Of a stretch of 64,000 nucleotides of DNA, positions 1 through 64,000 are shown piece after piece. The first letter of the stretch is position 1. Every line of letters begins with the position of its first letter. A program made the translations under genes and the position numbers. Source of the stretch: Chitinophaga lutea (GTDB lineage Bacteria > Bacteroidota > Bacteroidia > Chitinophagales > Chitinophagaceae); NCBI RefSeq assembly GCF_003813775.1, contig NZ_RPDH01000001.1, positions 2,852,001 to 2,916,000 of the forward strand, given 5' to 3'. The notes beneath the pieces are model-generated. The model was given only the letters and a program-made list of their open reading frames with translations, ran no database searches and was not told where the DNA came from.

Positions 1-627
1 CAGATCACCAGCCTGCGGCATTCCTTTTTCGAGGCCGGCAGCCAATACCTTCTTGTCAAGTTCACACCCTGCGGTTTTCATGACCTGTTTGCCTGCTCCA
101 TGCAGAAGCTCACCAATGAAGGGACCGACCTTTGCGACATCGCCGGCGCCCCCGCACGGGAGCTGCTCAATCGCTTGCAGGACCTTGCGGCCATGGCGGC
201 GCTTCCTCACGAAGGCGCCACCGGTGAAGACCAACGCCTCTGCGCCGCGGTTTTCCTCGTGGAGCAGTTCCTGTTGAGGCGCCTCGCCGGTTCTACTGGG
301 GAGGTGCTCCGTACGCAACAGATGGCGGGGTATATGGCGGCGATGAAAGGAGATTTCCGGATGGAGGCGTTTTGCCGGGAAGTGAACATCACCCGCAAAT
401 CGCTGGAGCGGCATTTCCTCGAAAGGATCGGCATCACGCCGAAAGTTTACGCCCGCATACTGCGGATGACGCATGTGATGGATATGGTGCGCAGCAACCA
501 TGTGGTACGCCCCCGGGAACTGATCTATACCTGCGGTTATTACGACTATGCCCATCTGCGCCACGAAACGCTGGAGCTCACCGGCATGACGCCGCGGGTG
601 TTGAGAGAGGTGTTCGTACGTTTGTGA
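1..627 (+). CDS. AraC-family transcriptional regulator, C-terminal part (5' end outside window)
   Basis: The reading frame is open from base 1 and ends with TGA at 625-627, so the gene begins upstream of the window; about 208 residues are visible. The last ~90 residues form an AraC-type DNA-binding domain with two helix-turn-helix units: the first around FCREVNITRKSLERHF, the second around IYTCGYYDYAHLRHE, followed by the typical tail TGMTPRVLREVF. The upstream part would be the sensor domain and is too incomplete to assign a ligand. A Met codon at 100 lies in the same frame, but the conserved-looking sequence before it argues that it is internal. Regulator identity is secure; target genes are unknown. 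Confidence 0.85.
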   Translation, partial: QITSLRHSFFEAGSQYLLVKFTPCGFHDLFACSMQKLTNEGTDLCDIAGAPARELLNRLQDLAAMAALPHEGATGEDQRLCAAVFLVEQFLLRRLAGSTGEVLRTQQMAGYMAAMKGDFRMEAFCREVNITRKSLERHFLERIGITPKVYARILRMTHVMDMVRSNHVVRPRELIYTCGYYDYAHLRHETLELTGMTPRVLREVFVRL

Positions 628-728
628 GGATGTGCAGACTGCAGCAGCGCCAGCATTTTGTCTCTTTTTTACAGCTTTATTGACGCCGGGTTACGGAAAT
701 TTGCCGGTCAAACTTAACGACCGGAACC

Positions 729-2489
729 ATGAAATCAATGTTTCAACCCCACCGGCGCATTAGCCGGATCCCTTTTTCCCTGGCCATTTTAATGATGCTT
801 GCCGCCCTGGTCGGCGGATGCCGTAACAAAGACGTGCAGGGCCCGGCCGGAACCGTATCTACCGGCATTACCGGTACGGTAAAAACGATCGACGGGCTGC
901 CCATCCCGGGTGCTGCCGTCACAATCGGTGAACAGACCGTACAATCCGCCGCCAACGGTACTTTTACGATCCCGCAGGTAAAGTTGCCGAAAGACCGGTA
1001 TATCATCTCCTGTACGAAGACAGGCTATTTTTCGCAACAGCGCGGAGAAACGCCCCCGGCCACCGGCGCGGCACATGTGCAGTTCACATTGCAGGTCAAG
1101 ACCATTACGCATACCCTTCAGGCAGATAATGGTGGGCTTGCAGGGCTACCGGACGGTTCCGGTGTGGAACTTCCGGCCGGGGGAGTGGTCAGGGCCGACG
1201 GCAGCGGCTATAGCGGCCCCGTGCAGATGAGCCTGGTGCATCTCGACCCTACCGATCCCAATTTCGCGCAGACCATTCCCGGTGGCGATCTGCAGGCTCT
1301 CCGCACCGACAATTCACCCGTCATATTGTATTCCTACGGCATGCTGCAGGTGGAGATGGAAAGCCCCGGCGGAGAAAAGCTCCAGCTGAAGCAGGGCAAA
1401 ACATCCACCCTCACTATGGTGATCCCTGATGAACAGCTCGCCACCGCGCCGGCTACCATCCCGCTCTGGCATTTTGATGAAGCGGCCGGTATCTGGAAAG
1501 AAGAAGGCAGCGCCACCAAAACGGGTAACCGCTACGTGGGTACGGTCAAACACTTTTCCACCTGGAATTGCGACGATCCCAAACAGCGGGCGACCATTAA
1601 AGGATGCGTCATTCCCACGCCCGGTTGCGGCGGAAGCGGCGGTGCGGGCGTGCCCGGCGTGATGGTATCGGTAGGGCAGACCGTTGTGAATACAGATGAA
1701 AAAGGTAATTATGTCGCCAATGTGCCCGCCGGGATCCCGTTTGAAGTAAGCGTGGAGCCGCGCCTTAACGGCGGCAAGGGCGGTGTGTCGCAATCATTTC
1801 CCGGGCTGGCGCCGCTGGCCGTCGTAACACAGGATTTGTCGCTGCCCTGCGCGCCTGCCGTAACCGGCCGTGTGACCACTTGTGCGGGCGCACCGATGGG
1901 GGCTTTTGTAAGCATGTACCTAGATGGTGAGAATATCGGCAGCGCATTTACTGACGAGAACGCCAGCTTCCGGCTATTTGCCCCGAAGGGGAAAACCGTA
2001 CTGGTACGGGCTTTCGATATGACGGGCAACATGGCGGAGACAACCGTGAAACTGCCGGACAACGATGCCGGTAAAGAAATCGGCCCGATAAGGCTCTGCG
2101 CCGCCACAACGCACCAGGAAACCAGTTTTGTGATCGACGGGGACGGCTACAGTAACCGGCAGTGGGCCATGGCCGGCGGTGCGCCCACTGTATCTACCGG
2201 CATACTTGATGCCAACAGTGATGAAACCATCTGCGTGGTGGTGCATAACGATAACGTACTTAGCCTGACTTTCGAAGGAACTGCCGCCGGCAGCTATAAA
2301 ATGTGCGTGGCCACGCTCAAGCTGAATAACATCATGTATACTTCGGAAACGGTGAATATCAACGTAACCCGCTATGGTAAAGTAGGAGAGCCGATCGAAG
2401 GTACCTTTTCGGGGCAGTTCACGCGTGTGGGCGGCGGCAACGTGCAGATCAAAAACGGGAAATTCGGGGTGATGCGAATCCAGGGCTGA
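729..2489 (+). CDS. Lipoprotein with carboxypeptidase-regulatory-like and CILP/FAM171-like beta domains
   Basis: 586 residues. A signal peptide ends in a lipobox (LVGGC, Cys about residue 31), so it is expected to be an exported lipoprotein. Residues ~45-120 look like a carboxypeptidase D regulatory-like beta-sandwich (GxVxxxDGxPxxGAxVxI pattern with a final GYF). Residues ~135-280 resemble the beta domain shared by CILP and FAM171 proteins: LPAGGVV, a GPVQMSL strand, the block PLWHFDE..GIWKEEG, and HFSTWNCD. Two more Ig-like/regulatory repeats follow (VPGVMVSVGQ, ~305; AVTGRVTTC, ~380), with Cys-rich loops. No catalytic site is visible. It stands alone between an AraC gene and a convergent antiporter gene. 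Function unknown; a surface-exposed structural or binding role is inference. Confidence 0.8.
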   Translation: MKSMFQPHRRISRIPFSLAILMMLAALVGGCRNKDVQGPAGTVSTGITGTVKTIDGLPIPGAAVTIGEQTVQSAANGTFTIPQVKLPKDRYIISCTKTGYFSQQRGETPPATGAAHVQFTLQVKTITHTLQADNGGLAGLPDGSGVELPAGGVVRADGSGYSGPVQMSLVHLDPTDPNFAQTIPGGDLQALRTDNSPVILYSYGMLQVEMESPGGEKLQLKQGKTSTLTMVIPDEQLATAPATIPLWHFDEAAGIWKEEGSATKTGNRYVGTVKHFSTWNCDDPKQRATIKGCVIPTPGCGGSGGAGVPGVMVSVGQTVVNTDEKGNYVANVPAGIPFEVSVEPRLNGGKGGVSQSFPGLAPLAVVTQDLSLPCAPAVTGRVTTCAGAPMGAFVSMYLDGENIGSAFTDENASFRLFAPKGKTVLVRAFDMTGNMAETTVKLPDNDAGKEIGPIRLCAATTHQETSFVIDGDGYSNRQWAMAGGAPTVSTGILDANSDETICVVVHNDNVLSLTFEGTAAGSYKMCVATLKLNNIMYTSETVNINVTRYGKVGEPIEGTFSGQFTRVGGGNVQIKNGKFGVMRIQG

Positions 2490-2512
2490 CGGAACATTCA
2501 TTAAAGGAAAAA

Positions 2513-2537
2513 GGCTCCGGAAGCGGATTCCGGAGCC
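2513..2537. terminator. Bidirectional hairpin terminator between convergent genes
   Basis: Perfect 10-bp inverted repeat (GGCTCCGGAA / TTCCGGAGCC) with a 5-base loop, 24 bases after the lipoprotein stop and just before the antiporter stop on the other strand. A and T runs flank it. Confidence 0.85.
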
Positions 2538-2545
2538 TCTATATT

Positions 2546-3961
2546 TTAAAGCGCTTTATGAGACAGCGCTTTTTGTTTTTTCAAGCCGTACCAGTGATTG
2601 ATGGCATCGAGCAGCGGGCCCGTCATGAAGGTGGTGGCCAGCGCCATCAGCACCATCATGGCGAATACCTGCGGGGTAAGGATGCCCAGTTCGTAACCGA
2701 TATTGAGTACCACCAGTTCCATCAGGCCGCGGGTATTCATCAGCGCGCCGATGGAGAGGGCTTCCTGCCAGGGTTGGCCCACCAGCCTCGCCGTAAGGGC
2801 CGAACCGCCGAATTTGCCGCCTACGGCCACGAGCATGATGGCCGCAAACATCGTCCAGAGGTGGGCGTCGTTCAGCAGCCCGATTTGCGTACGCAGGCCC
2901 GTAAAGGCAAAAAAGATGGGCAGCAGTATCACCACGCTTACGTCTTCCAGTTTGTCCGTCAGCACTTTTTTGATATTGGCTTCAGCCGGCATGATCACAC
3001 CGGCGAGGAATGCGCCGAACAGCAGGTGGATGCCGATCACTTCCGCCAGGTACCCTGCGATGAGCAATACGAAAAAGCCCAGGGCCACTTTGGTTTTGGT
3101 GCCGGACAGCCGCGTCATCCGCCGTTGCAGCCACGGCCGTACCACCAGCAGCATGCCCAGCACAAACACCAGTGCGAGCAGGATGGTGACCAGGGCCGTG
3201 AGCAGTCCGCCGGCTTTGACGATCGCTACCACGATGGCCAATATGCACCAGGCGGTGATATCGTCTGCCGCCGCACAGGTAATGGCCATGGTGCCCAGGG
3301 GAGTGCCCGTCAGGCCCCGTTCCTGCACGATCCTGGCCAGTACCGGGAAGGCCGTGATGCTCATGGCGATGCCCATGAACAGCGCGAACGACAGGAAGTT
3401 GACAGAAGCAGGGGCGTATTGGGTGTACGTAAAATAAGCGAGGCAAACGCCGAGGAAAAAGGGAATGATGATGCTGGCGTGGCTGATCATCACCGCATCG
3501 TGCGCCTTCTGGCGTATTTTGCTGATTTCCAGCTCCATGCCCACGATGAACATAAAAAACGCCAGCCCTATCTGGCTGAGGAATTGCAGGCTGCTCATGG
3601 AGCGGGCCGGAAACAGCCCTTCCATGCCCGCGGGCCAGAAAAGGCCCAGCAAGGAAGGCCCCAATGCGATACCGGCAATGATTTCGCCCACCACCGCGGG
3701 TTGTTTTATTTTCCGTGCGGCGAAGCCGAAAAGGCGCGACACACAAAGGATAACGATGATCTGCAGCAGCAACAGGCTGAGCGGATGCTGCGCATGTGAC
3801 AGCAATTCCGGCAACAGGCCGGCCGGGGCGGCAGTGGCTGCCGGCGCGGCGGCCGTAACGTTCCGCGCAGGCTGCAATTGTTGCCCCTGTGCGATGATGA
3901 GCCATATCAGGGCGGCAAAAACGCCGATGATCAGCGGGTAAAGGAGGTAACTCTTTTTCAT
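2546..3961 (-). CDS. Cation:proton antiporter, CPA superfamily (Na+/H+ exchanger domain)
   Basis: 471 residues from the ATG at 3961. The frame stays open upstream, but that stretch overlaps the neighbouring DoxX-like gene in another frame and has no membrane character, so the start at MKKSYLLYP is preferred. An N-terminal signal/anchor and an Ala/Pro-rich linker (to ~50) precede about 12 hydrophobic segments. Family signs are the PAVVGEIIAGIALGPSLLG block (88-106), the SITAFPVLARIV helix (201-212) and an acidic pair D233-D234 in the AADDITAW segment, the expected ion-binding site. There is no C-terminal TrkA/RCK domain, so it is not a complete Kef channel. It probably exchanges Na+ or K+ for H+ at the inner membrane. 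The exact cation cannot be read from the sequence. Confidence 0.88.
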   Translation of the reverse strand: MKKSYLLYPLIIGVFAALIWLIIAQGQQLQPARNVTAAAPAATAAPAGLLPELLSHAQHPLSLLLLQIIVILCVSRLFGFAARKIKQPAVVGEIIAGIALGPSLLGLFWPAGMEGLFPARSMSSLQFLSQIGLAFFMFIVGMELEISKIRQKAHDAVMISHASIIIPFFLGVCLAYFTYTQYAPASVNFLSFALFMGIAMSITAFPVLARIVQERGLTGTPLGTMAITCAAADDITAWCILAIVVAIVKAGGLLTALVTILLALVFVLGMLLVVRPWLQRRMTRLSGTKTKVALGFFVLLIAGYLAEVIGIHLLFGAFLAGVIMPAEANIKKVLTDKLEDVSVVILLPIFFAFTGLRTQIGLLNDAHLWTMFAAIMLVAVGGKFGGSALTARLVGQPWQEALSIGALMNTRGLMELVVLNIGYELGILTPQVFAMMVLMALATTFMTGPLLDAINHWYGLKKQKALSHKAL

Positions 3962-4014
3962 GTCAGCATTGGTACTGACCGAAATATACGAACTACCTGC
4001 CAGAGTTTCGAGCC

Positions 4015-4410
4015 TTAGTAGCTGAAAGACGCTGAGGGGCCGGCTTTCTGCCGCAGACGTTTGTGGTGATAATAATAAGAGCCGCCTACCAGGGCGATGA
4101 ACAAAATGATCGGGGCCCAGGTGGAGGCGGGGTCGCCGAAAGCGATGTGCGAATACATGGCGCCTACCAGGTCGAAGATGAGACCGGCATACGCCCATTC
4201 CTTCAGGCGGGGGTAACCCGGCACCAGGATGGCGATGATGCCCAGTATTTTGGCGATGCCCAGGAAAGGTACCAACGAAGCCGGGTAACCCAGGCGGGTC
4301 ACGTAAGCCACGGCTTCTGGCCATGAAAGGGCGTCGAAAATAGCGCCGACTCCCATGCCTGCGGCCATCAGGCCGGTCAGTATCCAATAAATAATGTTCG
4401 TTTTTTTCAT
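4015..4410 (-). CDS. DoxX-like small integral membrane protein
   Basis: 131 residues starting MKKTNIIYWILTG; a 24-residue upstream extension in the same frame lacks family features and is crossed by a good promoter box, so the ATG at 4410 is chosen. Four hydrophobic helices, with the hallmark DoxX-type loops LGYPASLVPFLGIAKILG (~40-58) and the conserved WAYAG(L)IFD segment. Family members are membrane proteins of unclear biochemical role, sometimes linked to thiosulfate or thiol redox. It lies 53 bases upstream of the antiporter gene on the same strand, so the two may be cotranscribed. Confidence 0.82.
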   Translation of the reverse strand: MKKTNIIYWILTGLMAAGMGVGAIFDALSWPEAVAYVTRLGYPASLVPFLGIAKILGIIAILVPGYPRLKEWAYAGLIFDLVGAMYSHIAFGDPASTWAPIILFIALVGGSYYYHHKRLRQKAGPSASFSY

Positions 4411-4435
4411 AGCGGGTGTGTTGAAAGGTGTATTG

Positions 4436-4443
4436 CAAAAGTA
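4436..4443 (-). promoter_or_regulatory. Bacteroidota -7 box TACTTTTG for the DoxX-like gene
   Basis: Exact match to the TAnnTTTG consensus of Bacteroidota primary sigma factors on the minus strand, 25 bases upstream of the chosen ATG. No clear TTTG -33 element was found at the usual distance. Confidence 0.5.
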
Positions 4444-4557
4444 GCCGAAACCTTTTTCCCGCACCGGCCGTGAACGAGACATTCTATGTGGTGAAATGCG
4501 ACAAATGCTGATGAAATGCGTTCGTCAGACAATGGGCGGAAAAGTGCAAACTTGCCG

Positions 4558-4565
4558 TATTTTTG
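4558..4565 (+). promoter_or_regulatory. -7 box TATTTTTG directly before the S4-protein start
   Basis: Exact TAnnTTTG match ending only four bases before the ATG at 4570. Transcription would start at or next to the initiation codon, suggesting a leaderless message. Confidence 0.5.
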
Positions 4566-4569
4566 CGCC

Positions 4570-4956
4570 ATGAGCGCAGAAAAACTCCGCCTGGACAAGT
4601 ATCTCTGGGCGATCCGGATATTCAAGACCCGGACGCAGGCCGCTGCCGCCTGTGAATCCGGGAAGGTGAAAATGAATGGTTCCGCCGTGAAGGCGGCCCG
4701 TGCCGTCAATATCGGTGACCAGTACGAAGTGAAAACCGAAGCGAAACGCTGGAAAATAGAGGTGACGGGCCTGCTGGCCAACCGGATGCAGTATTCGGAG
4801 GCTATCAAGTTTTATATCGATATCACGCCGGAAGAGGACAAGCAGTACAACCAGCGCGTGGCCAGCAGCTTCCATACCGGCAAGCGCCCCAGCAAAATAG
4901 GCCGCCCCACCAAAAAGGAACGCCGCGATCTCGACGATTTTATGCAGGAAGATTAA
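4570..4956 (+). CDS. S4-domain RNA-binding protein, Hsp15/HslR-like
   Basis: 128 residues. The S4 RNA-binding domain occupies ~5-60 (LRLDKYLWAIRIFKTRTQA, then SGKVKMNGSAVKAAR and GDQYEV), followed by a basic C-terminal tail (KRPSKIGRPTKKERRDL). This arrangement matches the Hsp15 family, which in E. coli binds stalled 50S subunits carrying nascent chain-tRNA; the same role here is inference from family. The start is MSAEKLRLDKYLW; an 18-residue extension upstream is ignored because it precedes the promoter box. lysA follows 38 bases downstream on the same strand. Confidence 0.88.
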   Translation: MSAEKLRLDKYLWAIRIFKTRTQAAAACESGKVKMNGSAVKAARAVNIGDQYEVKTEAKRWKIEVTGLLANRMQYSEAIKFYIDITPEEDKQYNQRVASSFHTGKRPSKIGRPTKKERRDLDDFMQED

Positions 4957-4994
4957 ATTCTTATTATTTTCGCACATTCAATTGATTCAATACA

Positions 4995-6221
4995 ATGGCT
5001 AAACAAAGCGATGTTCTCAGCGCCGATTTCCTGGTGAAAGTGGCAGAAGAGTTTGGTACCCCGGTTTATGTGTACCATGCCGAAAAGATCAAAACCCAGT
5101 ACGAGAAGTTAAAGAATGCCTTCAGCAAGGCGGACGCACGCTTTTTTTACGCCTGTAAAGCGCTCACGAACATCAACGTGCTGCGTTATATCAATTCCAT
5201 CGGATGCGGGCTCGATACAGTGTCTATCCAGGAGGTGCAACTGGGCCTCAAGGCCGGCTTCGATCCGAAGAACATCATTTTCACTCCCAACTGCGTAGAC
5301 CTCAGCGAGATCATCGCGGCCAAAGACCTGGGCGTGAACATCAATATCGACAACATTTCCATCCTGGAACAGTTCGGCAACAGGTTCGGGGGCAGCTATC
5401 CCATCTGCATCCGCCTGAACCCGCACATCATGGCCGGGGGGAACTTCAAAATATCCACCGGGCACGTAGACAGCAAGTTCGGTATTTCAATCCACCAGAT
5501 CCGCCACATCGAGCGCATCATCAAATCCACCAAACTTAAGGTGACGGGCCTGCACATGCACACCGGTTCCGAGATCAAGGATGTGGACGTTTTCCTGCGC
5601 GGCGTGGAGATCATGTTCGAGCTCACCGAGCATTTTCCCGACCTTGAGTTCATCGACCTCGGCAGCGGCTTCAAAGTGGCCTACCAGCAGGGCGATCCTG
5701 AAACGGACATCGACCTGCTCGGTAAAAAACTCACCGATGCGTTCAACGGTTTTGCGAAATCTTACAAACGCCCGCTGCAGCTTTGGTTTGAGCCGGGCAA
5801 GTTCCTGGTGAGCCAGTGCGGTTATTTTGTGGTGAAAGCCAACGTGATCAAACAAACCACCGCTACCGTATTCGTAGGGGTGAATTCAGGTTTTAACCAC
5901 CTGATCCGCCCGATGTTTTACGATTCATTCCATCTCATCAAAAATATCTCCAATCCCAAGGGCATTGACCGCATCTACACGGTAGTGGGGAATATCTGCG
6001 AAACCGACACTTTCGGCTGGGACCGCAAGATCAACGAAGTGCGGGAAGGCGACTACCTGGTGTTTTACAACGCCGGCGCCTATGGCTTTGAAATGTCGAG
6101 CAACTTCAACTCCCGCCTGAAGCCGGCAGAAGTGCTGGTGAAAAACGGGAAGCCCCACCTGATCCGCAAACGCGATACACTCGAGGATTTGCTGAAAAAC
6201 CAGGTGGAAATCCCGATGTAG
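4995..6221 (+). CDS. lysA: Diaminopimelate decarboxylase
   Basis: 408 residues, normal length. Decarboxylates meso-diaminopimelate to L-lysine, the last step of lysine synthesis, in the cytoplasm with PLP. An alanine-racemase-like TIM barrel comes first, with the PLP lysine K55 in FYACKALTN. Then come the HMHTGS phosphate/PLP block (187-192), the glycine-rich loop DLGSGF (221-226) and the EPGK motif (266-269). The C-terminal beta domain carries C335 in GNICETDTF, the cross-subunit active-site cysteine (usually written CESGD; here CETD). The first ATG after the intergenic gap gives the expected N terminus. The next gene starts four bases after the stop. Confidence 0.95.
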   Translation: MAKQSDVLSADFLVKVAEEFGTPVYVYHAEKIKTQYEKLKNAFSKADARFFYACKALTNINVLRYINSIGCGLDTVSIQEVQLGLKAGFDPKNIIFTPNCVDLSEIIAAKDLGVNINIDNISILEQFGNRFGGSYPICIRLNPHIMAGGNFKISTGHVDSKFGISIHQIRHIERIIKSTKLKVTGLHMHTGSEIKDVDVFLRGVEIMFELTEHFPDLEFIDLGSGFKVAYQQGDPETDIDLLGKKLTDAFNGFAKSYKRPLQLWFEPGKFLVSQCGYFVVKANVIKQTTATVFVGVNSGFNHLIRPMFYDSFHLIKNISNPKGIDRIYTVVGNICETDTFGWDRKINEVREGDYLVFYNAGAYGFEMSSNFNSRLKPAEVLVKNGKPHLIRKRDTLEDLLKNQVEIPM

Positions 6222-6225
6222 GCGT

Positions 6226-6870
6226 ATGGAGGCGCTGATGCAATCGTTGCAGGAAAAGGGGTACGAGCCGCTGGCCCGGTATGGGTTCCGTGAGCTGGTC
6301 ATCCCCCTGCGGGAAGGGCTGCAGACCAAAACTATTTACATTCGTTTATTCTGGTTCTTTTTTCTGCTGGGCTGCGTTGCCGCCGGCGTTTTCGCCGGGT
6401 GGGGCATCGGTTCCGGGGCATTGAAGTTCGGCGCTTTCTGCGGCTGGCTGCTGCTGGGGATTCCCGCCACCTTCCTGCTGGTACCGCTGCACGAAATGGT
6501 GCACGGCCTCATGTTCCGCTGGTACGGCGCCCGCGATGTGCGCTACGGCGTGATCTGGCGCTACCTGATGTTTTATGCCGTGGCACACGCCTACGTAGTG
6601 CATTACCGGCAGTTCCGATACATCGCCATGGCCCCGTTCGCGGTTATTTCACTGCTGTGCGCGGCTGTTTTTCCCTTTGTGGCGACCGGCTGGCAGGCCC
6701 TGCTGCTGGGGCTCTACTGCTTCCATACCCTGTGCTGCGCCGGTGATTTTGGGCTCTGCGCCTACTTTTACAAATACCGGGAACGGAAGCCCGTCAGTTT
6801 CGACGATGCGGACAACGGCATTTCCTATTTTTATGCCCTTCCTGAACCGTCGCATATGGAAAACGCGTAA
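6226..6870 (+). CDS. DUF3267 putative membrane zinc metallopeptidase
   Basis: 214 residues with about four to five hydrophobic segments (~40-60, 70-88, 130-150, 150-170, 170-185). A zincin-type HExxH motif (HEMVH, H89-E90-H93) sits at the end of the second helix, as in DUF3267 proteins, which resemble M50 site-2 proteases. The catalytic role is predicted from the family; substrate unknown. The gene starts four bases after the lysA stop, so it is very probably cotranscribed with lysA, though a functional link is not obvious. Confidence 0.8.
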   Translation: MEALMQSLQEKGYEPLARYGFRELVIPLREGLQTKTIYIRLFWFFFLLGCVAAGVFAGWGIGSGALKFGAFCGWLLLGIPATFLLVPLHEMVHGLMFRWYGARDVRYGVIWRYLMFYAVAHAYVVHYRQFRYIAMAPFAVISLLCAAVFPFVATGWQALLLGLYCFHTLCCAGDFGLCAYFYKYRERKPVSFDDADNGISYFYALPEPSHMENA

Positions 6871-6875
6871 CTTTG
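6868..6875 (+). promoter_or_regulatory. -7 box TAACTTTG upstream of the GAF-domain gene
   Basis: Exact TAnnTTTG match that begins on the stop codon of the preceding gene. It would give a 5' leader of about 75-80 bases for the GAF protein at 6959. Confidence 0.45.
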
Positions 6876-6958
6876 CACTGTTGCATTATTCCCCCAAAGC
6901 ACACAACCTGTTATCCTGCACTGTCGCTGTTCGCGTATGATACTTTTATGACATTTTT

Positions 6959-9319
6959 ATGAAGATATTAACTGCACACCCGCGTATGTTCAAGGAGGAT
7001 GAGCTGATCGACAGCCATATCTCGTTCGTGCCCTTTATCCGTTTCATGAAGGAAAAAGCAGCGCATGCCGAAGGCGCCCGCGCAGCCTACTTCCAGGAAA
7101 TCGTGCGCCACTTCGAGAGCAATCCGGCCTTGCAGCAGCCGCTCCGGGAAGACATCGACATCGCCAACTATCAGGAATACCTCGACCTGCTGACCGCGAC
7201 GGTTTTTCCCATCACCATGGACGAAAGCCGCGATATATTCGGCATCGGCGTACCGTACCGCTTCGCCATATTTTACTATTCGGAACGTTTCCGCCAGATT
7301 TTCTCGGAAGACGGCGGGGAGCTGAAAGCCGTACCCAAAGGCATTTCGGAAGAAAAGGTGAAGAACGACAAACTCACCTGGATGTACAAACTCATCCTGG
7401 AACGGATGTACAACCTGCCAGTGCACTACGATGCGGAAATCATCCATAACATCATCAACCCGGAAACGGGCCTGCATAAATACATCAAGCTCAACATCGA
7501 CCCGCGGTTCGTGGATGTGAAGGTGAAAGGCGAACTGCCGCCGCTCAACTGCGACAATATCTGCGTGGGCGATTTCAAACTGCAGAGTCTCGCCGACCTG
7601 CGGAAACTGCTGCCGCTGGAAAACTTCGCCCTCGAGGGTTTTGTGATCTGGACGATTCAGGACGTGACGAAGGAACATGTAGTGGCCGGGATGAAAAACC
7701 TCGTGCTCAACATCCGGAAAGACAATGAGCTGAAAACATACGCCCACGCGCGGGAATACCTGAAAACGCTGGCCGGCCGCGCAGACATGAGCGTGCATCT
7801 GACGCCGTTCCTGAAGGTGAACAACCGCAATGTGATGGAGAATGTATATGTGTCTCAAAGCATCATCTTCTCCAGCGCACGTAACGAAGCGGAACGCATC
7901 GCCATCAACGAACAGCTGCTGGAGTACCTGTCCACCCACCGACAGCCCCTGGTGATACAGGACGTGAACCGCCAGACGGTGGCGCTGTACCCCTTCCTGA
8001 AATACCTGCCGCTGCAGGGCGTCAAAAGTTTTATCCTGTTGCCCGTGGTGCATGGCAATAACCTGCTGGGCATACTGGAACTGGCCACCAACGGCGGCGA
8101 GCCGCTCGACTGGGACATCCTCGGCCGCCTGCAGCCCAGCTATGCGGTGGGTACCATGCTGCTGGGCCGCAGTATGGAACTGGCCAACGAACGCATCAAC
8201 GAAGTGATCAAGGAACAGTTTACTGCCCTGCAACCCGCCGTGGAATGGAAATTCACGGAAGCTGCCTGGGAATACCTGCATGCGCCGAAAGAAAATAAAA
8301 AGGCGATCGCGCACATCCAGTTCGAAGACGTATACCCGCTGTACGGCGCGGTCGACATCCGGAACTCTTCCGTGGAAAGAGGCTCCGCCATCCGCGACGA
8401 CCTCCGGGAGCAACTGCTGCTCATCCAGGAAACCTTCAGTCATATCAACGGCGACCTGCATCTTCCGCTGCTCGAAGAACTGCAGTATAAAAACAACCGC
8501 ATGCTCAACAACATGCGTGAAACGCTCTTTGCAGAAGACGAAGTACGGATCAACGAGTTCCTCGACTATGAAATCGCACCTACTTTCAGGCACCTCTATG
8601 AAAGCGAAGAACGCCTGAAGCCGGCGCTGAACGACTATTTCGAAAAAATCGACAAAACGAGCGGCCATATCTATCATCACCGCCGCGAGTATGAAGAGAG
8701 CCTGCAGGACATCAACAGCGCCATCAACCGTTACCTAGACAAGGAAAAGGACGAGCTGCAACGGTCGTTCCCCTGTTATTTCGAGAAATACAGGACGGAC
8801 GGGGTGGAGTATAACATTTACATCGGTCAGTCCATCGCCCCGGACAAAAAATTCGATATGATCTACCTGCGCAACGTGCGCCTGTGGCAATTGTCGTCTA
8901 TGGCGCAGATTGCCCGCATCACGCACGCGCTGGAACCCAAGCTGCGCATACCGTTGCAAACCACGCAGCTGGTGCTGGCCCACAGCAACCCCATCGCCAT
9001 CAGTTTCCGGAAAGACGAAAGGCGTTTTGATGTGGAAGGGGCATACAACATCCGTTACGAAATCATGAAAAAACGTATCGACAAAGTGCGTGTGCGCGGT
9101 ACGAATGAAAGGCTCACGCAGCCCGGTAAAATCGCCATCGTGTACGCTTATGTGCGCGAAGCGGATGAGTACAAAAAATATATCGAGTTCCTGCAGAACA
9201 AAAACATGCTCATGCCCGAACTCGAAATGCTCGACCTGGAAGATGTGCAGGGCATCAGCGGCCTCCGCGCCATGCGGGTGACCGTGAACATGGAAGGCCT
9301 GGTGAAAACGGAAGCGTAA
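6959..9319 (+). CDS. Large GAF-domain protein, function unknown
   Basis: 786 residues, soluble, without signal peptide or membrane segment. A GAF-like domain can be seen around 290-410, with a strand pattern ending in FILLPVVHGNNLLGILELAT. The N-terminal ~250 residues (DEPxxIFGIGVPYRFAIFYYS-like region near 95-110) and the ~350-residue C-terminal half are not recognised. The C-terminal half begins with AHIQFEDVYPLYGAVDIRNSS near 440, then long helices with many charged residues (~480-600), then a mixed alpha/beta part to the end. The VDIRNSS segment recalls the start of adenylyl-cyclase-like or metal-dependent domains, but no catalytic set is clear. Possibly a cytoplasmic sensor with a Bacteroidota-specific output. 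The gene stands alone with its own promoter box. Confidence 0.75.
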   Translation: MKILTAHPRMFKEDELIDSHISFVPFIRFMKEKAAHAEGARAAYFQEIVRHFESNPALQQPLREDIDIANYQEYLDLLTATVFPITMDESRDIFGIGVPYRFAIFYYSERFRQIFSEDGGELKAVPKGISEEKVKNDKLTWMYKLILERMYNLPVHYDAEIIHNIINPETGLHKYIKLNIDPRFVDVKVKGELPPLNCDNICVGDFKLQSLADLRKLLPLENFALEGFVIWTIQDVTKEHVVAGMKNLVLNIRKDNELKTYAHAREYLKTLAGRADMSVHLTPFLKVNNRNVMENVYVSQSIIFSSARNEAERIAINEQLLEYLSTHRQPLVIQDVNRQTVALYPFLKYLPLQGVKSFILLPVVHGNNLLGILELATNGGEPLDWDILGRLQPSYAVGTMLLGRSMELANERINEVIKEQFTALQPAVEWKFTEAAWEYLHAPKENKKAIAHIQFEDVYPLYGAVDIRNSSVERGSAIRDDLREQLLLIQETFSHINGDLHLPLLEELQYKNNRMLNNMRETLFAEDEVRINEFLDYEIAPTFRHLYESEERLKPALNDYFEKIDKTSGHIYHHRREYEESLQDINSAINRYLDKEKDELQRSFPCYFEKYRTDGVEYNIYIGQSIAPDKKFDMIYLRNVRLWQLSSMAQIARITHALEPKLRIPLQTTQLVLAHSNPIAISFRKDERRFDVEGAYNIRYEIMKKRIDKVRVRGTNERLTQPGKIAIVYAYVREADEYKKYIEFLQNKNMLMPELEMLDLEDVQGISGLRAMRVTVNMEGLVKTEA

Positions 9320-9468
9320 TTCAGCGGAACGGCTTTGAATGGGTTTGGAGAAGTGATGGGATTGCGGGTGGCTGAAAATAAAAAGAACCCGCCGGTTTGG
9401 GAAGACGGAGCCGGAGAGGAACGGCCAACCATACAGCACAAGTAGGATAGAACAAGTATTGCAAATAA

Positions 9469-9495
9469 AAACGCCCGGCGATCAGCCGGGCGTTT
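9469..9495. terminator. Hairpin terminator after the phosphoesterase-barrel gene
   Basis: Perfect 11-bp inverted repeat (AAACGCCCGGC / GCCGGGCGTTT) with a GATCA loop. On the minus strand it is followed by a T-rich run, so it ends the 9514 gene; it could also stop readthrough from the GAF gene. The remaining ~150 bases after the GAF stop hold no convincing gene. Confidence 0.8.
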
Positions 9496-9513
9496 CACAT
9501 TATAAGCAGGTTA

Positions 9514-12500
9514 TCAGAATTTAAACCCGAACGTTACGTACGGCAGGGTGCCTTCACGCGAATGCCCCAGCATGGCCGTTACAATGAACATGTTGATGGG
9601 AGAGAGGTAGAGGCCGCCTCCGAAACCATTGTGCCACTGCCCGGACTTTTCTTCCTTCACCCATACGCGGCCCACGTCGTTAAACGCGATGAGGCCTACA
9701 GAGCCCGGAATGATATAGGACGTGAAGTCGAACAGTTTGATCCGGAGCTCCAGGTTGTTGTACAGCATGCTGGTGCCGCTGAAACGGTTGTTGCGGAAAC
9801 CGCGCAGGTTGGAGGAACCGCCCAGCGAGAGGGCCTGGAAGAACTCCGGTTTGCCCCAGGTTGTGCCGCCGCCGAAACGGGCTACGAACACCACGTTGGG
9901 CGGCAGGCCCAGCGAAGCGTAAATGCTCATGTCGGAGCGCAGCTGCGCGTAGTTGTTGCTGGCGCCGTTCAGCCCTTTGTTCCCCTGGATGGTAGTGGTC
10001 CACAGCAATCCGCGGGTGGCCACAAGATCATTGTCGCGCGTGTCGATATTGAAACCGAGCCGCAGGCCCGCATGCAATTTGTTGGCGAACAGCTGCGCGG
10101 AATCGAGCTTGTTGAGGTCATAGTTGGTGAGGTAGCGGCCCGCATTGTCTTCCGCATTGAGCGTGACCGCGGTGATCGACGGCGTGATGGTGCCGCTGAT
10201 GTTCTGGGCGAGGTTGGTCCGCAGCGACACTTCGCCCATATAAATATTGAACCGGCCGCGGTAGTACCGTATAGCGGGATCCGTTATTTCCTTGTCGTAT
10301 GACGTTTCGTTACCGAAACCGAAGAAGTTGGCGGTGTTGTGCGGTGCGCGTATCAACGCGCCGATCAGCAGGTCCGAGCGGCCGATCACATCGTTGAACT
10401 GGCCCTGGTACTTGAACTGGTAAGCCTGGGTGGCCACCGCGTGCATCCCGGAAATGACGTGCTTCACGGCGAACGAATCTTTCCGGAAGCCGTGGCCTTT
10501 GTATTGCAGGCCCAGGCCCAGCAGCAGGCCATCGTCGAGGTTATAGCCGCCGGCGATGAGGGGTTGCAGGATGTTGTATTGGAAGGCCTTCCGGTTGTAG
10601 TGGATCACCGCCGGGTCGGACGACAGGCGCAGGCGCTCGTTGCTGTTCACGGCAAAACTGTCCGGCCCCTTGGCGAGGTCGTAGATCATGGTGCGTTTGC
10701 CGCTCCTGCGGGCGCTGCTGTCGATATACGTATCCTTTTCACGGCCGCCGATGAGGCGGATGCGGATGGGGCTGCCTTCGTTGCCGCGGAGAACGAACCG
10801 GTCTTCGCCGCCGAGGCCGTAAATTGCCACCTCTTTGGTATGCGCCGGGTTGAAGGTCCTGTTGTACAGCGTTTGTTCCAGCTCTCCCTTTTTGCTGATC
10901 TTCTGCGAGGTCACGTTCACAAAACCATCGGGCTGGCGGGTGATGGTGAACTGTTCGTTTTTGACGGACCCCGTTACGTCCACGCCCTTGGCGAGAAAGC
11001 GGTAGTATTTCAGCGCTTCTTTTTGGAGGATGCCCCTTCTGGCTTTCAGCGTACGGATCATCATACTGTCTACCTGCTTGCGGATGGCAGGCTGCAGCTG
11101 GTTTACCGCCGATACGATGAGCGTGTCGGTCATCAGCACGGTCATGTTTTTCGACATTCTCTCCCAGGTGGAGTCTTCCAGGCCGTTGAGCATATTCCGG
11201 TCGAGGAAGCGGGGGTTGAAGTTCCATCCGCCGATGTCGGGGATTTTGGTGCGGAAGCCCTGCACTGCCGGGAATATGTACCGTTTTGCGGCGAGGCGGG
11301 GAATAACGCCCTGGTTCACGAAAAACGCCTGGTCGCGGTCGCGGGGGATGGGATAAAATTCCTTGGCCTTTTTATCTTTTTCCGCATACCAGCGCCACTG
11401 GTCTTCGTGGCGGTCCCAGTCCGCCATAAAGATATCGAGCAGGCGGGCCTGCAGGTAAGCGCGCTGGTTCACGCTGTTGTCGTTATCGGAAGCAAGGTCT
11501 TCCAGTACCTTGAGCGTATTGTATGTTTTGCTGGCCGTTACCGGTTCCCTTTCTTCAAAGAGGTACACGCCATCCGCAAAGTCTTTCCGGTAAATACCCA
11601 GCGCGGTATCGTTAGGCAGGTATACGAAGCGGGGATTGGTATGGGGCACGCCGGCAGCTTCGGCCAGGGGCGCCACCACCAGCGGGGCGTAGGGGTTGGC
11701 GGCGGATATCTGGTCCTGCACCACTTCACGGGCGAAGGTTTCACGGAGGGCTTCGGGCACGGCGCTGAGCGGATCCTTTTTGAGGGAGCGCAGCACCCAT
11801 TCGCGGCCGCTTTTATCTTCCAGCCGCAGGGAGCGCGTTTGTTTGCCGCCGCCACGTTTGAGGATTTTCAGGGTATCCAGTTCCATCACCGGGAAGGTAA
11901 GGGCCGTGGCCCAAACGGAGCGGTAGTTGCGGCCGAGCATCAGGCGGTGAAAACCATTCACGTCTGCATACTGCGAATCCGCGGCAACGGTCACGAGTTT
12001 CGGGAACGCGGTGGCCGCGATGGCTTCCTCGCGCCGGTGGTACGCCGCCAGATCGAGCAGCTCGCTGGTGTAGAGAGGCGCAGCATCGTGGTCGTTATAA
12101 AAGCGGGCATATATTTTCCCGTTCTTCAGCACTTCCAGCACCGTATAACCGTTGACGGAGGTGGCGAAGAGAGAGTTCCTGCCTTTTTTGACCTGGTTGT
12201 CTTTCGCGCCGGCGCCGCTCACGATGAAGTTGCGGTTGCCTTCGCGGATGAGCTGCAGCGTATGGTCGTGGCCGGACACGAACACCACGGGCGCATCGCC
12301 CGGGATGGCGGTTTCTATGCCTTTGATCATCCGGCGGTAGAGCGGGTGCGGCATGTCTTCCCGTGTGCCGAACACACCGCGCACCAGCGGGTAAACGGAG
12401 CCGATCACGGGCAGCGGCACATAGAGGTACGGTTTGGCGTCGGTTAAGGGGAAGATGTGTTTTTTGAAGGTATAATATCCGCCATGTGGACCGTGGCTAC

Positions 12501-13146
12501 GCAGCGGATGATGCCCGGCGAACACCAGCAGTTTGGTAGGGTTGCGGGCCGCAATGTCGGCAATGGCCGTGAGCACCTCGTCCTCCGTTTTGCAGTCGCA
12601 GCCCGATTCGATGCCCGGCTTTTTACCGGGGTACAGCCACCATTCGGTGTCCATGATCACCAGCAGCACGTTGTCGCCGAGGGCTACGGTTTCCGGGCCC
12701 GGGCAGCCGGACTTCGGCAGGAACTGCACGTTGGGCAGCTGCATCGAATCGATGTACAACTGTTGCTGCATGACCGTGCGCCAGCCTTCCGGGCGGTGTT
12801 TCGACCAGTCGTGGTTGCCAGGCACGAAGATGCCTTCCGCTTTGGTGCCTTTCACGAGGCTCACCTGGTAGTCGAGGATGCTTTCCTTTTCCCGCCGGTT
12901 CTTCGCGGCGGGGTCGGGCAACCCCAGCGGGTATACGTTGTCGCCCAGGTAAAGCACGGTATTTTTCCCCCGCTGCAGGTCGATGTTCCTTTTGACGGCA
13001 TCGATGACGGGGATTTTACCATTGTGCATTTCCCCCGCGTCGCCGATGAGGATGATGCGTTGCTGTATGCTGTCTGCCGACTGAGCATGCGCGCCTGCTG
13101 CCGTCAGCAGGAAAAGGGTGATCAATACGTATAGCCTGGTGTGCAT
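9514..13146 (-). CDS. Outer-membrane fusion protein: calcineurin-like phosphoesterase, kinase-like middle region, BamA/TamA-type barrel
   Basis: 1210 residues with a signal peptide (to ~21). The N-terminal metallophosphoesterase has all the motifs: GDAG (35-38), LGDN (67-70), GNHDW (110-114), GHHP (211-214) and GHDH (292-295), closest in style to tartrate-resistant acid phosphatases. Residues ~440-630 contain LDIFMADWDRHEDQW (D578-R579-H580) and IPRDRDQAF (600-608). These look like the catalytic and metal-binding loops of HipA/Fam20/PI3K-type atypical kinases; that assignment is my inference. Residues ~850-1210 form a beta-strand-rich Omp85 surface-antigen domain with GGSSNLRGFRNNRFSG and a terminal aromatic (FKF). 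The protein should sit in the outer membrane with the enzyme domains in the periplasm. It begins two bases after the stop of the upstream lipoprotein gene. Confidence 0.85.
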   Translation of the reverse strand: MHTRLYVLITLFLLTAAGAHAQSADSIQQRIILIGDAGEMHNGKIPVIDAVKRNIDLQRGKNTVLYLGDNVYPLGLPDPAAKNRREKESILDYQVSLVKGTKAEGIFVPGNHDWSKHRPEGWRTVMQQQLYIDSMQLPNVQFLPKSGCPGPETVALGDNVLLVIMDTEWWLYPGKKPGIESGCDCKTEDEVLTAIADIAARNPTKLLVFAGHHPLRSHGPHGGYYTFKKHIFPLTDAKPYLYVPLPVIGSVYPLVRGVFGTREDMPHPLYRRMIKGIETAIPGDAPVVFVSGHDHTLQLIREGNRNFIVSGAGAKDNQVKKGRNSLFATSVNGYTVLEVLKNGKIYARFYNDHDAAPLYTSELLDLAAYHRREEAIAATAFPKLVTVAADSQYADVNGFHRLMLGRNYRSVWATALTFPVMELDTLKILKRGGGKQTRSLRLEDKSGREWVLRSLKKDPLSAVPEALRETFAREVVQDQISAANPYAPLVVAPLAEAAGVPHTNPRFVYLPNDTALGIYRKDFADGVYLFEEREPVTASKTYNTLKVLEDLASDNDNSVNQRAYLQARLLDIFMADWDRHEDQWRWYAEKDKKAKEFYPIPRDRDQAFFVNQGVIPRLAAKRYIFPAVQGFRTKIPDIGGWNFNPRFLDRNMLNGLEDSTWERMSKNMTVLMTDTLIVSAVNQLQPAIRKQVDSMMIRTLKARRGILQKEALKYYRFLAKGVDVTGSVKNEQFTITRQPDGFVNVTSQKISKKGELEQTLYNRTFNPAHTKEVAIYGLGGEDRFVLRGNEGSPIRIRLIGGREKDTYIDSSARRSGKRTMIYDLAKGPDSFAVNSNERLRLSSDPAVIHYNRKAFQYNILQPLIAGGYNLDDGLLLGLGLQYKGHGFRKDSFAVKHVISGMHAVATQAYQFKYQGQFNDVIGRSDLLIGALIRAPHNTANFFGFGNETSYDKEITDPAIRYYRGRFNIYMGEVSLRTNLAQNISGTITPSITAVTLNAEDNAGRYLTNYDLNKLDSAQLFANKLHAGLRLGFNIDTRDNDLVATRGLLWTTTIQGNKGLNGASNNYAQLRSDMSIYASLGLPPNVVFVARFGGGTTWGKPEFFQALSLGGSSNLRGFRNNRFSGTSMLYNNLELRIKLFDFTSYIIPGSVGLIAFNDVGRVWVKEEKSGQWHNGFGGGLYLSPINMFIVTAMLGHSREGTLPYVTFGFKF

Positions 13147-13148
13147 AG

Positions 13149-14006
13149 TTATTTGGTGTGCGGATGGTACTTAAATTTGAGGATATCGGCGGTGTTTTCC
13201 TCGTCTCCTTCGTTTGAAATATACATGTCGCCGTTAGGCGCAAAGGTAATGCCTTCCGGTTGTGAAAAATGTTTCCGCGGCAGGGGATGCGCTTCCAGGA
13301 CTTTGCCGGAGAGGTCGGTAATGACGAGCAGGCGGTTGATGGAAGCCACGATGTACACCCGGTTTTCGAGGGGGTGCACGGCGGCGGCGGAAGGCCGGAA
13401 GTGTTTGGAGGGCGATTCTTTCAGCCCGGGAATGTCCCTGTTCTCGAAACGGAAGGCGGCTGCGGAATCGTACCGCAGGCTGTCCATCCGGAAAGCATAC
13501 ACGCTGGTGGCTTTCTCGCCTTTATCTTCCTCGCAGTTTTTACAGATAATGAAGGTGGTGTTTTTGCCGGCATCGTAATAGGCCGCTTCGAATTCCCGTT
13601 TGCCGGGCACCGGGAAATGGAAGGCTTCGGAGTCCGTAGAGTCGGTGAAAAGACCGGCCACCTTATACATGGTGCCGTTGCTTTTCAGCACCAGCCAGTC
13701 GTTTCCCGCATGCACCACTTCTTCATAGTCGCCTCCTTTGCCGAATTTCCAGGAAGGGTAGGGATCGGTCGTGCGCAGGCCTACCTGGAAGAGTTTGCCC
13801 TGCTCGTCGTTATTGGCGATGAAGTTGGATTCGTCGCCGTTATACACGAGGCCGGAGATTTCCTGGAGCGACTCACGGACTTTAAAACGCTCCGGCTTTG
13901 AGAGCTCGTATCCTTGCGGGGAGGTGGCTCCTTTTTCCTGTTTTTCCCCGACCATCTGGCAGGAGAAGAACAGCAACAGCAGGGCGTAATACTTAATAAG
14001 CTTCAT
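13149..14006 (-). CDS. SdiA-regulated-type beta-propeller lipoprotein
   Basis: 285 residues. A short signal peptide ends in a lipobox (LLFFSC, Cys about 16). The body shows the SdiA-regulated/esterase-like propeller pattern: LQEISGLVYNGDESNFIANNDEQGKLF-type blade near 47, KHFRPSAAAVHPLENRVYIVAS near 205 and KHFSQPEGITFAPNGDMYISNEG near 250. Such proteins are predicted six-bladed propellers with unknown ligands. It is the first gene of a two-gene minus-strand operon with the phosphoesterase-barrel fusion, so it may work at the outer membrane with that protein. Divergent from the HD-PycTM operon across 82 bases. Confidence 0.78.
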   Translation of the reverse strand: MKLIKYYALLLLFFSCQMVGEKQEKGATSPQGYELSKPERFKVRESLQEISGLVYNGDESNFIANNDEQGKLFQVGLRTTDPYPSWKFGKGGDYEEVVHAGNDWLVLKSNGTMYKVAGLFTDSTDSEAFHFPVPGKREFEAAYYDAGKNTTFIICKNCEEDKGEKATSVYAFRMDSLRYDSAAAFRFENRDIPGLKESPSKHFRPSAAAVHPLENRVYIVASINRLLVITDLSGKVLEAHPLPRKHFSQPEGITFAPNGDMYISNEGDEENTADILKFKYHPHTK

Positions 14007-14088
14007 AAAACCGGACTTTAGACAATAAAATTAACGCAAAAAATGACGTAATTTGGAATTGAATTCTTCTCTGTAAATACAATATCCA

Positions 14089-15354
14089 ATGGAAATTAGT
14101 TCAGTGATTGCCGCCGCGCAGCTTTATGTAACCCAACAGTTTGATCAGCATACCGAGCCTGTACTGGTATATCATAACAAGGCGCATACGCTGCAGGTGG
14201 TACATGCGGCGGAACAGATCACCGCGCATTACCGGTTGCCTGAGCAGGAATTGCTCGTGGTGATGATCGCCGTATGGTTTCATGATATGGGGTATTTATT
14301 GGGAGAGCGTCAGCATCACGAGCAGGCCGGCGCCGATGCCGCACGGGCCTTCGCACTGTCGCAGGGCCTGCCAGAAGCCACCGCACAACAGATAGCAGGC
14401 TGCATACTGGCCACCAAAATGCCGCAGGCGCCGCAGAACCTGCTGGAGCAGATCGTTTGCGACGCCGATCTTTTTCACCTGGGCACCAAGGAATTTTCAA
14501 AGCGCAACAAACTCCTCCGCGCCGAAACCGAACTGGCCACCGGCAGTAAAATATCGGGGGCCGACTGGGCGAAGTCGAGCATACAGTTCCTCGAATCGCA
14601 TAAATATCACACCGCTTACAGCCAGACGCTGCTGAAGCAGCAGAAAGAAGAGAACCTGGAAAAGCTCCGCACCAAGCTCGAGGAAAAACAGAGCGAAGCG
14701 CTGCGCGAGCAGGAGAAAGAGCGGGAGAAAGAAAAGAAACAGCTCAAAGCGGCCGAGAAACAGTTTGAGAAGGTGCATGAAAAAGAACTGAAAGGGGAAA
14801 AGGGGGAAAAGGACAAACGCTCCAGCCGAGGCGTGGAAACCATGTTCCGCACCACTTCCACCAATCACATCCGCCTGAGCTCCATGGCCGATTCCAAGGC
14901 CAATATCATGATATCGGTGAACGCCATCATCATTTCCGTATTGCTCTCCGTGCTGCTTCGCAAGCTGGAAGACTACCCGCAGTTCATCCTGCCCGCCATC
15001 CTCTTCCTGACCACGAGCGTCACCACCATCGTGTTTGCCGTGCTGGCCACGCGCCCGAATGTGACGAGCGGCCGTTTCACCGACCTCGACATCCGCAGCA
15101 AAAAATCGAACCTGCTCTTTTTCGGGAACTTCCACCAGATGACTTACCAGGAATACGAAGACGGGATGGAAACGATCATGGGGAACGGGGAGTATCTTTA
15201 CAGCAATATGATACACGACATCTACAACCTGGGCGTGGTGCTGGGGCGCAAATACAGGCTGCTCCGCTTCGCTTACAATACATTTATGTTCGGGCTCATC
15301 GCTTCGGTGCTGGCATTTACGATTGCAGCTTTGTTTTTTTCGTCAAAAGGATAG
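14089..15354 (+). CDS. HD-domain phosphohydrolase fused to a PycTM (DUF5706-type) membrane domain
   Basis: 421 residues in three parts. Residues ~10-150 are an HD domain: H33 in YHNKAHT, HD at 65-66 in WFHDMGY, HHE at 76-78 and a late Asp in VCDADLFH, giving a plausible metal site for phosphodiesterase or phosphohydrolase activity. Residues ~180-250 are a highly charged Glu/Lys coiled coil. Residues ~255-421 match the Pycsar-effector type transmembrane domain: the motif RLSSMADSKANIMISVNAIIIS, two helices (~273-290, 298-320), then a final helix (~395-417). In Pycsar defence a cyclic-nucleotide-bound PycTM protein damages the membrane. No nucleotide cyclase lies nearby, so a housekeeping or toxin-regulating role is equally possible. 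First gene of a four-gene operon; ppk1 starts 12 bases after its stop. Confidence 0.85.
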   Translation: MEISSVIAAAQLYVTQQFDQHTEPVLVYHNKAHTLQVVHAAEQITAHYRLPEQELLVVMIAVWFHDMGYLLGERQHHEQAGADAARAFALSQGLPEATAQQIAGCILATKMPQAPQNLLEQIVCDADLFHLGTKEFSKRNKLLRAETELATGSKISGADWAKSSIQFLESHKYHTAYSQTLLKQQKEENLEKLRTKLEEKQSEALREQEKEREKEKKQLKAAEKQFEKVHEKELKGEKGEKDKRSSRGVETMFRTTSTNHIRLSSMADSKANIMISVNAIIISVLLSVLLRKLEDYPQFILPAILFLTTSVTTIVFAVLATRPNVTSGRFTDLDIRSKKSNLLFFGNFHQMTYQEYEDGMETIMGNGEYLYSNMIHDIYNLGVVLGRKYRLLRFAYNTFMFGLIASVLAFTIAALFFSSKG

Positions 15355-15366
15355 GATTTGTACAAG

Positions 15367-17349
15367 ATGGATACATCACTGAACGACAGGGACCTGAGCT
15401 GGCTTTCTTTCAACGGCCGTGTGCTGATGATGGCGGGCGATGAGGCAGTGCCTTTATTCGAACGCGTTCGTTTTCTCTCGATTTTTTCTTCGAACCTCGA
15501 CGAGTTTTTCAGGGTGCGCATGCCCGCTTTGATGGCGCTGCACCAGCTCGAAGAGGCCAATACCAGCGTATTGCCGCAGGCGCAGGCCGAAATCGGCCGG
15601 CAGTTGAACCTGTATGGCAGCATGCTGAAAAATGTATTGCAGGCGCTGCAGCAGAAGGGCATTCACCTTCATTATGGCACGCCGCTGCCGCCCGAAGCGG
15701 CCGTGCAGGACTATTTCCACAGCACGGTGATGGGCCTGCTGCATCCCGTGGTACTGCAACTGCACACCCCGGCGGAAACCTTCCTCGAAAACAACGCCCT
15801 CTACCTCATAGCCGGTTTTGAAGACGGGGGCATGGGCATGGTCAACATCCCTTCCGGTATCTTACCCCGTTTCCTGAAACTCTCCGGCGGCGGCATCGCC
15901 TTCCTCGATGATGTGGTGCGCGCGCACCTGGACCTCGTGTTTCCCGGGAGATCAGTGCAGGGTGCATACAGCATCAAGCTGACCCGCGATGCAGAAATCG
16001 ATGTGGACGAATTCAGCGGCACGCTGCTGCAGAAGGTGGAGAACATGCTCATCAAGCGCGACCTGGGGTTGCCGACGAGGTTTCTGTACGATGCGGCCAT
16101 GCCGGAACACCTGCAGGCCGCGCTGGCGAAATACTTCCGGATAGCCCCGCAGGAAATGGTGGCCGGCGGAAGGTACCATCATCTCCGCGACCTGGCCGAC
16201 ATGCCGCTGCCCTCCAAAGACCCGTCGCTCTTTTACCCGCCCATGCCGCCCGCCCGCGTGAAGCCGCTGGATGGCGAAAAAGGTCTGCTCGACACCGTGC
16301 TGGAGCAGGACGTGGTGCTGCATGTGCCCTACCAGAATTATGATTACATCCTCCGGTATTTCAACGAGGCCGCCCTCGACCCGGATGTCAAAGAAATATA
16401 TGTGACTCTCTACCGCGTGGCGTCCGGCTCGCAGATCGTGCATGCCCTTATCAGCGCGGCCCGCAACGGCAAGCAGGTAACGGTGATGGTGGAACTGAAA
16501 GCGCGGTTCGACGAAGCGAATAATGTACGCTGGGCCAAACGGATGAAGGAAGCCGGCATCAAAATACTCTACAGCATCCCCAACCTGAAGGTGCACGCGA
16601 AAGTGGCGCTGGTCAAAAGGCAGCGCGGCAACACCTGGGATTATGTGGGCCTGATGGCTACCGGCAATTTCAACGAAAGCACCGCCCGTTTTTATACCGA
16701 TCATGTGCTGCTCACGGCGCATAAGGAAATGACGCAGGAACTGGAGTTGCTGTTCCTCTATATGCAAACCGGCATCGCCCCTGCCCGCTACAATTTTATT
16801 CCCTTCAATCATTTACTGGTAGCGCAGTTCAACCTGATGGACCGGTTCCTGGGCATGATCGCCCGCGAGGCGGAACATGCCCGTGCCGGCCGGAAGGCGC
16901 GCATCGTCATCAAGCTCAACAACCTGCAGGAAAAGGAAATGATCGCCGCACTGTACGCCGCCGTGGAAGCAGGCGTGGAGGTGGTGCTGATCATACGCAG
17001 TATCTGCTGCATTGTGCCGCAGCCAGGCATTACGGTGCGGAGGATCGTAGACCGCTACCTCGAGCACGCGCGGATATTTTATTTTCAGAACAACGGAAAC
17101 GAAGAGATATATATGGGCAGTGCGGACTGGATGAACCGCAACCTGCACCGCCGGATAGAAGTGTGTTTCCCCATTTACGACAAAACGTATTTCCGGCAGC
17201 TGAAAGATATTCTGGACATTCAGCTGGCGGATAACACAAATGCCGTAATATTGGACAGGCAAATCAATAATGTGCCGGTGGAAAAACCGACCGGCGAACC
17301 CGGGGTGAATGCACAGCGGGCCATTTCCGCTTACGTGCACAACCTGTAA
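15367..17349 (+). CDS. ppk1: Polyphosphate kinase 1
   Basis: 660 residues from the ATG at 15367 (MDTSLNDRDLSWLSFN, the usual PPK1 N terminus; a TTG three codons earlier is less likely). It makes inorganic polyphosphate reversibly from ATP. Domains in order: N-terminal helical domain, head domain, and two phospholipase-D-like C domains. Visible signatures are SSNLDEFFRVRM (41-52), ELKARFDEANN (376-386), the phospho-acceptor region NLKVHAKVALV with H410, GNFNESTARFYTDH and the second-site segment RRIVDRYLEHARIFYF. It is slightly shorter than the ~690 residues of the E. coli enzyme. Cotranscribed with the HD-PycTM gene upstream and two genes downstream. Confidence 0.95.
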   Translation: MDTSLNDRDLSWLSFNGRVLMMAGDEAVPLFERVRFLSIFSSNLDEFFRVRMPALMALHQLEEANTSVLPQAQAEIGRQLNLYGSMLKNVLQALQQKGIHLHYGTPLPPEAAVQDYFHSTVMGLLHPVVLQLHTPAETFLENNALYLIAGFEDGGMGMVNIPSGILPRFLKLSGGGIAFLDDVVRAHLDLVFPGRSVQGAYSIKLTRDAEIDVDEFSGTLLQKVENMLIKRDLGLPTRFLYDAAMPEHLQAALAKYFRIAPQEMVAGGRYHHLRDLADMPLPSKDPSLFYPPMPPARVKPLDGEKGLLDTVLEQDVVLHVPYQNYDYILRYFNEAALDPDVKEIYVTLYRVASGSQIVHALISAARNGKQVTVMVELKARFDEANNVRWAKRMKEAGIKILYSIPNLKVHAKVALVKRQRGNTWDYVGLMATGNFNESTARFYTDHVLLTAHKEMTQELELLFLYMQTGIAPARYNFIPFNHLLVAQFNLMDRFLGMIAREAEHARAGRKARIVIKLNNLQEKEMIAALYAAVEAGVEVVLIIRSICCIVPQPGITVRRIVDRYLEHARIFYFQNNGNEEIYMGSADWMNRNLHRRIEVCFPIYDKTYFRQLKDILDIQLADNTNAVILDRQINNVPVEKPTGEPGVNAQRAISAYVHNL

Positions 17350-17360
17350 TAATTGAACAT

Positions 17361-17849
17361 ATGGCCGTACCCGTAGCGAACAATCGGTTTATCAGGCTGG
17401 TGAACAACCGCTTCCGGTTTTCCCTGTTCCTTTTATACAAGCTGCCCAGCGCCTGGCTGGCCGGCGTGAGGGTGGTTTCCATGGATGCGCACAGCTGCAC
17501 CACGGTGGTGCCTTTCCGCTGGCTCTCGCAGAACCCGTTCAGATCCACCTACTTCGCCTGCCTGGCTATGGCGGCGGAAATGAGCTCCGGCGTGCTGGCC
17601 ATCGCACATACGCAGGGAGCGGGTTTGCGTGTATCCATGCTCGTTACAGGGATGGAGGCGCTCTTCCTTAAAAAAGCCAAAACAAAAACATACTTCACCT
17701 GCGAAGCCGGCGACGATATTCATCGTGCCGTAGCACTGGCCGTGAACAGCGGCGAACCTTCCACCATCCATATCAAGGTGACGGGGAAACAGGAAGATGG
17801 TATAGAAATTGCCAGATTCCAGATCACGTGGAGTTTTAAAAAAGTATAG
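17361..17849 (+). CDS. DUF4442 hotdog-fold protein, thioesterase-like
   Basis: 162 residues, 11 bases after the ppk1 stop. The pattern of a long N-terminal helix, the central helix NPFRSTYFACLAMAAEMSSG and antiparallel strands ending in EIARFQITWSFKKV is that of DUF4442 proteins, distant relatives of hotdog acyl-CoA thioesterases. The conserved asparagine/acidic position lies in the MAAEMSSG helix. Enzymatic activity and substrate are unproven. The gene is sandwiched between ppk1 and an MBL nuclease and separated from the latter by two bases, so translation is likely coupled. Confidence 0.78.
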   Translation: MAVPVANNRFIRLVNNRFRFSLFLLYKLPSAWLAGVRVVSMDAHSCTTVVPFRWLSQNPFRSTYFACLAMAAEMSSGVLAIAHTQGAGLRVSMLVTGMEALFLKKAKTKTYFTCEAGDDIHRAVALAVNSGEPSTIHIKVTGKQEDGIEIARFQITWSFKKV

Positions 17850-17851
17850 CT

Positions 17852-19255
17852 ATGAAGATAACATTTCATGGTGCCGCCAGAACCGTTACCGGTTCAAAGC
17901 ACCTGATCACCCTGAAGAACGGAAAGAAGATTTTACTGGATTGCGGGATGTACCAGGGTATGGGCCGGGAAACTGTGCCCCTCAATCACGATTTCGGGTT
18001 CGATCCGCAGGAAGTGGACGTGATGATCCTTTCCCACGCCCACATCGACCACTCCGGCCTCGTGCCGCGTTTGTGCAAGCTGGGCTATAAAGGCGATATC
18101 TATTGTACGCCCGCCTCGCGCGACCTCTCTGAAATACTGCTCCTCGACTCCGCCGAGATACAGGAAGACGATATCAAGTTCGTCAACAAAAAGAATGCTA
18201 GGGAAGGAAAACCGTACATCCAGCCGTTATATACGCTGGAAGACGCCAAACGTGCAGTGGAACAGCTGACGCCCGTTCCGTACGGCAAATGGCACCGCAT
18301 CGATGAAGATCTCGAAGTATTGTTCACCGACGCGGGCCATATCATCGGCAGTGCCTGTGTGCACCTGCGCATCACGGAATCGGGCGTTACGCGGCAGGTG
18401 ACCTTCAGCGGCGACATCGGCCGATATGGCGACCCCATCCTCAAATCACCCGAAGTATTCCCCCAGGCCGATTATATCATCATGGAATCCACATACGGCA
18501 GCACGCTGCATGCCGATGTGGAGCCGACAGATGAAGCGTTGCTCAAGTTCATCCACGAAACCTGCGTGGTGAAAAAGGGCAAACTCATCATCCCCGCTTT
18601 CAGCGTGGGCCGCACCCAGGAATTGCTCTATGCGCTCAACCGCGCACAGCTGGCGGGCAAACTGCCTAGAGTGGATCTGTTCGTAGACAGTCCGCTGTCG
18701 CTCGAAGCCACCCAGGTCACGCGCATGCACCCGGAATGTTTCAACAGGAAGGTCGCCAAAATGCTGGAAGTGGATGACGACCCGTTCAGCTTCCCCGGCC
18801 TGCGGTATATCAAAACGGTGGAAGAATCGAAAATGCTCAACTTCCGCAAGGAACCCTGCGTGATCATCTCCGCATCGGGCATGGCGGAAGCCGGCCGCGT
18901 GAAGCACCACATCGCCAATAACATCGGCGAGTGGAAAAACACCGTGCTGATCGTGGGGTACTGCGAACCGCAATCACTCGGCGGCCGCCTGATGCGCGGT
19001 GCTACCGAAGTATCGATTTACGGTGAGCGGCACGAGGTGAAAGCGGAAGTAGGCGTTATCCGTTCCATGAGCGCGCACGGCGATTATGAAGATATGAGCC
19101 AGTGGCTGGCCTGCCAGAATCCGCGCGGGGTGAAGAAATTATTCCTCGTACATGGGGAATATGAAGTGCAGACGGTGTTTAAAGACTGGCTCCACAAAAA
19201 AGGATTCGACGATATTGAAATACCCGAGCGGCACGAGGAGATCGGCCTGGGTTAA
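17852..19255 (+). CDS. Beta-CASP metallo-beta-lactamase-fold RNA-processing exonuclease (YSH1/CPSF-like)
   Basis: 467 residues. The MBL domain carries HAHIDHSG (H62, H64, D66, H67), the second metal ligands in DAGHIIGSA, and SGDIGRYGDP. The beta-CASP insert has FSVGRTQELLYAL. The C-terminal RMMBL motifs are SASGMAEAGRVKHH, SAHGDYEDM and LVHGEYE. This set is typical of the CPSF-73/RNase-J-like nucleases acting on RNA in the cytoplasm; length is normal. It is last in the HD-PycTM/ppk1/DUF4442 operon. Its TAA stop overlaps the TAA stop of the convergent histidine kinase gene within a shared TTAA. Confidence 0.88.
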   Translation: MKITFHGAARTVTGSKHLITLKNGKKILLDCGMYQGMGRETVPLNHDFGFDPQEVDVMILSHAHIDHSGLVPRLCKLGYKGDIYCTPASRDLSEILLLDSAEIQEDDIKFVNKKNAREGKPYIQPLYTLEDAKRAVEQLTPVPYGKWHRIDEDLEVLFTDAGHIIGSACVHLRITESGVTRQVTFSGDIGRYGDPILKSPEVFPQADYIIMESTYGSTLHADVEPTDEALLKFIHETCVVKKGKLIIPAFSVGRTQELLYALNRAQLAGKLPRVDLFVDSPLSLEATQVTRMHPECFNRKVAKMLEVDDDPFSFPGLRYIKTVEESKMLNFRKEPCVIISASGMAEAGRVKHHIANNIGEWKNTVLIVGYCEPQSLGGRLMRGATEVSIYGERHEVKAEVGVIRSMSAHGDYEDMSQWLACQNPRGVKKLFLVHGEYEVQTVFKDWLHKKGFDDIEIPERHEEIGLG

Positions 19256-22200
19256 TCGTCCTGCAGCGGGAACCACAGGTTCACGCGCGTACCGGAAGGT
19301 TTGCCGGCGGCATCCCGGAGGTCCTCGATATCAAAAGAAGCATCCAGATTGAACCGGCTGTTGTAAATCTGCAGCCGGTCTTTTGTTATCTGCAGGCCCC
19401 GCGACACATGCGCGGGATGGCTTTGCTGCTTGATGATGGTAGCGGCATCGCGGCCGATACCATCATCTTCGATCACCACATGTATCTGCCCGTTTTCCCG
19501 GATGAAAGCGATGTGCAATAACCCCTTTTCCTCCTTGTGCAGCAGCCCGTGCCAGATGGCGTTTTCCACGAAGGGCTGTAGCACCATGGCGGGTATCTCC
19601 ACGAAGTCGCTGTCCAGCGCAGGGTCCACGTCTATCCTGTAATCGAATTTATTATCGAGGCGCAGTTTCTCCAGCTCGAGGTAGTTCTCCAGCATGCTGC
19701 CTTCCCGTGTGATGGAAATGTTGTTGAGCTGCGAGGTGTCCAGCACGTTACGGATCAGCCGCGCGAAGCGGCTGAGATAGGCGAGGGCCTGCTCCGTCTG
19801 ATTTTTCATCATGAACGTCTGGATGGAATTGAGTGCATTGAAAATGAAATGCGGGTTCATCTGTGCGCGCAGCGCCTTCATCTCCAGCTGCGCCAGTTCT
19901 TCGCGGAAGGCCGCGCGGCTCTTGGCGTCTTTTTTCACGAGGTACACGCGGAAGCGGAAGTACCCGTAAATGAGGCCCAGCAGCACCAGCACGCCGAGCG
20001 CCCTGAACCACCACGTTTGCCAGAACGCGGGTTTTATCTCGATGCGGAAATAAGTGGTGTTGCGCGAAAATATCCCGGCTGTGTTCATGCTTTTTACGCG
20101 GAAGGTATAGCGGCCGGGGGAAAGATCGGTGTACCGCGCCACCAGCAGGCTTTCGGCCGGCAGCCAGTCGGCGTCCACGCCTTCGAGTTGATAATAGTAC
20201 CGGGCATTCTCGTTATGGTATTGCAGTGATTTGAACGAGATGCTGATAAAGTTCTGATCGTGCGGGAGCATGATGGCGCGGTCGGTGCCGGCTACGGAAT
20301 CGGTGTTCACCAGCTGGTTCATCACCCGCATCTCCACGATGGTCACATCGGGCGGTGCGGGTTTTTCCTGGAGGTGCTGCGGTGAAAAACTCACCGCGTG
20401 GTCGGAGGCGCCCACCAGCAGGTCGCCGTTCGAAAGCAGGGCAATGTTGCGCCGCACGCGGCGGTGGTTGTCGATGATATCGTCGTTCTGTATGAAGGCG
20501 CTGAAGGTGCGGGTTTTGCCGTTGAGGCGGTAAAAGCCGTACTGCGTCGTGAACCAGATGGCATCTTCTTCGGCGGCTTTATGCATGCTCAGGATCCATT
20601 CGTCGAAATGTTCGCCGTTGATATCCTGTACCTCCCAGGTGTTGCGGAGATGGTTGTAGAAAAAGATGCCGTGGTCGGTGCCCGCCACCAGCAGGCTGTC
20701 GTTGTACCGCAGCAGGCTTGTGATGTTGCGCACGGTATCGTTGTGGTGGCGGAACATGACCTGTTTTTCCACCAGCCCGCGGTCTTTGTGGAAGCGGAGC
20801 AGTCCGCCGCTGGTGGTGGCGAGCCAGAGCAGGGAATCGGCCTGCGGCACGATGGCCATCACCGAAGTATTGCGCTGTATGGCATGCAGCACCTGCGGAT
20901 AGTTGGAGATGGTGTTCTGTACAGGGTTCCAGCGGGCAAGGCCGTGTTTGTATATGCCTAGCCAAACGGTGGTGTCTTTTTCCGGTGTGATGGTGAGCAC
21001 GGTCTGGTCGTACAGCCCCTTGGGCCGGTAGTTTTTAAAGCGGCGCTGCTGCGGATCGAATTCGGAGATGTACCCGTTTTCCTGCCCGATCAGGATGCGG
21101 CCGTTGCGCAGCTCCGCAAAGCTCCACACGAGGCTTCTTTCCTCCGGCAGACCGTTGCCGGTGGCGCTGTAGGTGTATTGCTGCTGCAGCTGGAGCGCAG
21201 TGTTGAGCCGTACGAACCCTGCTCCCCAATAGCCGATGTAGGCGTCGCCGTTGGTGGCGCGGTAAATTCCGGTCACTTCCGAATCGGGGAAGCTGCGGCG
21301 GTAATCGAGGCGGGTGAACGACTGGTTGTGCAGGCTCATGATGTTGATGCCCTTGTCGGTGCCCACCCAGAGGTGGCCATCGCGGTCGTGCAGCAGGCAG
21401 TTGGATTCATAGTCGAAGTGCAGGCCCAGCGCGTCCGCATTGTTGCCGGGGATGCGCAGGTCGAAAGTATCGTGGGTATTGTTATGCCGGTAAAGGCCGT
21501 TGCCCAGCATGGCGGTCCAGATGTTGCCCTGAAGGTCTTCGCTGATGTCGTACACCTGGTCGCTGTCGTTATTTCTGTTCACGAAGCGGTAAGCCCGCAG
21601 CCGGTTATTGACAGGGTTCCAGACGAACAGCTCCTTGCTGCCGCGGCTGGCCATCCAGATACGGTGTTTCGAATCTTCATACAGTTTCTTGACGCTGTAG
21701 CCCATACCGAAAGCGGTCAGGCCGGCGGGGTTGTTGTAATGGCTGTACACTTCACGGCGGTCGGCGCTGTACACGTAAAGGCCGTTGGTGCCGCTCAGCC
21801 AGAGGCGACCGGTATAGTCTTCAAGAATGGCGCTGTTCATCTGGCGGCGGATACTGTCCGGCAGCCCGGGCGCCCTGCGGAAGCGGCTGGCCGCACTGTC
21901 GAGCATCAACAGCCCGGCGGAGGTAGTGGTCCAGATCACGCCTTTGTTATCCTGGATAATGGCATGGCAGCCCACATTGCCGGCAAACAGCAGTCCGTCT
22001 TCGATCGGCACGGCTCTTACTTTGGCGGTAACGGGGTCGTACATACGGATGTTGTCCGGCGTGCCTATCCAGATGCGGCCTGTACGGTCTTCGAACAGGG
22101 CGATATCTTCATAATACATCGAACCGGGCAGCCGGTCGAAGTTGGTGATGGTCAGGAAACGTTCGCCGTCGTAGCGCTGAAGGGCGGTGCCGGCTATCCA

Positions 22201-22362
22201 GATAAAACCCTTACGGTCTTGCAGGATGGAGGATATATGATTCCCCGCCAACCCGTCTTCAATGGAGATATGAGAGAAGGTATAGGTATCAGTCCGCTGT
22301 GCCCGGGCAGCGATGCCGTGCAAACAAACTGCCAGTATCATGAATATCCGGGTCAGACGCAT
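19252..22362 (-). CDS. Two-component-propeller sensor histidine kinase (LytS/YehU-type kinase domain)
   Basis: 1036 residues. Signal peptide to ~22. Two seven-bladed propellers of Reg_prop repeats fill ~25-660 (repeated motifs such as DRKGFIWIAG, DRTGRIWIGT, DYTGRLWLSG, DLQGNIWTAM, DRDGHLWVGT). A Y_Y_Y domain (~680-765) follows with YRYQLEG-like and SPGRYTFRVKS motifs. One transmembrane helix lies near 775-795. The cytoplasmic kinase domain has RAQMNPHFIFNALNSIQ with phospho-acceptor H838, then VENAIWHG and DDGIGRD in the ATPase part. Such kinases usually signal to a LytTR-type regulator, but none lies next to it. The propeller probably senses a periplasmic glycan or other ligand (inference). 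Confidence 0.92.
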   Translation of the reverse strand: MRLTRIFMILAVCLHGIAARAQRTDTYTFSHISIEDGLAGNHISSILQDRKGFIWIAGTALQRYDGERFLTITNFDRLPGSMYYEDIALFEDRTGRIWIGTPDNIRMYDPVTAKVRAVPIEDGLLFAGNVGCHAIIQDNKGVIWTTTSAGLLMLDSAASRFRRAPGLPDSIRRQMNSAILEDYTGRLWLSGTNGLYVYSADRREVYSHYNNPAGLTAFGMGYSVKKLYEDSKHRIWMASRGSKELFVWNPVNNRLRAYRFVNRNNDSDQVYDISEDLQGNIWTAMLGNGLYRHNNTHDTFDLRIPGNNADALGLHFDYESNCLLHDRDGHLWVGTDKGINIMSLHNQSFTRLDYRRSFPDSEVTGIYRATNGDAYIGYWGAGFVRLNTALQLQQQYTYSATGNGLPEERSLVWSFAELRNGRILIGQENGYISEFDPQQRRFKNYRPKGLYDQTVLTITPEKDTTVWLGIYKHGLARWNPVQNTISNYPQVLHAIQRNTSVMAIVPQADSLLWLATTSGGLLRFHKDRGLVEKQVMFRHHNDTVRNITSLLRYNDSLLVAGTDHGIFFYNHLRNTWEVQDINGEHFDEWILSMHKAAEEDAIWFTTQYGFYRLNGKTRTFSAFIQNDDIIDNHRRVRRNIALLSNGDLLVGASDHAVSFSPQHLQEKPAPPDVTIVEMRVMNQLVNTDSVAGTDRAIMLPHDQNFISISFKSLQYHNENARYYYQLEGVDADWLPAESLLVARYTDLSPGRYTFRVKSMNTAGIFSRNTTYFRIEIKPAFWQTWWFRALGVLVLLGLIYGYFRFRVYLVKKDAKSRAAFREELAQLEMKALRAQMNPHFIFNALNSIQTFMMKNQTEQALAYLSRFARLIRNVLDTSQLNNISITREGSMLENYLELEKLRLDNKFDYRIDVDPALDSDFVEIPAMVLQPFVENAIWHGLLHKEEKGLLHIAFIRENGQIHVVIEDDGIGRDAATIIKQQSHPAHVSRGLQITKDRLQIYNSRFNLDASFDIEDLRDAAGKPSGTRVNLWFPLQDD

Positions 22363-22367
22363 TGGCG

Positions 22368-22375
22368 CAAAGGTA
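22368..22375 (-). promoter_or_regulatory. -7 box TACCTTTG directly before the histidine kinase start
   Basis: Exact TAnnTTTG match on the minus strand ending five bases before the ATG at 22362, again predicting a leaderless or near-leaderless transcript. Confidence 0.5.
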
Positions 22376-22405
22376 CAAAAGGAGCCTGTGAGATGCGTAA
22401 AGGAT

Positions 22406-22449
22406 AAGGGCTTCCCGCGTTATGATTTCATGAATCGGAGGAAGCCCTT
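22406..22449 (-). terminator. Hairpin after the SMP-30-like gene
   Basis: Perfect 10-bp inverted repeat (AAGGGCTTCC / GGAAGCCCTT) with a 24-base loop, lying just after the stop of the 22458 gene on the minus strand. There is no strong T-run, so it may be an mRNA-stabilising hairpin rather than an intrinsic terminator. Confidence 0.5.
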
Positions 22450-22457
22450 AAAACGCG

Positions 22458-23315
22458 TTACTTCGCTGGTTTTAACTGGTAGGCCGTCACGCGGTTGCCG
22501 TAGAACGTCGGCACATATACGATGCGTTTTTTCGCATCGTAACCGATATCGGCCGTCTGCAGCTTTTCACCCTGCGTGTCGAGCATTTTGATGGCGGTGC
22601 CGGCTTTCAGGTCTACATAGAACATTTCACCCTGCCAGCACGACACCACATATTCGTCCGCTTTCACATGTTCGATGCCGTCGGTGCCTTTGGTGACATC
22701 TACCAGTTTGGCGATCCTGTTGTCTTTTTCAGCGCGGTTCACCGCGCCGCCGTCGAGCACCAGCAGCTGGCCCTGGCTGAACAGCAGGCCGTTGGGGCCT
22801 TTCAGGCCGCTTTTCGCGCTGTCGAGCAGTTCGGCTGATTTGCCGTTTTCAAACGTGTGCACTTTTTTCCTTTTGGAATCGGACACATATACGGTGCCTT
22901 TCGGGCTGACGGTGATATCGTTGAGGTTCAGCGCCCCGTCGATGGTATGGCGGGTTACGATGGCGCCCTTGGCGATGTCGATCACCACCACGGCGTCGAG
23001 GTCGGCCACGTAAAGATGATTCCCGTGTACGCCCATGCCTTTCGGCGCGCTGAGGCCTTCCACCCATTTGAGGTTCGTGATCTTACCGTCCGGCGTCAGC
23101 TGGGAAATGAATCCCTTACCGTCTTTTCCCCAGGGAGCGCCGTCGATATTGGCCACGTACAGTACATTTCTTTTCGCGTCGAAATAGACCGATTCCGGTA
23201 CCCGCAGGGTGGTGTCCGAAGTCCATAATTTCTCGAGGGTAGGCTGTTGGGCGGCAGCGCGGATGAAGGGCGATGCAGCGCAGAGCAGACAGAGGATAGC
23301 AGATTTTAGTTTCAT
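22458..23315 (-). CDS. Secreted SMP-30/gluconolactonase-like beta-propeller protein
   Basis: 285 residues from the ATG at 23315, where a signal peptide (MKLKSAILCLLCAASPFIRAAAQ) begins; a 44-residue upstream extension is ignored. Propeller blades are marked by VPESVYFDAKRNVLYVANIDG (~40), APKGMGVHGNHLYVADLDAVVVID (~95), LNDITVSPKGTVYVSDS (~135) and KGPNGLLFSQGQLLVLDGG. The acidic/Asn positions (E near 42, N near 133, D near 150) resemble the metal ligands of SMP-30 lactonases, but activity is only a family guess. Periplasmic or secreted. Divergent from the ECF sigma gene of the first SusCD locus across 143 bases; a link to that locus is possible but unproven. Confidence 0.75.
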   Translation of the reverse strand: MKLKSAILCLLCAASPFIRAAAQQPTLEKLWTSDTTLRVPESVYFDAKRNVLYVANIDGAPWGKDGKGFISQLTPDGKITNLKWVEGLSAPKGMGVHGNHLYVADLDAVVVIDIAKGAIVTRHTIDGALNLNDITVSPKGTVYVSDSKRKKVHTFENGKSAELLDSAKSGLKGPNGLLFSQGQLLVLDGGAVNRAEKDNRIAKLVDVTKGTDGIEHVKADEYVVSCWQGEMFYVDLKAGTAIKMLDTQGEKLQTADIGYDAKKRIVYVPTFYGNRVTAYQLKPAK

Positions 23316-23446
23316 AACATCAGAATTTGGAGCTAAATTTAATAAAATTTGTACTTTACTTCCAGAAACACTGACAGTGAACGAAGGATAATCAACCAGA
23401 ACGGGGAAATAACGATACGTTAATAATCGCAGGATACTAAATACCA

Positions 23447-23454
23447 TATTTTTG
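23447..23454 (+). promoter_or_regulatory. -7 box TATTTTTG before the first ECF sigma gene
   Basis: Exact TAnnTTTG match, four bases before the ATG at 23459. It has the same box and the same spacing as the box before the S4-domain gene. Confidence 0.5.
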
Positions 23455-23458
23455 GGGC

Positions 23459-24046
23459 ATGACTGAAAATGAACTGATCAAACGCCTTTTCCTGAACATT
23501 TGTGAAGGAGGGGATATGCAGGCTTATGATGAGTTGTACAGGCTGTTTTGCAGCCGGTTGATTCATTTTTCGGCCGCTATCACCGGTTCTTTCCACCTGG
23601 CGGAGGAGATCGTGTCTGACGTGTTCATGATGGTCTGGCAAAAACGCCGGCAGCTGGCCGATGTGGAGAACCCCGGCGTATATCTTTACGTTTGCACCCG
23701 CAACCGCTCTCTCAATACGCTGGAACAGCACCGCAGGAACCAGCATGCCCATTTGGATACCTTGGATACCGATGCGCTGGCCATGGCGCCCGACCAGGAA
23801 GAAGGCATGATTTCCGCCGAGGTGGCGCAGCGGATAGAGGCCGCCATCCGGAGCCTGCCAGCCCGTTGCCAGCTTATTTTCCGTTTGGTGAAGCAGGACG
23901 GGATGAAGTACAAAGAAGTGGCCGAATTACTGGAAATCTCCTCCAAAACAGTCGACGCCCAGCTCACCATCGCGGTGAAAAAAGTAGCGGAAGCCATCCG
24001 GCTGAATATGCCGCACGACCTCGCCAAATCCTTCCTTTTCCGTTAA
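23459..24046 (+). CDS. ECF RNA polymerase sigma factor (FecI-like, SusCD-linked)
   Basis: 195 residues. Region 2 is seen at ~12-80 (AYDELYRLFCSRLIHFSAAIT, then AEEIVSDVFMMVWQKR, the -10 recognition helix). Region 4 is at ~125-180 (RIEAAIRSLPARCQLIFRLVKQDGMKYKEVAELLEISSKTVDAQL-type helix-turn-helix). It should direct transcription of the following SusCD operon when released by the FecR protein encoded 57 bases downstream. The start is fixed by the first Met (MTENELIKRLF) after the promoter box. This is the standard Bacteroidota ECF10-like trans-envelope signalling arrangement. Confidence 0.92.
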   Translation: MTENELIKRLFLNICEGGDMQAYDELYRLFCSRLIHFSAAITGSFHLAEEIVSDVFMMVWQKRRQLADVENPGVYLYVCTRNRSLNTLEQHRRNQHAHLDTLDTDALAMAPDQEEGMISAEVAQRIEAAIRSLPARCQLIFRLVKQDGMKYKEVAELLEISSKTVDAQLTIAVKKVAEAIRLNMPHDLAKSFLFR

Positions 24047-24103
24047 CACAAATTTTTTCAGCAGTCTTTAGGGAACTTTTGAGGCCATACCTGTCCTTCT
24101 GGT

Positions 24104-25171
24104 ATGACGCATGAAAGGATATGGAATCTGTTTGCCCGGAAAATGGCAAATGAGCTGCTTCCCGAAGAGGAGAAGGAGCTGGAACGCCTGTTACAACAAC
24201 ATCCGGAAGCTTCTTATATCAAGGAAATGCTCATGCATCCATGGAAAGACCGGGAGCGGCTCTTTGGCCCCGAGGAAGTGGATATGGCCCTGAGAAGGCA
24301 TAAACTCCGCCTGGAAGCAGCCGGGGACGCGGACGACGAGCCGGTACCGGTGCGCCCGAAAGGTAAAGTGAGACGAATGGTGTTACAACTCACAGGCGTG
24401 GCCGCTGCCGTGGCGCTGGCATTTTTCGTGGGCCGCCAATGGTTGCCCGCCGCCAATTCGCCGTTGGAGGGCGCCCCGCAGCAACTCGTGACGCAGAAAG
24501 GCTCCCGCAGCCATATCAAACTGCCGGACGGCACCACCGTATGGCTCAATGCCGGCAGTAAACTGGACTACCCCAAACAGTTCACCGGCGGGAAAAGGGA
24601 GGTGACGCTGGAAGGCGAAGCTTTTTTCGATGTGGCGAAAGATGCTGACCGCCCGTTTACCGTACGAACAAAAACTTTCGCCATCCGCGTATTGGGCACG
24701 GAATTCAATGTGCGCGCCTACCCGCAGGAAGACAGCGCCGTGACCTCCCTTATACGCGGTGCGGTGGAAGTGGTGCTGGATGAAACGGAGAACAGGGTGG
24801 TACGCCTGAGGCCCAATGAAAAACTCACCATGCTGACCGCTGTAGTAACTCCGGACAACAACGGTCATAACCCGGTGGAGATACATCAGCCGGTGAAATC
24901 GAGGCTGACGGAAGTGGAAGACAGCGTGATCGCTGAAACGGCCTGGGTGGAAAATAAACTCGCTTTCAAGAAAATGCCGCTCGAACGGGTGGCAGTACTG
25001 CTCGAGCACTGGTTCGACGCAGATATCCGCTTTAAAAACGACAACAAAAGACAGGTGTACTTATCGGGAGTGTTTGACAAGGAAAGCCTCATTGAAGTAC
25101 TGAAAGCACTGGAGCTGACCGGCTCCTTTCACTTCAGACAGGGCGACGACGGTGTGATCTGGATCGAATAA
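24104..25171 (+). CDS. FecR-type anti-sigma factor
   Basis: 355 residues. A cytoplasmic N-terminal helical region (~1-85, sigma-binding) is followed by one transmembrane helix (VLQLTGVAAAVALAFFVG, ~90-107). The periplasmic FecR domain has the family signatures GSRSHIKLPDGTTVWLNAGSKL, GEAFFDVAKDADRPFTV and VLGTEFNVRAYPQ. A C-terminal DUF4974-like segment (LAFKKMPLERVAVLLEHWFDADI to VLKALELTGSFHF) ends the protein. It is expected to hold the ECF sigma at the membrane and release it on contact with the STN domain of the neighbouring SusC. A hairpin and 150 bases separate it from susC. Confidence 0.92.
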   Translation: MTHERIWNLFARKMANELLPEEEKELERLLQQHPEASYIKEMLMHPWKDRERLFGPEEVDMALRRHKLRLEAAGDADDEPVPVRPKGKVRRMVLQLTGVAAAVALAFFVGRQWLPAANSPLEGAPQQLVTQKGSRSHIKLPDGTTVWLNAGSKLDYPKQFTGGKREVTLEGEAFFDVAKDADRPFTVRTKTFAIRVLGTEFNVRAYPQEDSAVTSLIRGAVEVVLDETENRVVRLRPNEKLTMLTAVVTPDNNGHNPVEIHQPVKSRLTEVEDSVIAETAWVENKLAFKKMPLERVAVLLEHWFDADIRFKNDNKRQVYLSGVFDKESLIEVLKALELTGSFHFRQGDDGVIWIE

Positions 25172-25222
25172 AAGAATTTCAGCCACATATAATATCATTC
25201 TGCAGTATAGCCGGAAAGAAAA

Positions 25223-25247
25223 CGGGAAATGATTGCGCCATTTCCCG
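25223..25247. promoter_or_regulatory. Hairpin in the leader between fecR and susC (first locus)
   Basis: Perfect 9-bp inverted repeat CGGGAAATG / CATTTCCCG with a 7-base loop, 51 bases after the fecR stop and 73 bases before the susC start. No T-run follows immediately. It may be an attenuator, a processing site or a protection hairpin. The rest of the 150-base gap is A/T-rich leader without a visible gene. Confidence 0.5.
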
Positions 25248-25320
25248 CCATTAAGTCGGCTAGTGACATTGCTATGCGTTAAACATTTATCAATTATCAA
25301 TTAACCAACAACTCAAAGGT

Positions 25321-28300
25321 ATGAAAAAAAGTACAGTGGTGAGTTGGCTTCCACCAGGGCGAAGCCTCAAAAAACTGTTTATTTTTATGAAGCTCTCCGC
25401 GATGTTCGTTTTTGTTGCGTGTATGCAGGTCAGCGCCAGCGTTCGCTCCCAGCATACCGTTTCCGTAAAATTGTCCCGTACTAATCTTGAAAAAGCATTT
25501 AGCCTCATCGAACTGCAAACGAAATACCGTTTCGTTTACAACGATGACAGGTTGCCTGCATGGCATAAAGTGACCATCGACGCGAAGGAACAGCCCATCC
25601 AGCAGGTACTGGAGCAGATGCTGGCCAATACCAACCTCGGCTACCGTTTCCTGTCGGGCGACCTTATCGTGATCGCCCCCTCCGCTACCGTGGCGAAAGA
25701 CATTGTGGCGAAAGGCAAAGTGGTGAACCCTGCGGGCGAACCGCTGCAGATGGTGAGCGTACGGCTGAAGAACACCACTATCGGCGTGCTCACCAATGAA
25801 AAGGGTGAATTCGAACTGAAGGTACCTGAAGAAGGGACGCTGATATTTTCTTATGTGGGATATGTTACGCAGGAACTGCAGATGGGCTCCGGTGCGTCGC
25901 TGAACGTCGTCCTCCAGCCCAATTCCAATTCGATGGAAGAAGTGGTGGTGGTAGGGTACGGCGTGCAGCGGAAAATCAGCACCACCGGTGCGGTAGACCA
26001 GGTTGCCGGCAAACAGCTGGCCGAGCGCCCCATCTCGAACATATTCCAGGGCCTCCAGGGTGTGAGCCCCGGCCTGAATATCAACTACAAGGGCGGCGCT
26101 CCCGGCGCCACGCCCAACATCAATATCCGCGGCGTGGGCTCGCTTTTCGGGGAAACCACCCCGCTGATCATCATCGACGGCATCACGGCGGCTACGGACG
26201 ACTTCTTCCGCCTGAATGCCAACGACATCGCCACGATCACCGTGCTGAGAGACGCGGCGTCTGCCGCCATCTATGGTGCGCGCGCCTCGTTCGGGGTAGT
26301 GCTCATCACCACCAAACAGGGCGCCGGCGGAAAGCAGCGGATGAGCTACAATAACTACATCTCCAGCTCAAGGCCCACCGTACTGCCCAAACAGGTAACC
26401 GACCCCTACATCTTTTCGAGGGTGCTGGAAACCGCCACGGACAATACGCCCTGGGACTATGTGAACTATTCCGATTATCATTACCAGTGGGCGAAAGAGC
26501 GTTCAGACAATCCCTCCGTGGAAGACGTGCGCACCGACCCCAATGATCCGAACAAGTGGATCTATATGGGCAGCAACGACTGGAACGAATACTTTTTCAA
26601 CAAGTCGAGCAGCTCTTCCAATCACAGCGTGACGTTCAGCGGTGGCGGCGAAACCGGGAAAGGCAAACCTTTCGGGTATTTCCTGTCGGCCGACTACACC
26701 AAAGAGAACGGCCTCAACAAACTCGCGAAAGACGACTGGAACCGCTACGGCCTCCGTGCGCGCGTGAATTTCTCGCCGCTGGGCTGGCTGAAGATTGACA
26801 ACAACCTGAACATCTACCAGATCAAATACGATGCGCCCACTTACGGCATCACCGATCTGTATTACCTCATGCCCACGCAGGTGGCTAAAAACCCGGACGG
26901 CACCTGGGCGAATACCGATGCAGGGCGGCTTGGCGCGAAGCTGACCAGCGGCGGCCGGAACGTGTCTACCCGCTTCGGTTTCCAGGACGTGGTGAGAGGC
27001 GTAGGTACCTTCCTCAACGGCGATCTGCTGGTGACTGCCAACGCCAGCTTCAAGCGCGAAATGTGGAAATACAACACCGACTATAGAAAGTACAGCATCG
27101 GGTATGGCCCGAAGGACATCCGTACCGAAGGCGGCAGCGGCTCCGTGTCTGTGCGCAACGGCATTGTGAAGCATGATGTGTATGACCTGTATGCCAACTA
27201 TACCAAAAAACTGGGCGCTGATCATGAGATAAAAGCACTGGCTGGGTTTAACCAGGAAGAATATATCTGGTCGTTCGAACAGGCGGCCAGGGACGTGCTG
27301 ATCACATCCAGCCTTCCGTACCTGTCGCTGGCCACCGGCACGCCTACTGTGGGCGCCGGTTATACCACCTACGCGCTGCGCGGTTATTTCGGGCGCCTGA
27401 ACTATACGTACAAAAACCGTTACGTGATTGAAGCGAACGGCCGGTGGGACGGCTCTTCCAGGTTCCTGCCCTCCAACCGCTGGGGTTTCTTCCCCTCCAT
27501 CTCAGGCGCATGGATCGCCAGCGAAGAAGCTTTCGTCCGCAACATCAGGCAACTGTCCACCCTCAAGTTCAGGGCCTCTTACGGGGCGCTGGGCAACCAG
27601 GTGACGAGCGACTTCCGCCACATCCCGACAATCCCCGTCGGCACATCCGGTTACCTGGTTAACGGCGCTTTCCCCACGGTGGCTACCGGTGCGGCATTGC
27701 TGCCGGTCGACCCGCAGTCGTACACCTGGGAAAAAGTAAATACGTTCAACGTGGGCGCCGATTTGGGCCTTTTCCAGGACCGCATACTGATCGGGTTCGA
27801 CATGTATTCCCGTAAAACCATCGGGATGCTCGTAGCGGCGTCTTCCGCACCCGGCGTACTGGGCACCTCCGTTCCGCCGACCAACTCCGCAGACCTTGAT
27901 ACAAGAGGCTGGGAACTGTCTGTAGGTTATAAGAACGAATTCTCGCTGGGCAATAAACCACTCACTTTCAGCTCCCGTTTTATCATCTCCGATTCCCGCA
28001 CCAAAATCACGAAATACGACAAAAACAAACTCGGCCTGCTGAGCGATTACCGCGTCGGCCAGTATGTGGGAGAGATCTGGGGCCTGGAGAACAACGGCTA
28101 TTTCAAGGATGCGGATGAGATCAAGGCGCTCGACCAGACGGCTATCGTACCCTGGGGCGCCCTCGATATTGTGCCGGGCTGGCCGAAATATACCGATCAG
28201 AATAAAGACGGCAAGATCACCAAGGGTAATGGCACCACCGCAAATCCGGGCGACTATAAAATCATCGGCAACAGCGCCACCCGCTATCGCTACGGCATCA

Positions 28301-28842
28301 CGCTGGAGGCGCAGTGGAACAACATCGACCTGTCTGTTTTCCTGCAGGGCGTAGCCAAACGTGATTTTTATCCCCGCCACTATCTTTTCTGGGGCCCGTA
28401 CCAGCAGCCATATGCCGGCGTATACCCCTGGAACCTCGATTTCTACCGCGGTGCATCTGAAACCGGTGCTGCGCGCGACAGGCACTCTGCTTCATACATT
28501 GCCGCAGGCCTCGCCGATGCCAATCCCAACGGATATTTCCCGGTATTGCAATCATGGCTGGCGGACGCCAACTATGGCTCCGGCCTCGACATTCCGCAGT
28601 CCAAATACCTGCTGAACGGCGCTTACCTGCGTTTCAAGAACGTAACGCTGGGTTATACGCTGCCTTCATCGGTGGCTAAAAAGATACACATCAGCCGTCT
28701 CCGGGTGTTCGTGACCGGTGAGAACCTGTACGAGTTCTCTTCCATCAAAAAATATTTTGATCCCGAGTCCATCGAGGATGGTTTTGGTTGGGCTTATCCC
28801 TTCCAGCGGAAATATGCCTTCGGTATCAATCTTGATTTTTAA
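25321..28842 (+). CDS. SusC/RagA-type TonB-dependent outer-membrane transporter with STN signalling domain
   Basis: 1173 residues. A long basic N terminus precedes a signal peptide core (~20-42). Domains: STN (~45-115, FSLIELQTKYRFVYNDDRLPAW), carboxypeptidase-regulatory-like sandwich (~130-205, GKVVNPAGEPLQMVSVRLKN), the SusC signature MEEVVVVGYGVQRK (~213-226), TonB plug (~230-345, ending AAIYGARASFGVVLITTKQG) and a C-terminal 22-strand barrel closing with KYAFGINLDF. It imports an oligomeric ligand with its SusD partner, driven by TonB, and the STN domain reports binding to FecR. The ligand is unknown; the phosphodiesterase gene downstream hints at a phosphate-containing compound. Confidence 0.95.
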   Translation: MKKSTVVSWLPPGRSLKKLFIFMKLSAMFVFVACMQVSASVRSQHTVSVKLSRTNLEKAFSLIELQTKYRFVYNDDRLPAWHKVTIDAKEQPIQQVLEQMLANTNLGYRFLSGDLIVIAPSATVAKDIVAKGKVVNPAGEPLQMVSVRLKNTTIGVLTNEKGEFELKVPEEGTLIFSYVGYVTQELQMGSGASLNVVLQPNSNSMEEVVVVGYGVQRKISTTGAVDQVAGKQLAERPISNIFQGLQGVSPGLNINYKGGAPGATPNINIRGVGSLFGETTPLIIIDGITAATDDFFRLNANDIATITVLRDAASAAIYGARASFGVVLITTKQGAGGKQRMSYNNYISSSRPTVLPKQVTDPYIFSRVLETATDNTPWDYVNYSDYHYQWAKERSDNPSVEDVRTDPNDPNKWIYMGSNDWNEYFFNKSSSSSNHSVTFSGGGETGKGKPFGYFLSADYTKENGLNKLAKDDWNRYGLRARVNFSPLGWLKIDNNLNIYQIKYDAPTYGITDLYYLMPTQVAKNPDGTWANTDAGRLGAKLTSGGRNVSTRFGFQDVVRGVGTFLNGDLLVTANASFKREMWKYNTDYRKYSIGYGPKDIRTEGGSGSVSVRNGIVKHDVYDLYANYTKKLGADHEIKALAGFNQEEYIWSFEQAARDVLITSSLPYLSLATGTPTVGAGYTTYALRGYFGRLNYTYKNRYVIEANGRWDGSSRFLPSNRWGFFPSISGAWIASEEAFVRNIRQLSTLKFRASYGALGNQVTSDFRHIPTIPVGTSGYLVNGAFPTVATGAALLPVDPQSYTWEKVNTFNVGADLGLFQDRILIGFDMYSRKTIGMLVAASSAPGVLGTSVPPTNSADLDTRGWELSVGYKNEFSLGNKPLTFSSRFIISDSRTKITKYDKNKLGLLSDYRVGQYVGEIWGLENNGYFKDADEIKALDQTAIVPWGALDIVPGWPKYTDQNKDGKITKGNGTTANPGDYKIIGNSATRYRYGITLEAQWNNIDLSVFLQGVAKRDFYPRHYLFWGPYQQPYAGVYPWNLDFYRGASETGAARDRHSASYIAAGLADANPNGYFPVLQSWLADANYGSGLDIPQSKYLLNGAYLRFKNVTLGYTLPSSVAKKIHISRLRVFVTGENLYEFSSIKKYFDPESIEDGFGWAYPFQRKYAFGINLDF

Positions 28843-28859
28843 GATAAAAAGCATTTCAA

Positions 28860-30680
28860 GTGAAAAAATTCTCGCTTCTCAACATATCGCTGGCCGTCGT
28901 GATAGGGCTGACGGCAGCATCGTGCCAGAAAGACTTTCTGAACCGCTACCCGCAAACATCCATTCCTCCGGATTTGTTTTTCAAGTCGGAGGAAGACCTG
29001 AACCTCTATGTTACCGGCCTGCTGAGCATGGCGGATCGTGGCCGTTACGTGAGCGACCAGGATACGGATGACAAAGCCACTACCGGCGCCATGGAAATAA
29101 AAAGCATGATGACGGGCACGCCTTCGTCCCAAACCATCACCGGTGGCTGGAGCTGGGGTAGGCTGCGCAACATCAACTATTTCCTCGACAACTATCATAA
29201 TGCCGGCGTAACGCAGGAGGTGAAAGACCACTACGCGGGCCTCGCCAGGTATTACCGGGCGCTCTTTTACATGGATAAAGTAAAAAGATTCTCGGATGTG
29301 CCCTGGTATGCGCATGCGATGGATCCCGGCGACAGTGTGTCGTTATACAAACCCCGCGACCCGAGAAAGCTGATCATGGACAGCGTGATGGCCGACCTCG
29401 AGTTTGCGGCGGCAAAAGTGAAAGAGTCCGTACCGGCCGGTACGCCCGGGAAATGGGCCGTGAAGCTGGCGCAGGCGCGGATTGCCCTGCACGAAGGCAC
29501 TTACAGGAAATATCACAGCGAACTGAAACTGGAAGCAACAGCCGACGCATTCCTGCAAACGGCCGCCAAGGTATCGGAGGAAATCATCAGTTCCGGGAAG
29601 TTCCAGCTGCACAACACCGGCAATCCTGCTACGGACTATTATGCCCTGTTCAGCAGCGCGAACCTGGCGAACAACAAGGAAGTGATGCTGGTAAATATTT
29701 TCGACCAGGATTTGAAAAAGAATGGCGGCAATAACGGCAACATCAACAACTACGAACAGTCGCCTTCCCGCGACCTGGTGCAGACCTACCTGATGAAAGA
29801 CGGCAGCCGCTTTACGGATAAACCCGGTTATCAGACGATGCAATACGTGCAGGAGTTTGCCGACCGTGATCCCCGCCTGAGCCAGACGTTTTTTTATCCC
29901 GGCTTTAAACTGGCGGTGAATCCCCCCGCAGTGGCGAACCCTTACATCCTCCGCCTGAACAAGAACTTCACGGGTTATCACCAGTTGAAGGGCTATATGA
30001 ACAGCACCGATTCCAAAGTGATCGACGGCGCGGACTTTCCCGTGCACCGGTATGCGGAAGTGCTGCTGATTTTCGCGGAAGCAAAAGCCGAACTGGGCAC
30101 GCTCACGCAGGGCGACCTCGATAGATCCATTACACTCATCCGCCAGCGCGCCGGTATGCCGGCCCTGGTGATGGCCACCGCCAACGCCGCGCCAGACCCG
30201 CTGCAGGTGGCCAAATACCCGAATGTAAAAGGCGCCAACACCGGTGTTATCCTTGAAATACGCCGCGAGAAAAGAGTGGAGTTCGCTATGGAAGGATACC
30301 GCTTCGACGACCTGATGAGATGGAACGCGGGCAAAAACCTGGAGAAAATACCGGAGGGGATGTACTTCCCCGGGCTGGGCAAATATGACCTGACCGGCGA
30401 CGGTGTGGAAGATATCATCCTCATCGACAAAGGAACCGCCATTCCGCCGTCCGGATCACAACAAACGAATTCACTTGGCGTAAAACTGGTATATTACAAG
30501 GCCGGCAGTTTCGGGGAAGACGTAACGGTGTACCTGCGCAACGGGAATGCAGGCGGCACCATCGTAACGGAGACCAGGACGCGCGACTTCCAGGAGCCGA
30601 AATACTATTACCGTCCCGTACCGTTCAACGAACTGGTGCTGAACCCGAAACTGGCCCCGCAATTATTTGACTGGAAATAA
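28860..30680 (+). CDS. SusD/RagB-type surface lipoprotein (GTG start)
   Basis: 606 residues. The start is GTG at 28860 because the signal peptide (KKFSLLNISLAVVIGLTAASC, lipobox Cys22) begins there and no ATG is available before it. SusD-like features: FLNRYPQTSI after the Cys, the TPR-rich helical middle (GLARYYRALFYMDKVKRFSDVPWY near 125-145), and the C-terminal SusD block LIRQRAGMPAL, EIRREKRVEFAMEGYRFDDLMRW (~460-482). It sits on the outer surface as the lid of the SusC barrel and captures the substrate. The start is 17 bases after the susC stop, with the phosphodiesterase gene eight bases downstream. Confidence 0.94.
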   Translation: MKKFSLLNISLAVVIGLTAASCQKDFLNRYPQTSIPPDLFFKSEEDLNLYVTGLLSMADRGRYVSDQDTDDKATTGAMEIKSMMTGTPSSQTITGGWSWGRLRNINYFLDNYHNAGVTQEVKDHYAGLARYYRALFYMDKVKRFSDVPWYAHAMDPGDSVSLYKPRDPRKLIMDSVMADLEFAAAKVKESVPAGTPGKWAVKLAQARIALHEGTYRKYHSELKLEATADAFLQTAAKVSEEIISSGKFQLHNTGNPATDYYALFSSANLANNKEVMLVNIFDQDLKKNGGNNGNINNYEQSPSRDLVQTYLMKDGSRFTDKPGYQTMQYVQEFADRDPRLSQTFFYPGFKLAVNPPAVANPYILRLNKNFTGYHQLKGYMNSTDSKVIDGADFPVHRYAEVLLIFAEAKAELGTLTQGDLDRSITLIRQRAGMPALVMATANAAPDPLQVAKYPNVKGANTGVILEIRREKRVEFAMEGYRFDDLMRWNAGKNLEKIPEGMYFPGLGKYDLTGDGVEDIILIDKGTAIPPSGSQQTNSLGVKLVYYKAGSFGEDVTVYLRNGNAGGTIVTETRTRDFQEPKYYYRPVPFNELVLNPKLAPQLFDWK

Positions 30681-30688
30681 AAACAAGT

Positions 30689-31921
30689 ATGAAGAAATGG
30701 ATCACAGGCGGGTTGCTGATGCTGGCCATCGCAGCACATGCGCAAAAGAAGAAGGCGGTATTCATTATCGTAGACGGCATTTCGGCGGACGCACTCGAAC
30801 AGATCGACCCGCCGCATCTGAAACAGATCGCCAACGCGGGTAAATACCTGCGGGCATTCGTAGGCGGCGAAAAAGGCGGTTATTCTCAAACACCCACCAT
30901 CTCGGCGGTAGGCTACAACAGCGTATTGACGGGCACCTGGGTGAACAAACACAATGTGTGGGACAACGACATCAAAGCGCCCAACTACAATTATCACAAC
31001 ATCTTCCGCCTGTTCAAAGCAAAGTACCCGCAGCAGAAAACGGCCATTTTCAGCAGCTGGACGGATAACCGCACCAAGCTGGTCGGAGAGGGGCTTCCGG
31101 CCGCAGGCAACATTGCGCTGGATTATAAATTCGACGGCTATGAACTGGATACCGTCAAATTCCCGCACGATAAAGGGCGGAGTTATATGGAGCGGATCGA
31201 TGCGCAGGTGGCCGAAGATGCCGCCGCCTGCATCCGTAAAGATGCGCCGGACCTGTCGTGGGTGTACCTGGAGTATACGGACGATATGGGGCATATGTAC
31301 GGCGACAGTCCCGAGTTTACCACCGCTATCCGGAAGATGGACGAGAAAGTCGGCCGTATCTGGGAGGCCATTCAATACCGGCAGAAACAGTTCAAAGAAG
31401 ACTGGCTGATCGTGATCACGACCGACCACGGCCGTGATGAAAAAACGGGCCGCGGGCACGGCGGGCAATCCACCCGCCAGCGTTCCGGCTGGATTTTGCT
31501 CAACCAGCCTGTGCTGAATGATTATGCCCGTTATTATTATCCTTCCATCGTGGACATCATGCCCACCGTGGCGCGTTTCCTGCAACTCCCCTTACCGCAG
31601 GCCACCACCCGGGAATCGGACGGCATTGCGCTGACGGGCCCTGTGTCTGTAGCGCAGCCGGGTGTACTGAAGGTCCGCGACCGGCTCGATGTGACCTGGA
31701 AGGCGATGGACCCGAAAGGGACCGTGAAGGTATGGCTCGCCTCCACCAACCATTACAAGGAAGGCGGGGAAGATGTGTACAAGCTGATCGCGGAAGTGCC
31801 CGCGGCGAAAGAGCGCCTGAACATCGACGTGAAAGACGTTCCATCTGATTTTTATAAAGTGGTGCTGGAAGGAAAACACAACACCGTGAACCGGTGGTGG
31901 GTGGAAGAAAAGAAACCTTAA
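30689..31921 (+). CDS. Exported type I phosphodiesterase / nucleotide pyrophosphatase (alkaline phosphatase superfamily)
   Basis: 410 residues with a signal peptide cut near AHAQ (19). Metal-site residues of the alkaline-phosphatase superfamily are in place: D29 in IIVDGIS, D198/D199 and H202 in YTDDMGHMYG, D246-H247 in TTDHG, and H257 in RGHGGQ. The nucleophile should be a Thr or Ser in the loop SQTPTISAVGYNSVLTG (66-82). The C-terminal ~90 residues form a beta-sandwich-like extension. It would hydrolyse phosphodiester or phosphomonoester bonds in the periplasm. It lies eight bases after susD in one operon, suggesting that it processes what the SusCD pair captures. The exact substrate cannot be read from sequence. 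Confidence 0.88.
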   Translation: MKKWITGGLLMLAIAAHAQKKKAVFIIVDGISADALEQIDPPHLKQIANAGKYLRAFVGGEKGGYSQTPTISAVGYNSVLTGTWVNKHNVWDNDIKAPNYNYHNIFRLFKAKYPQQKTAIFSSWTDNRTKLVGEGLPAAGNIALDYKFDGYELDTVKFPHDKGRSYMERIDAQVAEDAAACIRKDAPDLSWVYLEYTDDMGHMYGDSPEFTTAIRKMDEKVGRIWEAIQYRQKQFKEDWLIVITTDHGRDEKTGRGHGGQSTRQRSGWILLNQPVLNDYARYYYPSIVDIMPTVARFLQLPLPQATTRESDGIALTGPVSVAQPGVLKVRDRLDVTWKAMDPKGTVKVWLASTNHYKEGGEDVYKLIAEVPAAKERLNIDVKDVPSDFYKVVLEGKHNTVNRWWVEEKKP

Positions 31922-31941
31922 ATCTCTGGAAACCCTTATCA

Positions 31942-31976
31942 GGAATAGGCAGCGCCGTCATGGCGCTGCCTATTCC
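31942..31976. terminator. Long bidirectional hairpin overlapping the 3' end of the hybrid kinase gene
   Basis: Perfect 15-bp inverted repeat (GGAATAGGCAGCGCC / GGCGCTGCCTATTCC) with a GTCAT loop, 20 bases after the phosphodiesterase stop. Its right arm includes the stop codon and last codons of the convergent kinase gene (stop at 31970-31972). Confidence 0.85.
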
Positions 31977-33703
31977 ATTTCTGCCCCGGCCAGGTGTTTT
32001 TCCAGCACCAGCCGCAGCGCGGTAAATTCGATCGGTTTGGTCACGTAGTCGCTGGCGCCTTCCTGCATAAAGCCGGCGGCCGTTTCCGTGAAAGCGTCGC
32101 CGGAGGCGATGATGACCGGTATGCGGCGCAGCGAAGGGTCGTTTTTCAGGTGCTGTAACGTTTCACGTCCATTCATTTTCGGCATATGGGAATCAAGGAT
32201 GATGAGGTCGGGCGGCCGCTCGCGAGCTGCGGCCAGACCTTCCACGCCATTGTTGGCGGTGAGCACTTCCACGCCGCTGTTGACGAGGAAGTTTTTCATG
32301 ATCACCTGGTTCATCTTGTCGTCTTCAATCACCAGCACGGTTTTGCTGCTGAACATTTTTGCGGCCGGCTGCGCCGGAGCGGGCGGTGTTTGTGTGCTGT
32401 CCGAGCCGTGAAGGGGGAAATACACGGTAAAGGTGGTGCTCGTATTTTCGGTGCATTCCACCGTAATGTTGCCTTCCAGCAACTCCGCGAAGTGTTTGGA
32501 AATGTGAAGGCCCAGCCCCGTTCCTTCAATAAAGGAACTTTTTTCTCCAACGAACGGCTCGAAGATCCGCACCAGCTTGTCTTTCTCGATCCCGCCGCCC
32601 TGGTCGGTTACGCTGATGAACCATTCTGCATCCTGCATGCCCGCGCGGATGGCGATCACGCTTTTTTTGCGGGTGAATTTGATGGCGTTCATCAGCAGGT
32701 TGTTGATGATCTGCGAAAACTTGGTTTCGTCTGTCAGCACTTTTTCCGGCAACCGCTGCTCGAACAATAATTCAATGTGCACTTCCTTGGTGGTGGCCAC
32801 ATACTCGTAGATGTTGGCGATATTCCGGAGCGTTTTGCGCACATCCACTTTCTTATACCGCACTTCATCGAGCTGCCCGGCTTCGATGCGGGACAATTCC
32901 AGCACGTTGTTGATGATCTCTTTCATGTTGAAGCTCGCAGAATAGAGGCTGTCTACCAGCGTGGGCAGGGTGGCGCTGATTTTCCCGCTCTTCAGGTCCA
33001 TCTGCATCAGCTGCACTATCCCGAAAATGGCATTGAGCGGGTTGCGCAGTTCGTGGCTGGTTTCCTGCAAAAACACTTTCCTCGACTGGTTGGCTTTTTC
33101 CAGTTCGATGGAACGCGCCTGTAAGGTGAGCATCAGGCTGCTGGTCACTTTTTTATAATACAGGATGCAGATGGTATTGAGGGTGAGGATGATCAGGATG
33201 CAGCACCAGCGCATCAGGAAAGTGGTGGTATGATCAAAAACGAGAGGGGCTACCCAGCCCGTATAATAGAACGTTTCCGTGACGATGAGGCCGCCCGTGG
33301 TGACGGAAAAACAGATAATGATCGATTTTCTTTTGTCGTATATCAGGAAGGTGGCGCTGATCATAAAGAGCAATACCAGTACCACTTCTATCGCTGTGCC
33401 CAGCAACACGCCGAAATAGACCGTCCATACGGCCTGGAAACACATCATGCAGATGCCGGCCGTTTCGTACCGCCGCCGGGCATTCAGCCAGATGATAAAC
33501 AGGCTACTGGCGCTTGCCAGCAAGGCAGGGATGAAGATCTGCAGCTTGCCGGTGATAAAATAGAAGAACGTGCCCGAAACTGCAATCAGCGCGGCCGCAC
33601 AAAGGCTCAATATGTTGATGATCCGTATTCTCTGCTGTTGTTCTTCTGCCAGGTTTTGGGAGCCAAAGGAAATTATCTCAGCCAATAGGTGGAATACTTT
33701 CAT
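31970..33703 (-). CDS. Hybrid sensor histidine kinase with C-terminal receiver domain
   Basis: 577 residues from the ATG at 33703; the open frame runs 35 codons further upstream, but that part is not protein-like. Five to six transmembrane helices occupy ~28-185, forming an integral-membrane sensor without a large periplasmic loop. The kinase core has FLQETSHELRNPLNAIFG with H217, an N box (NNLLMNAIKFT, ~334-344), DQGGGIEKD and the GTGLGLHISKHFAELL G2 box. After a Pro/Ala-rich linker (~435-450) comes a receiver domain (454-577) with acidic pocket E460/D461/D462 and phospho-acceptor D504 in LIILDSHMPKMNG. Phosphate is expected to pass from H217 to D504. No output domain or partner gene is adjacent. 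Confidence 0.92.
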   Translation of the reverse strand: MKVFHLLAEIISFGSQNLAEEQQQRIRIINILSLCAAALIAVSGTFFYFITGKLQIFIPALLASASSLFIIWLNARRRYETAGICMMCFQAVWTVYFGVLLGTAIEVVLVLLFMISATFLIYDKRKSIIICFSVTTGGLIVTETFYYTGWVAPLVFDHTTTFLMRWCCILIILTLNTICILYYKKVTSSLMLTLQARSIELEKANQSRKVFLQETSHELRNPLNAIFGIVQLMQMDLKSGKISATLPTLVDSLYSASFNMKEIINNVLELSRIEAGQLDEVRYKKVDVRKTLRNIANIYEYVATTKEVHIELLFEQRLPEKVLTDETKFSQIINNLLMNAIKFTRKKSVIAIRAGMQDAEWFISVTDQGGGIEKDKLVRIFEPFVGEKSSFIEGTGLGLHISKHFAELLEGNITVECTENTSTTFTVYFPLHGSDSTQTPPAPAQPAAKMFSSKTVLVIEDDKMNQVIMKNFLVNSGVEVLTANNGVEGLAAARERPPDLIILDSHMPKMNGRETLQHLKNDPSLRRIPVIIASGDAFTETAAGFMQEGASDYVTKPIEFTALRLVLEKHLAGAEME

Positions 33704-33834
33704 GATGTTTTGGACTTGGACAGGGCTTACAAATTTTCGAGGAAACAATAATGCGCTATAAATGTAACGAATCGCTTTTTCCCCGCCAAAATCAACCGGG
33801 CCTTGCAAACATGTTTGCTCGGATCATAAAAAAA

Positions 33835-33852
33835 GCCGCTCCGTAGAGCGGC
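33835..33852 (-). terminator. Intrinsic terminator of the ankyrin gene
   Basis: On the minus strand, GCCGCTC / GAGCGGC with a four-base loop is followed by seven T residues (A-run at 33828-33834 on the plus strand). It lies 42 bases after the ankyrin-protein stop. Confidence 0.88.
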
Positions 33853-33893
33853 CTTATTCCATCCATCCTCAGTATTCGTCCTTCCTGGTCTCA

Positions 33894-34577
33894 TTATTTC
33901 GCGCCGGCCTGTTCCAGCAGGGTCGCGATCGCGGATTGTCCTTTTCTTTTTGCATGCGCCAGCGGGCTAACACCATCTTTATCAGCGATATTCACATTAG
34001 CGCCTGCGGCTATAAGCATTTTGACCACCTGTATGTGCGCCGGACTGCCGTTGCCGAGAATGATGGCTTCGAGCAAACCGGTCCAGCCCAGCCGGTTGAT
34101 GTGATCTACCGGGAAGTTCTTGTCGGACAGCAGGGCCGCCACGGTTTCCACATGGGCATGCTCGCAGGCCGGTATGAGGGCGGAGCCTCCGTAGCGGTTG
34201 TGCACTTTATAATCCGCGCCGGCTTTCATGCACATTTTTACGATTTCCGTAAACCCCGATGCGCCTGCGTACAGGAAGGGAGAGTTCAGTATCTTATCCT
34301 GCGCATTCACGTTGGCGCCGTTTTCGATCAGCAGCTTCGCCGCATTGATGTGATTGTGGTAAACGGCGGCCATCAGGGGCGTTCTGCCGTCTCCGTCGCG
34401 CGTTTCGATTGTAGCGCCGGCGGTCAAAGCTTCCCTGATGCCCAGGGTGTCGTTTTCAGCGGCGGCATTGCGTAATTTTTGATCAGCATTGGCTATCATC
34501 ATCTTATCCTCCTTCTGTTTTTGTGCGCATGCCGGTAATGCTAAACCCAGCATGGCTGTTAATAGAATCAGCTTCAT
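33894..34577 (-). CDS. Exported ankyrin-repeat protein
   Basis: 227 residues with a signal peptide (MKLILLTAMLGLALPACAQ). PAC near residue 17 might act as a weak lipobox, but the AQ ending also suits signal peptidase I. Five ankyrin repeats can be seen: LRNAAAENDTLGIREALTAGA, DGRTPLMAAVYHNHINAAKLLIENGANVNAQD, NSPFLYAGASGFTEIVKMCMKAGAD, ALIPACEHAHVETVAALLSD, and GLLEAIIL..VVKMLIAAGANVN, with a last DGVSPLAHAKRKGQSAIATLL unit. Probably a periplasmic protein-binding module. A catalase-accessory role known for some exported ankyrins cannot be supported here because no catalase gene is near. Confidence 0.88.
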   Translation of the reverse strand: MKLILLTAMLGLALPACAQKQKEDKMMIANADQKLRNAAAENDTLGIREALTAGATIETRDGDGRTPLMAAVYHNHINAAKLLIENGANVNAQDKILNSPFLYAGASGFTEIVKMCMKAGADYKVHNRYGGSALIPACEHAHVETVAALLSDKNFPVDHINRLGWTGLLEAIILGNGSPAHIQVVKMLIAAGANVNIADKDGVSPLAHAKRKGQSAIATLLEQAGAK

Positions 34578-34729
34578 ATCCTGCCTGTTGATGTATGTAA
34601 AATTACATCCCTTCGTAGCGGAATAGCGGGCTTTATTGTGTTGATGATGGTGTTTTCTGAATCTCGTGACGGTGGTGCAGGGAACAGGATGATTTTCCCG
34701 GTGCCTGAACGGATTATGGCAGTAACAGT

Positions 34730-35599
34730 TTACTCTGCAGACGGTGTTTTCAGGAGCTCATGGCGGAACGCCAGCGGTGTTTGGCCGGTATAGCGGCGGA
34801 AGAAGCGGGAGAAGTAAGAAGTGTCCGAAAAGCCCAGTGCGTATGCGATTTCTTTGACATCCTGCCCGGTGAGCGTGAGCAGGCGTTTGGCTTCCAGCAG
34901 CAGGCGCTGGCGGATGCACTGGCCGGCGGTGATACCGGTTTCTTTCCTGCACACGATGTTGAGGTATTGCGGCGTGATGTGCAGCAGCTCCGCGTAATAT
35001 TCCACCGTGGCGTTTTCTTTATAATGCTGCTCGAGCAGGGATAGGAATTGTTTGACCAGCCTGCGCAGGGGCTGTTGCCCACCGCTGGGGTTGGCCTCGT
35101 CGTAATACCGTTCGAGCAGGTTCAGCAACACCCGCAGGCGGTTGCTGATGATGCGCACGGAAAGCCAGTCGGCGCGGTCGTATTCTTTCGTGATCTGTTC
35201 CAGTTCGTACAATACATCCGAAAAATCGCTGTCGGACAATTGCAGCACCGGGTGGTTGTTGAAGGAGAAAAAAGGCCATTGCTGCGGGGTGCCCTCCAGG
35301 AATTCCGGCCCGAACATCAGCTGGAACCCCCTGGTGGCCGGATCCAGTTCCCAGCTGTGGGCCTGGCCCGGAGCAAGAAAATGTACCTGGTTCTTTTCGG
35401 CTTTGTGGGTTGTAAAATCGATGGTATGATCGCCGCCGCCCTTGCTGATCACCAGCAGCATGTAAAAATTATGCTTATGCGCCTGGGGAAGACTGGCCTT
35501 GCCCTGCTGCTCGTGCCTGAAAATACTGAAGACTTCTGCTTTCAGCGGAGTGCAGATGTCTTTGATGCTGATAACGGGCAAGTTGTTTCTCGGCTGCAT
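34730..35599 (-). CDS. AraC-family transcriptional regulator with cupin-like sensor domain
   Basis: 289 residues from the ATG at 35599 (a GTG two codons upstream is possible). The N-terminal half is a cupin-like AraC_binding domain (LPQAHKHNFYMLLVISKGGGDHTIDF, then NQVHFLAPGQAHSWEL), as in sugar-responsive regulators. The C-terminal ~100 residues hold two helix-turn-helix units (EYYAELLHITPQYLNIVCRKETG, then VKEIAYALGFSDTSYFSRFFRRYTGQTP). A near-consensus -7 box (TATTTTCG) lies about 30 bases upstream on the minus strand. The regulated genes are unknown; its neighbours encode an ankyrin protein and a small lipoprotein. Confidence 0.92.
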   Translation of the reverse strand: MQPRNNLPVISIKDICTPLKAEVFSIFRHEQQGKASLPQAHKHNFYMLLVISKGGGDHTIDFTTHKAEKNQVHFLAPGQAHSWELDPATRGFQLMFGPEFLEGTPQQWPFFSFNNHPVLQLSDSDFSDVLYELEQITKEYDRADWLSVRIISNRLRVLLNLLERYYDEANPSGGQQPLRRLVKQFLSLLEQHYKENATVEYYAELLHITPQYLNIVCRKETGITAGQCIRQRLLLEAKRLLTLTGQDVKEIAYALGFSDTSYFSRFFRRYTGQTPLAFRHELLKTPSAE

Positions 35600-35632
35600 G
35601 CGCACGGAATGGTGTGCAGCGAAAATACGAAA

Positions 35633-35657
35633 ATAGCCGCGTTGTTGGCGCGGCTAT
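35633..35657 (-). terminator. Hairpin terminator of the DUF4822-type lipoprotein gene
   Basis: Perfect 9-bp inverted repeat ATAGCCGCG / CGCGGCTAT with a 7-base loop, 24 bases after the lipoprotein stop on the minus strand. It is followed by a T-rich stretch that also contains the possible -7 box of the next gene. Confidence 0.75.
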
Positions 35658-35680
35658 ATCACTGATAAAGAGTGGCATGT

Positions 35681-36118
35681 TTATTTTTTGATGGGTTTGT
35701 GCTCCACATCCACCCGGGCGCCGGCGCCATTGACTACCCGGTAGGTAAACAGCTCGCGGGTGAGCTTCACCACGTCCACCACGCGCGTGTAGTTGCGGGT
35801 GCGGGATACCAGAATACGTTTGTCGTTTTTAGGGGTGATAAAATAGTACCCTTCGTCGCCGCGGGGCGTACCATCCATGTTATAAAAAATGTAATTCCCG
35901 TCCGGCAGGTAGTCGGCCAGGCCTACGAAGCCCATGTTGGCGGCGGTGACGTCGTTACCGGCGGAATCCCTTACCACGGTGGTGGTCCAGCGGGTGGAAG
36001 CGAGGATGGCGTTGCCGTTTTCCGGCGTGGATGGAGACGGTGCTTCGTCTTTGTTGCAGGCGGCGATAGTGCAGGCAGTAAAGAATGCCAGCGCCAGTTT
36101 TTTCCAGGTGATTGTCAT
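35681..36118 (-). CDS. Small lipoprotein, DUF4822-like
   Basis: 145 residues from the ATG at 36118 (MTITWKKLALAFFTACTIAAC). The lipobox TIAAC marks Cys21 as the lipidation site, followed by a flexible Ser/Pro/Glu stretch. The mature part (~32-145) is a small beta-rich domain with LASTRWTTTVVRDSAGNDVT, YLPDGNYIFYNMDGTPRGDEGYYFITPKNDKRILVS and LTRELFTYRV, consistent with the DUF4822 family of Bacteroidota and other secreted proteins. Role unknown. A perfect -7 box lies 28 bases upstream. The upstream extension in the same frame would overlap that box and is rejected. Confidence 0.75.
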   Translation of the reverse strand: MTITWKKLALAFFTACTIAACNKDEAPSPSTPENGNAILASTRWTTTVVRDSAGNDVTAANMGFVGLADYLPDGNYIFYNMDGTPRGDEGYYFITPKNDKRILVSRTRNYTRVVDVVKLTRELFTYRVVNGAGARVDVEHKPIKK

Positions 36119-36145
36119 TGTTCGCAGTTTTAAGTGTGTATGTAC

Positions 36146-36153
36146 CAAAGCTA
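36146..36153 (-). promoter_or_regulatory. -7 box TAGCTTTG for the lipoprotein gene
   Basis: Exact TAnnTTTG match on the minus strand, 27 bases upstream of the ATG at 36118. No obvious -33 partner. Confidence 0.5.
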
Positions 36154-36214
36154 TGCACATCCTTTTCCTGCGAACGGAGCATATCCGGCGGATAATGGTA
36201 CTTTTTGAAACAGC

Positions 36215-37210
36215 CTAGTTTTGCTGGTAATGGCCGGGTGTGTTACCCGTCCACCGTTTGAAGGCCCGGGTGAAAGCGCTCAGTTCGTTGTATCCCAGCA
36301 TGCCGCTCACTTCTTTCAGGGGATAGTTACCGGAGGAAAGGTAGTGAAGGGCGAGGGTTTTGCGCACATCGTCCGCCACGTCCTGGAACTTCACGCCTTC
36401 GTCTTTCAGCCGGCGCTGCAGGCTGCGGGCGCTCGTGTTGAAGTTGGCGGCGATGTCTTCCAAAGAAATGATGCCGAGGTAGGCGTTGGTCAGTAAATAG
36501 TGATGGATACGGGCATGCAGGCTTTGCTCCGGGGCAGGCGGGGCAATGGCATGGGCCTTTTGCAGCAGCATGCGCTGGAGCTCGTAGTTAGCGGTAATGA
36601 CCGGTTCATCCCAGTAGCGCCCGTCGAATTCGATGGAAAATTCACCGGCCCGCCGGCCGGGCTTGCAGCGCAGCACTCTTTCATATTCCGCCGGTTCGCC
36701 CATGGTGTAGGGAAATCGTACTGCCTTGGGTTTTATTTTCTGCAGCAGCAGCCCGTCCAGTTCATGAATGGTGAACACCATGAAAAAGTCCATCAGCTGC
36801 CGGAACACGAAAGAAGTCTGGTCTTTCAGGGGAACGTAGCGCACGGTGAACGACTTCCCATGCTGTACCACTTCCATGGTAAAGAGGTCGGTGACCAGGT
36901 GCGCCAGCGAAGCTGCAAGCGTCAGGGCTTCACCGGCGGTGGCGCTGCTTTGTACGATTTCGCCCACAACGCCGAGCGCGGCTGCCTGCAGCGATTCGCC
37001 CAGGTGCAGCCCCACCAGCGGATCGTTGAGCATATGACCGGTGTTCAGCCACAATTGTTCGAGCTGCCGAGGTGTAACGGGTTCTTTGCCCGGCAGGCCT
37101 TTCGGGAAACCCGACAGCCGGCAGAGCTGCGGAACGTCTGCGTCGCGCTGCGCCGCAAACGCGAGCAGGTTGAGCGCCATTCTTTTTCGCTGATCTTCCA
37201 TGTTGTGCAT
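36215..37210 (-). CDS. AraC-family regulator with AraC_arabinose_bd_2-like N-terminal domain
   Basis: 331 residues from the ATG at 37210 (MHNMEDQRKRMALN; the Met three codons on is also possible). The N-terminal domain (~20-200) has the pattern of OruR/ArgR-type regulators: LWLNTGHMLNDPLVGLHLGE (~58), GVVGEIVQSSATAGEAL and VRFPYTMGEPAEYERVLRC. The HTH domain (~235-331) shows LEDIAANFNTSARSLQRRLKDEGVKF and LKEVSGMLGYNELSAFTRAFKRWTGNTP. It is divergent from an NTF2-like gene with a 132-base shared control region, so it probably regulates that gene and perhaps itself. Confidence 0.9.
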   Translation of the reverse strand: MHNMEDQRKRMALNLLAFAAQRDADVPQLCRLSGFPKGLPGKEPVTPRQLEQLWLNTGHMLNDPLVGLHLGESLQAAALGVVGEIVQSSATAGEALTLAASLAHLVTDLFTMEVVQHGKSFTVRYVPLKDQTSFVFRQLMDFFMVFTIHELDGLLLQKIKPKAVRFPYTMGEPAEYERVLRCKPGRRAGEFSIEFDGRYWDEPVITANYELQRMLLQKAHAIAPPAPEQSLHARIHHYLLTNAYLGIISLEDIAANFNTSARSLQRRLKDEGVKFQDVADDVRKTLALHYLSSGNYPLKEVSGMLGYNELSAFTRAFKRWTGNTPGHYQQN

Positions 37211-37318
37211 TGCTTTACGGAAATAAAGATAAGACGGAACAGGGGTGCAAAAATCGGGGTGGCGTGAAATGGTAATGATTTGTCGCCTCAGGATAAACGC
37301 TGCGCCCATACCCGCGGG

Positions 37319-37326
37319 TACCTTTG
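37319..37326 (+). promoter_or_regulatory. -7 box TACCTTTG for the NTF2-like gene
   Basis: Exact TAnnTTTG match 16 bases before the ATG at 37343, within the region shared with the divergent AraC gene. Confidence 0.55.
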
Positions 37327-37342
37327 TTTAAAATTATAACAC

Positions 37343-37738
37343 ATGAAAAATCAGGCATTACAAACCGTTCAGCAATTTTTAGCAGCCGTACAACAGTTCG
37401 ATGTTCCCCAATTGCAGGCCTTGCTGCACCCGGCCGTAAAATGGCAGGCGCCGGGCAGTAACCGCTTTTCCGGCGAAAAACAAAATGCCGGCGAGGTATT
37501 TGAAATGGTCGGGGGCATGATGGCGGCTTCGGGCAACACATTCTCCCTGGCGGAAATCAAATCCGTGGCAGTGAACGGCAACAGGGTGGCCTGCGTGCTG
37601 CGCTTCACCGCCAGCCGCGAAGGCGCCGTGATGGATACCGATAACACAGATGTTTATACGGTGGAAAACGGGCAGATCACCGCAGTGGAGGCTTTCGCCA
37701 CGGAGCCGGAGAAGGAGGATGCGTTTTGGGGAAAATAA
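37343..37738 (+). CDS. NTF2-like / SnoaL-like small alpha-beta protein
   Basis: 131 residues, cytoplasmic. The cone-shaped NTF2/SnoaL fold is suggested by an N-terminal helix (LQTVQQFLAAVQQFDVPQLQALLHPAVKWQAPG), a second helix (AGEVFEMVGGMM) and four strands with RVACVLRFTASREGAVMDTDNTDVYTVENGQITAVEAFA. Proteins of this fold include polyketide cyclases, isomerases and catalytically inert binding proteins, so no reaction can be named. Divergent partner of the AraC-type regulator at 36215-37210, which likely controls it. Confidence 0.85.
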   Translation: MKNQALQTVQQFLAAVQQFDVPQLQALLHPAVKWQAPGSNRFSGEKQNAGEVFEMVGGMMAASGNTFSLAEIKSVAVNGNRVACVLRFTASREGAVMDTDNTDVYTVENGQITAVEAFATEPEKEDAFWGK

Positions 37739-37866
37739 AATTTTTCGGGCGGTGTTGGATGAGTTGCCTTCGTAGATGAAACGCCATGCGAAACTGACAG
37801 AAGGCAATATTCCCAGTGAATCTTAGAAGGATTAGGGCTTGCGCCGTCTTCGCAGTAAAAGCCGGG

Positions 37867-38079
37867 GCATTTATTCAGGTGCTGTTCGATGAATTGTCTT
37901 TTGGGCAAGACAATGAGATGGCAACCGCGGCCAGGTGGAATCATGAAACATTTTTCCGGTGTATGTTGAGTGAATTTTCCTTTGGGCGAGACAATGAGAT
38001 GGCAACCGCGGCCAGGTGGAATTATGAAACATTTTTCCGGTGTATGTTGAGTGAATTGGCTTTTGGGCGAGACAATTAG
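37867..38079. repeat. 81-bp tandem repeat in a 570-base gene-poor gap
   Basis: Two near-identical 81-bp units (37891-37971 and 37972-38052) differ at only about six positions. They are followed by a truncated third unit (38053-38079) and preceded by a diverged partial one (37867-37890). The period is a multiple of three, so both strands read open in one frame (27-residue repeats), but no start with ribosome-binding site and no family resemblance were found. The gap from 37739 to 38309 holds this array, the hairpin at 38096-38133 and nothing else recognisable. Confidence 0.85.
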
Positions 38080-38095
38080 CGAAACACGCCGAAAA

Positions 38096-38133
38096 AACAA
38101 AGCGGGAGCCCCGGTGGGGTTTCCGCTTTTGTT
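38096..38133. terminator. Hairpin terminator downstream of the T9SS-type gene
   Basis: Interrupted inverted repeat AACAAAGCGG...CCCC / GGGG...CCGCTTTTGTT with a three-base loop and a T-run on the minus strand. It lies about 180 bases after the stop of the 38310 gene and can work in both directions. Confidence 0.7.
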
Positions 38134-38309
38134 ATCCGGGCAACTGACGCTTCCATACACTGTTTTTTTGAATGGTACCCGTTTTTGAGAAGTCATCTCC
38201 TGCAGGCAGGCGATGTGCCGGGAAATCAGTATCATCACCCACCTTGCCAGTGATCGCAACAAAGCGGCCGCACTGCCCAATGTACATCGCAGCGTGTACA
38301 ATTTCAATG

Positions 38310-40949
38310 TCATCTCAGCAAAGTAGCCGTCCCGCTCATGAAGAAATCATACCCCAGGTAATCTTTCGCTTTTACCTGCCATACATATACTCCGGACGAT
38401 TGCGGCGTTCCGTTGATATGCCCGTTCCAGCCGGAACCGCTTTGTTTGCCGCTGTACACCAGCTGCCCCCAGCGGTTGTACACCATAAAAAATTCGATCT
38501 CCCGGATGCCGACCGCAATGGGCCGCAACTGATCATTCAGCCCGTCGCCATTGGGTGTAAAGGCCGTCGGCACAAATACCTGCGGCAGTGTGTTGTACAC
38601 CTTCACCTGCATGAAAGCCGAGTCCGCACAGCCGGCTTCATTCTGCACGGTCACTTTGTAGCGGAATGCGCGGGTGGGGGAGTTGAACAGCGCCACCGGA
38701 TTGTGAATGGTAGTGGAGCTGAGCCCCTGGGCGGGCGACCAGGTATATTGCTGCCCGCCGCTGGCATTGAGCTGCAGCGGCTGCCCCAGCACGATGGCCG
38801 TGTCGCGGCCCGCGAAGGCGTGAATTTTCGGTAACACGCGCACCACTACGGTGTCTTTCACCGGCTTTGGGCACCCCCTGTTATCGGTTGCCGTAAAAAT
38901 ATAGGCGGCAGTGGCGGCTGGCCGCACCAGCGGATCGGTCGTACCGGAGGGCACGCCGTTGGCATCGGTGGTTTGCCAGGTGAACGCGTTGCCGTCCGTG
39001 AGGCCATGCAGCTGCGCCATGTTGTCGAAACAAATCACGGTATCGGCACCGGCAAAGGCGCGGGGGTATGGAACGGTGGTAACGGTGATGTTGTCTGTAG
39101 CACGGCACTGGCTGATGCTGGCGGTAACGGAAAACGTAGTGGTTTGCGTAATGGTGGCTACCGGGTTTTGCACGTCGGGGAAATTCAGTGCGGCGGCGGG
39201 CGTCCATGTAAAGAGCAGGCCGTTGGTGGTGGGCCTTAACGTAATGGGATCGCCCTGGCAGATCACCGTGTCCGCCGGCAGGCGCAAACTAACATGGTCC
39301 ACTACACGCACCATCACAGAGTCGCGGTTGAGGCAGCCGTTCTGGTCCAGATCCACATAATACTTCGTGTCCGTCAGCGGCGCTACAAACGGGGAAGCGG
39401 TGTTGGCGCCGGTGATCTGCGCGGCGGGTGACCAGGTGAAAACGCCCGTACCGGTGCTTTGCAGCTGCAGGCGGTCGGGGGGACAAATCAACGTATCCCG
39501 GAAGCGCAATCCGATGGGTGGTTTGTCGAGAATGTCGACCGCCTTCGTGAGCGTGTCTTTGCACCCGTCTGTATTATGAACGATCAGCCGCACGTTTTTT
39601 GTACCCATGCCCGGGTAGGTGAATGTGGGATGCCGCTCGTCGGAAAAATCGGTTTGCAGGGTGGCTTCCCCGAAGTCCCAGTCCCAGAAATTAACCGTGC
39701 CCGTGCGGGTGGTGGTTTCATCGCGGAACAATACCGGTTTGTTGATACAGGCGCCCACGTTGCTGAATGCCGGCTGGAAGCCGGGATACACGAACGCCTG
39801 GGCCTCGATGGAATCCGGGCATTGCAGTCCCCTGTTGGTAGCGAGTTTGATGGTATAGGTGCCCGGTGCTGAAAAAGTATGATCGGCCACGGGATTGTTC
39901 GAAGTATAGACGATGTTGCCCGCGCTGTTGGAGAATTCCCAATAGTACGTGGAAATCAGCGGGCTGTTGGACATGTTGGCCACCGTGAGCTGTTGCGAGC
40001 TGCGGCACAGCATGTATTCGGGCTGCAGGGTAGCGGCGGCTACGGTGCAGCCGGTGATGTTGATCTGCAGGTCTTTGCGTTGGGTGGCGATGGCTACGCC
40101 GTTGCGGATTTCCTGTACGCATACGGTGACCACATAAATGCCGGTACCGGGCGCTATACCGGTGATGAGCCCTGTGTTGGGATTGATACGCACGCGGTTG
40201 CCCAAAGGCGCTCCGCCGCTGAAATCGGAACCATAGGGTACCGAATGATAGGGCGGCGCAACCGGCGGCTGGCTGTTGTTGCCCCCAACAGGACCGCCTC
40301 CACCGCCGCCACCCCCTCCGCCGCTGGAATATCCCACGGTCTGGTATGCTTCGCAGAAATAATAACGCAGCTGGTCGCCGTCCCCGTCTTCCGCCGCAAA
40401 ACTGTAAGAGAAAGCATTGTCGGCGCAAATGGTAACGAGGTCGCTGCCCGTAAAGCGTGCGCTGCTATTGGCATGCAGCGGCGTGCCGGGAATTTCGGCG
40501 GTATAGGTGGCGCCGATGCGCCCGTAGCCTGGTTCCAGGTTGTTGATGGCGTCTACCCGGTTGGTCACCTGCGAGGTGAGTATATACCCATCCGGCGAAG
40601 CCGGCAGCGACACGTCGAATTCCCAGTAGCCCACTTTGTAACAGATCAGCGGGGCGCGCGTAATACAGGGGTCGGTGCTGGTGGCGCTCAGCTCTTCTTC
40701 CCGCGACAGCGGGATGCGCAGGTCGGTGATACGCTGGCCGTTGGATTTATTGAAAATGCCGATATAGGTAGGGCTGGCGAATTGCCGGTTGGGTGTGAAG
40801 CAGCTCCTGAACTGTTTCAGCGTGACATGATACGTGGGCAGGCCATTCACAATGCCGCTGTAGGTATAATACATTTCCCCGCCGGTAATATGATCGGCGC
40901 TGGCGGATAAAGATGCCACCACAAAAAAAAGCAACAGCAATCGCTTCAT
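38310..40949 (-). CDS. Secreted PKD/Ig-repeat protein with gliding-motility-type T9SS C-terminal domain (type B)
   Basis: 879 residues with a signal peptide (to ~18). The N-terminal part (~19-310) matches secreted Bacteroidota proteins that start with ADHITGGEMYYTYSG; it has a run of ten Gly at 210-219. PKD/Ig-like repeats follow (APGTYTIKLAT near 345; FTYPGMGTKNVRLIVHNTDGC near 445; then several repeats with DTxICxGDxxxL motifs). The C-terminal ~85 residues, PQVFVPTAFTPNGDGLNDQLRP to SGVYVWQVKAKDYLGYDFFMSGTATLLR, are a type-B sorting domain, so export by the type IX system and surface attachment or release are expected. A role in adhesion is inference. No T9SS machinery gene lies in the window. 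Confidence 0.9.
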   Translation of the reverse strand: MKRLLLLFFVVASLSASADHITGGEMYYTYSGIVNGLPTYHVTLKQFRSCFTPNRQFASPTYIGIFNKSNGQRITDLRIPLSREEELSATSTDPCITRAPLICYKVGYWEFDVSLPASPDGYILTSQVTNRVDAINNLEPGYGRIGATYTAEIPGTPLHANSSARFTGSDLVTICADNAFSYSFAAEDGDGDQLRYYFCEAYQTVGYSSGGGGGGGGGGPVGGNNSQPPVAPPYHSVPYGSDFSGGAPLGNRVRINPNTGLITGIAPGTGIYVVTVCVQEIRNGVAIATQRKDLQINITGCTVAAATLQPEYMLCRSSQQLTVANMSNSPLISTYYWEFSNSAGNIVYTSNNPVADHTFSAPGTYTIKLATNRGLQCPDSIEAQAFVYPGFQPAFSNVGACINKPVLFRDETTTRTGTVNFWDWDFGEATLQTDFSDERHPTFTYPGMGTKNVRLIVHNTDGCKDTLTKAVDILDKPPIGLRFRDTLICPPDRLQLQSTGTGVFTWSPAAQITGANTASPFVAPLTDTKYYVDLDQNGCLNRDSVMVRVVDHVSLRLPADTVICQGDPITLRPTTNGLLFTWTPAAALNFPDVQNPVATITQTTTFSVTASISQCRATDNITVTTVPYPRAFAGADTVICFDNMAQLHGLTDGNAFTWQTTDANGVPSGTTDPLVRPAATAAYIFTATDNRGCPKPVKDTVVVRVLPKIHAFAGRDTAIVLGQPLQLNASGGQQYTWSPAQGLSSTTIHNPVALFNSPTRAFRYKVTVQNEAGCADSAFMQVKVYNTLPQVFVPTAFTPNGDGLNDQLRPIAVGIREIEFFMVYNRWGQLVYSGKQSGSGWNGHINGTPQSSGVYVWQVKAKDYLGYDFFMSGTATLLR

Positions 40950-41031
40950 GCAGATGTGTTTGTACTATCCAGGGTGATTACGGAAACCCACGCGTACCGG
41001 TTGCTCTGCAGTCATAAGTCAGGTTGGAAAA

Positions 41032-41427
41032 TTATCTGGTAGCCGGGAAAAGCAGGCCATGCAGCATGCCCACCAGTTCTGAGAATTTTTCAGGTTTGGT
41101 GATGAATTGCTCCGCACCCAGTTGCCGGGACTCCTGGATGGTTTTCATATCCGATGCGGTGGAAAATACGATCACCGGCACGTCTTTCGCTTTATGCCCC
41201 GCTTTTACTTCCCGTAAAAACTGCGAACCGTTCATCATCGGCATGTTCAGATCGAGAAATATCAGGTCGGGCAGCGTGGCTGCGTTATTTAAATGCATGA
41301 TGGCTTCGTAACCGTTGGCGGCAACAGAACACACTATTCCATTGTCGATAAATGCAAGCGCTGATGTAAAGATTTCCTGATCATCGATATCATCTTCAAT
41401 CAGCAGTATAGAGGGCGTTGTTGTCAT
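41032..41427 (-). CDS. Single-domain response regulator (receiver only)
   Basis: 131 residues and only a CheY-like receiver domain: acidic pocket E11-D12-D13, phospho-acceptor D59 in LIFLDLNMPMMNG, the switch Ser/Thr in VIVFSTAS and the Lys in FITKPEKFSEL. No DNA-binding part. Proteins like this usually relay phosphate to or from hybrid kinases such as the one at 31970-33703 or the kinases elsewhere in the window; pairing is unproven. It is isolated by 82 and 172 bases from its neighbours. Confidence 0.9.
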   Translation of the reverse strand: MTTTPSILLIEDDIDDQEIFTSALAFIDNGIVCSVAANGYEAIMHLNNAATLPDLIFLDLNMPMMNGSQFLREVKAGHKAKDVPVIVFSTASDMKTIQESRQLGAEQFITKPEKFSELVGMLHGLLFPATR

Positions 41428-41528
41428 GCGTCAAACGGTATGTGCTGTACAAAATTTTGGCTGAAAACTACATTATGAAATACCTATATGTGTCTGTATG
41501 CCTACATTTTCAGGGTAACTCACTACTG

Positions 41529-41577
41529 TTAATTTAATCAAATTAAATGAGATTTTTTCCGTGGCACGCTTTTTTTA
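41529..41577 (+). promoter_or_regulatory. Inverted repeat and GG-type promoter-like motif upstream of the small protein
   Basis: A perfect 7-bp inverted repeat TTAATTT / AAATTAA with an AATC loop (41529-41546) is followed by TGGCACG and a T-run (41562-41577). The latter resembles the -24 half of a sigma-54 promoter but lacks the conserved GC of the -12 half. It lies 23 bases before the ATG at 41600. Confidence 0.3.
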
Positions 41578-41599
41578 GATCTTATTTAAAAATACAGTC

Positions 41600-41776
41600 A
41601 TGAAAACTTCCAGAAGCCAGAACAACAAGCAGTCCAAACAGGGGATGGTACATACGCCCCGCCCGGAAATCCGGGATGATCTCGACAGCCGCATGAGCGA
41701 AGAGCAGGATTTTAAGGGCGACGACGTGACGCACAACAAAAAAGCCCGGAAATCGGAGCGAAATAAAAAGAAATAG
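41600..41776 (+). CDS. Small hydrophilic basic protein (58 residues)
   Basis: Begins MKTSRSQNNKQSKQGMVH and ends KSERNKKK with TAG at 41774-41776. Almost half the residues are charged (Lys, Arg, Asp, Glu) and hydrophobic residues are few, so it is probably disordered and cytoplasmic. A central PRPEIRDDLDSR segment is the only feature that looks conserved. I know of similar short Lys/Arg/Asp-rich proteins in Chitinophagaceae but cannot name a family. Codon use looks normal, and the gene sits alone with its own upstream motif between a receiver gene and a sulfatase gene, which supports it being real. Confidence 0.55.
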   Translation: MKTSRSQNNKQSKQGMVHTPRPEIRDDLDSRMSEEQDFKGDDVTHNKKARKSERNKKK

Positions 41777-41854
41777 CGGGCAATCCATTCCACAGTGTGC
41801 GGTATGTTTTCTATTATTGTACTACCGATGACATTTTAAATGATCTGCAGTAGT

Positions 41855-43372
41855 ATGAAAAAGTTACTCTTTATGGTGCTGGCAGCCTGTGCCGGGCACT
41901 ATTCGTATGCACAGCAAAAACCCAATGTTGTTATTATTTATGCGGACGACCTGGGATATGGCGACCTCGGCTGTTACGGGGCCACGAAGGTGAAGACCCC
42001 GCACATCGACCGCCTGGCGAAAGAGGGCATCCGTTTCACCAACGGGCATACCACTTCCGCCACCTGCACGCCGTCCCGTTTTGCGATGCTCACCGGCAAA
42101 TACCCCTGGCGCAAAAGCGGCACCGGCGTATTGCCCGGCGATGCGGCGATGATTGTGCCGGTAGACAAACCTTCACTGGCCACCCTGATGCAAAAGGGCG
42201 GGTATGCCACAGCGCTCGTGGGTAAATGGCACCTGGGGCTCGGCGACGGCAGAACGATCGACTGGAACGGCGAGGTAAGGCCCAGCCCGAACGACGTAGG
42301 CTTCGATTATTCTTTCTGTTTCCCGGCCACGGCGGACCGGGTGCCGACCGTTTTCCTGGAGAACCATACGGTGCTAGGCCTGGATAAAGACGATCCCATC
42401 GAGGTGAATTACCGCCAGAAAGTGGGCAACGACCCTACCGGCAAAGAAAATCCCGAACTGCTGAAAATGGCGTCGTCTCCCGGGCAGGGCCATAATAATA
42501 CCATCGTGAACGGCATCGGCCGCATCGGGTTTATGAAAGGCGGCCACAAAGCACGGTGGACGGATGAAGAACTGGCGTACGCTTTTACCGAGCGGGCGGA
42601 GAAATTCATCGAAGACAACCGGGCCAACCCCTTTTTCCTCTATTTCGCCCTGAGCGATATTCATGTGCCCCGCATGCCCGGCACGGCCTTCAAAGGCCAG
42701 AGCGGCCTCGGCTACCGTGGCGACGCTATCCTGCAAATGGACTGGACGGTGGGCCGCATCATGCAGAAGCTGCAACAGCTGGGCCTTGAAAAAAATACCA
42801 TCGTCATTTTCAGCAGCGACAATGGTCCCGTGCTCGACGACGGCTACCAGGACGGCGCCGTTACCCAGCTCAACGGCCACAAACAGGCCGGCCCGCTGCG
42901 CGGCGGCAAATACAGCGCGTTTGAAGGCGGCACCCGCGTGCCCTGGATAGTGCGCTGGCCCGCAAAAGTAAAAGGCGGTCAAACGTCTGACGCGCTGATC
43001 AGCCAGGTGGACCTGTTCGCCTCCTTCGCCCGTCTCACCAGCCAGCCGCTGGCCGCAGACGATGCGCCGGACAGCTTCGATATGCTCGACGCCCTCACCG
43101 GGAAAGACGGCAAGGGGCGCCCATGGCTCATTCTGCAGGGAGGCGCATTGTCGCTGGTGCAGGGCAGCCTGAAATACATCACCCCCTCGAAAGGGCCGAA
43201 GGTGGCCAAAGAAGTGGATATCGAACTGGGGAACGATACAGAACCGCAATTGTACGACCTGAAAAAAGATATCGGCGAACAGCAGAACATCGCCGCGCAG
43301 TTCCCGGAGAAAGTCAAAGCCATGGCGGCGGAACTGGAACGCCTGAAGGCGGCAGATAAGACAAGAAAATAG
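41855..43372 (+). CDS. Secreted sulfatase (formylglycine-dependent, arylsulfatase-like)
   Basis: 505 residues from MKKLLFMVLAACAGHYSYAQ; an ATG five codons earlier is possible, but this Met gives a standard signal peptide. Catalytic motifs: metal Asp pair D31-D32 in IIYADDLGYGD, the formylglycine motif C71-T-P-S-R75 in TCTPSRFAMLTG, GKWHLG (~124), and SDNGP in the metal site. The Cys form needs an anaerobic or aerobic sulfatase-maturating enzyme, not present here. It should remove sulfate esters from a polysaccharide or other ligand in the periplasm. Unlike many Bacteroidota sulfatases it is not inside a SusCD operon; the nearest loci are about 10 kb before and 3 kb after. Confidence 0.92.
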   Translation: MKKLLFMVLAACAGHYSYAQQKPNVVIIYADDLGYGDLGCYGATKVKTPHIDRLAKEGIRFTNGHTTSATCTPSRFAMLTGKYPWRKSGTGVLPGDAAMIVPVDKPSLATLMQKGGYATALVGKWHLGLGDGRTIDWNGEVRPSPNDVGFDYSFCFPATADRVPTVFLENHTVLGLDKDDPIEVNYRQKVGNDPTGKENPELLKMASSPGQGHNNTIVNGIGRIGFMKGGHKARWTDEELAYAFTERAEKFIEDNRANPFFLYFALSDIHVPRMPGTAFKGQSGLGYRGDAILQMDWTVGRIMQKLQQLGLEKNTIVIFSSDNGPVLDDGYQDGAVTQLNGHKQAGPLRGGKYSAFEGGTRVPWIVRWPAKVKGGQTSDALISQVDLFASFARLTSQPLAADDAPDSFDMLDALTGKDGKGRPWLILQGGALSLVQGSLKYITPSKGPKVAKEVDIELGNDTEPQLYDLKKDIGEQQNIAAQFPEKVKAMAAELERLKAADKTRK

Positions 43373-43408
43373 GATGTATAAAATATTTGCGTGCGTTACG
43401 CTTTAAGA

Positions 43409-43434
43409 AACAGCGCCCTGAACCGGGCGCTGTT
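43409..43434. terminator. Intrinsic terminator after the sulfatase gene
   Basis: Perfect 10-bp stem AACAGCGCCC / GGGCGCTGTT with a six-base loop and a T6 tail on the plus strand. The stop of the convergent DUF4349 gene lies directly behind the tail. Confidence 0.9.
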
Positions 43435-43439
43435 CTTTT

Positions 43440-44315
43440 TTAATCCCTGTTGATGATCCCCATGACTTTTAATTTGTCCATGATGAGTATCAAAATGAAC
43501 ACGGACAATATCACGATGAAGAACCCTGCCATGCTGTAACAGAAATATTCGATGCTCCATTCCAGCGCTACCTTGATGCGGTGCAGCAGGCTCACGTCTT
43601 TTTTGGGAGCACCCTCGTAGAGAGAAAGCCGTACGGTGCAGAATTCGTTTTCGCTGTTGAAGTTGCCGAGCTGCACACCAAGATCCTGCAGGCGCGATTC
43701 GATTTCAAGGATCTTGTCGTGCAGGCTCACAAAATCGGAGATTTCGCCGCCTTTGGATTTCAGTTCCACCAGCGATTCGAGCGTTTTTTGCAGGGACGCT
43801 TTCTGTGCGTTCAGCTGGCGGTATTCGTTGGTTTTATCTTCCTTGATCACCGACATCGACTGCACCGTGCCGATTTTTTGCATGGCGAGGTAAAACGAAT
43901 CGAACGACTCCGGCGTGACGCCGACGAGCAGGTGCAATTCCCGCGCGCCTTTCAGCCCGAAGGCGTTTTCGTACTGAATAATGGCTTTGGCGTCCTGTAC
44001 TTTCCGGCGGATGCGCTGGTTATCGTCCTCAAACCGGCCGGTGCGGGCTCTGACCGTAGCCGTTTTTTCGTACTTCTGGGTATTCGCGGTCTGGGGGGTG
44101 CTATTTTGCATCTGAGCGAAAACCTCCCCCCTTTTTTCGGAGGCGTAATTTTTCCGCAGCCCGTCGATGCCGGAAAAGTAATCCGATACGGCGCTGGCGC
44201 GGCCCGTATCCGTTGCCACATACCCGTACAGGAAACGGAAAGAGAAAAGCAGCAGGAAAAAAGCCAGGAACCAGCGGGATATTCTCCAGAAACGTTTGAC
44301 AAAGTTGGATTTCAT
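43440..44315 (-). CDS. DUF4349 membrane-anchored coiled-coil protein
   Basis: 291 residues. An N-terminal hydrophobic segment (~14-33) acts as signal anchor, and a C-terminal transmembrane helix (~258-283) returns to the cytoplasm. The periplasmic part follows DUF4349: a strand-rich piece around LKGARELHLLVGVTPESFDSFYLAMQKIGTVQSMSVIKEDKT (~122-163), then a coiled coil (~165-215, RQLNAQKASLQKTLESLVELKSKG...SRLQDLG) and a last strand ENEFCTVRLSLYEG. Family function is unknown. It is convergent with the sulfatase gene and has no obvious operon partner. Confidence 0.85.
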   Translation of the reverse strand: MKSNFVKRFWRISRWFLAFFLLLFSFRFLYGYVATDTGRASAVSDYFSGIDGLRKNYASEKRGEVFAQMQNSTPQTANTQKYEKTATVRARTGRFEDDNQRIRRKVQDAKAIIQYENAFGLKGARELHLLVGVTPESFDSFYLAMQKIGTVQSMSVIKEDKTNEYRQLNAQKASLQKTLESLVELKSKGGEISDFVSLHDKILEIESRLQDLGVQLGNFNSENEFCTVRLSLYEGAPKKDVSLLHRIKVALEWSIEYFCYSMAGFFIVILSVFILILIMDKLKVMGIINRD

Positions 44316-44429
44316 GGTAAGTTGTTGGATTTACGGTAAAAGGATGCGGCAGCTATAAAATTCCATAATGTGGGGAGAAATATCCTGTTAGTGACGATAG
44401 CAAACCCGCCACCAGTCTGATGATCAGAA

Positions 44430-44455
44430 AAACGCCCCACGCCAGGCGGGCGTTT
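44430..44455. terminator. Weak hairpin in the 44.4 kb intergenic region
   Basis: AAACGCCC / GGGCGTTT, 8 bp, with a 10-base loop. No strong T-run. It may end transcription of the aldo/keto reductase gene coming from the right (minus strand). Confidence 0.4.
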
Positions 44456-44463
44456 GATGGGTG

Positions 44464-44568
44464 TTCAACGAACCTTCAACGAAGGACCAACGAACCTCCA
44501 ACGAAGGATCAACTTTCCGGTGATCCTTCGTTGATCCCCCAGGGAAGCTTCGTTCATCCTTCGTTGAA
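44464..44568. repeat. Nested inverted and direct repeats of a CAACGAA-based unit
   Basis: Four CAACGAA-containing units stand in direct orientation on the left (44464-44511) and three inverted TTCGTT-type units on the right (44521-44568). They form two perfect nested palindromes: outer arms TTCAACGAAGGA (44475-44486) and TCCTTCGTTGAA (44557-44568); inner arms CAACGAAGGATCA (44499-44511) and TGATCCTTCGTTG (44521-44533). The island ends ten bases before the aldo/keto reductase stop. The rest of the 44316-44578 gap has no gene. Confidence 0.85.
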
Positions 44569-44578
44569 ATGGCTGTTT

Positions 44579-45529
44579 TCAATACGCACTGGCCCGGTCC
44601 AGCTCCGCGGTATCTTCCGCTCCCAGCCGCAACCGTACGGCGGCAAACAGGCTGTTCAGCTGCGCCATACTGGTAGCGCTGGCGATGGGCGCGGTAATAC
44701 CGGGGCGGTTCATCAGCCAGGCAATGGCGACGGTGGCCGGTTGGGTGTTGTGCCGGGCGGCTACTGTATCCAGGGCGGCAAGGATATTGAATCCCCGTTC
44801 ATTGATGTATCTGGAAACATATTTGGTGCGGCTGCTGCCTTCCAGGTCGGCGGTGCTGCGGTATTTGCCCGTGAGGAAACCGCTGGCCAGCGCAAAATAG
44901 GGGATGACGCCGAGGTTGGTTTCCGCCACCAGGGGCGCATATTCCGTTTCATACCGCTCGCGGTCGTAGAGGTTATATTCGGGCTGGAGGGATTGGTACG
45001 AGGGGAACCCTTTATCGAGGCTGACCCGGAGCGACTGCCGGATGCGCGCGGCCGTCATGTTGGAGGTGCCGATGGCGCGTACTTTGCCGGATTGTACGAT
45101 GGACGCGTAAGCTTCGAGCGTTTCTTCGATGGGCGTTTCCGGGTCGTCGTAATGCGTCTGGTACAGGTCGATGTAATCCGTTTGCAGACGGGAAAGAGAA
45201 TCGTCGATGGATTGCAGGATATACTTTTTCCGGAGCCCTTTTTTTGTTTCGCTGAACACGCCGCCCACTTTGGTGGCGAGTATGATTTTATCGCGTTTGC
45301 CGGTTTGGTGCAGCCATTTGCCGATGATCCGCTCGGAGTCGCCGCCGGTATTGCCCGGCACGCGTACGGTGTAGGTGTCTGCCGTATCGACTGCGTTGAA
45401 ACCCGCATCGGTGAAGGCGTCGAGCAGCTGAAAGGAGGTTTTTTCATCCGCCGTCCAGCCGAACACATTGCCGCCAAACATCAGCGGAGCAATGGAGAGG
45501 CCGGAGTTGCCAAGGGTTCTCTTTTCCAT
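44579..45529 (-). CDS. Aldo/keto reductase
   Basis: 316 residues from the ATG at 45529 (MEKRTLGNSGLSIAPLMFGGNVFGW); a 40-residue upstream extension overlaps the divergent neighbour and is rejected. (beta/alpha)8-barrel signatures: FNAVDTADTYTV with the catalytic Asp and Tyr, IILATKVGG (Lys), YIDLYQTHYDDP (His), AIGTSNMT and the NADP-binding IAPIASATS segment. It reduces an aldehyde or ketone with NADPH in the cytoplasm; substrate unknown. It is divergent from the 2-hydroxyacid dehydrogenase gene, separated by 39 bases, so the two may share control. Confidence 0.93.
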   Translation of the reverse strand: MEKRTLGNSGLSIAPLMFGGNVFGWTADEKTSFQLLDAFTDAGFNAVDTADTYTVRVPGNTGGDSERIIGKWLHQTGKRDKIILATKVGGVFSETKKGLRKKYILQSIDDSLSRLQTDYIDLYQTHYDDPETPIEETLEAYASIVQSGKVRAIGTSNMTAARIRQSLRVSLDKGFPSYQSLQPEYNLYDRERYETEYAPLVAETNLGVIPYFALASGFLTGKYRSTADLEGSSRTKYVSRYINERGFNILAALDTVAARHNTQPATVAIAWLMNRPGITAPIASATSMAQLNSLFAAVRLRLGAEDTAELDRASAY

Positions 45530-45568
45530 GCGGGCAAAAATCGCGATTTTATTATGTAATTTCAAAAC

Positions 45569-46534
45569 ATGAAAGCATTCATCACGAGACAGATACCGGA
45601 AGTAGGCCTGCAGCTGCTGCGCGCGGCGGGCATCACGGTGACGGCACATACGGAGAAACGGGAACTGAGTCGGGAGGAACTGACGAACGCCTGTTTACAG
45701 CACGACGCGTTGTTGAGCGTAGGCGGCGGGAACAAAATCGACGCGGAGTTTTTGAATACCTGCCGTCATTTGAAGGTGGTGTCGCTGATGGCGGTGGGAT
45801 ACGATAATGTGGATGTGGACGCGGCAAAACAACTGAACATCCCCATCGGCCACACGCCCGGCGTGCTGAGCAATGCCACGGCCGACACCGCGTTTCTGCT
45901 GATGCTGGCCGTGTCGCGCAAAGCTTTTTACCTGCACAACACGATCGCCCGCGGGGAGTGGGGCTTTTTTGAGCCCACCAAAAACCTGGGGATGGAACTG
46001 AACGGCAGAACGCTGGGCATTTTCGGGCTCGGCAAAATCGGCGCAACACTGGCCAGGAAATGCCGGGGCGCTTATGATATGCCGGTGATCTATCACAACC
46101 GCGGGCGTAATGAGGCCGCCGAACGCGAGCTGGGAGCGGAGTGGGTGCCGTTCGACGAGCTGCTGCACCGGAGCGATGTGTTATCGCTGCACGCCGCGCT
46201 GACCCCGGAAACGAAAGGATTGTTCGACGAAAACGCTTTCGCAAAAATGAAACCTTCTTCCATTTTTATCAATACCGCCCGTGGCGGCATGCACAACGAA
46301 CTGCACCTGCTGAAAGCCCTGCAGGAAGGGCGCATCTGGGGCGCCGGGCTGGATGTGACCAACCCCGAGCCCATGGATCCCGATCATCCCCTGCTGCAAA
46401 TGCCCAATGTGGCCGTGTTGCCGCATATCGGCTCCGCTACGGTGGAAGCGCGGAACGGCATGGCTGTTATCGCCGCCCAAAACCTGATCGCCGGCCTCAA
46501 AGGCGAGCCCCTGCCGCATGCAGTAAAGGGCTGA
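45569..46534 (+). CDS. D-2-hydroxyacid dehydrogenase (glyoxylate/hydroxypyruvate reductase-like)
   Basis: 321 residues, normal length. NAD(P)-binding motif GIFGLGKIGATLA (150-162), the substrate block VGYDNVDV (77-84), catalytic R238 in FINTARGG, E267 in TNPEPMD and H286 in VLPHIGSAT, the complete set of the D-isomer-specific family. It interconverts a 2-keto acid such as glyoxylate or hydroxypyruvate and the D-hydroxy acid with NAD(P)H. Specificity cannot be told from sequence alone. Its terminator hairpin overlaps the stop codon, so the following sigma gene is transcribed separately. Confidence 0.92.
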   Translation: MKAFITRQIPEVGLQLLRAAGITVTAHTEKRELSREELTNACLQHDALLSVGGGNKIDAEFLNTCRHLKVVSLMAVGYDNVDVDAAKQLNIPIGHTPGVLSNATADTAFLLMLAVSRKAFYLHNTIARGEWGFFEPTKNLGMELNGRTLGIFGLGKIGATLARKCRGAYDMPVIYHNRGRNEAAERELGAEWVPFDELLHRSDVLSLHAALTPETKGLFDENAFAKMKPSSIFINTARGGMHNELHLLKALQEGRIWGAGLDVTNPEPMDPDHPLLQMPNVAVLPHIGSATVEARNGMAVIAAQNLIAGLKGEPLPHAVKG

Positions 46535-46555
46535 ACGGAATTTGTGCAGCCCTTT
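46525..46555 (+). terminator. Intrinsic terminator overlapping the dehydrogenase stop
   Basis: 9-bp stem AAAGGGCTG / CAGCCCTTT with a 13-base loop followed by a T-rich tract. The TGA stop codon lies at the junction of the left arm and the loop. Confidence 0.8.
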
Positions 46556-46574
46556 TTGTATTTTTAGGCGTACT

Positions 46575-46582
46575 AAGGGAGG
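46575..46582 (+). promoter_or_regulatory. Ribosome binding site that selects the TTG start of the second ECF sigma
   Basis: AAGGGAGG, a near-perfect anti-16S match and rare in this window, eight bases before the TTG at 46591. A near-consensus -7 box (TATTTTTA, 46559-46566) lies just upstream, giving a leader of about 18 bases. Confidence 0.55.
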
Positions 46583-46590
46583 CTGCATAT

Positions 46591-47193
46591 TTGGGAATAG
46601 ATGAGCACATAACGGAGGATGAACTGTCAGAACGTATTGCCAATGGCGATCAACTCGCATTCAGAGTGATATTCCGCAGGCATTACAAAGCGTTATGCTT
46701 CTTTGGCACGTCCATCACGCAGGACGCGCAGGAGGCGGAAGACCTTGTGCAGGAAACCTTTTCCAAACTCTGGGACAAACGGGCCGACTTCCCCACCACG
46801 GCAAATATCAAAGCCTTCCTGTATATCAGCACCAAAAACGCCTGCCTCAACTTCTTACGGCAGAAACAGCGGCAGACCGAAAAAGAAAAGGATTTTTCCT
46901 ACCTGCAGGATGATGAAACCTCCGCTGCCTTCGACCCCGTGCTGGCCGAAACGGAAATCATCCGGGAGCTGTACAACGAAATAGAACAACTGCCCGCGCA
47001 GTGCCGGCGCGTTTTCAAGATGAGCTATCTCGAAGGCAGGAAGAACGAAGAGATCGCCGCCGCGCTGGGTATCTCGTACAACACCGTGCGCACCCAGAAG
47101 CTCCGTGCGCTGAAGCTCATCCGCGCGTCCCTGATGACCAAAAATCTGCTGCCCGCGCTAATGTTATATATGGCATTTATAAAAATGCATTGA
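46591..47193 (+). CDS. ECF RNA polymerase sigma factor of the second SusCD locus (TTG start)
   Basis: 200 residues if started at TTG 46591, which follows a good ribosome-binding site. The open frame runs much further upstream but only as a shadow of the dehydrogenase gene, and no ATG or GTG fits. Region 2: DQLAFRVIFRRHYKALCFFG and EAEDLVQETFSKLWDKRADF (~17-70). Region 4: NEIEQLPAQCRRVFKMSYLEGRKNEEIAAALGISYNTVRTQK-type HTH (~130-175). It should activate the SusCD operon downstream under control of the FecR partner 91 bases away. The C terminus ends in a short hydrophobic tail (LLPALMLYMAFIK), unusual for a soluble sigma factor but seen in some SusCD-linked ECFs. Confidence 0.9.
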   Translation: MGIDEHITEDELSERIANGDQLAFRVIFRRHYKALCFFGTSITQDAQEAEDLVQETFSKLWDKRADFPTTANIKAFLYISTKNACLNFLRQKQRQTEKEKDFSYLQDDETSAAFDPVLAETEIIRELYNEIEQLPAQCRRVFKMSYLEGRKNEEIAAALGISYNTVRTQKLRALKLIRASLMTKNLLPALMLYMAFIKMH

Positions 47194-47284
47194 ATCCTCG
47201 TCGTTTTTAAGATTTCTCGAAAAAAGTTTACGTTTCCTTTCATCGAAACGGTGAATTCCGTGTTTCTATATTAAAATATCAAAA

Positions 47285-48418
47285 TTGCAGCGGATATCTT
47301 TTCTCATACTCCGGCATTTACGGAACGAACTGACTGCGGCCGAACAGGAAGAACTGTCGGCCTGGGTAGCCGCTTCCCCCGACAATCGCCGCTTTTTTGA
47401 AGCCAACACGCAGGACGAGGGGCTGTCGCGAAAGCTGCGGCAGTATGAGGCGTTTGATGAAGAAGCGGCCTGGGCAAAGTTTGCGGGAGAGCGCTTCCCT
47501 GAAAAAATGCGCTCCGTAAAAGGGCGTAATCGCTGGTGGGCCGCTGCGGCCGCGGCCATTTTAATCGCGACCGCCGCTGCCTGGTGGTGGCAACCGGCCC
47601 GGCAGGCGCCGCAGGTGGCTCAAGAGGCCCCGGTGGTATTGCCGGGAAGCAACAAAGCGGTTCTCACGCTGGCCGATGGTTCGGCCGTAACGCTCGACAG
47701 TGCGGGTAATCAGGTGATCATGCAGGCTGGCACCGCCATTCGCCAGCAGGGTGGTCAATTGGAATATAAGGATGCGGAAAATGCGGCCGTTGGGTGGAAT
47801 ACCCTGCGCACGCCCCGGGGCGGTCAGTTCAAGATCACCCTTGGCGACGGCACGAAGGTATGGCTCAATGCCGCTTCTTCCCTCCGGTACCCCACTGCTT
47901 TCACCGGCGCCGACCGCACCGTGGAGGTGAGCGGCGAAGCTTATTTCGAAGTTGTGAAAAATGCTGAGAAACCTTTCCTGGTAAAGATCAGCAACGACAA
48001 TACCGTCACTGTGCTGGGCACGCGTTTTAACGTAAATGCCTATACGGACGAGGCCAGCATCAATACGACCCTGCTCGAAGGGGCCGTGCGCGTCAATGCC
48101 GGCGGCCAGGAACGGGTGCTGCAGCCGGGCCAGCAGGCGCAGATCAGCGCAGGCGGCATCAAAGTGGTGACGGCGGACACGGAACAGGCCGTTGCCTGGA
48201 AAAACGAAATATTCAATTTCCGCGATGCGGACATCAGGGCGGTCATGCGCCAACTCAGCCGCTGGTATGATGTGGAAGTGGTGTATCAGGGCAATGTGCC
48301 CGCCCGCCGCTTCCAGGGCGAAATTCAGCGAAACCTGCCGTTGCAGGACGTACTGGAAGGCCTTAAAACAACAGGTATCCAGTTTACCATCGAAGGAAGG
48401 AAAATTATCATCCAATAA
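47285..48418 (+). CDS. FecR-type anti-sigma factor of the second locus (TTG start)
   Basis: 377 residues. No ATG or GTG lies between the upstream in-frame stop (47252) and the helical N terminus, so TTG at 47285 is the only conventional start. The N-terminal helices (LRHLRNELTAAEQEELSAWVAASPDNRRFFE) bind sigma. A transmembrane helix lies at ~83-101 (WWAAAAAAILIATAAAWWW). The periplasmic FecR domain has TPRGGQFKITLGDGTKVWLNAASSLRYP, VEVSGEAYFEVVKNAEKPF and VLGTRFNVNAYTDE; the DUF4974-like end runs to ILEGLKTTGIQF-type sequence. Expected to pass a signal from SusC to the sigma factor. Confidence 0.92.
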   Translation: MQRISFLILRHLRNELTAAEQEELSAWVAASPDNRRFFEANTQDEGLSRKLRQYEAFDEEAAWAKFAGERFPEKMRSVKGRNRWWAAAAAAILIATAAAWWWQPARQAPQVAQEAPVVLPGSNKAVLTLADGSAVTLDSAGNQVIMQAGTAIRQQGGQLEYKDAENAAVGWNTLRTPRGGQFKITLGDGTKVWLNAASSLRYPTAFTGADRTVEVSGEAYFEVVKNAEKPFLVKISNDNTVTVLGTRFNVNAYTDEASINTTLLEGAVRVNAGGQERVLQPGQQAQISAGGIKVVTADTEQAVAWKNEIFNFRDADIRAVMRQLSRWYDVEVVYQGNVPARRFQGEIQRNLPLQDVLEGLKTTGIQFTIEGRKIIIQ

Positions 48419-48423
48419 AAAAA

Positions 48424-48449
48424 CCGGAGGCGCTTGGACCCGCCCCCGG
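48424..48449. promoter_or_regulatory. Hairpin in the leader between fecR and susC (second locus)
   Basis: CCGGAGGCG / CGCCCCCGG, nine pairs with one mismatch and an 8-base loop, six bases after the fecR stop. It takes the same position as the hairpin at 25223-25247 in the first locus, though the sequence differs. Confidence 0.45.
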
Positions 48450-48501
48450 CACACGTCTGGATGTTTTAAATGTGTATTCTCTATCCAAACAATGCAAATC
48501 T

Positions 48502-51500
48502 ATGCAATTGAATCGTCATGTGCAGGCCCCAGCTATACCGGGGCTGCAACCAACCAAATCACTTTTTCTGCGAACCAAAATCGTACGAATGATGAGACTA
48601 ACGGTACTACTGATGATTGCAGGCTGCCTCAGGGTTTCCGCGGCAGCGCACGCGCAATCGGTATCAGCATCCCTTAAAAACGCGCCGCTGGAAGAAGTGT
48701 TCGCCACGGTGAAACAACAGACCGGCTTCCTGTTCTTTTACGACCGGGACATGCTGACCGCTACCAGGCCGGTGACCATCCAGGCCCGGAACCTTGCGCT
48801 GCAGGCATTCCTGGCGGAAGTATTCAGCAACCAGCCGCTGGATTATACGATCAAGGACAAAACGATCTTCCTGAAACGGAAACCCGCGCCCGTGGAAACG
48901 CCGCAGCAACGGCAACCGCTGACGGGTTTCGTAAAAGATAAAGACGGCCAGCTGCTGATCGGCGTGAGCGTGAAAGTGAAAGGCGCCGACAAAGGCGTGG
49001 TAACGGACGCCAACGGGAAATTCGTGCTCAATGGCGCGGGCCCCGGCAGCGTACTGATATTCACCTACATTGGCTACGAGCCGCAGGAAACATTCATCGG
49101 CAACTTCGGGCCGATCACCATCTTCCTGAAACCGGCCATCAATGCCCTCGACGAGGCCGTGATTATCGGTTATGGTTCCACCATCCGCCGCAAAAATACC
49201 GGCAGCATCTCTACCGTGCAGAGTAAAGACATCGCCGACCAGCCTGTCCTGGATCCGCTGGCCGCCCTGCAGGGCCGCGTGCCCGGCCTGATGATTACCT
49301 CCTCGAACGGCCTGCCCGGCTCCAGCTACAACGTGATGCTGCGCGGCCGCAACTCCATCGACGGAAAAAATGATCCCTTATATATCGTGGACGGGGTGCC
49401 GTTCGTATCCGAACCGCTCAACCAGTTCACCTCCGCCAATGGCAACCAGAGCCCGCTGGCAAGCATCAACCCCGACGATATCGACCGCATCGACATCCTC
49501 AAGGATGCCGACGCCACGGCCATTTATGGTTCCCGCGGCGCTAACGGGGTAGTGCTGATCACGACCAAAAGAGGGAAGGCCGGCAGCACCCGTTTTAATT
49601 TCAATGTGTTAAGCGGCGCCAGCAAAGTGTCGAACATGCTGGACATGTTGGGCACCGGGGAATATATCAAAATGCGCAAGGAAGCGTTCGCCAACGAAGG
49701 CAAAACGCCCGACGAAAATACCGCGCCCGATCTCACCAAATGGAGCCAGGAGGCCAATACCGACTGGCAGAAGATGATGATCGGCAACACCGCCAATTTC
49801 ACCAACGTATCCGGTTCCGTATCGGGTGGCACGGAGAAGACTAGCTTTATGCTGAGCGGCACCTACGACCAGCAAACTTCCGTGATGCCCAACAGCCTTC
49901 CTTTCAGAAGGGTCGGTTCGCACCTCAGCTTCGACCATACCGGCCTCGATGGTAAATTCCAGGTAACGGCTTCCGTGAATTACAGCACCATCCGTGATAA
50001 ATCCATTCCTACCGATATCACGAGTTATTATAACCTGGCGCCCAATTACCCGCTGTATGACGCTACGGGAAAATACTACTGGTTCGGCACCAACATCCTC
50101 AACCCGCTGGCTATTATGCACCGCACCTCGGACACCCGCACCAACAGCCTGATCGCCAACAGCACCGTGCGTTATACCATCCTGCCCGGGCTGAACGTGA
50201 AAGTAAACCTCGGGTATACCAAAACCGACATGAAGCAGGTGCAGACCTATCCTTCCATTTCCCAGAACCCTCTCAGCAGTACCGGGAGCTTCAGCTATTT
50301 CGGGAACGGCGATGTGGCTTCCTGGATCATAGAGCCGCAGGTGGATTACACACGCCGTATCGGTAAAGGGGAACTGCAGTTGCTGGCGGGCGCCACCTGG
50401 CAGGAAGATGTGCGCCAGGGCTACCGTATCAATGCGGAGAACTTCCCGAGCGACGCCGTGCTGGAAGACATCCGGTCGGCCGGCAAACTCACGCCCATCT
50501 TTCCGTCTGTTTACAGCTTTTACCGCTATACTTCCGGTTTCGGCCGTATTACTTATAACTGGGACGAAAAGTATATCGTCAATGCCAGCTTCCGCCGCGA
50601 CGGGTCCACCCGCTTCGGCCCGGATAACCGCTTCGGCAATTTCGGTGCCGTGGGTGCGGCATGGGTATTCTCCAACGAAGGTTTCCTGGAAAACAATGCC
50701 GTGCTGAGCTTTGGTAAACTGAGAGGCAGCGCCGGCGTAACGGGGAACGACCGCATCAGCGATTACCGTTATCTCGAAAGCTGGACGTCGAGCTCATTCC
50801 CGTACGACGGCCAGCCGGGCACCGTGCCTTCCCGCCTGCCGAACAGCGGCTACCGCTGGGAAGAGAATAAAAAGCTGGAAGTAGGGCTGGAGCTGGGTTT
50901 CTTCGCCAACAGGCTGTTGTTCAATACCAACTTCTACCGGAACGTGTCCGGCAACCAGCTGGTGCCTTTCCTGCTGTCGTCGCAGGTGGGCTTTACCTCC
51001 ATCACCGCTAATTTCCCGGCCAAGGTGTTGAACACGGGATGGGAGTTTGATATCACGTCCGTGAACGTCCGCAAAAAACATTTCGAATGGAAAACGATGC
51101 TGAACCTGTCGGTGAATAAAAATGAGCTGATGGAATATCCCGGTATCGAAACCTCTACCTATAAAGACATCTACGTGGTCGGCAAATCGCTTTCCATCGT
51201 AAAAGGATACATTTTCGACGGCATTGATCCGGAAACCGGCGTAGCCAAAGTGCTGCGTCCCAGCGGCGGCGCCACTCCGCAGGAAAACATCGATTACGGT
51301 ATTCTGGGTAAAACGATGCCGGATTATTTCGGCGGTTTACAGAACACCGTTAGTTATAAAGGGCTGGAGCTGGACGTACTGTTCCAGTTCGTGAAGCAGG
51401 AAGGGCAGCTGCTGAATTACGGCTATTCTTCGCTGGCATATGGCGTGATGTATAATAAAGATGTAAGCGCACTGGGACGCTGGCAGCAGAAAGGCGACCA

Positions 51501-51789
51501 GGTGAGCATTCCGAAAGCCGCCACTACACCCGGCAATTCGATGTACGATTATTACCGCCTGTCTTCCGCGGTGTGGGGCGACGCCTCCTTCATCCGCCTG
51601 AAAAACCTGGCGCTGCGATACAACCTGTCCAAACTGCTGCAGAAGTATAAAGTGAATAATCTCAGCGTGGTGGTGTCTGGTCAGAACCTGCTGACCATCA
51701 CCAATTACGACGGCTTCGACCCGGAAACGAAAGGCCTTGCCATGCCGCCGATGAAAACGATCACCGCCGGGTTGAAACTGACTTTATAA
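48502..51789 (+). CDS. SusC/RagA-type TonB-dependent outer-membrane transporter with STN domain
   Basis: 1095 residues from ATG 48502 (MQLNRHVQAPAIPGLQ, the usual extended basic N terminus of Chitinophaga SusC proteins); GTG 48472 is a weaker choice. Signal core ~32-51. STN domain ~52-115 (VFATVKQQTGFLFFYDRDML), carboxypeptidase-regulatory-like domain ~133-210 (GFVKDKDGQLLIGVSVKVKG), SusC signature ALDEAVIIGYGSTIRRKNTG, TonB plug to ~350 (DATAIYGSRGANGVVLITTKRG) and the barrel ending in TITAGLKLTL. Works with the SusD lipoprotein encoded 19 bases downstream; ligand unknown. Confidence 0.94.
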   Translation: MQLNRHVQAPAIPGLQPTKSLFLRTKIVRMMRLTVLLMIAGCLRVSAAAHAQSVSASLKNAPLEEVFATVKQQTGFLFFYDRDMLTATRPVTIQARNLALQAFLAEVFSNQPLDYTIKDKTIFLKRKPAPVETPQQRQPLTGFVKDKDGQLLIGVSVKVKGADKGVVTDANGKFVLNGAGPGSVLIFTYIGYEPQETFIGNFGPITIFLKPAINALDEAVIIGYGSTIRRKNTGSISTVQSKDIADQPVLDPLAALQGRVPGLMITSSNGLPGSSYNVMLRGRNSIDGKNDPLYIVDGVPFVSEPLNQFTSANGNQSPLASINPDDIDRIDILKDADATAIYGSRGANGVVLITTKRGKAGSTRFNFNVLSGASKVSNMLDMLGTGEYIKMRKEAFANEGKTPDENTAPDLTKWSQEANTDWQKMMIGNTANFTNVSGSVSGGTEKTSFMLSGTYDQQTSVMPNSLPFRRVGSHLSFDHTGLDGKFQVTASVNYSTIRDKSIPTDITSYYNLAPNYPLYDATGKYYWFGTNILNPLAIMHRTSDTRTNSLIANSTVRYTILPGLNVKVNLGYTKTDMKQVQTYPSISQNPLSSTGSFSYFGNGDVASWIIEPQVDYTRRIGKGELQLLAGATWQEDVRQGYRINAENFPSDAVLEDIRSAGKLTPIFPSVYSFYRYTSGFGRITYNWDEKYIVNASFRRDGSTRFGPDNRFGNFGAVGAAWVFSNEGFLENNAVLSFGKLRGSAGVTGNDRISDYRYLESWTSSSFPYDGQPGTVPSRLPNSGYRWEENKKLEVGLELGFFANRLLFNTNFYRNVSGNQLVPFLLSSQVGFTSITANFPAKVLNTGWEFDITSVNVRKKHFEWKTMLNLSVNKNELMEYPGIETSTYKDIYVVGKSLSIVKGYIFDGIDPETGVAKVLRPSGGATPQENIDYGILGKTMPDYFGGLQNTVSYKGLELDVLFQFVKQEGQLLNYGYSSLAYGVMYNKDVSALGRWQQKGDQVSIPKAATTPGNSMYDYYRLSSAVWGDASFIRLKNLALRYNLSKLLQKYKVNNLSVVVSGQNLLTITNYDGFDPETKGLAMPPMKTITAGLKLTL

Positions 51790-51808
51790 ACGAATTAAAA
51801 GCATTACC

Positions 51809-53206
51809 ATGAAGCATCTTCATATATTATTCATAGGCATTCTGCTCACATCCGCCGCGGCTTGTAAAAAGTTCGTAGACACACCGGTGCCGAAAAACGA
51901 AATGGTGAGCAGCCTTGTATTCAGCGACGATAAAACGGCCACTGCTTCAGTAGTGGGTATGTATTCCACCATGAACGCCCTGAACTATCAGTACGCCAAC
52001 GTGCTGATGAGTTACCTGAACGGCATGCTGGCCGGCGAAGTGTATTATTTTTCCGCGTTTGCCAACTACGACGTGTTTTCGAACAATGCCCTGCTGGCCG
52101 GCAGTTCTTATGTAGAAAGCATGTGGGCAGACCAATACAGGTTCATTTACCAGGCCAATTCCTGCATCGAAGGGTTGACCGCCGCGCCGGCACTGTCTGC
52201 GTCAGTGCGCTCCCAGCTGTTGGGTGAGGCGTATTTCATGCGCGCGTTCATGCATTTTTATCTCGTGAACATGTACGATGATGTGCCGTTGATCTTATCG
52301 ACGGATTACAAGGTCAACAATATAAAACCCCGTGAAAAAGCATCGGTGGTTTACGATACGATCATCAACGATCTGAAAAGGGCCAAGGGCCTGATGGCGG
52401 ACGATTATCCCGCCGGGAAACGCACGCGTCCCAATAAGGCCGCCGCCACTGCATTACTGGCGCGGGCTTATCTCTACACGCAAAAATGGGCCGAAGCCGA
52501 AGCCGAAGCCAGCGCCGTACTGGGCAATAACCGTTATGCGCTACTGCCGGATCCAAACGCGGTGTTTCTGGCTGAAAGCAAAGAAGCCATCTGGCAATTG
52601 CAATCCGTCAATGTGAGCGGCGGCCGCAATACCTGGGAAGGTTTCACTTCGGTGCCCGCTACAGCCACCGGCACTGCGCTGTTCCGCCTCGATTCGGTGA
52701 ACCTTATCCACAAATTCGAGCCCGGTGACCGGCGGTACAAAAGCTGGGTAGATACCCGGAAAAACGCTGCGGGAACCGCCGTTATTTATTATTTCCCGTA
52801 CAAATACAAAGTGCGCACCAATGCCAGCGGCGCTATCACGGAAAACTCCATGGTGATGCGTGTGGCGGAACAATACCTGATACGCGCCGAAGCGCGCATA
52901 CAGCAGAACAAACTTACGGAAGGGCGATCCGACCTGGACTCCATCCGTAAGCGCGCCGAACTGCCCGTGTTGCCTGCCTCGCTCGACAAAGCGGCTTTGC
53001 TGCTGGCTACGGAAAAAGAAAGGCAGATGGAGCTGTTCGCTGAATGGGGCCACCGCTGGTTCGACCTGAAACGCACCGGCCGTGCGCCGGTGGTGATGAA
53101 GGCAATCAGGGGCGACAAATGGCAGGACACGGATGTGCGCTATCCCATCCCGGCTTCCGCGCGTGCTTCAAATATTCACCTTACCCAGAACGAGGGCTAT
53201 AACTGA
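51809..53206 (+). CDS. SusD/RagB-type surface lipoprotein
   Basis: 465 residues, shorter than the SusD of the first locus. Lipobox SAAAC, Cys19, then KKFVDTPVPKNEM. SusD features: YRFIYQANSCIEGLT (~110-125), LLGEAYFMRAFMHFYLVNMYDDVPLIL (~138-164), and the C-terminal block IRAEARIQQNKLTEGRSDLDSIRKRAEL with ATEKERQMELFAEWGHRWFDLKRTGRA (~395-421). Surface substrate-binding partner of the SusC encoded upstream; the TlpA-like gene begins three bases after its stop, so the three genes are coupled. Confidence 0.93.
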   Translation: MKHLHILFIGILLTSAAACKKFVDTPVPKNEMVSSLVFSDDKTATASVVGMYSTMNALNYQYANVLMSYLNGMLAGEVYYFSAFANYDVFSNNALLAGSSYVESMWADQYRFIYQANSCIEGLTAAPALSASVRSQLLGEAYFMRAFMHFYLVNMYDDVPLILSTDYKVNNIKPREKASVVYDTIINDLKRAKGLMADDYPAGKRTRPNKAAATALLARAYLYTQKWAEAEAEASAVLGNNRYALLPDPNAVFLAESKEAIWQLQSVNVSGGRNTWEGFTSVPATATGTALFRLDSVNLIHKFEPGDRRYKSWVDTRKNAAGTAVIYYFPYKYKVRTNASGAITENSMVMRVAEQYLIRAEARIQQNKLTEGRSDLDSIRKRAELPVLPASLDKAALLLATEKERQMELFAEWGHRWFDLKRTGRAPVVMKAIRGDKWQDTDVRYPIPASARASNIHLTQNEGYN

Positions 53207-53209
53207 TTT

Positions 53210-54973
53210 ATGAAACGGATAATCATTGCTTGCATCATTTTACTGGGCATCACCACAGCCAGGGCACAGGTGACCATTTCTCCCGAATTCCCCGAAAGAG
53301 GGCAGACGGTTACTGTTTCCTATGCCCCTGCCGCGCCGGTGAAAGGCCCGGTAACACTGATGTTCAGCTATTCCAACTTTTACGACCTGGCCTGGAAGAT
53401 GCCCATGGAGCCCCAGGGCAACCAATGGACGACCTCCTTCAAACTGGCGGACTTCGCCACCTTTGCCACCTTCTACCTGCAGGCGGGCGATTCCGTGATC
53501 AGGCCCGGTGCAGGGAAACATTACGAGGTAGCGGTGTACAACAATAAGGTACCCGTTGAAAACGGGCTCCTGTACAAAGGCTACAGCCTCAGCGCGCAAA
53601 TGGGCAAATCGCCGCTGCTGGCCGCCAGACAGGCGGAGCAGTACGCCGCGGAGCTGCAGCGTTACCCGGATAATTATGAAGCGAAGCTCCGGTTGCTGCA
53701 ATACCGGATCAGTACGGCAACGGGCGCTGAAAAAGAAACGCTGCGGGCGCAGGCGCACAAAGTGATCGCCGATAAGTTCTATGCCGCGCCTACCGTGCCC
53801 GGCAACATGAACAAGGTGACGATGGGTTACCTGATCATCGGCGAAAACAGCCGCCTCGATTCCATCCGCCAGGTGGTGCGCGAACGTTATCCGGAGTCGG
53901 ATATGGGCCGCGACCTGTGGACGGCTTACATCGCCAAAGGCAAAGACACGGCCAAACAGATTGACCTGTTTCTGGCTGCACTGAAAAAAGAGACCGCGGA
54001 AAATGCCGGCGCTTTTTCCGCCATGCACGATAAGCTGTTCGACTATTACGCCGCCCGGAAGAACGGCGCCAAAGCGGTGCTGCATGCCCGCAAGGTGGCC
54101 GCCAACGATAAAAGCCCCTATTATCCGAATACACTCAAAAACATCGCGCAAACCCTGCTCGACAACCAGTTGATGCCCGACACCGCCCGCGCCTACGCTG
54201 CGCGGGCACTCGCGATGGCGGATAAATTCCCGGCCGGGGTGATTCGCTTCTTTCCGGAAACCGGTTACATCTACCCGCATGTAGACGACAGCACCCGCAA
54301 AGCCGTGACCGCCAAAGCAAAAGGCAACCTGCTGTCGATGCTCGGCCTTATCGACATGCAGCAGGGCCGCATGAAGGACGCGGATGCGCGCATGACGGAG
54401 GCGATGCAGATTTCCGGGGATAAGGAAACGCTCGACAACGTGGCCGTGTTTTTCAATAAAACCAATAACAGGGTACGCCTCCAGGAGCTACAGGCGCTGC
54501 GCGAAAAGGCCATGCTCGAAAAAGTGGCGAAGATGCGTGCGCCAAGACCGGCTCCCGTGATGCAGTTCACGGACCTGAAAGGAAAACCCGTTGATCCCGC
54601 TTCCTTAAAAAACAAGGTGGTGGTGATCGACTTCTGGGCTACCTGGTGCATCCCCTGCATGGAGGAAATGCCGTACCTGCAAAAAGTGTACAACCAGTAC
54701 CGCGACCGGAAAGATGTGGTGTTTATGGTGGTCAACAGCGGCGCCCGCAACACCCTGGCCGACGCGCAGGGCTGGAGCGGCAACAAGAAATACACCTTCC
54801 CCGTGTATTACAATACCGACCCCGAAGCGGGCGATAAATTCAAATTCAACATCATTCCCGCCACCTATCTCATCGGGAAAGACGGTAACATTCAGTTCAG
54901 CAATATCGGTTTTGAGGGGCCCGAAGTGGAAACCAAACTGAAGCTGCAGATCGAGATGCTGCTGAAAAACTAG
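53210..54973 (+). CDS. TlpA-like periplasmic thiol-disulfide protein with long N-terminal region
   Basis: 587 residues. Signal peptide ends at TARAQ (20). Residues ~22-130 form a beta-sandwich-like piece (ISPEFPERGQTVTVSYAPA, VTLMFSYSNFY). Residues ~130-430 are helical TPR-like repeats. The C-terminal ~150 residues are a thioredoxin-fold TlpA/ResA domain with active site W479-C480-I-P-C483 in VIDFWATWCIPCMEEMPYL, and the cis-Pro segment FNIIPATYLIGKDG. It probably reduces or exchanges disulfides in exported proteins, or handles a thiol substrate. It is translationally coupled to susD. The CIPC (not CPPC) pair is less common for TlpA proteins. Confidence 0.88.
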   Translation: MKRIIIACIILLGITTARAQVTISPEFPERGQTVTVSYAPAAPVKGPVTLMFSYSNFYDLAWKMPMEPQGNQWTTSFKLADFATFATFYLQAGDSVIRPGAGKHYEVAVYNNKVPVENGLLYKGYSLSAQMGKSPLLAARQAEQYAAELQRYPDNYEAKLRLLQYRISTATGAEKETLRAQAHKVIADKFYAAPTVPGNMNKVTMGYLIIGENSRLDSIRQVVRERYPESDMGRDLWTAYIAKGKDTAKQIDLFLAALKKETAENAGAFSAMHDKLFDYYAARKNGAKAVLHARKVAANDKSPYYPNTLKNIAQTLLDNQLMPDTARAYAARALAMADKFPAGVIRFFPETGYIYPHVDDSTRKAVTAKAKGNLLSMLGLIDMQQGRMKDADARMTEAMQISGDKETLDNVAVFFNKTNNRVRLQELQALREKAMLEKVAKMRAPRPAPVMQFTDLKGKPVDPASLKNKVVVIDFWATWCIPCMEEMPYLQKVYNQYRDRKDVVFMVVNSGARNTLADAQGWSGNKKYTFPVYYNTDPEAGDKFKFNIIPATYLIGKDGNIQFSNIGFEGPEVETKLKLQIEMLLKN

Positions 54974-54992
54974 CTGCCATTATAAAAAAGGG

Positions 54993-55021
54993 AAGGGCTC
55001 CGCTGCAACAGCGGGGCCCTT
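54993..55021. terminator. Bidirectional hairpin after the second SusCD operon
   Basis: 13-bp arms AAGGGCTCCGCTG / CAGCGGGGCCCTT with a CAA loop and two mismatched positions, flanked by A-run left and T-run right. It lies 19 bases after the TlpA-like stop and 29 bases before the stop of the convergent VIT/VWA gene. Confidence 0.85.
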
Positions 55022-55050
55022 TTCCGTTCCCACAGGTCATACGCACGTTA

Positions 55051-57978
55051 TTAGAAACTGAAAGCGCCTATGAAAACTCCCTCTTTACCCGCCGCCGGCA
55101 TCTGCATGGTGATCACTTTCCGGTTCTCTTCACCGCCGGCGTAACGGGTGTATATTTCCGCCATCACAGTGGTGGGCCCGGTAATGGTTACCTGGCTTTC
55201 ACCAAAGAAGTTGGTTTCGATCGTGTACCGTCCTTTCAGGGCCTTTTTAAGTATGAACTGCTCCGGGCCATAGCCATCCGTAAAGTCGTTGCTGATACGC
55301 CCCCCGGCTTCGGTGCGCGGGTTGCTGTAGAAACACTTTTCGCCGCTGGGATCGGTTATCCAGAGATCGATGTCGGTGTTCTTTTTATTCCAGTTGATCA
55401 CCACCCGTACTTCTACCGGCATCGATGCGATGAGGCGTTTGTCGATTTTGGCGAGGTTCAGGCGGCGCTTGTGCAGGGTGATGAGATGATTGATCTCGGT
55501 GATGATGATTTCCTCGATACCGGCATCGCGCTGTGACGCTTCGCGGGTGTACGACTGGAGCAACGTGCTGTACAGGGTATCGAGCGCCTGCTGGTAATAA
55601 CAGCCGTCTTCCAGCGCCAGGGCATAGTCGCGGTAACTCTGCGGATCCATGGGACGCCATTCGAGTATTTTGCGGGTCACGAAAATTTCCTCCTCATACT
55701 GTTTGTTTTCTTTCAACTTGTAGGCCATCATTTTGTACAGCTCCGCATTTTCCTGGTCGAGCTCTGCGATGCTGCTGAGGATGGTAAGAGCGGTGTCTTT
55801 CCTGTTCGCCTCGTAAAACCACGATGCGATATCGAAATAGAACCGCGGGGTGGTGCTATAGGCGTCGCGCTGTGAAAGGTAGTGCTGATAGGCGGCGGCA
55901 GGGGTGGCCCCTTCGAGCCCTTTCATATACACCTGGTCGCTTTTAAAGGCAGCGGTTTCGATGGCGACTTTTTGCCTGTCTTTTGTTTTGTCCGTATTGA
56001 TATAACCGGAGGCAACGCCCCGTATCATTACCTGGTCGGCCAATCTGTCGGCGGATGCTTCCCGTTCCGCCCTGGGGGCCGCCACAGACGCAGCAACGGA
56101 CTCCTCCATCTTCATTTCAGCCGCTGCGGCGTTTTGTTGCCGGCGCAGTTGTGCAGTCTCCCTCATCACATGATTGCCGTTGCCCACTATTACAACGGAA
56201 TCCGGATGGGGAAAGTGTTTCCCGGATTTGGCCGGTTTGAAAGCCTGGTTCCACCAGCTTTTCAGCTCGGTTGCCATGGTAACGGCCTTTTGCAGCAGGT
56301 CGTTCACTTTGGTTTCTTTGGCGATCAGCTGCTGTTTGACGAGCCGGTCGTATTCCTCGCGCAGCTCCGCCGGCGGGGCGATGTCGTACCGCACATAGTC
56401 GTGCACCGTTTCGAGCACGATCAGGCTGGTGTTGCGGGTCACGATGCCGAACTGCCTGGAAAGCTGGCTGATCTCTTCTTTATGCTGTTCGTAGCGCACG
56501 TCCATTTCGGCGATTTTTTTCTGTGCCCAGATGCGGTGCACGTTCACCATGGTGGGTTCCCCGGTTTTCAGCTGTACAGTCTGTTCGCTGGCTACGGCAC
56601 CGGGGCGGTAACCATAGAGCAGCGTAACGGAAGCGGCCGCATCGTCGGTAATGCCGGCGATGGACACATGTCCGTCCAGCGGCACCGGCAGGGACGGGTA
56701 CACTTCGCGCAGCGCACTGTTCTGCCGGATGCCGATCAGGTGCAGCACTTCTTTGTTCAGTTGTTCCGCCGCATTTTTGACAGATAGCGTTTGCAGGTTG
56801 ATGAACTGTCCGCCGCTCTGCGCGGCCGCCAGTTTCAGGTTGCTGTAATCTGCGCGGGGCGCGGAGGTGATGCAATGCACGGGTTTGAACAATTTCATGT
56901 CCGGCGCGCCGAATGAAGAAAGGCCGTCGCTGAAGAGCAGGTATTCATCCACTGCAAAGGGGCGTGCGGCGGAAAGATTGGTGCCGCCGTCGTACACCAC
57001 ATTCTCCAGTACTTTTTTCAGTGCGCTCCAGTCGCCTTTCGTGATCGTGAAAGTGCCGGCCGGCGTGAAGCGGTTGTTCAGCAGGCCGAGGGAGATGGTA
57101 AGGTTTTGTTTTTCGCCGATGATTTCGTCCAGCAGGGCCAGTTCTTTTTTGGTGTCTCTTTTCAGGCCGCTCAATGAAACGTCCCAGATGAGCCCGATGT
57201 GGTTGCCCCAGTTACGCGGGCGGCTTTGTGCCTTCGGATAAGCGTTGACGAGGAAATAATAGCTGCTGCCGGCTTTTTGCAGCAGGGATTCCACCATGTC
57301 GGCCTGTTTGGGTAAATGGATGGTCAGTGCGTTGCCTGGCTGGAAATTGGTTTTATGAATGTCTGCGATATACGTGTGGCCGCTGGTGTTGCGGAACGCG
57401 AAGCTGCCGTCCGGTTTTTCTTCGAGCTCCGGTTTGGCGAGGCTTTCCCATACGGTGGCCTTGAGATCGAAGGAGGGGATGCTTTCTTTGTAATCCAGCG
57501 GCAGATGATAGCGCTGGCCTTTGAGCTCTTCTTCGTAGCCGATCAGGATGGTACGTATGCCGTTCGGCGGCAGCGGGTACACGCGCGTGCGGAAGTTATT
57601 CCCTTCCGTTTTTTCCAGCAGCCCGGGATCCACCCTGCGTTGTTCGATGCTTTCAAATGTTTCGGTGGCTTTGGCTTTTTCTACCGGCACCGCTTCGCGC
57701 ATACGGCCGTTGATATCGAGCGCATAGCGGCTCACGGTGACGCCTTCGGGCAGCGGGAAGGTAAGCTCGCCTTCGAGCACCCGGTTGCTGTTGTTGCGGA
57801 ACTGCATGGTCATCACCGTGGTGGCGATGTTGCCGGTCACCTGTACATCTACTTTCAGGGACGAAAGGATAACGGACTGGCCCGCATCCGGGCTTTTTAT
57901 TTTCATGACCGGCATCTGCGCCATGGCGGCGGCCGTTGTAAAGAGGAACAGGCAGGTGAGTCGGAACGCGCTGATCAT
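55051..57978 (-). CDS. VIT and von Willebrand A domain exported protein
   Basis: 975 residues with a signal peptide (to ~20). A VIT domain covers ~22-150 (ELTFPLPEGVTVSRYALDINGRMREAVPVEKAKATETFE, then DPGLLEKTEGNNFRTRVYPLPPNG). A VWA-like domain covers ~260-410: LIWDVSLSG keeps the D-x-S-x-S MIDAS core, with DGGTNLSAA and LLFSDGLSS. A helical TPR-like region (~690-830) is followed by a C-terminal beta domain (VRVVINWNKKNTDIDLWITDPSGEKCFYSN to the end) like the DUF2135/YfaP sandwich. This combination recalls inter-alpha-trypsin-inhibitor-type proteins of Bacteroidota. Likely periplasmic, metal-dependent protein binding; partner unknown. The -7-like box TATTTCTG lies about 25 bases upstream. 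Confidence 0.88.
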   Translation of the reverse strand: MISAFRLTCLFLFTTAAAMAQMPVMKIKSPDAGQSVILSSLKVDVQVTGNIATTVMTMQFRNNSNRVLEGELTFPLPEGVTVSRYALDINGRMREAVPVEKAKATETFESIEQRRVDPGLLEKTEGNNFRTRVYPLPPNGIRTILIGYEEELKGQRYHLPLDYKESIPSFDLKATVWESLAKPELEEKPDGSFAFRNTSGHTYIADIHKTNFQPGNALTIHLPKQADMVESLLQKAGSSYYFLVNAYPKAQSRPRNWGNHIGLIWDVSLSGLKRDTKKELALLDEIIGEKQNLTISLGLLNNRFTPAGTFTITKGDWSALKKVLENVVYDGGTNLSAARPFAVDEYLLFSDGLSSFGAPDMKLFKPVHCITSAPRADYSNLKLAAAQSGGQFINLQTLSVKNAAEQLNKEVLHLIGIRQNSALREVYPSLPVPLDGHVSIAGITDDAAASVTLLYGYRPGAVASEQTVQLKTGEPTMVNVHRIWAQKKIAEMDVRYEQHKEEISQLSRQFGIVTRNTSLIVLETVHDYVRYDIAPPAELREEYDRLVKQQLIAKETKVNDLLQKAVTMATELKSWWNQAFKPAKSGKHFPHPDSVVIVGNGNHVMRETAQLRRQQNAAAAEMKMEESVAASVAAPRAEREASADRLADQVMIRGVASGYINTDKTKDRQKVAIETAAFKSDQVYMKGLEGATPAAAYQHYLSQRDAYSTTPRFYFDIASWFYEANRKDTALTILSSIAELDQENAELYKMMAYKLKENKQYEEEIFVTRKILEWRPMDPQSYRDYALALEDGCYYQQALDTLYSTLLQSYTREASQRDAGIEEIIITEINHLITLHKRRLNLAKIDKRLIASMPVEVRVVINWNKKNTDIDLWITDPSGEKCFYSNPRTEAGGRISNDFTDGYGPEQFILKKALKGRYTIETNFFGESQVTITGPTTVMAEIYTRYAGGEENRKVITMQMPAAGKEGVFIGAFSF

Positions 57979-58096
57979 AAGGTTCGTTTTCCCAAGGATG
58001 CAGAAATATGCCCGGTTCCATAAAGCCCGTCCATTCTTGTCGCGTTTGCCCCTTTAATTGGCATGATTGGTGGCGGCCGGCGATGGTGATGCCGGT

Positions 58097-58104
58097 TACA
58101 TTTG
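58097..58104 (+). promoter_or_regulatory. -7 box TACATTTG upstream of the SDR gene
   Basis: Exact TAnnTTTG match 22 bases before the ATG at 58127. Confidence 0.5.
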
Positions 58105-58126
58105 TAGTGTCTAAAACCTTCTATAT

Positions 58127-58933
58127 ATGCTGCTTCAGAATAAGAACGCCATTATTTACGGCGGTAGCGGTGCCATCGGCAGCGCCATTGCACAGGCCTT
58201 TCTGCGCGAAGGCGCTACGGTGTACCTGGCTGCCCGTCATCTTCCCAAACTGGAGGCTGTTGCCGCCGGCCTGCAGGCGGAAAAAGGAAGGGTGCACATC
58301 GCCGCGCTGGATCTTACCGAGGAAGATGCCGTGGAAAAACATGCGGCCGCGGTGGCGGCGGAAGCGGGCAGTATCGATATTGCCTGCAATGCAACCGGCA
58401 CTTTTCATATACAGGGCAAACTATTGCATGAACTGACGCTGGAGGAGTTCGAACATCCCATTCAGTTCGGCGCCCGGACGCTTTTCCTGACGGCGAGGGC
58501 TACCACGCGGCATATGAAACAAAAAGGGCGCGGGGTATACCTGAATCTTTCCACACCGGGGTCCCGTTTGCCGATGGAGGGGATACTCGGGTTTGGGGCC
58601 GCATGTGCGCTGGTGGAAGGATTTACCCGGCACCTGGCAGGGGAACTGGGCCCCAGTGGTATCCGCGTGATCTGCCTGCGGCCGGATGCAATCCCGGAAG
58701 CGCTGGAGAAAGGCTCGCATGCCAACGAGGTATTTAAGGGAGCTGCTGAGCAAGCCGGGCTCACGCCCGCGGTAATGCTGGCGGAACATGCAAAAACGGG
58801 ACCGCTGCTGCGCCGCCTTCCTTCATTACTGGAGGTAGGCAATACGGCCGCCTTTATGGCCAGCGACCAGGCAGGTGCCATTACCGGCGCGATCGTGAAC
58901 CTCACCTGCGGCTCGCTGGTAGACCAGGCCTGA
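58127..58933 (+). CDS. Short-chain dehydrogenase/reductase-like protein with degenerate active site
   Basis: 268 residues. The Rossmann motif is intact (IIYGGSGAIGSAIAQAF, residues 9-25), as is LDLTEEDAV; the usual NNAG is CNATG (87-91). S142 is in the place of the catalytic Ser. The Tyr-x-x-x-Lys motif is replaced by F156-G-A-A-C160 in the helix that continues LVEGFTRHLAGELGPSGIRV, so the two residues needed for hydride transfer chemistry are missing. It probably binds a dinucleotide but may not catalyse the classical reaction, perhaps serving as a sensor or a different enzyme. The nearest annotated type would be an atypical enoyl-reductase-like SDR. Single gene with its own promoter and terminator. 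Confidence 0.88.
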   Translation: MLLQNKNAIIYGGSGAIGSAIAQAFLREGATVYLAARHLPKLEAVAAGLQAEKGRVHIAALDLTEEDAVEKHAAAVAAEAGSIDIACNATGTFHIQGKLLHELTLEEFEHPIQFGARTLFLTARATTRHMKQKGRGVYLNLSTPGSRLPMEGILGFGAACALVEGFTRHLAGELGPSGIRVICLRPDAIPEALEKGSHANEVFKGAAEQAGLTPAVMLAEHAKTGPLLRRLPSLLEVGNTAAFMASDQAGAITGAIVNLTCGSLVDQA

Positions 58934-58957
58934 TGATTTTATGCCTTATATTATACC

Positions 58958-58979
58958 GCCCGCTCCCGACAGAGCGGGC
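58958..58979 (+). terminator. Intrinsic terminator after the SDR gene
   Basis: 8-bp stem GCCCGCTC / GAGCGGGC, six-base loop, then a T5 tail. 24 bases after the stop codon. Confidence 0.85.
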
Positions 58980-59016
58980 ATTTTTCGTTTTTCATCTTCG
59001 CTTCATCTTCGGGTGA

Positions 59017-59024
59017 TAGTTTTG
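59017..59024 (+). promoter_or_regulatory. -7 box TAGTTTTG upstream of the repeat-rich secreted protein
   Basis: Exact TAnnTTTG match 35 bases before the ATG at 59060, just downstream of a short direct repeat (TTCATCTTCG twice). Confidence 0.5.
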
Positions 59025-59059
59025 GGTCATCAAAAAATTCTTAACCATCAATCGAGATT

Positions 59060-59956
59060 ATGAAAACAAAAGCATGTATGTTCATCGCCCTGATGATGTC
59101 CGGTGCGGCCTTCGGCCAGCAGGCGGAAGTGAAACAATCGGTAAAGGCAACAGGCCATGTAAGTGCGGGTTCATCGAAGGCGGGCGCCAAAACGGAGATC
59201 AAATCCGACAGCCGGGTAGAGGGGAATGCCGCCAGGAACAGCGGGAATGCCACCATCAAATCCGACAGCCGTGTTGACGGCCATGCCACGGGGAATGGCG
59301 GGAACGCCGGCCTCATATCCGGGAATCAGGTAGCAGGGAATGCCGGTAATGATGTGAATGCAATATTAAAATCCGAAGGAGGTGCCGCAACCAATAGCGG
59401 GAATGCCGCCTCAAATGCAACAGTTGCTCAAAGCGGCCAGGCCACCGTGTCAGTAGCGCCAGGGGGAGTTGTCAATACCGCTGCTAACGAGGCCGCCGCT
59501 CAAACGAACGCCACAATCCAAGCAGGTGCGGCCGTTCAAACGAAAGCCGCCTCCCAAACGAATGCAGCCATCGGGACCGGAACGGCCATCGGTAACGATA
59601 TTCACACGAAAGCTGCCGCACAAACGAACGCCGCAATCGAAGCTGGCACAGATATCCAAACGAAAGCCGCTACCCGAACGAATGCTGCGATCGGAACCGC
59701 TACTGCCATCGGCACGGGTGTTCAAACCGAAACCGCCGCGAAAACCGATGCCGCCATTACCACAACCAAACAGGCCGGCACAGCAGCGGGCGCAAAGGCC
59801 GAAAAAGTTAAGGGCACGTTAATCAATACCGGTAAATCCGGCCTTAACACCGCTAACGGCGTGAATGCCACGGTGAACAACGCGTTAAGGATACAGGCGG
59901 CGCCGGTTAAAGTGAACACCCGCATCGTGGGCGGAGCAGGCCTCGGTATTTTCTGA
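59060..59956 (+). CDS. Secreted Ala/Asn/Thr-rich repeat protein, function unknown
   Basis: 298 residues with a signal peptide (MKTKACMFIALMMSGAAFGQQ). No known domain. Residues ~38-120 contain Asn/Gly-rich units around IKSDSRVEGNA, IKSDSRVDGHA and GNxxGNAG. Residues ~150-240 contain Ala/Thr-rich units of about 18-22 residues with the core QTKAAxQTNAAIxxGT (for example near 158, 180 and 198). The C-terminal ~60 residues are Lys/Val/Asn-rich and end in VGGAGLGIF. The composition resembles surface fibre or stalk proteins, or intrinsically disordered spacer proteins. It has its own promoter box and lies 62 bases before an operon of envelope proteins and a two-component system. Confidence 0.7.
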   Translation: MKTKACMFIALMMSGAAFGQQAEVKQSVKATGHVSAGSSKAGAKTEIKSDSRVEGNAARNSGNATIKSDSRVDGHATGNGGNAGLISGNQVAGNAGNDVNAILKSEGGAATNSGNAASNATVAQSGQATVSVAPGGVVNTAANEAAAQTNATIQAGAAVQTKAASQTNAAIGTGTAIGNDIHTKAAAQTNAAIEAGTDIQTKAATRTNAAIGTATAIGTGVQTETAAKTDAAITTTKQAGTAAGAKAEKVKGTLINTGKSGLNTANGVNATVNNALRIQAAPVKVNTRIVGGAGLGIF

Positions 59957-60018
59957 TTTCAAAAACGGACGGATTTTTGCTGGTAATCGCCGGCAAAAAT
60001 CTGTTATTTTTATACCCG

Positions 60019-60330
60019 ATGGGGAGATTCGCAATTTATATGTGTATGTTTTGGGGGGCAGTGCTGCTGACCGGTACCGCTGTCGCCTCAGGCCGCGGAC
60101 CGGGCCTGTACACCGTTCCGGCTGCGCTGGATTCGCTGCCGGCCCCGGCCAGATCTGCCGAAAAGCCAAATGAAAAACCGGGAGAAATCAAACCGCCTGA
60201 TATCATCAAGGAGGTGCCAAAGTCGAGAAGAAAAATAAAACCTATTGCCGTACCGGCGCCTTTGCCGGTGAAGCCAATCCGGATCATCAAACCGAAAATC
60301 ATCAAAACGAAGGTTGGATTGATCGGCTAA
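60019..60330 (+). CDS. Small secreted Pro/Lys-rich protein
   Basis: 103 residues from ATG 60019; an upstream TTG at 59977 is less likely. A hydrophobic N terminus (YMCMFWGAVLLTGTAVA) acts as signal peptide or anchor. The mature part is a low-complexity tail with KP, PP and IIKP repeats (KPNEKPGEIKPPDIIKEVP, then PVKPIRIIKPKIIKTK), strongly basic, like the extended Pro/Lys spacer of TonB-type proteins but without a C-terminal domain. It may span part of the periplasm or coat the envelope; this is inference. It begins an operon: the barrel gene starts 17 bases after its stop. Confidence 0.6.
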   Translation: MGRFAIYMCMFWGAVLLTGTAVASGRGPGLYTVPAALDSLPAPARSAEKPNEKPGEIKPPDIIKEVPKSRRKIKPIAVPAPLPVKPIRIIKPKIIKTKVGLIG

Positions 60331-60346
60331 CCAATAAATATCCGAC

Positions 60347-61207
60347 ATGAGATATGTTCTGACATTATCCATCATATGGTTGTGCAGCCTGTCTGCCTAT
60401 GCGCAGACCGACAGTGCGGCGGCTGCCGATAAAAAAACAACGTTCACGATCGGCGCGCTGTACACCAACAACGCCAGCTACTACGGCCAGAAAGCCGAAG
60501 AAGCAATGCCCTACGTAGCCGCCAGTGCGGCGCTGCGGTTCGGCTCCGGCATCTATTTCACCGGCACGGCCTTCCGCCTCCTGAACGATTCGGGCAGGGT
60601 GGTATCCGCCGGTAGTGCGGGGGCGGGGATAGCCTTTAATCTGTCCAAAAAACTGACGGCCGATCTGGGGTACAGTTACACCTTCTATCCCGCCAACTCG
60701 CCGTTTTTACAGGCCGCCAGCCCTCACAGCGCCAACGCCTCACTGCAATACGAATATTTTTTGACCAGCGGGCTGCAGCTCGATTATAATTTCGGTAAAG
60801 AACAGGATGCGTTCCTGACCTTCAGCACGGAAAAACTCATCAGCCTCGGCAGCCTGGCAAAGGGGAAGGATCTGATCACCCTCACGCCGGCCGTCGAAAT
60901 CACCGGCGGCAGCCAGCGGTTTTACCAGACGTACGTGACGGAGAAACGGTACCGCGACAGTATCCTCGGCCTTCCTGTTCCCCCGATTTTCAATGTGCCC
61001 GGCACCGGAACGGAAACGACGACTACCACCAGTTCCGCCACCCGGTTCAGCATGCTGTCGTACAACCTGCGGGTGCCGCTGGCGTACAACCGGGCGCATT
61101 ATATGATCGAAGCGGCCTACCAGCTGTCTGTGCTCGATAAAAACGCGCAAACAGGGGGTGGTACGGCCAACTCGTTTTTCAGCTGCAGCATTTATTACCA
61201 GTTTTGA
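60347..61207 (+). CDS. Putative outer-membrane beta-barrel protein
   Basis: 286 residues with a signal peptide cut near AYAQ (20). The rest alternates amphipathic strands separated by short turns, for example YVAASAALRFGSGIYFTGTAFRLL, GAGIAFNLSKKLTADLGYSYTFYP, ASLQYEYFLTSGLQLDYNFGK and FSMLSYNLRVPLAYNRAHYMIEAAYQLS. It closes with a C-terminal Tyr-Gln-Phe (SIYYQF), a typical barrel-assembly signal. A Thr-rich loop (TGTETTTTTSS) is near 225. No family recognised. The response regulator gene begins four bases after its stop, so the barrel is probably under the same control as the two-component system. Confidence 0.7.
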   Translation: MRYVLTLSIIWLCSLSAYAQTDSAAAADKKTTFTIGALYTNNASYYGQKAEEAMPYVAASAALRFGSGIYFTGTAFRLLNDSGRVVSAGSAGAGIAFNLSKKLTADLGYSYTFYPANSPFLQAASPHSANASLQYEYFLTSGLQLDYNFGKEQDAFLTFSTEKLISLGSLAKGKDLITLTPAVEITGGSQRFYQTYVTEKRYRDSILGLPVPPIFNVPGTGTETTTTTSSATRFSMLSYNLRVPLAYNRAHYMIEAAYQLSVLDKNAQTGGGTANSFFSCSIYYQF

Positions 61208-61211
61208 TAAC

Positions 61212-61886
61212 ATGAAAGTACTGATCGTGGAAGATGAACGGGCGATGGCATTGGAAATGGAAGCATTTCTGAAAAAGTCGTTCTACGTATGCGACCTCGC
61301 CTTCACGGCCAAACAGGGACTACTGAAAATGGAGGAAGGGCCGTACGATTTTATTTTGCTCGACCTGGGGCTGCCCGATAAAAGCGGGCTGCTGGTGCTG
61401 GAGGAAGCAAAGAAAAATTGCCCGGGTGCCTCGTATATTATTTTGTCGGCCCGCGGCGAGCTGGAAGACCGGATAAAGGGCCTCGACCTGGGCGCGGACG
61501 ATTACCTGCCCAAGCCGTTTTCGCTGCTGGAGCTGCATTCCCGGATGCAGGCCATTTCCCGCCGGAAGTTCGGGCTGCAGGATTCCACGGTGCCGTTGGG
61601 CGATTTCCGGATCGACCTCACCAAACGGCTGGTGTTCTGTAACGAGGCGGAAATCGAATTGTCGAGAAAGGAGTTCGACCTGCTCAGTTACCTGCTGCTG
61701 CATAAAAACCGCCCGCTTACACGCATGCAGCTGAGTGAGCACATCTGGGGGAACTTTTCGGACGATGATTACGATTCCAATTATATCGATGTGCATATCA
61801 AGAACATCCGGAAAAAACTGTCTGCTTTTTCTTCTGTGGAATGGCTCCAGACCATCCGCAGCGTCGGTTATAAAATAAAAGCCTGA
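61212..61886 (+). CDS. OmpR/PhoB-type response regulator
   Basis: 224 residues from ATG 61212 (MKVLIVEDERAM); the frame extends into the barrel gene but only as a shadow. Receiver domain 1-118 with acidic pocket E7-D8, phospho-acceptor D51 in FILLDLGLPDKSG, Ser in IILSARGELEDRI and Lys in DYLPKPFSL. Winged-helix domain ~130-224 with RKEFDLLSYLLLHKNRPLTRMQLSEHIW and YIDVHIKNIRKKL...IRSVGYKIKA. It binds DNA when phosphorylated by the kinase encoded two bases downstream. Its operon position suggests control of the barrel and small secreted protein genes. Confidence 0.95.
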   Translation: MKVLIVEDERAMALEMEAFLKKSFYVCDLAFTAKQGLLKMEEGPYDFILLDLGLPDKSGLLVLEEAKKNCPGASYIILSARGELEDRIKGLDLGADDYLPKPFSLLELHSRMQAISRRKFGLQDSTVPLGDFRIDLTKRLVFCNEAEIELSRKEFDLLSYLLLHKNRPLTRMQLSEHIWGNFSDDDYDSNYIDVHIKNIRKKLSAFSSVEWLQTIRSVGYKIKA

Positions 61887-61888
61887 GC

Positions 61889-63217
61889 GTGAAGCTGTTT
61901 ACCAAACTCACACTGTTTATCACGCTGTCCAAACTGGCCATAGTGGTGCTGTTTGTATTATTGCTGCCTTTGCTGGTAGACAGGATCGCTGTGCAGTACA
62001 ACGATTATTACCTGCGGGAACAAAAGAAAAAGGTGCTGGACGTGATCGGCCAGAACGGCATAGATGCCTATCTGCAGGGCGAAGCGAGCTACGGCAGCTA
62101 TACGATGCTGAAGGAGGAATACATATCCCTGGAGCCCGCCGGTAAAATCATCCTGCCCGATACTATTGCCACCCTGCGACGTGTGGTGGAAGAAGATACG
62201 CTCACCTACCGCGTGCTCAGCCATGTTTTTTATTACGACAGCAGCCGGTACATCCTGGAAGTGGGCAAAACCACCGCCAGTATCGGGCAGTACAACCGGC
62301 CGCTGCAAAAAATGGCGCTGTACATTCTCATTGGCCTGATCGTCAGCACCATCCTCCTCGACCTCGTGTACACCCGGTTGCTCCTCCGCCCGCTGGGTGC
62401 CATCATCCGCACCCGCCTGCTCAACAACCGTTTCCCGTTCCGGGAAGACATCCCGGTTATCCGTACCACCACGGCTGATTTCAGGTACCTCGACGAATCG
62501 TTGGCCGGCCTGATGGGGAAAGTCAGGGAGGCATTCGAAAAGGAACGGGAATTCACGTCCAATGCGTCCCATGAGTTGATGACGCCCGTCGGCATCCTGC
62601 AGAATAAAATGGAGAACCTGATGATGGACGGCGAGCTGAGCGACGAACAGCAACAGCAGATGATGGGGATGATGAAAACGCTGAACCGGCTGAAGAAGAT
62701 CGTCCGTTCGCTGTTATTGATCTCGCGTATCGAAAATGAGCAGTTCCCCAAATCCGACCGCTTTTCCATGCAGGAACTGGTGAACGAAGTGATGGAGGAA
62801 CTGGGGCACCGCCAGGATGAAAAGCAGCTTGGTTTCCGCCAGCAGATAGCCACGGACGCCGTGATGCAGGGGCTCAACCGCGACCTGGTGTTCCAGATGA
62901 TTTACAACCTCGTCAACAATGCCATCCGGTTCAACAAACCCCAGGGCAGCATTGCCGTTTACGACCGGTATACGCCTGGAAGCGATTACCGGCTGGTGAT
63001 TGAAGATACCGGGGTGGGCATTCCCCCCGCCGAAATCGCCTCGATCTTCAACCGGTTTAAAAAAGTGGAAAGAGCGGAAGGAGAGGGGTACGGGCTGGGG
63101 CTTTCCATTGTGAGCACGATCGCCCGTTTTCATGATATACAGATCGAGGTGTCGTCGGTAGAACATGAAGGCACAACCTTTACACTGATTTTCCCGCCGG
63201 AGCAGCTGGCATATTAA
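61889..63217 (+). CDS. Sensor histidine kinase (GTG start), partner of the OmpR-type regulator
   Basis: 442 residues. GTG at 61889 overlaps the end of the regulator gene at a two-base gap and gives the N terminus VKLFTKLTLFITLSK. Two transmembrane helices (~8-31 and ~143-165) flank a ~110-residue periplasmic sensor region. A HAMP-like linker with LLLRPLG follows. The kinase core has EFTSNASHELMTPVG with H228, an N box (NLVNNAIRFNKP), EDTGVGIPPAEI and GEGYGLGLSIVSTIARFH. Expected to phosphorylate the adjacent response regulator. The periplasmic domain matches no known sensor that I can name. Confidence 0.94.
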   Translation: MKLFTKLTLFITLSKLAIVVLFVLLLPLLVDRIAVQYNDYYLREQKKKVLDVIGQNGIDAYLQGEASYGSYTMLKEEYISLEPAGKIILPDTIATLRRVVEEDTLTYRVLSHVFYYDSSRYILEVGKTTASIGQYNRPLQKMALYILIGLIVSTILLDLVYTRLLLRPLGAIIRTRLLNNRFPFREDIPVIRTTTADFRYLDESLAGLMGKVREAFEKEREFTSNASHELMTPVGILQNKMENLMMDGELSDEQQQQMMGMMKTLNRLKKIVRSLLLISRIENEQFPKSDRFSMQELVNEVMEELGHRQDEKQLGFRQQIATDAVMQGLNRDLVFQMIYNLVNNAIRFNKPQGSIAVYDRYTPGSDYRLVIEDTGVGIPPAEIASIFNRFKKVERAEGEGYGLGLSIVSTIARFHDIQIEVSSVEHEGTTFTLIFPPEQLAY

Positions 63218-63282
63218 GGCCGAAACATGCACCCGTTACCGTTTGCACAGGCTCGTGATGCAACTCTTTTACCCCGGAGCCG

Positions 63283-64000
63283 CTACCGGAATATCTTCAG
63301 GTACCGTTCAATGGAAAATAGGGTATGCTCCGCCGCATTTTCCCGGAGGTAGTGCCCGAAAGCGCCGTACATGGCATCGTAGTTCAGCGGCAGCAATGTT
63401 TCTTTTATTTTCAGGATGGCTTTCTCGGGAAGCGGGATATAGTTCGGGTAGCTGTACATGAATGATACCGATTGGAGATCGGGGCAGACCTGTATCGCAT
63501 CGCCCACCAGCAGCAAACCATTCCCCGCGTTGTAATGCAGGATGGCTGCGCCGTCGAAGTGCCCGCCGGTATGCACCAGCTTCACGCCGGGCAGCAGGGA
63601 GTGTTCGGCCCCTTCCCAAAACACGATGTTAAAATCTTTCCGGGCTACCCATTGCCGGTCGCCTGCATGAATGTACACCGGCACATCGCCGAAGCGCACG
63701 CTCCATTCAGCCATCGTGGTGTAATAGTGCGGGTGGGAGATGGCGATGCTATGAATGCCGCCGAGGCGTTCCATCAGTTCGACGGTGCTGTCGTCGAGGT
63801 TAGCGATACAATCCCATAGCACGTTTCCCTGCGGCGTGATCAGCAGGTGCGCGCGCTGGTTGATGGCAAAAGCAGGCGCGGTATAAATGGCGAACAGGTT
63901 GTCCGTCACTTTTTCGAATATGTTTTTATACTGTCTGTTGACTGCCGGCAGGGTGGCCCAGCCCTGGCCCTTTGGGTTGACGTACTGGCGCTCGTCTTCA
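63283..64000 (-). CDS. MBL-fold metallohydrolase, partial (5' end outside window)
   Basis: The frame is open from the right edge (about 238 residues visible; a GTG at 63909 is internal). It begins DERQYVNPKGQGWATLPAV, continues through DNLFAIYTAPAFAINQRAHLLI and NVLWDCIAN, and has the metal loop ISHPHYYTTMAEW, VHTGGHFDGAAIL and LLVGDAIQV. In place of the classical HxHxDH the motif reads H-P-H-Y-Y, so one histidine and the Asp are changed, while HTGGH and GDA are kept. Such proteins form a known MBL subgroup with uncertain function. It is convergent with the histidine kinase gene; 65 bases separate the stops. Confidence 0.82.
   Translation of the reverse strand, partial: EDERQYVNPKGQGWATLPAVNRQYKNIFEKVTDNLFAIYTAPAFAINQRAHLLITPQGNVLWDCIANLDDSTVELMERLGGIHSIAISHPHYYTTMAEWSVRFGDVPVYIHAGDRQWVARKDFNIVFWEGAEHSLLPGVKLVHTGGHFDGAAILHYNAGNGLLLVGDAIQVCPDLQSVSFMYSYPNYIPLPEKAILKIKETLLPLNYDAMYGAFGHYLRENAAEHTLFSIERYLKIFR

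Follow-up and report, generated by a model that had tools for sequence, protein, structure and literature searches.

What might an outer-membrane protein do that carries a phosphatase-like domain, a kinase-like domain and an Omp85-type barrel in one chain? The question is raised by a gene of Chitinophaga lutea within a window of 64,000 nucleotides, that is, the whole stretch of DNA that was analyzed. Its product may be a kinase acting outside the cytoplasm, a candidate put forward from the sequence and from structural models.

Domain organization

The open reading frame, Pfam matches and models give the order signal peptide, purple-acid-phosphatase-like domain, kinase-fold domain, beta region and Omp85 barrel. 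An earlier note on this DNA had proposed the order phosphatase, kinase-like module, barrel, and this order holds in the predicted models. The features, in window coordinates, are:

9514..13146, minus strand: whole gene, single open reading frame, 1210 aa, Chitinophaga lutea
13081..13146, minus strand: signal peptide, residues 1-22, MHTRLYVLITLFLLTAAGAHAQ, without lipobox, read from the sequence
12097..13059, minus strand: metallophosphoesterase domain of purple-acid-phosphatase type, residues 30-350, GDNVY with Tyr
10987..11988, minus strand: kinase-fold domain, residues 387-720, from the predicted model
11824..11853, minus strand: Gly-rich loop GGGKQTRSLR, residues 432-441, between model strands 41-47 and 52-57
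11776..11799, minus strand: putative beta3, WVLRSLKK, residues 450-457, with R453 in 139/139 and K457 in 138/139 domains
11389..11421, minus strand: putative catalytic loop DWDRHEDQWRW, residues 576-586, following model helix 175-188
11323..11352, minus strand: PIPRDRDQAF, residues 599-608, directly after model strand 208-215
10624..10986, minus strand: beta region, residues 721-841, separating the kinase-fold domain from the barrel in the full-length model
9517..10572, minus strand: Omp85 barrel, residues 859-1210, 16 predicted strands, C-terminal F

The signal peptide, together with the topology that we take Omp85 proteins to have, would place the soluble part in the periplasm. Between the Metallophos and barrel matches of the window protein Pfam gives no match up to E=1, and an NCBIfam scan of the protein gives no kinase family for the middle domain.

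The phosphatase domain

The Metallophos match covers residues 30-228 with 26 bits (cut-off 21.5). All five metallophosphoesterase motifs reported earlier for the first 300 residues are present, namely GDAG (35-38), GDNVY (68-72), GNHDW (110-114), HHP (212-214) and GHDH (292-295). Their core residues (G35, D36, G68, D69, N70, Y72, G110, N111, H112, D113, H212, G292, H293 and H295) are invariant in 38/38 aligned sequences, the relatives being 45-79% identical. The tyrosine of GDNVY is presumably the residue that purple acid phosphatases use as a metal ligand. The predicted fold, the five motifs and the GDxxY tyrosine are all those of a purple acid phosphatase, and the domain resembles the mammalian enzyme (TRAP/ACP5). 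In contrast to TRAP/ACP5, the window protein is bacterial and fused to further domains, and its phosphatase assignment comes from sequence and model.

The kinase-fold domain

The middle region had been described as about 190 residues long; in the model it extends over about 335 residues, approximately 387-720. The two segments that first drew attention to it, WDRHEDQW and PRDRDQAF, are found at 577-584 and 601-608. Structure prediction gives the region a protein-kinase/PI-kinase fold, as the term kinase-like had implied, the evidence being a VIA second look and a BFVD search. The fold is two-lobed, as in the protein-kinase-like superfamily, with a candidate catalytic Asp and candidate metal-binding residues placed after the loop and after beta8. 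The earlier note had staked this reading on the fold and on the DRH and DRD residues; the predicted fold is of the kinase type, and nearly every homologue examined retains both sets of residues.

Of 344 positions compared across 57 kinase-fold domains, 32 show no variation. Conservation is far above this average in the two segments, where 9 of the 11 residues of 576-586 and 4 of the 5 residues of 601-605 never change. A chance occurrence of the motifs was therefore rejected, because conservation in the 57 domains is too high. In a set of 139 domains, which like a set of 160 counts some genes twice, the glycine-rich loop is nearly constant (G432 in 137/139, G433 in 138/139 and G434 in 134/139). 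The same is true of D578 (135/139), H580 (134/139) and Q583 (137/139, with Asn in the other two), as well as of D603 (139/139) and D605 (138/139). Roles were assigned from positions in the model, not from superposed coordinates. On this basis D578 is the candidate catalytic Asp, Q583 would lie at the position of the Mg-binding Asn (i+5), D603/D605 would lie at that of the DFG Asp after beta8, and R453 probably occupies the place of the beta3 lysine. The site is thus non-canonical in two respects, with Gln in 137/139 domains at the position of the Mg-binding Asn and Arg at that of the beta3 Lys.

At the sequence level the domain is only weakly linked to named kinase families. In a Pfam scan of the 57 domains none matched a kinase family or any other Pfam model. 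CotH (PF08757) was matched by 0/57 even at a max_evalue of 10, a setting at which HMMER filters drop most matches above 0.1, and HipA_C (PF07804) and the PI3/PI4 kinase and Fam20C families were likewise matched by 0/57. With a 57-row alignment, hhalign gave CotH a probability of 1.1% (P 0.047) and HipA a P of 0.11, neither of which is significant. A larger alignment (347 non-redundant rows, 115 kept by hhalign) raised CotH to a probability of 18.9% (P 0.0012), its score of 33.2 comparing with 23.4 for the best of 60 column shuffles, while HipA_C reached a score of 23.9 (P 0.031, probability 1.6%). In global alignment CotH showed no link (P 0.19), and HipA reached a P of 0.0052 (probability 2.9%). 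The CtkA profile matched weakly (E=0.0096, profile positions 172-326). Although the predicted model has the fold of CotH, the domain was not filed under that family, because the hhalign probability is only 18.9% despite the P of 0.0012.

The domain also differs from each of these families in other ways. Its DRH catalytic loop and GGG loop are unlike those of the atypical CotH kinases, and in contrast to CotH it shares its chain with a phosphatase and a barrel, lacks a Pfam CotH match and has only a weak profile link. PI4K type II, CtkA and HipA are 9-14% identical in most rows, have no Pfam match to it and act in cellular settings other than that of the window protein. No sequence family match connects it to the Fam20C-type secretory kinases, and the window protein is a single chain of a bacterial outer membrane. 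Among viral contigs, ten pattern matches included zero relatives. Among the open-access papers listed for Omp85 with phosphatase, kinase or PPK, none describes the domain in its title or the opening of its abstract, which is weak evidence of absence.

The beta region and the Omp85 barrel

A profile of residues 722-812 from the beta region matches 136 of the 139 open reading frames with a kinase-fold domain. The terminal Omp85-like barrel was correctly recognized from the start: it matches Pfam Omp85 (PF01103) with 54.9 bits (cut-off 24) and ShlB with 24.3 bits (cut-off 22.7), and the model shows a 16-strand barrel of the BamA/TamA type. POTRA domains were found neither by Pfam in the window protein nor as a pattern in the secondary structure of the model.

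An N-terminal PF00149 domain and an Omp85 barrel without POTRA is the definition given in the text of PMC4104836 for the Omp85 'Metallo' subfamily (Heinz and Lithgow, 2014), which is absent from the POTRA-bearing subfamilies listed there. Matched by description, the family of the window protein is very probably this subfamily. PMC4104836, whose main text contains neither 'kinase' nor 'phosph', reads PF00149 as a metalloprotease and calls 'Metallo' conserved only at the genus level. In contrast, the window protein has a phosphatase-type domain at its N terminus and a kinase-fold domain before the barrel, and the kinase-fold family spans 74 of the 171 genera sampled in the phylum.

Distribution and module loss

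Of 395 genomes sampled in the phylum, 142 matched the kinase-fold family and 253 did not. Its distribution is patchy even within the Chitinophagaceae (5/14 genomes). The 139 open reading frames comprise 69 phosphatase-kinase-barrel, 50 kinase-barrel, 17 kinase-beta and 3 kinase-only proteins, but L010, L023, L049 (first open reading frame) and L082 are miscounted as shorter architectures because the first two are split frames and the last two are cut by contig ends; L010 is one of the 50. Members carry export or anchor sequences, and a simple lipobox pattern matched 7/69 phosphatase-kinase-barrel and 1/50 kinase-barrel proteins. Elsewhere the modules are encoded by three consecutive genes; on the boldest reading considered below, their union in one chain would reflect a genuine functional complex.

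In a Rufibacter/Adhaeribacter group the phosphatase residues are lost and the kinase residues retained. In thirteen proteins the phosphatase is altered while the kinase site is intact, defined as the presence of G432, G433, R453, D578, H580, D603 and D605. Eight of these are safe (L046, L049, L054, L056, L060, L072, L081 and L186, with L049 and L072 inspected in the alignment), and the other five rows may reflect truncation or alignment (L097, L192, L193 and the pair L094 and L196, a single gene whose frame is short). The opposite decay was found in two proteins, with H580R and a change of G432 only. A few paralogues have degenerate kinase sites: L121, L122 and L123 each include one protein with S578/R580, and the second copy of L127 has broadly lost its kinase residues, so some members may be pseudokinases.

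The earlier proposal of a self-contained writer/eraser does not survive as an obligatory arrangement, because the phosphatase is often missing (the 50/139 kinase-barrel proteins, one a split frame) or degenerate (Rufibacter/Adhaeribacter).

The gene neighborhood

The neighbors of the gene are:

6959..9319, plus strand: 786-aa protein, convergent, GAF match below cut-off
13149..14006, minus strand: 285-aa lipoprotein, upstream of the gene at a distance of 2 bp, with FFSC recognized in the sequence as its lipobox
14089..15354, plus strand: membrane protein with HD and PycTM (Pfam), divergent
15358..17349, plus strand: polyphosphate kinase PPK1 (Pfam)

The lipoprotein itself matches the SdiA-regulated and Phytase-like Pfam families below cut-off; four distant relatives are above the cut-off for PF06977, and we take it to be a beta-propeller by family. 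Of the 122 kinase-domain genes with a called open reading frame immediately upstream (some genes counted twice), 41 have such a lipoprotein there on the same strand, with a 4-base overlap in 16. Its suggested role as a partner thus gains support from gene context.

Neighbors within four open reading frames were counted in the best 80 of 550 loci, a choice that biases this set to near relatives, many being Chitinophaga or Mucilaginibacter, and in 14 other loci; in 20 further loci their presence was scored. The 14 and the 20 were hand-picked from the 395-genome match list. The HD/PycTM gene was present in 37/80 and in 15/20 further loci, the gene for the 786-aa protein in 40/80, 0/14 and 9/20, and PPK1 in 20/80, 3/14 and 2/20. 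For the polyphosphate-handling role that had been suggested, support comes from the neighborhood alone.

Proposed function and alternatives

The reading favored here, with somewhat better than even confidence, is that of an outer-membrane phosphatase and an active atypical kinase-fold domain on an Omp85 anchor. The soluble part would sit on the periplasmic side of the outer membrane, the phosphatase first and then the kinase-fold domain, held by the 16-strand barrel. The kinase-fold domain, most likely an active phosphotransferase, would bind a putative phosphoryl donor under the GGG loop and R453, with D578 as the catalytic base and Q583 and D603/D605 holding the metal. It would phosphorylate a protein, glycan or lipid of the envelope. 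The phosphatase would be a module that members can lack; in this lineage it probably strips the same or a related phosphate, and the propeller lipoprotein is a likely partner or substrate presenter. Computation supplies the three predicted folds, the conserved residues, the separability of the modules and the neighborhood, whereas the periplasmic side, enzymatic activity, a common substrate and a link to phosphate or polyphosphate metabolism are inferred. The two non-canonical residues, the weak link to named kinase families, the degenerate paralogues and the patchy distribution weigh against this reading.

A kinase fold alone does not prove phosphotransfer, since some kinase-fold enzymes transfer AMP or glutamate. 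AMPylation or glutamylation of envelope proteins would suit a fold that hosts such chemistry and the non-standard residues of the nucleotide site. However, the candidate catalytic Asp and two metal Asps are kept, as in phosphotransferases such as CotH, whose equivalents D166/N171/D184 the text of PMC12189002 describes, and this alternative seems very improbable. Somewhat less so, though still unlikely, is a pseudokinase or scaffold that merely binds a ligand or partner while the phosphatase or barrel does the work. The degenerate paralogues and the Gln and Arg substitutions fit a scaffold, but about 96-100% of the 139 domains retain the catalytic and metal residues, and decay mostly hits the phosphatase (13 proteins, 8 of them safe, against 2).

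Two further alternatives are compatible with kinase activity, and each is slightly less likely than a scaffold. The phosphatase and kinase-fold domain might scavenge extracellular phosphate or polyphosphate compounds at or through the barrel, serving PPK1. The PPK1 counts in the first two sets of loci favor this, as does locus L201, where the gene lies beside PPK1, a histidine-phosphatase-family protein, a weak match to the phosphate-selective porin O/P, CotH and PAP2. Against it, PPK1 is missing from 18/20 further loci and a neighborhood is not a mechanism; moreover, Omp85 barrels serve protein assembly or translocation, and in their structures BamA and TamA are closed toward the exterior, according to the text of PMC4104836. 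The other alternative is an accessory Omp85-kind assembly or translocation factor whose soluble domains modify or check clients, but POTRA domains were not detected by Pfam or in the model, and the barrel is missing in the 17 kinase-beta and 3 kinase-only proteins (a few cut or frame-split).

A bolder version of the favored reading, which we regard as doubtful but a little likelier than these alternatives, is a self-contained outer-membrane kinase/phosphatase pair that reversibly phosphorylates a periplasmic protein, glycan or lipid in Bacteroidota, with a donor from or related to the neighboring polyphosphate system. If true, it would mean reversible phosphorylation in the periplasm, where an ATP-driven kinase is not expected. 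To our knowledge, periplasmic phosphorylation by kinases has been little explored in Gram-negative bacteria. Even for CotH, the text of PMC7821199 terms the source of ATP an unanswered question.

The kinase-fold family is large, present in 142/395 genomes without a Pfam model for 57 domains or an NCBIfam kinase family for the window protein. One gene with clear candidate catalytic residues (D578, D603, D605 and R453) offers a direct test. Relatives with a degenerate phosphatase, without a phosphatase or with a degenerate kinase site provide natural controls, and the three-gene arrangement is a natural dissection of the modules.

Modules of the Protein

The gene at 9514-13146 (-) codes for 1210 residues in a host genome of 6.6-Mb, and in a protein search its closest named relatives were from Chitinophaga (85%, Chitinophaga sp.; 72%, C. 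lutea). The N-terminus reads as a signal peptide without a lipobox. Together with the usual topology of Omp85 proteins, this makes it very probable that the soluble part lies on the periplasmic side. The Pfam matches were:

Residues 30-228: Metallophos
Residues 971-1173: Omp85, over the barrel
Residues 1038-1179: ShlB, over the barrel

The five phosphatase motifs claimed by the earlier note are all there, and across the 38 sequences aligned none of their core residues varies. The Pfam scan placed no domain between the Metallophos and barrel matches. An Omp85 "Metallo" subfamily with PF00149 has been defined and named metalloprotease, in a paper whose main text nowhere uses the word kinase (PMC4104836). 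Among the papers listed by literature searches on Omp85 with phosphatase, kinase or PPK, none described the middle domain in its title or the opening of its abstract.

The Kinase-Fold Domain

The middle domain almost certainly has a kinase fold. In the predicted model, DWDRHEDQ comes after a helix (175-188) and leads into two strands and then PRDRD, an order that matches helix E, the catalytic loop, beta7, beta8 and DFG of kinases. The five residues from D578 to Q583 equal the kinase spacing from catalytic Asp to Mg-binding Asn, which in PKA are D166 and N171 (PMC12189002). The DRH and DRD residues from which the earlier note proposed a kinase-like module proved to be conserved among 139 domains (D578 in 135, H580 in 134, D603 in all, D605 in 138). 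The Gly loop is likewise kept (G432 in 137, G433 in 138), as are R453, D571 and D576 (139 each), K457 (138) and Q583 (137, with Asn in the other two). The exceptions are informative. The second tandem copy at locus L127 retains R453, Q583 and D603 but is missing the Gly loop, D578, H580, D605 and K457 together, and one protein at each of L121, L122 and L123 carries Ser at 578 and Arg at 580. The domain is predicted, with a fair likelihood, to be an active phosphotransferase.

Links to known families are faint. None of the 57 kinase-fold domains scanned listed a Pfam kinase family, and the best 120 of 1442 proteins matched by the domain profile carried no precomputed Pfam domain. A PDB profile search matched CtkA on the DRH loop (E=0.0096). 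With an alignment of 347 non-redundant rows, 115 retained by the program, hhalign scored CotH at 33.2 (P 0.0012, probability 18.9%; best of 60 column shuffles 23.4, reversed profile 18.2) and HipA at 23.9 (P 0.031; reversed profile 14.9). A smaller, 57-row alignment gave P 0.047 and 0.11, respectively. Background on CotH was taken from PMC7821199 and PMC12189002. By sequence, the domain behaves like a remote kinase-fold family that lies close to CotH, PI4K-II and CtkA and belongs to none of the three.

Distribution and Architecture

Of the genomes drawn from the phylum, 142 of 395 carry the domain, representing 74 of 171 genera; the spread is patchy, with 5 of 14 genomes of its own family positive. 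The 139 ORFs in loci comprise 69 phosphatase-kinase-beta-barrel, 50 kinase-beta-barrel, 17 kinase-beta (eight with a lipobox pattern) and three kinase-only forms, counts that include a few miscounts (split frames at L010 and L023; L082 and the first ORF of L049 cut by contig ends). On a quick tree built from 126 domains, nine changes are needed to explain the phosphatase-kinase-barrel state, at least five of them forced by well-supported branches, so the phosphatase was gained or lost repeatedly.

The earlier note envisaged a self-contained writer/eraser. Among 160 domains, a set holding some genes twice, the phosphatase site and the kinase site (G432, G433, R453, D578, H580, D603, D605) are both intact in 72. 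The phosphatase is changed in 13 and absent from 69 with the kinase site intact, and absent from four more with it changed; L049 has lost every phosphatase motif and L072 most, with GD36 left. Two domains show the opposite, an intact phosphatase beside a kinase site with small changes (H580R; G432T). Selection is keeping the kinase-fold domain and the phosphatase is optional, which weakens an obligatory pairing. It is somewhat doubtful that the putative phosphatase acts on the kinase's own product in the query.

Split forms support one functional unit of kinase-fold, phosphatase and barrel modules. At L125 and L126, two genomes sharing one genus code, three consecutive genes on one strand encode a kinase lipoprotein, a metallophosphoesterase and an Omp85 barrel (Pfam on L126). 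Against the query, the L126 parts match at 39% over 429 positions (kinase), 26% over 325 (barrel) and 23% over 362 (phosphatase). At L055, a metallophosphoesterase gene lies ahead of the kinase-barrel gene on the same strand.

Upstream of the three-gene form at L126 are genes of the ABC-2 transporter type, coding for two permeases and one ATPase (L126:4647-7948). Standalone kinase-fold proteins, divergent or clustered and several with a lipobox pattern, occur at L121:7433-10778, L122:7498-10854 and L123:5126-10151; in each, the degenerate protein (S578, R580) adjoins one or two intact ones, possibly as pseudokinase/kinase pairs. Those at L119:7382-8653 and L120:7259-8536 (~425 aa) have a hydrophobic N-terminal anchor, read from sequence, and no beta region match; neighbors at L119 include an H+-pyrophosphatase, a SET-domain protein and a DUF5686 protein. 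Elsewhere in the query's own genome, locus L007 (G000:C1:2529927-2530418) has a 1140-aa frame whose weak match to Omp85 falls below the cut-off.

Gene Neighborhood

Four neighbors in the window recur:

6959-9319 (+): GAF-like 786-aa protein
13149-14006 (-): propeller lipoprotein
14089-15354 (+): HD-PycTM
15358-17349 (+): PPK1

Within four ORFs, at 80 loci, the GAF-like protein was found at 40, the propeller lipoprotein at 38, HD-PycTM at 37 and PPK1 at 20; at 14 other loci the counts were 0, 4, 2 and 3. At 20 further, hand-picked loci the four were present at 9, 12, 15 and 2, respectively. In 41 of 122 cases the propeller gene immediately precedes the kinase-domain gene on the same strand, and in 16 the two overlap by 4 bases; the pair in the window is separated by 2 bases. 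At L201, the kinase-barrel gene is flanked in one direction by HD-PycTM, a histidine-phosphatase-family protein (SixA-like) and PPK1, and in the other by the propeller lipoprotein, a weak porin O/P match, CotH and PAP2. This neighborhood suggests phosphate or polyphosphate metabolism and does not prove a mechanism; a polyphosphate link going beyond it, as in the polyphosphate device also proposed earlier, is unlikely.

At both L201:8589-11552 and L200:5664-8669, genes for the weak porin O/P match, a CotH kinase and a PAP2 phosphatase line up next to the kinase-barrel gene, joined at L201 by PPK1 and the histidine-phosphatase-family protein. Two families of kinase fold thus share a single phosphate-related locus. 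The protein at 14089-15354, an HD domain with a C-terminal PycTM ("Pycsar effector"), is encoded beside the kinase-barrel gene in many of the phylum's genomes, sometimes adjoining PPK1, and its conservation looks more like that of a housekeeping protein than of a defense effector. Two loci have class III nucleotide cyclase domains in the vicinity of PPK1 and the kinase-barrel gene (L130:11612-12658, L195:8870-10798), of interest because of this HD-PycTM neighbor.
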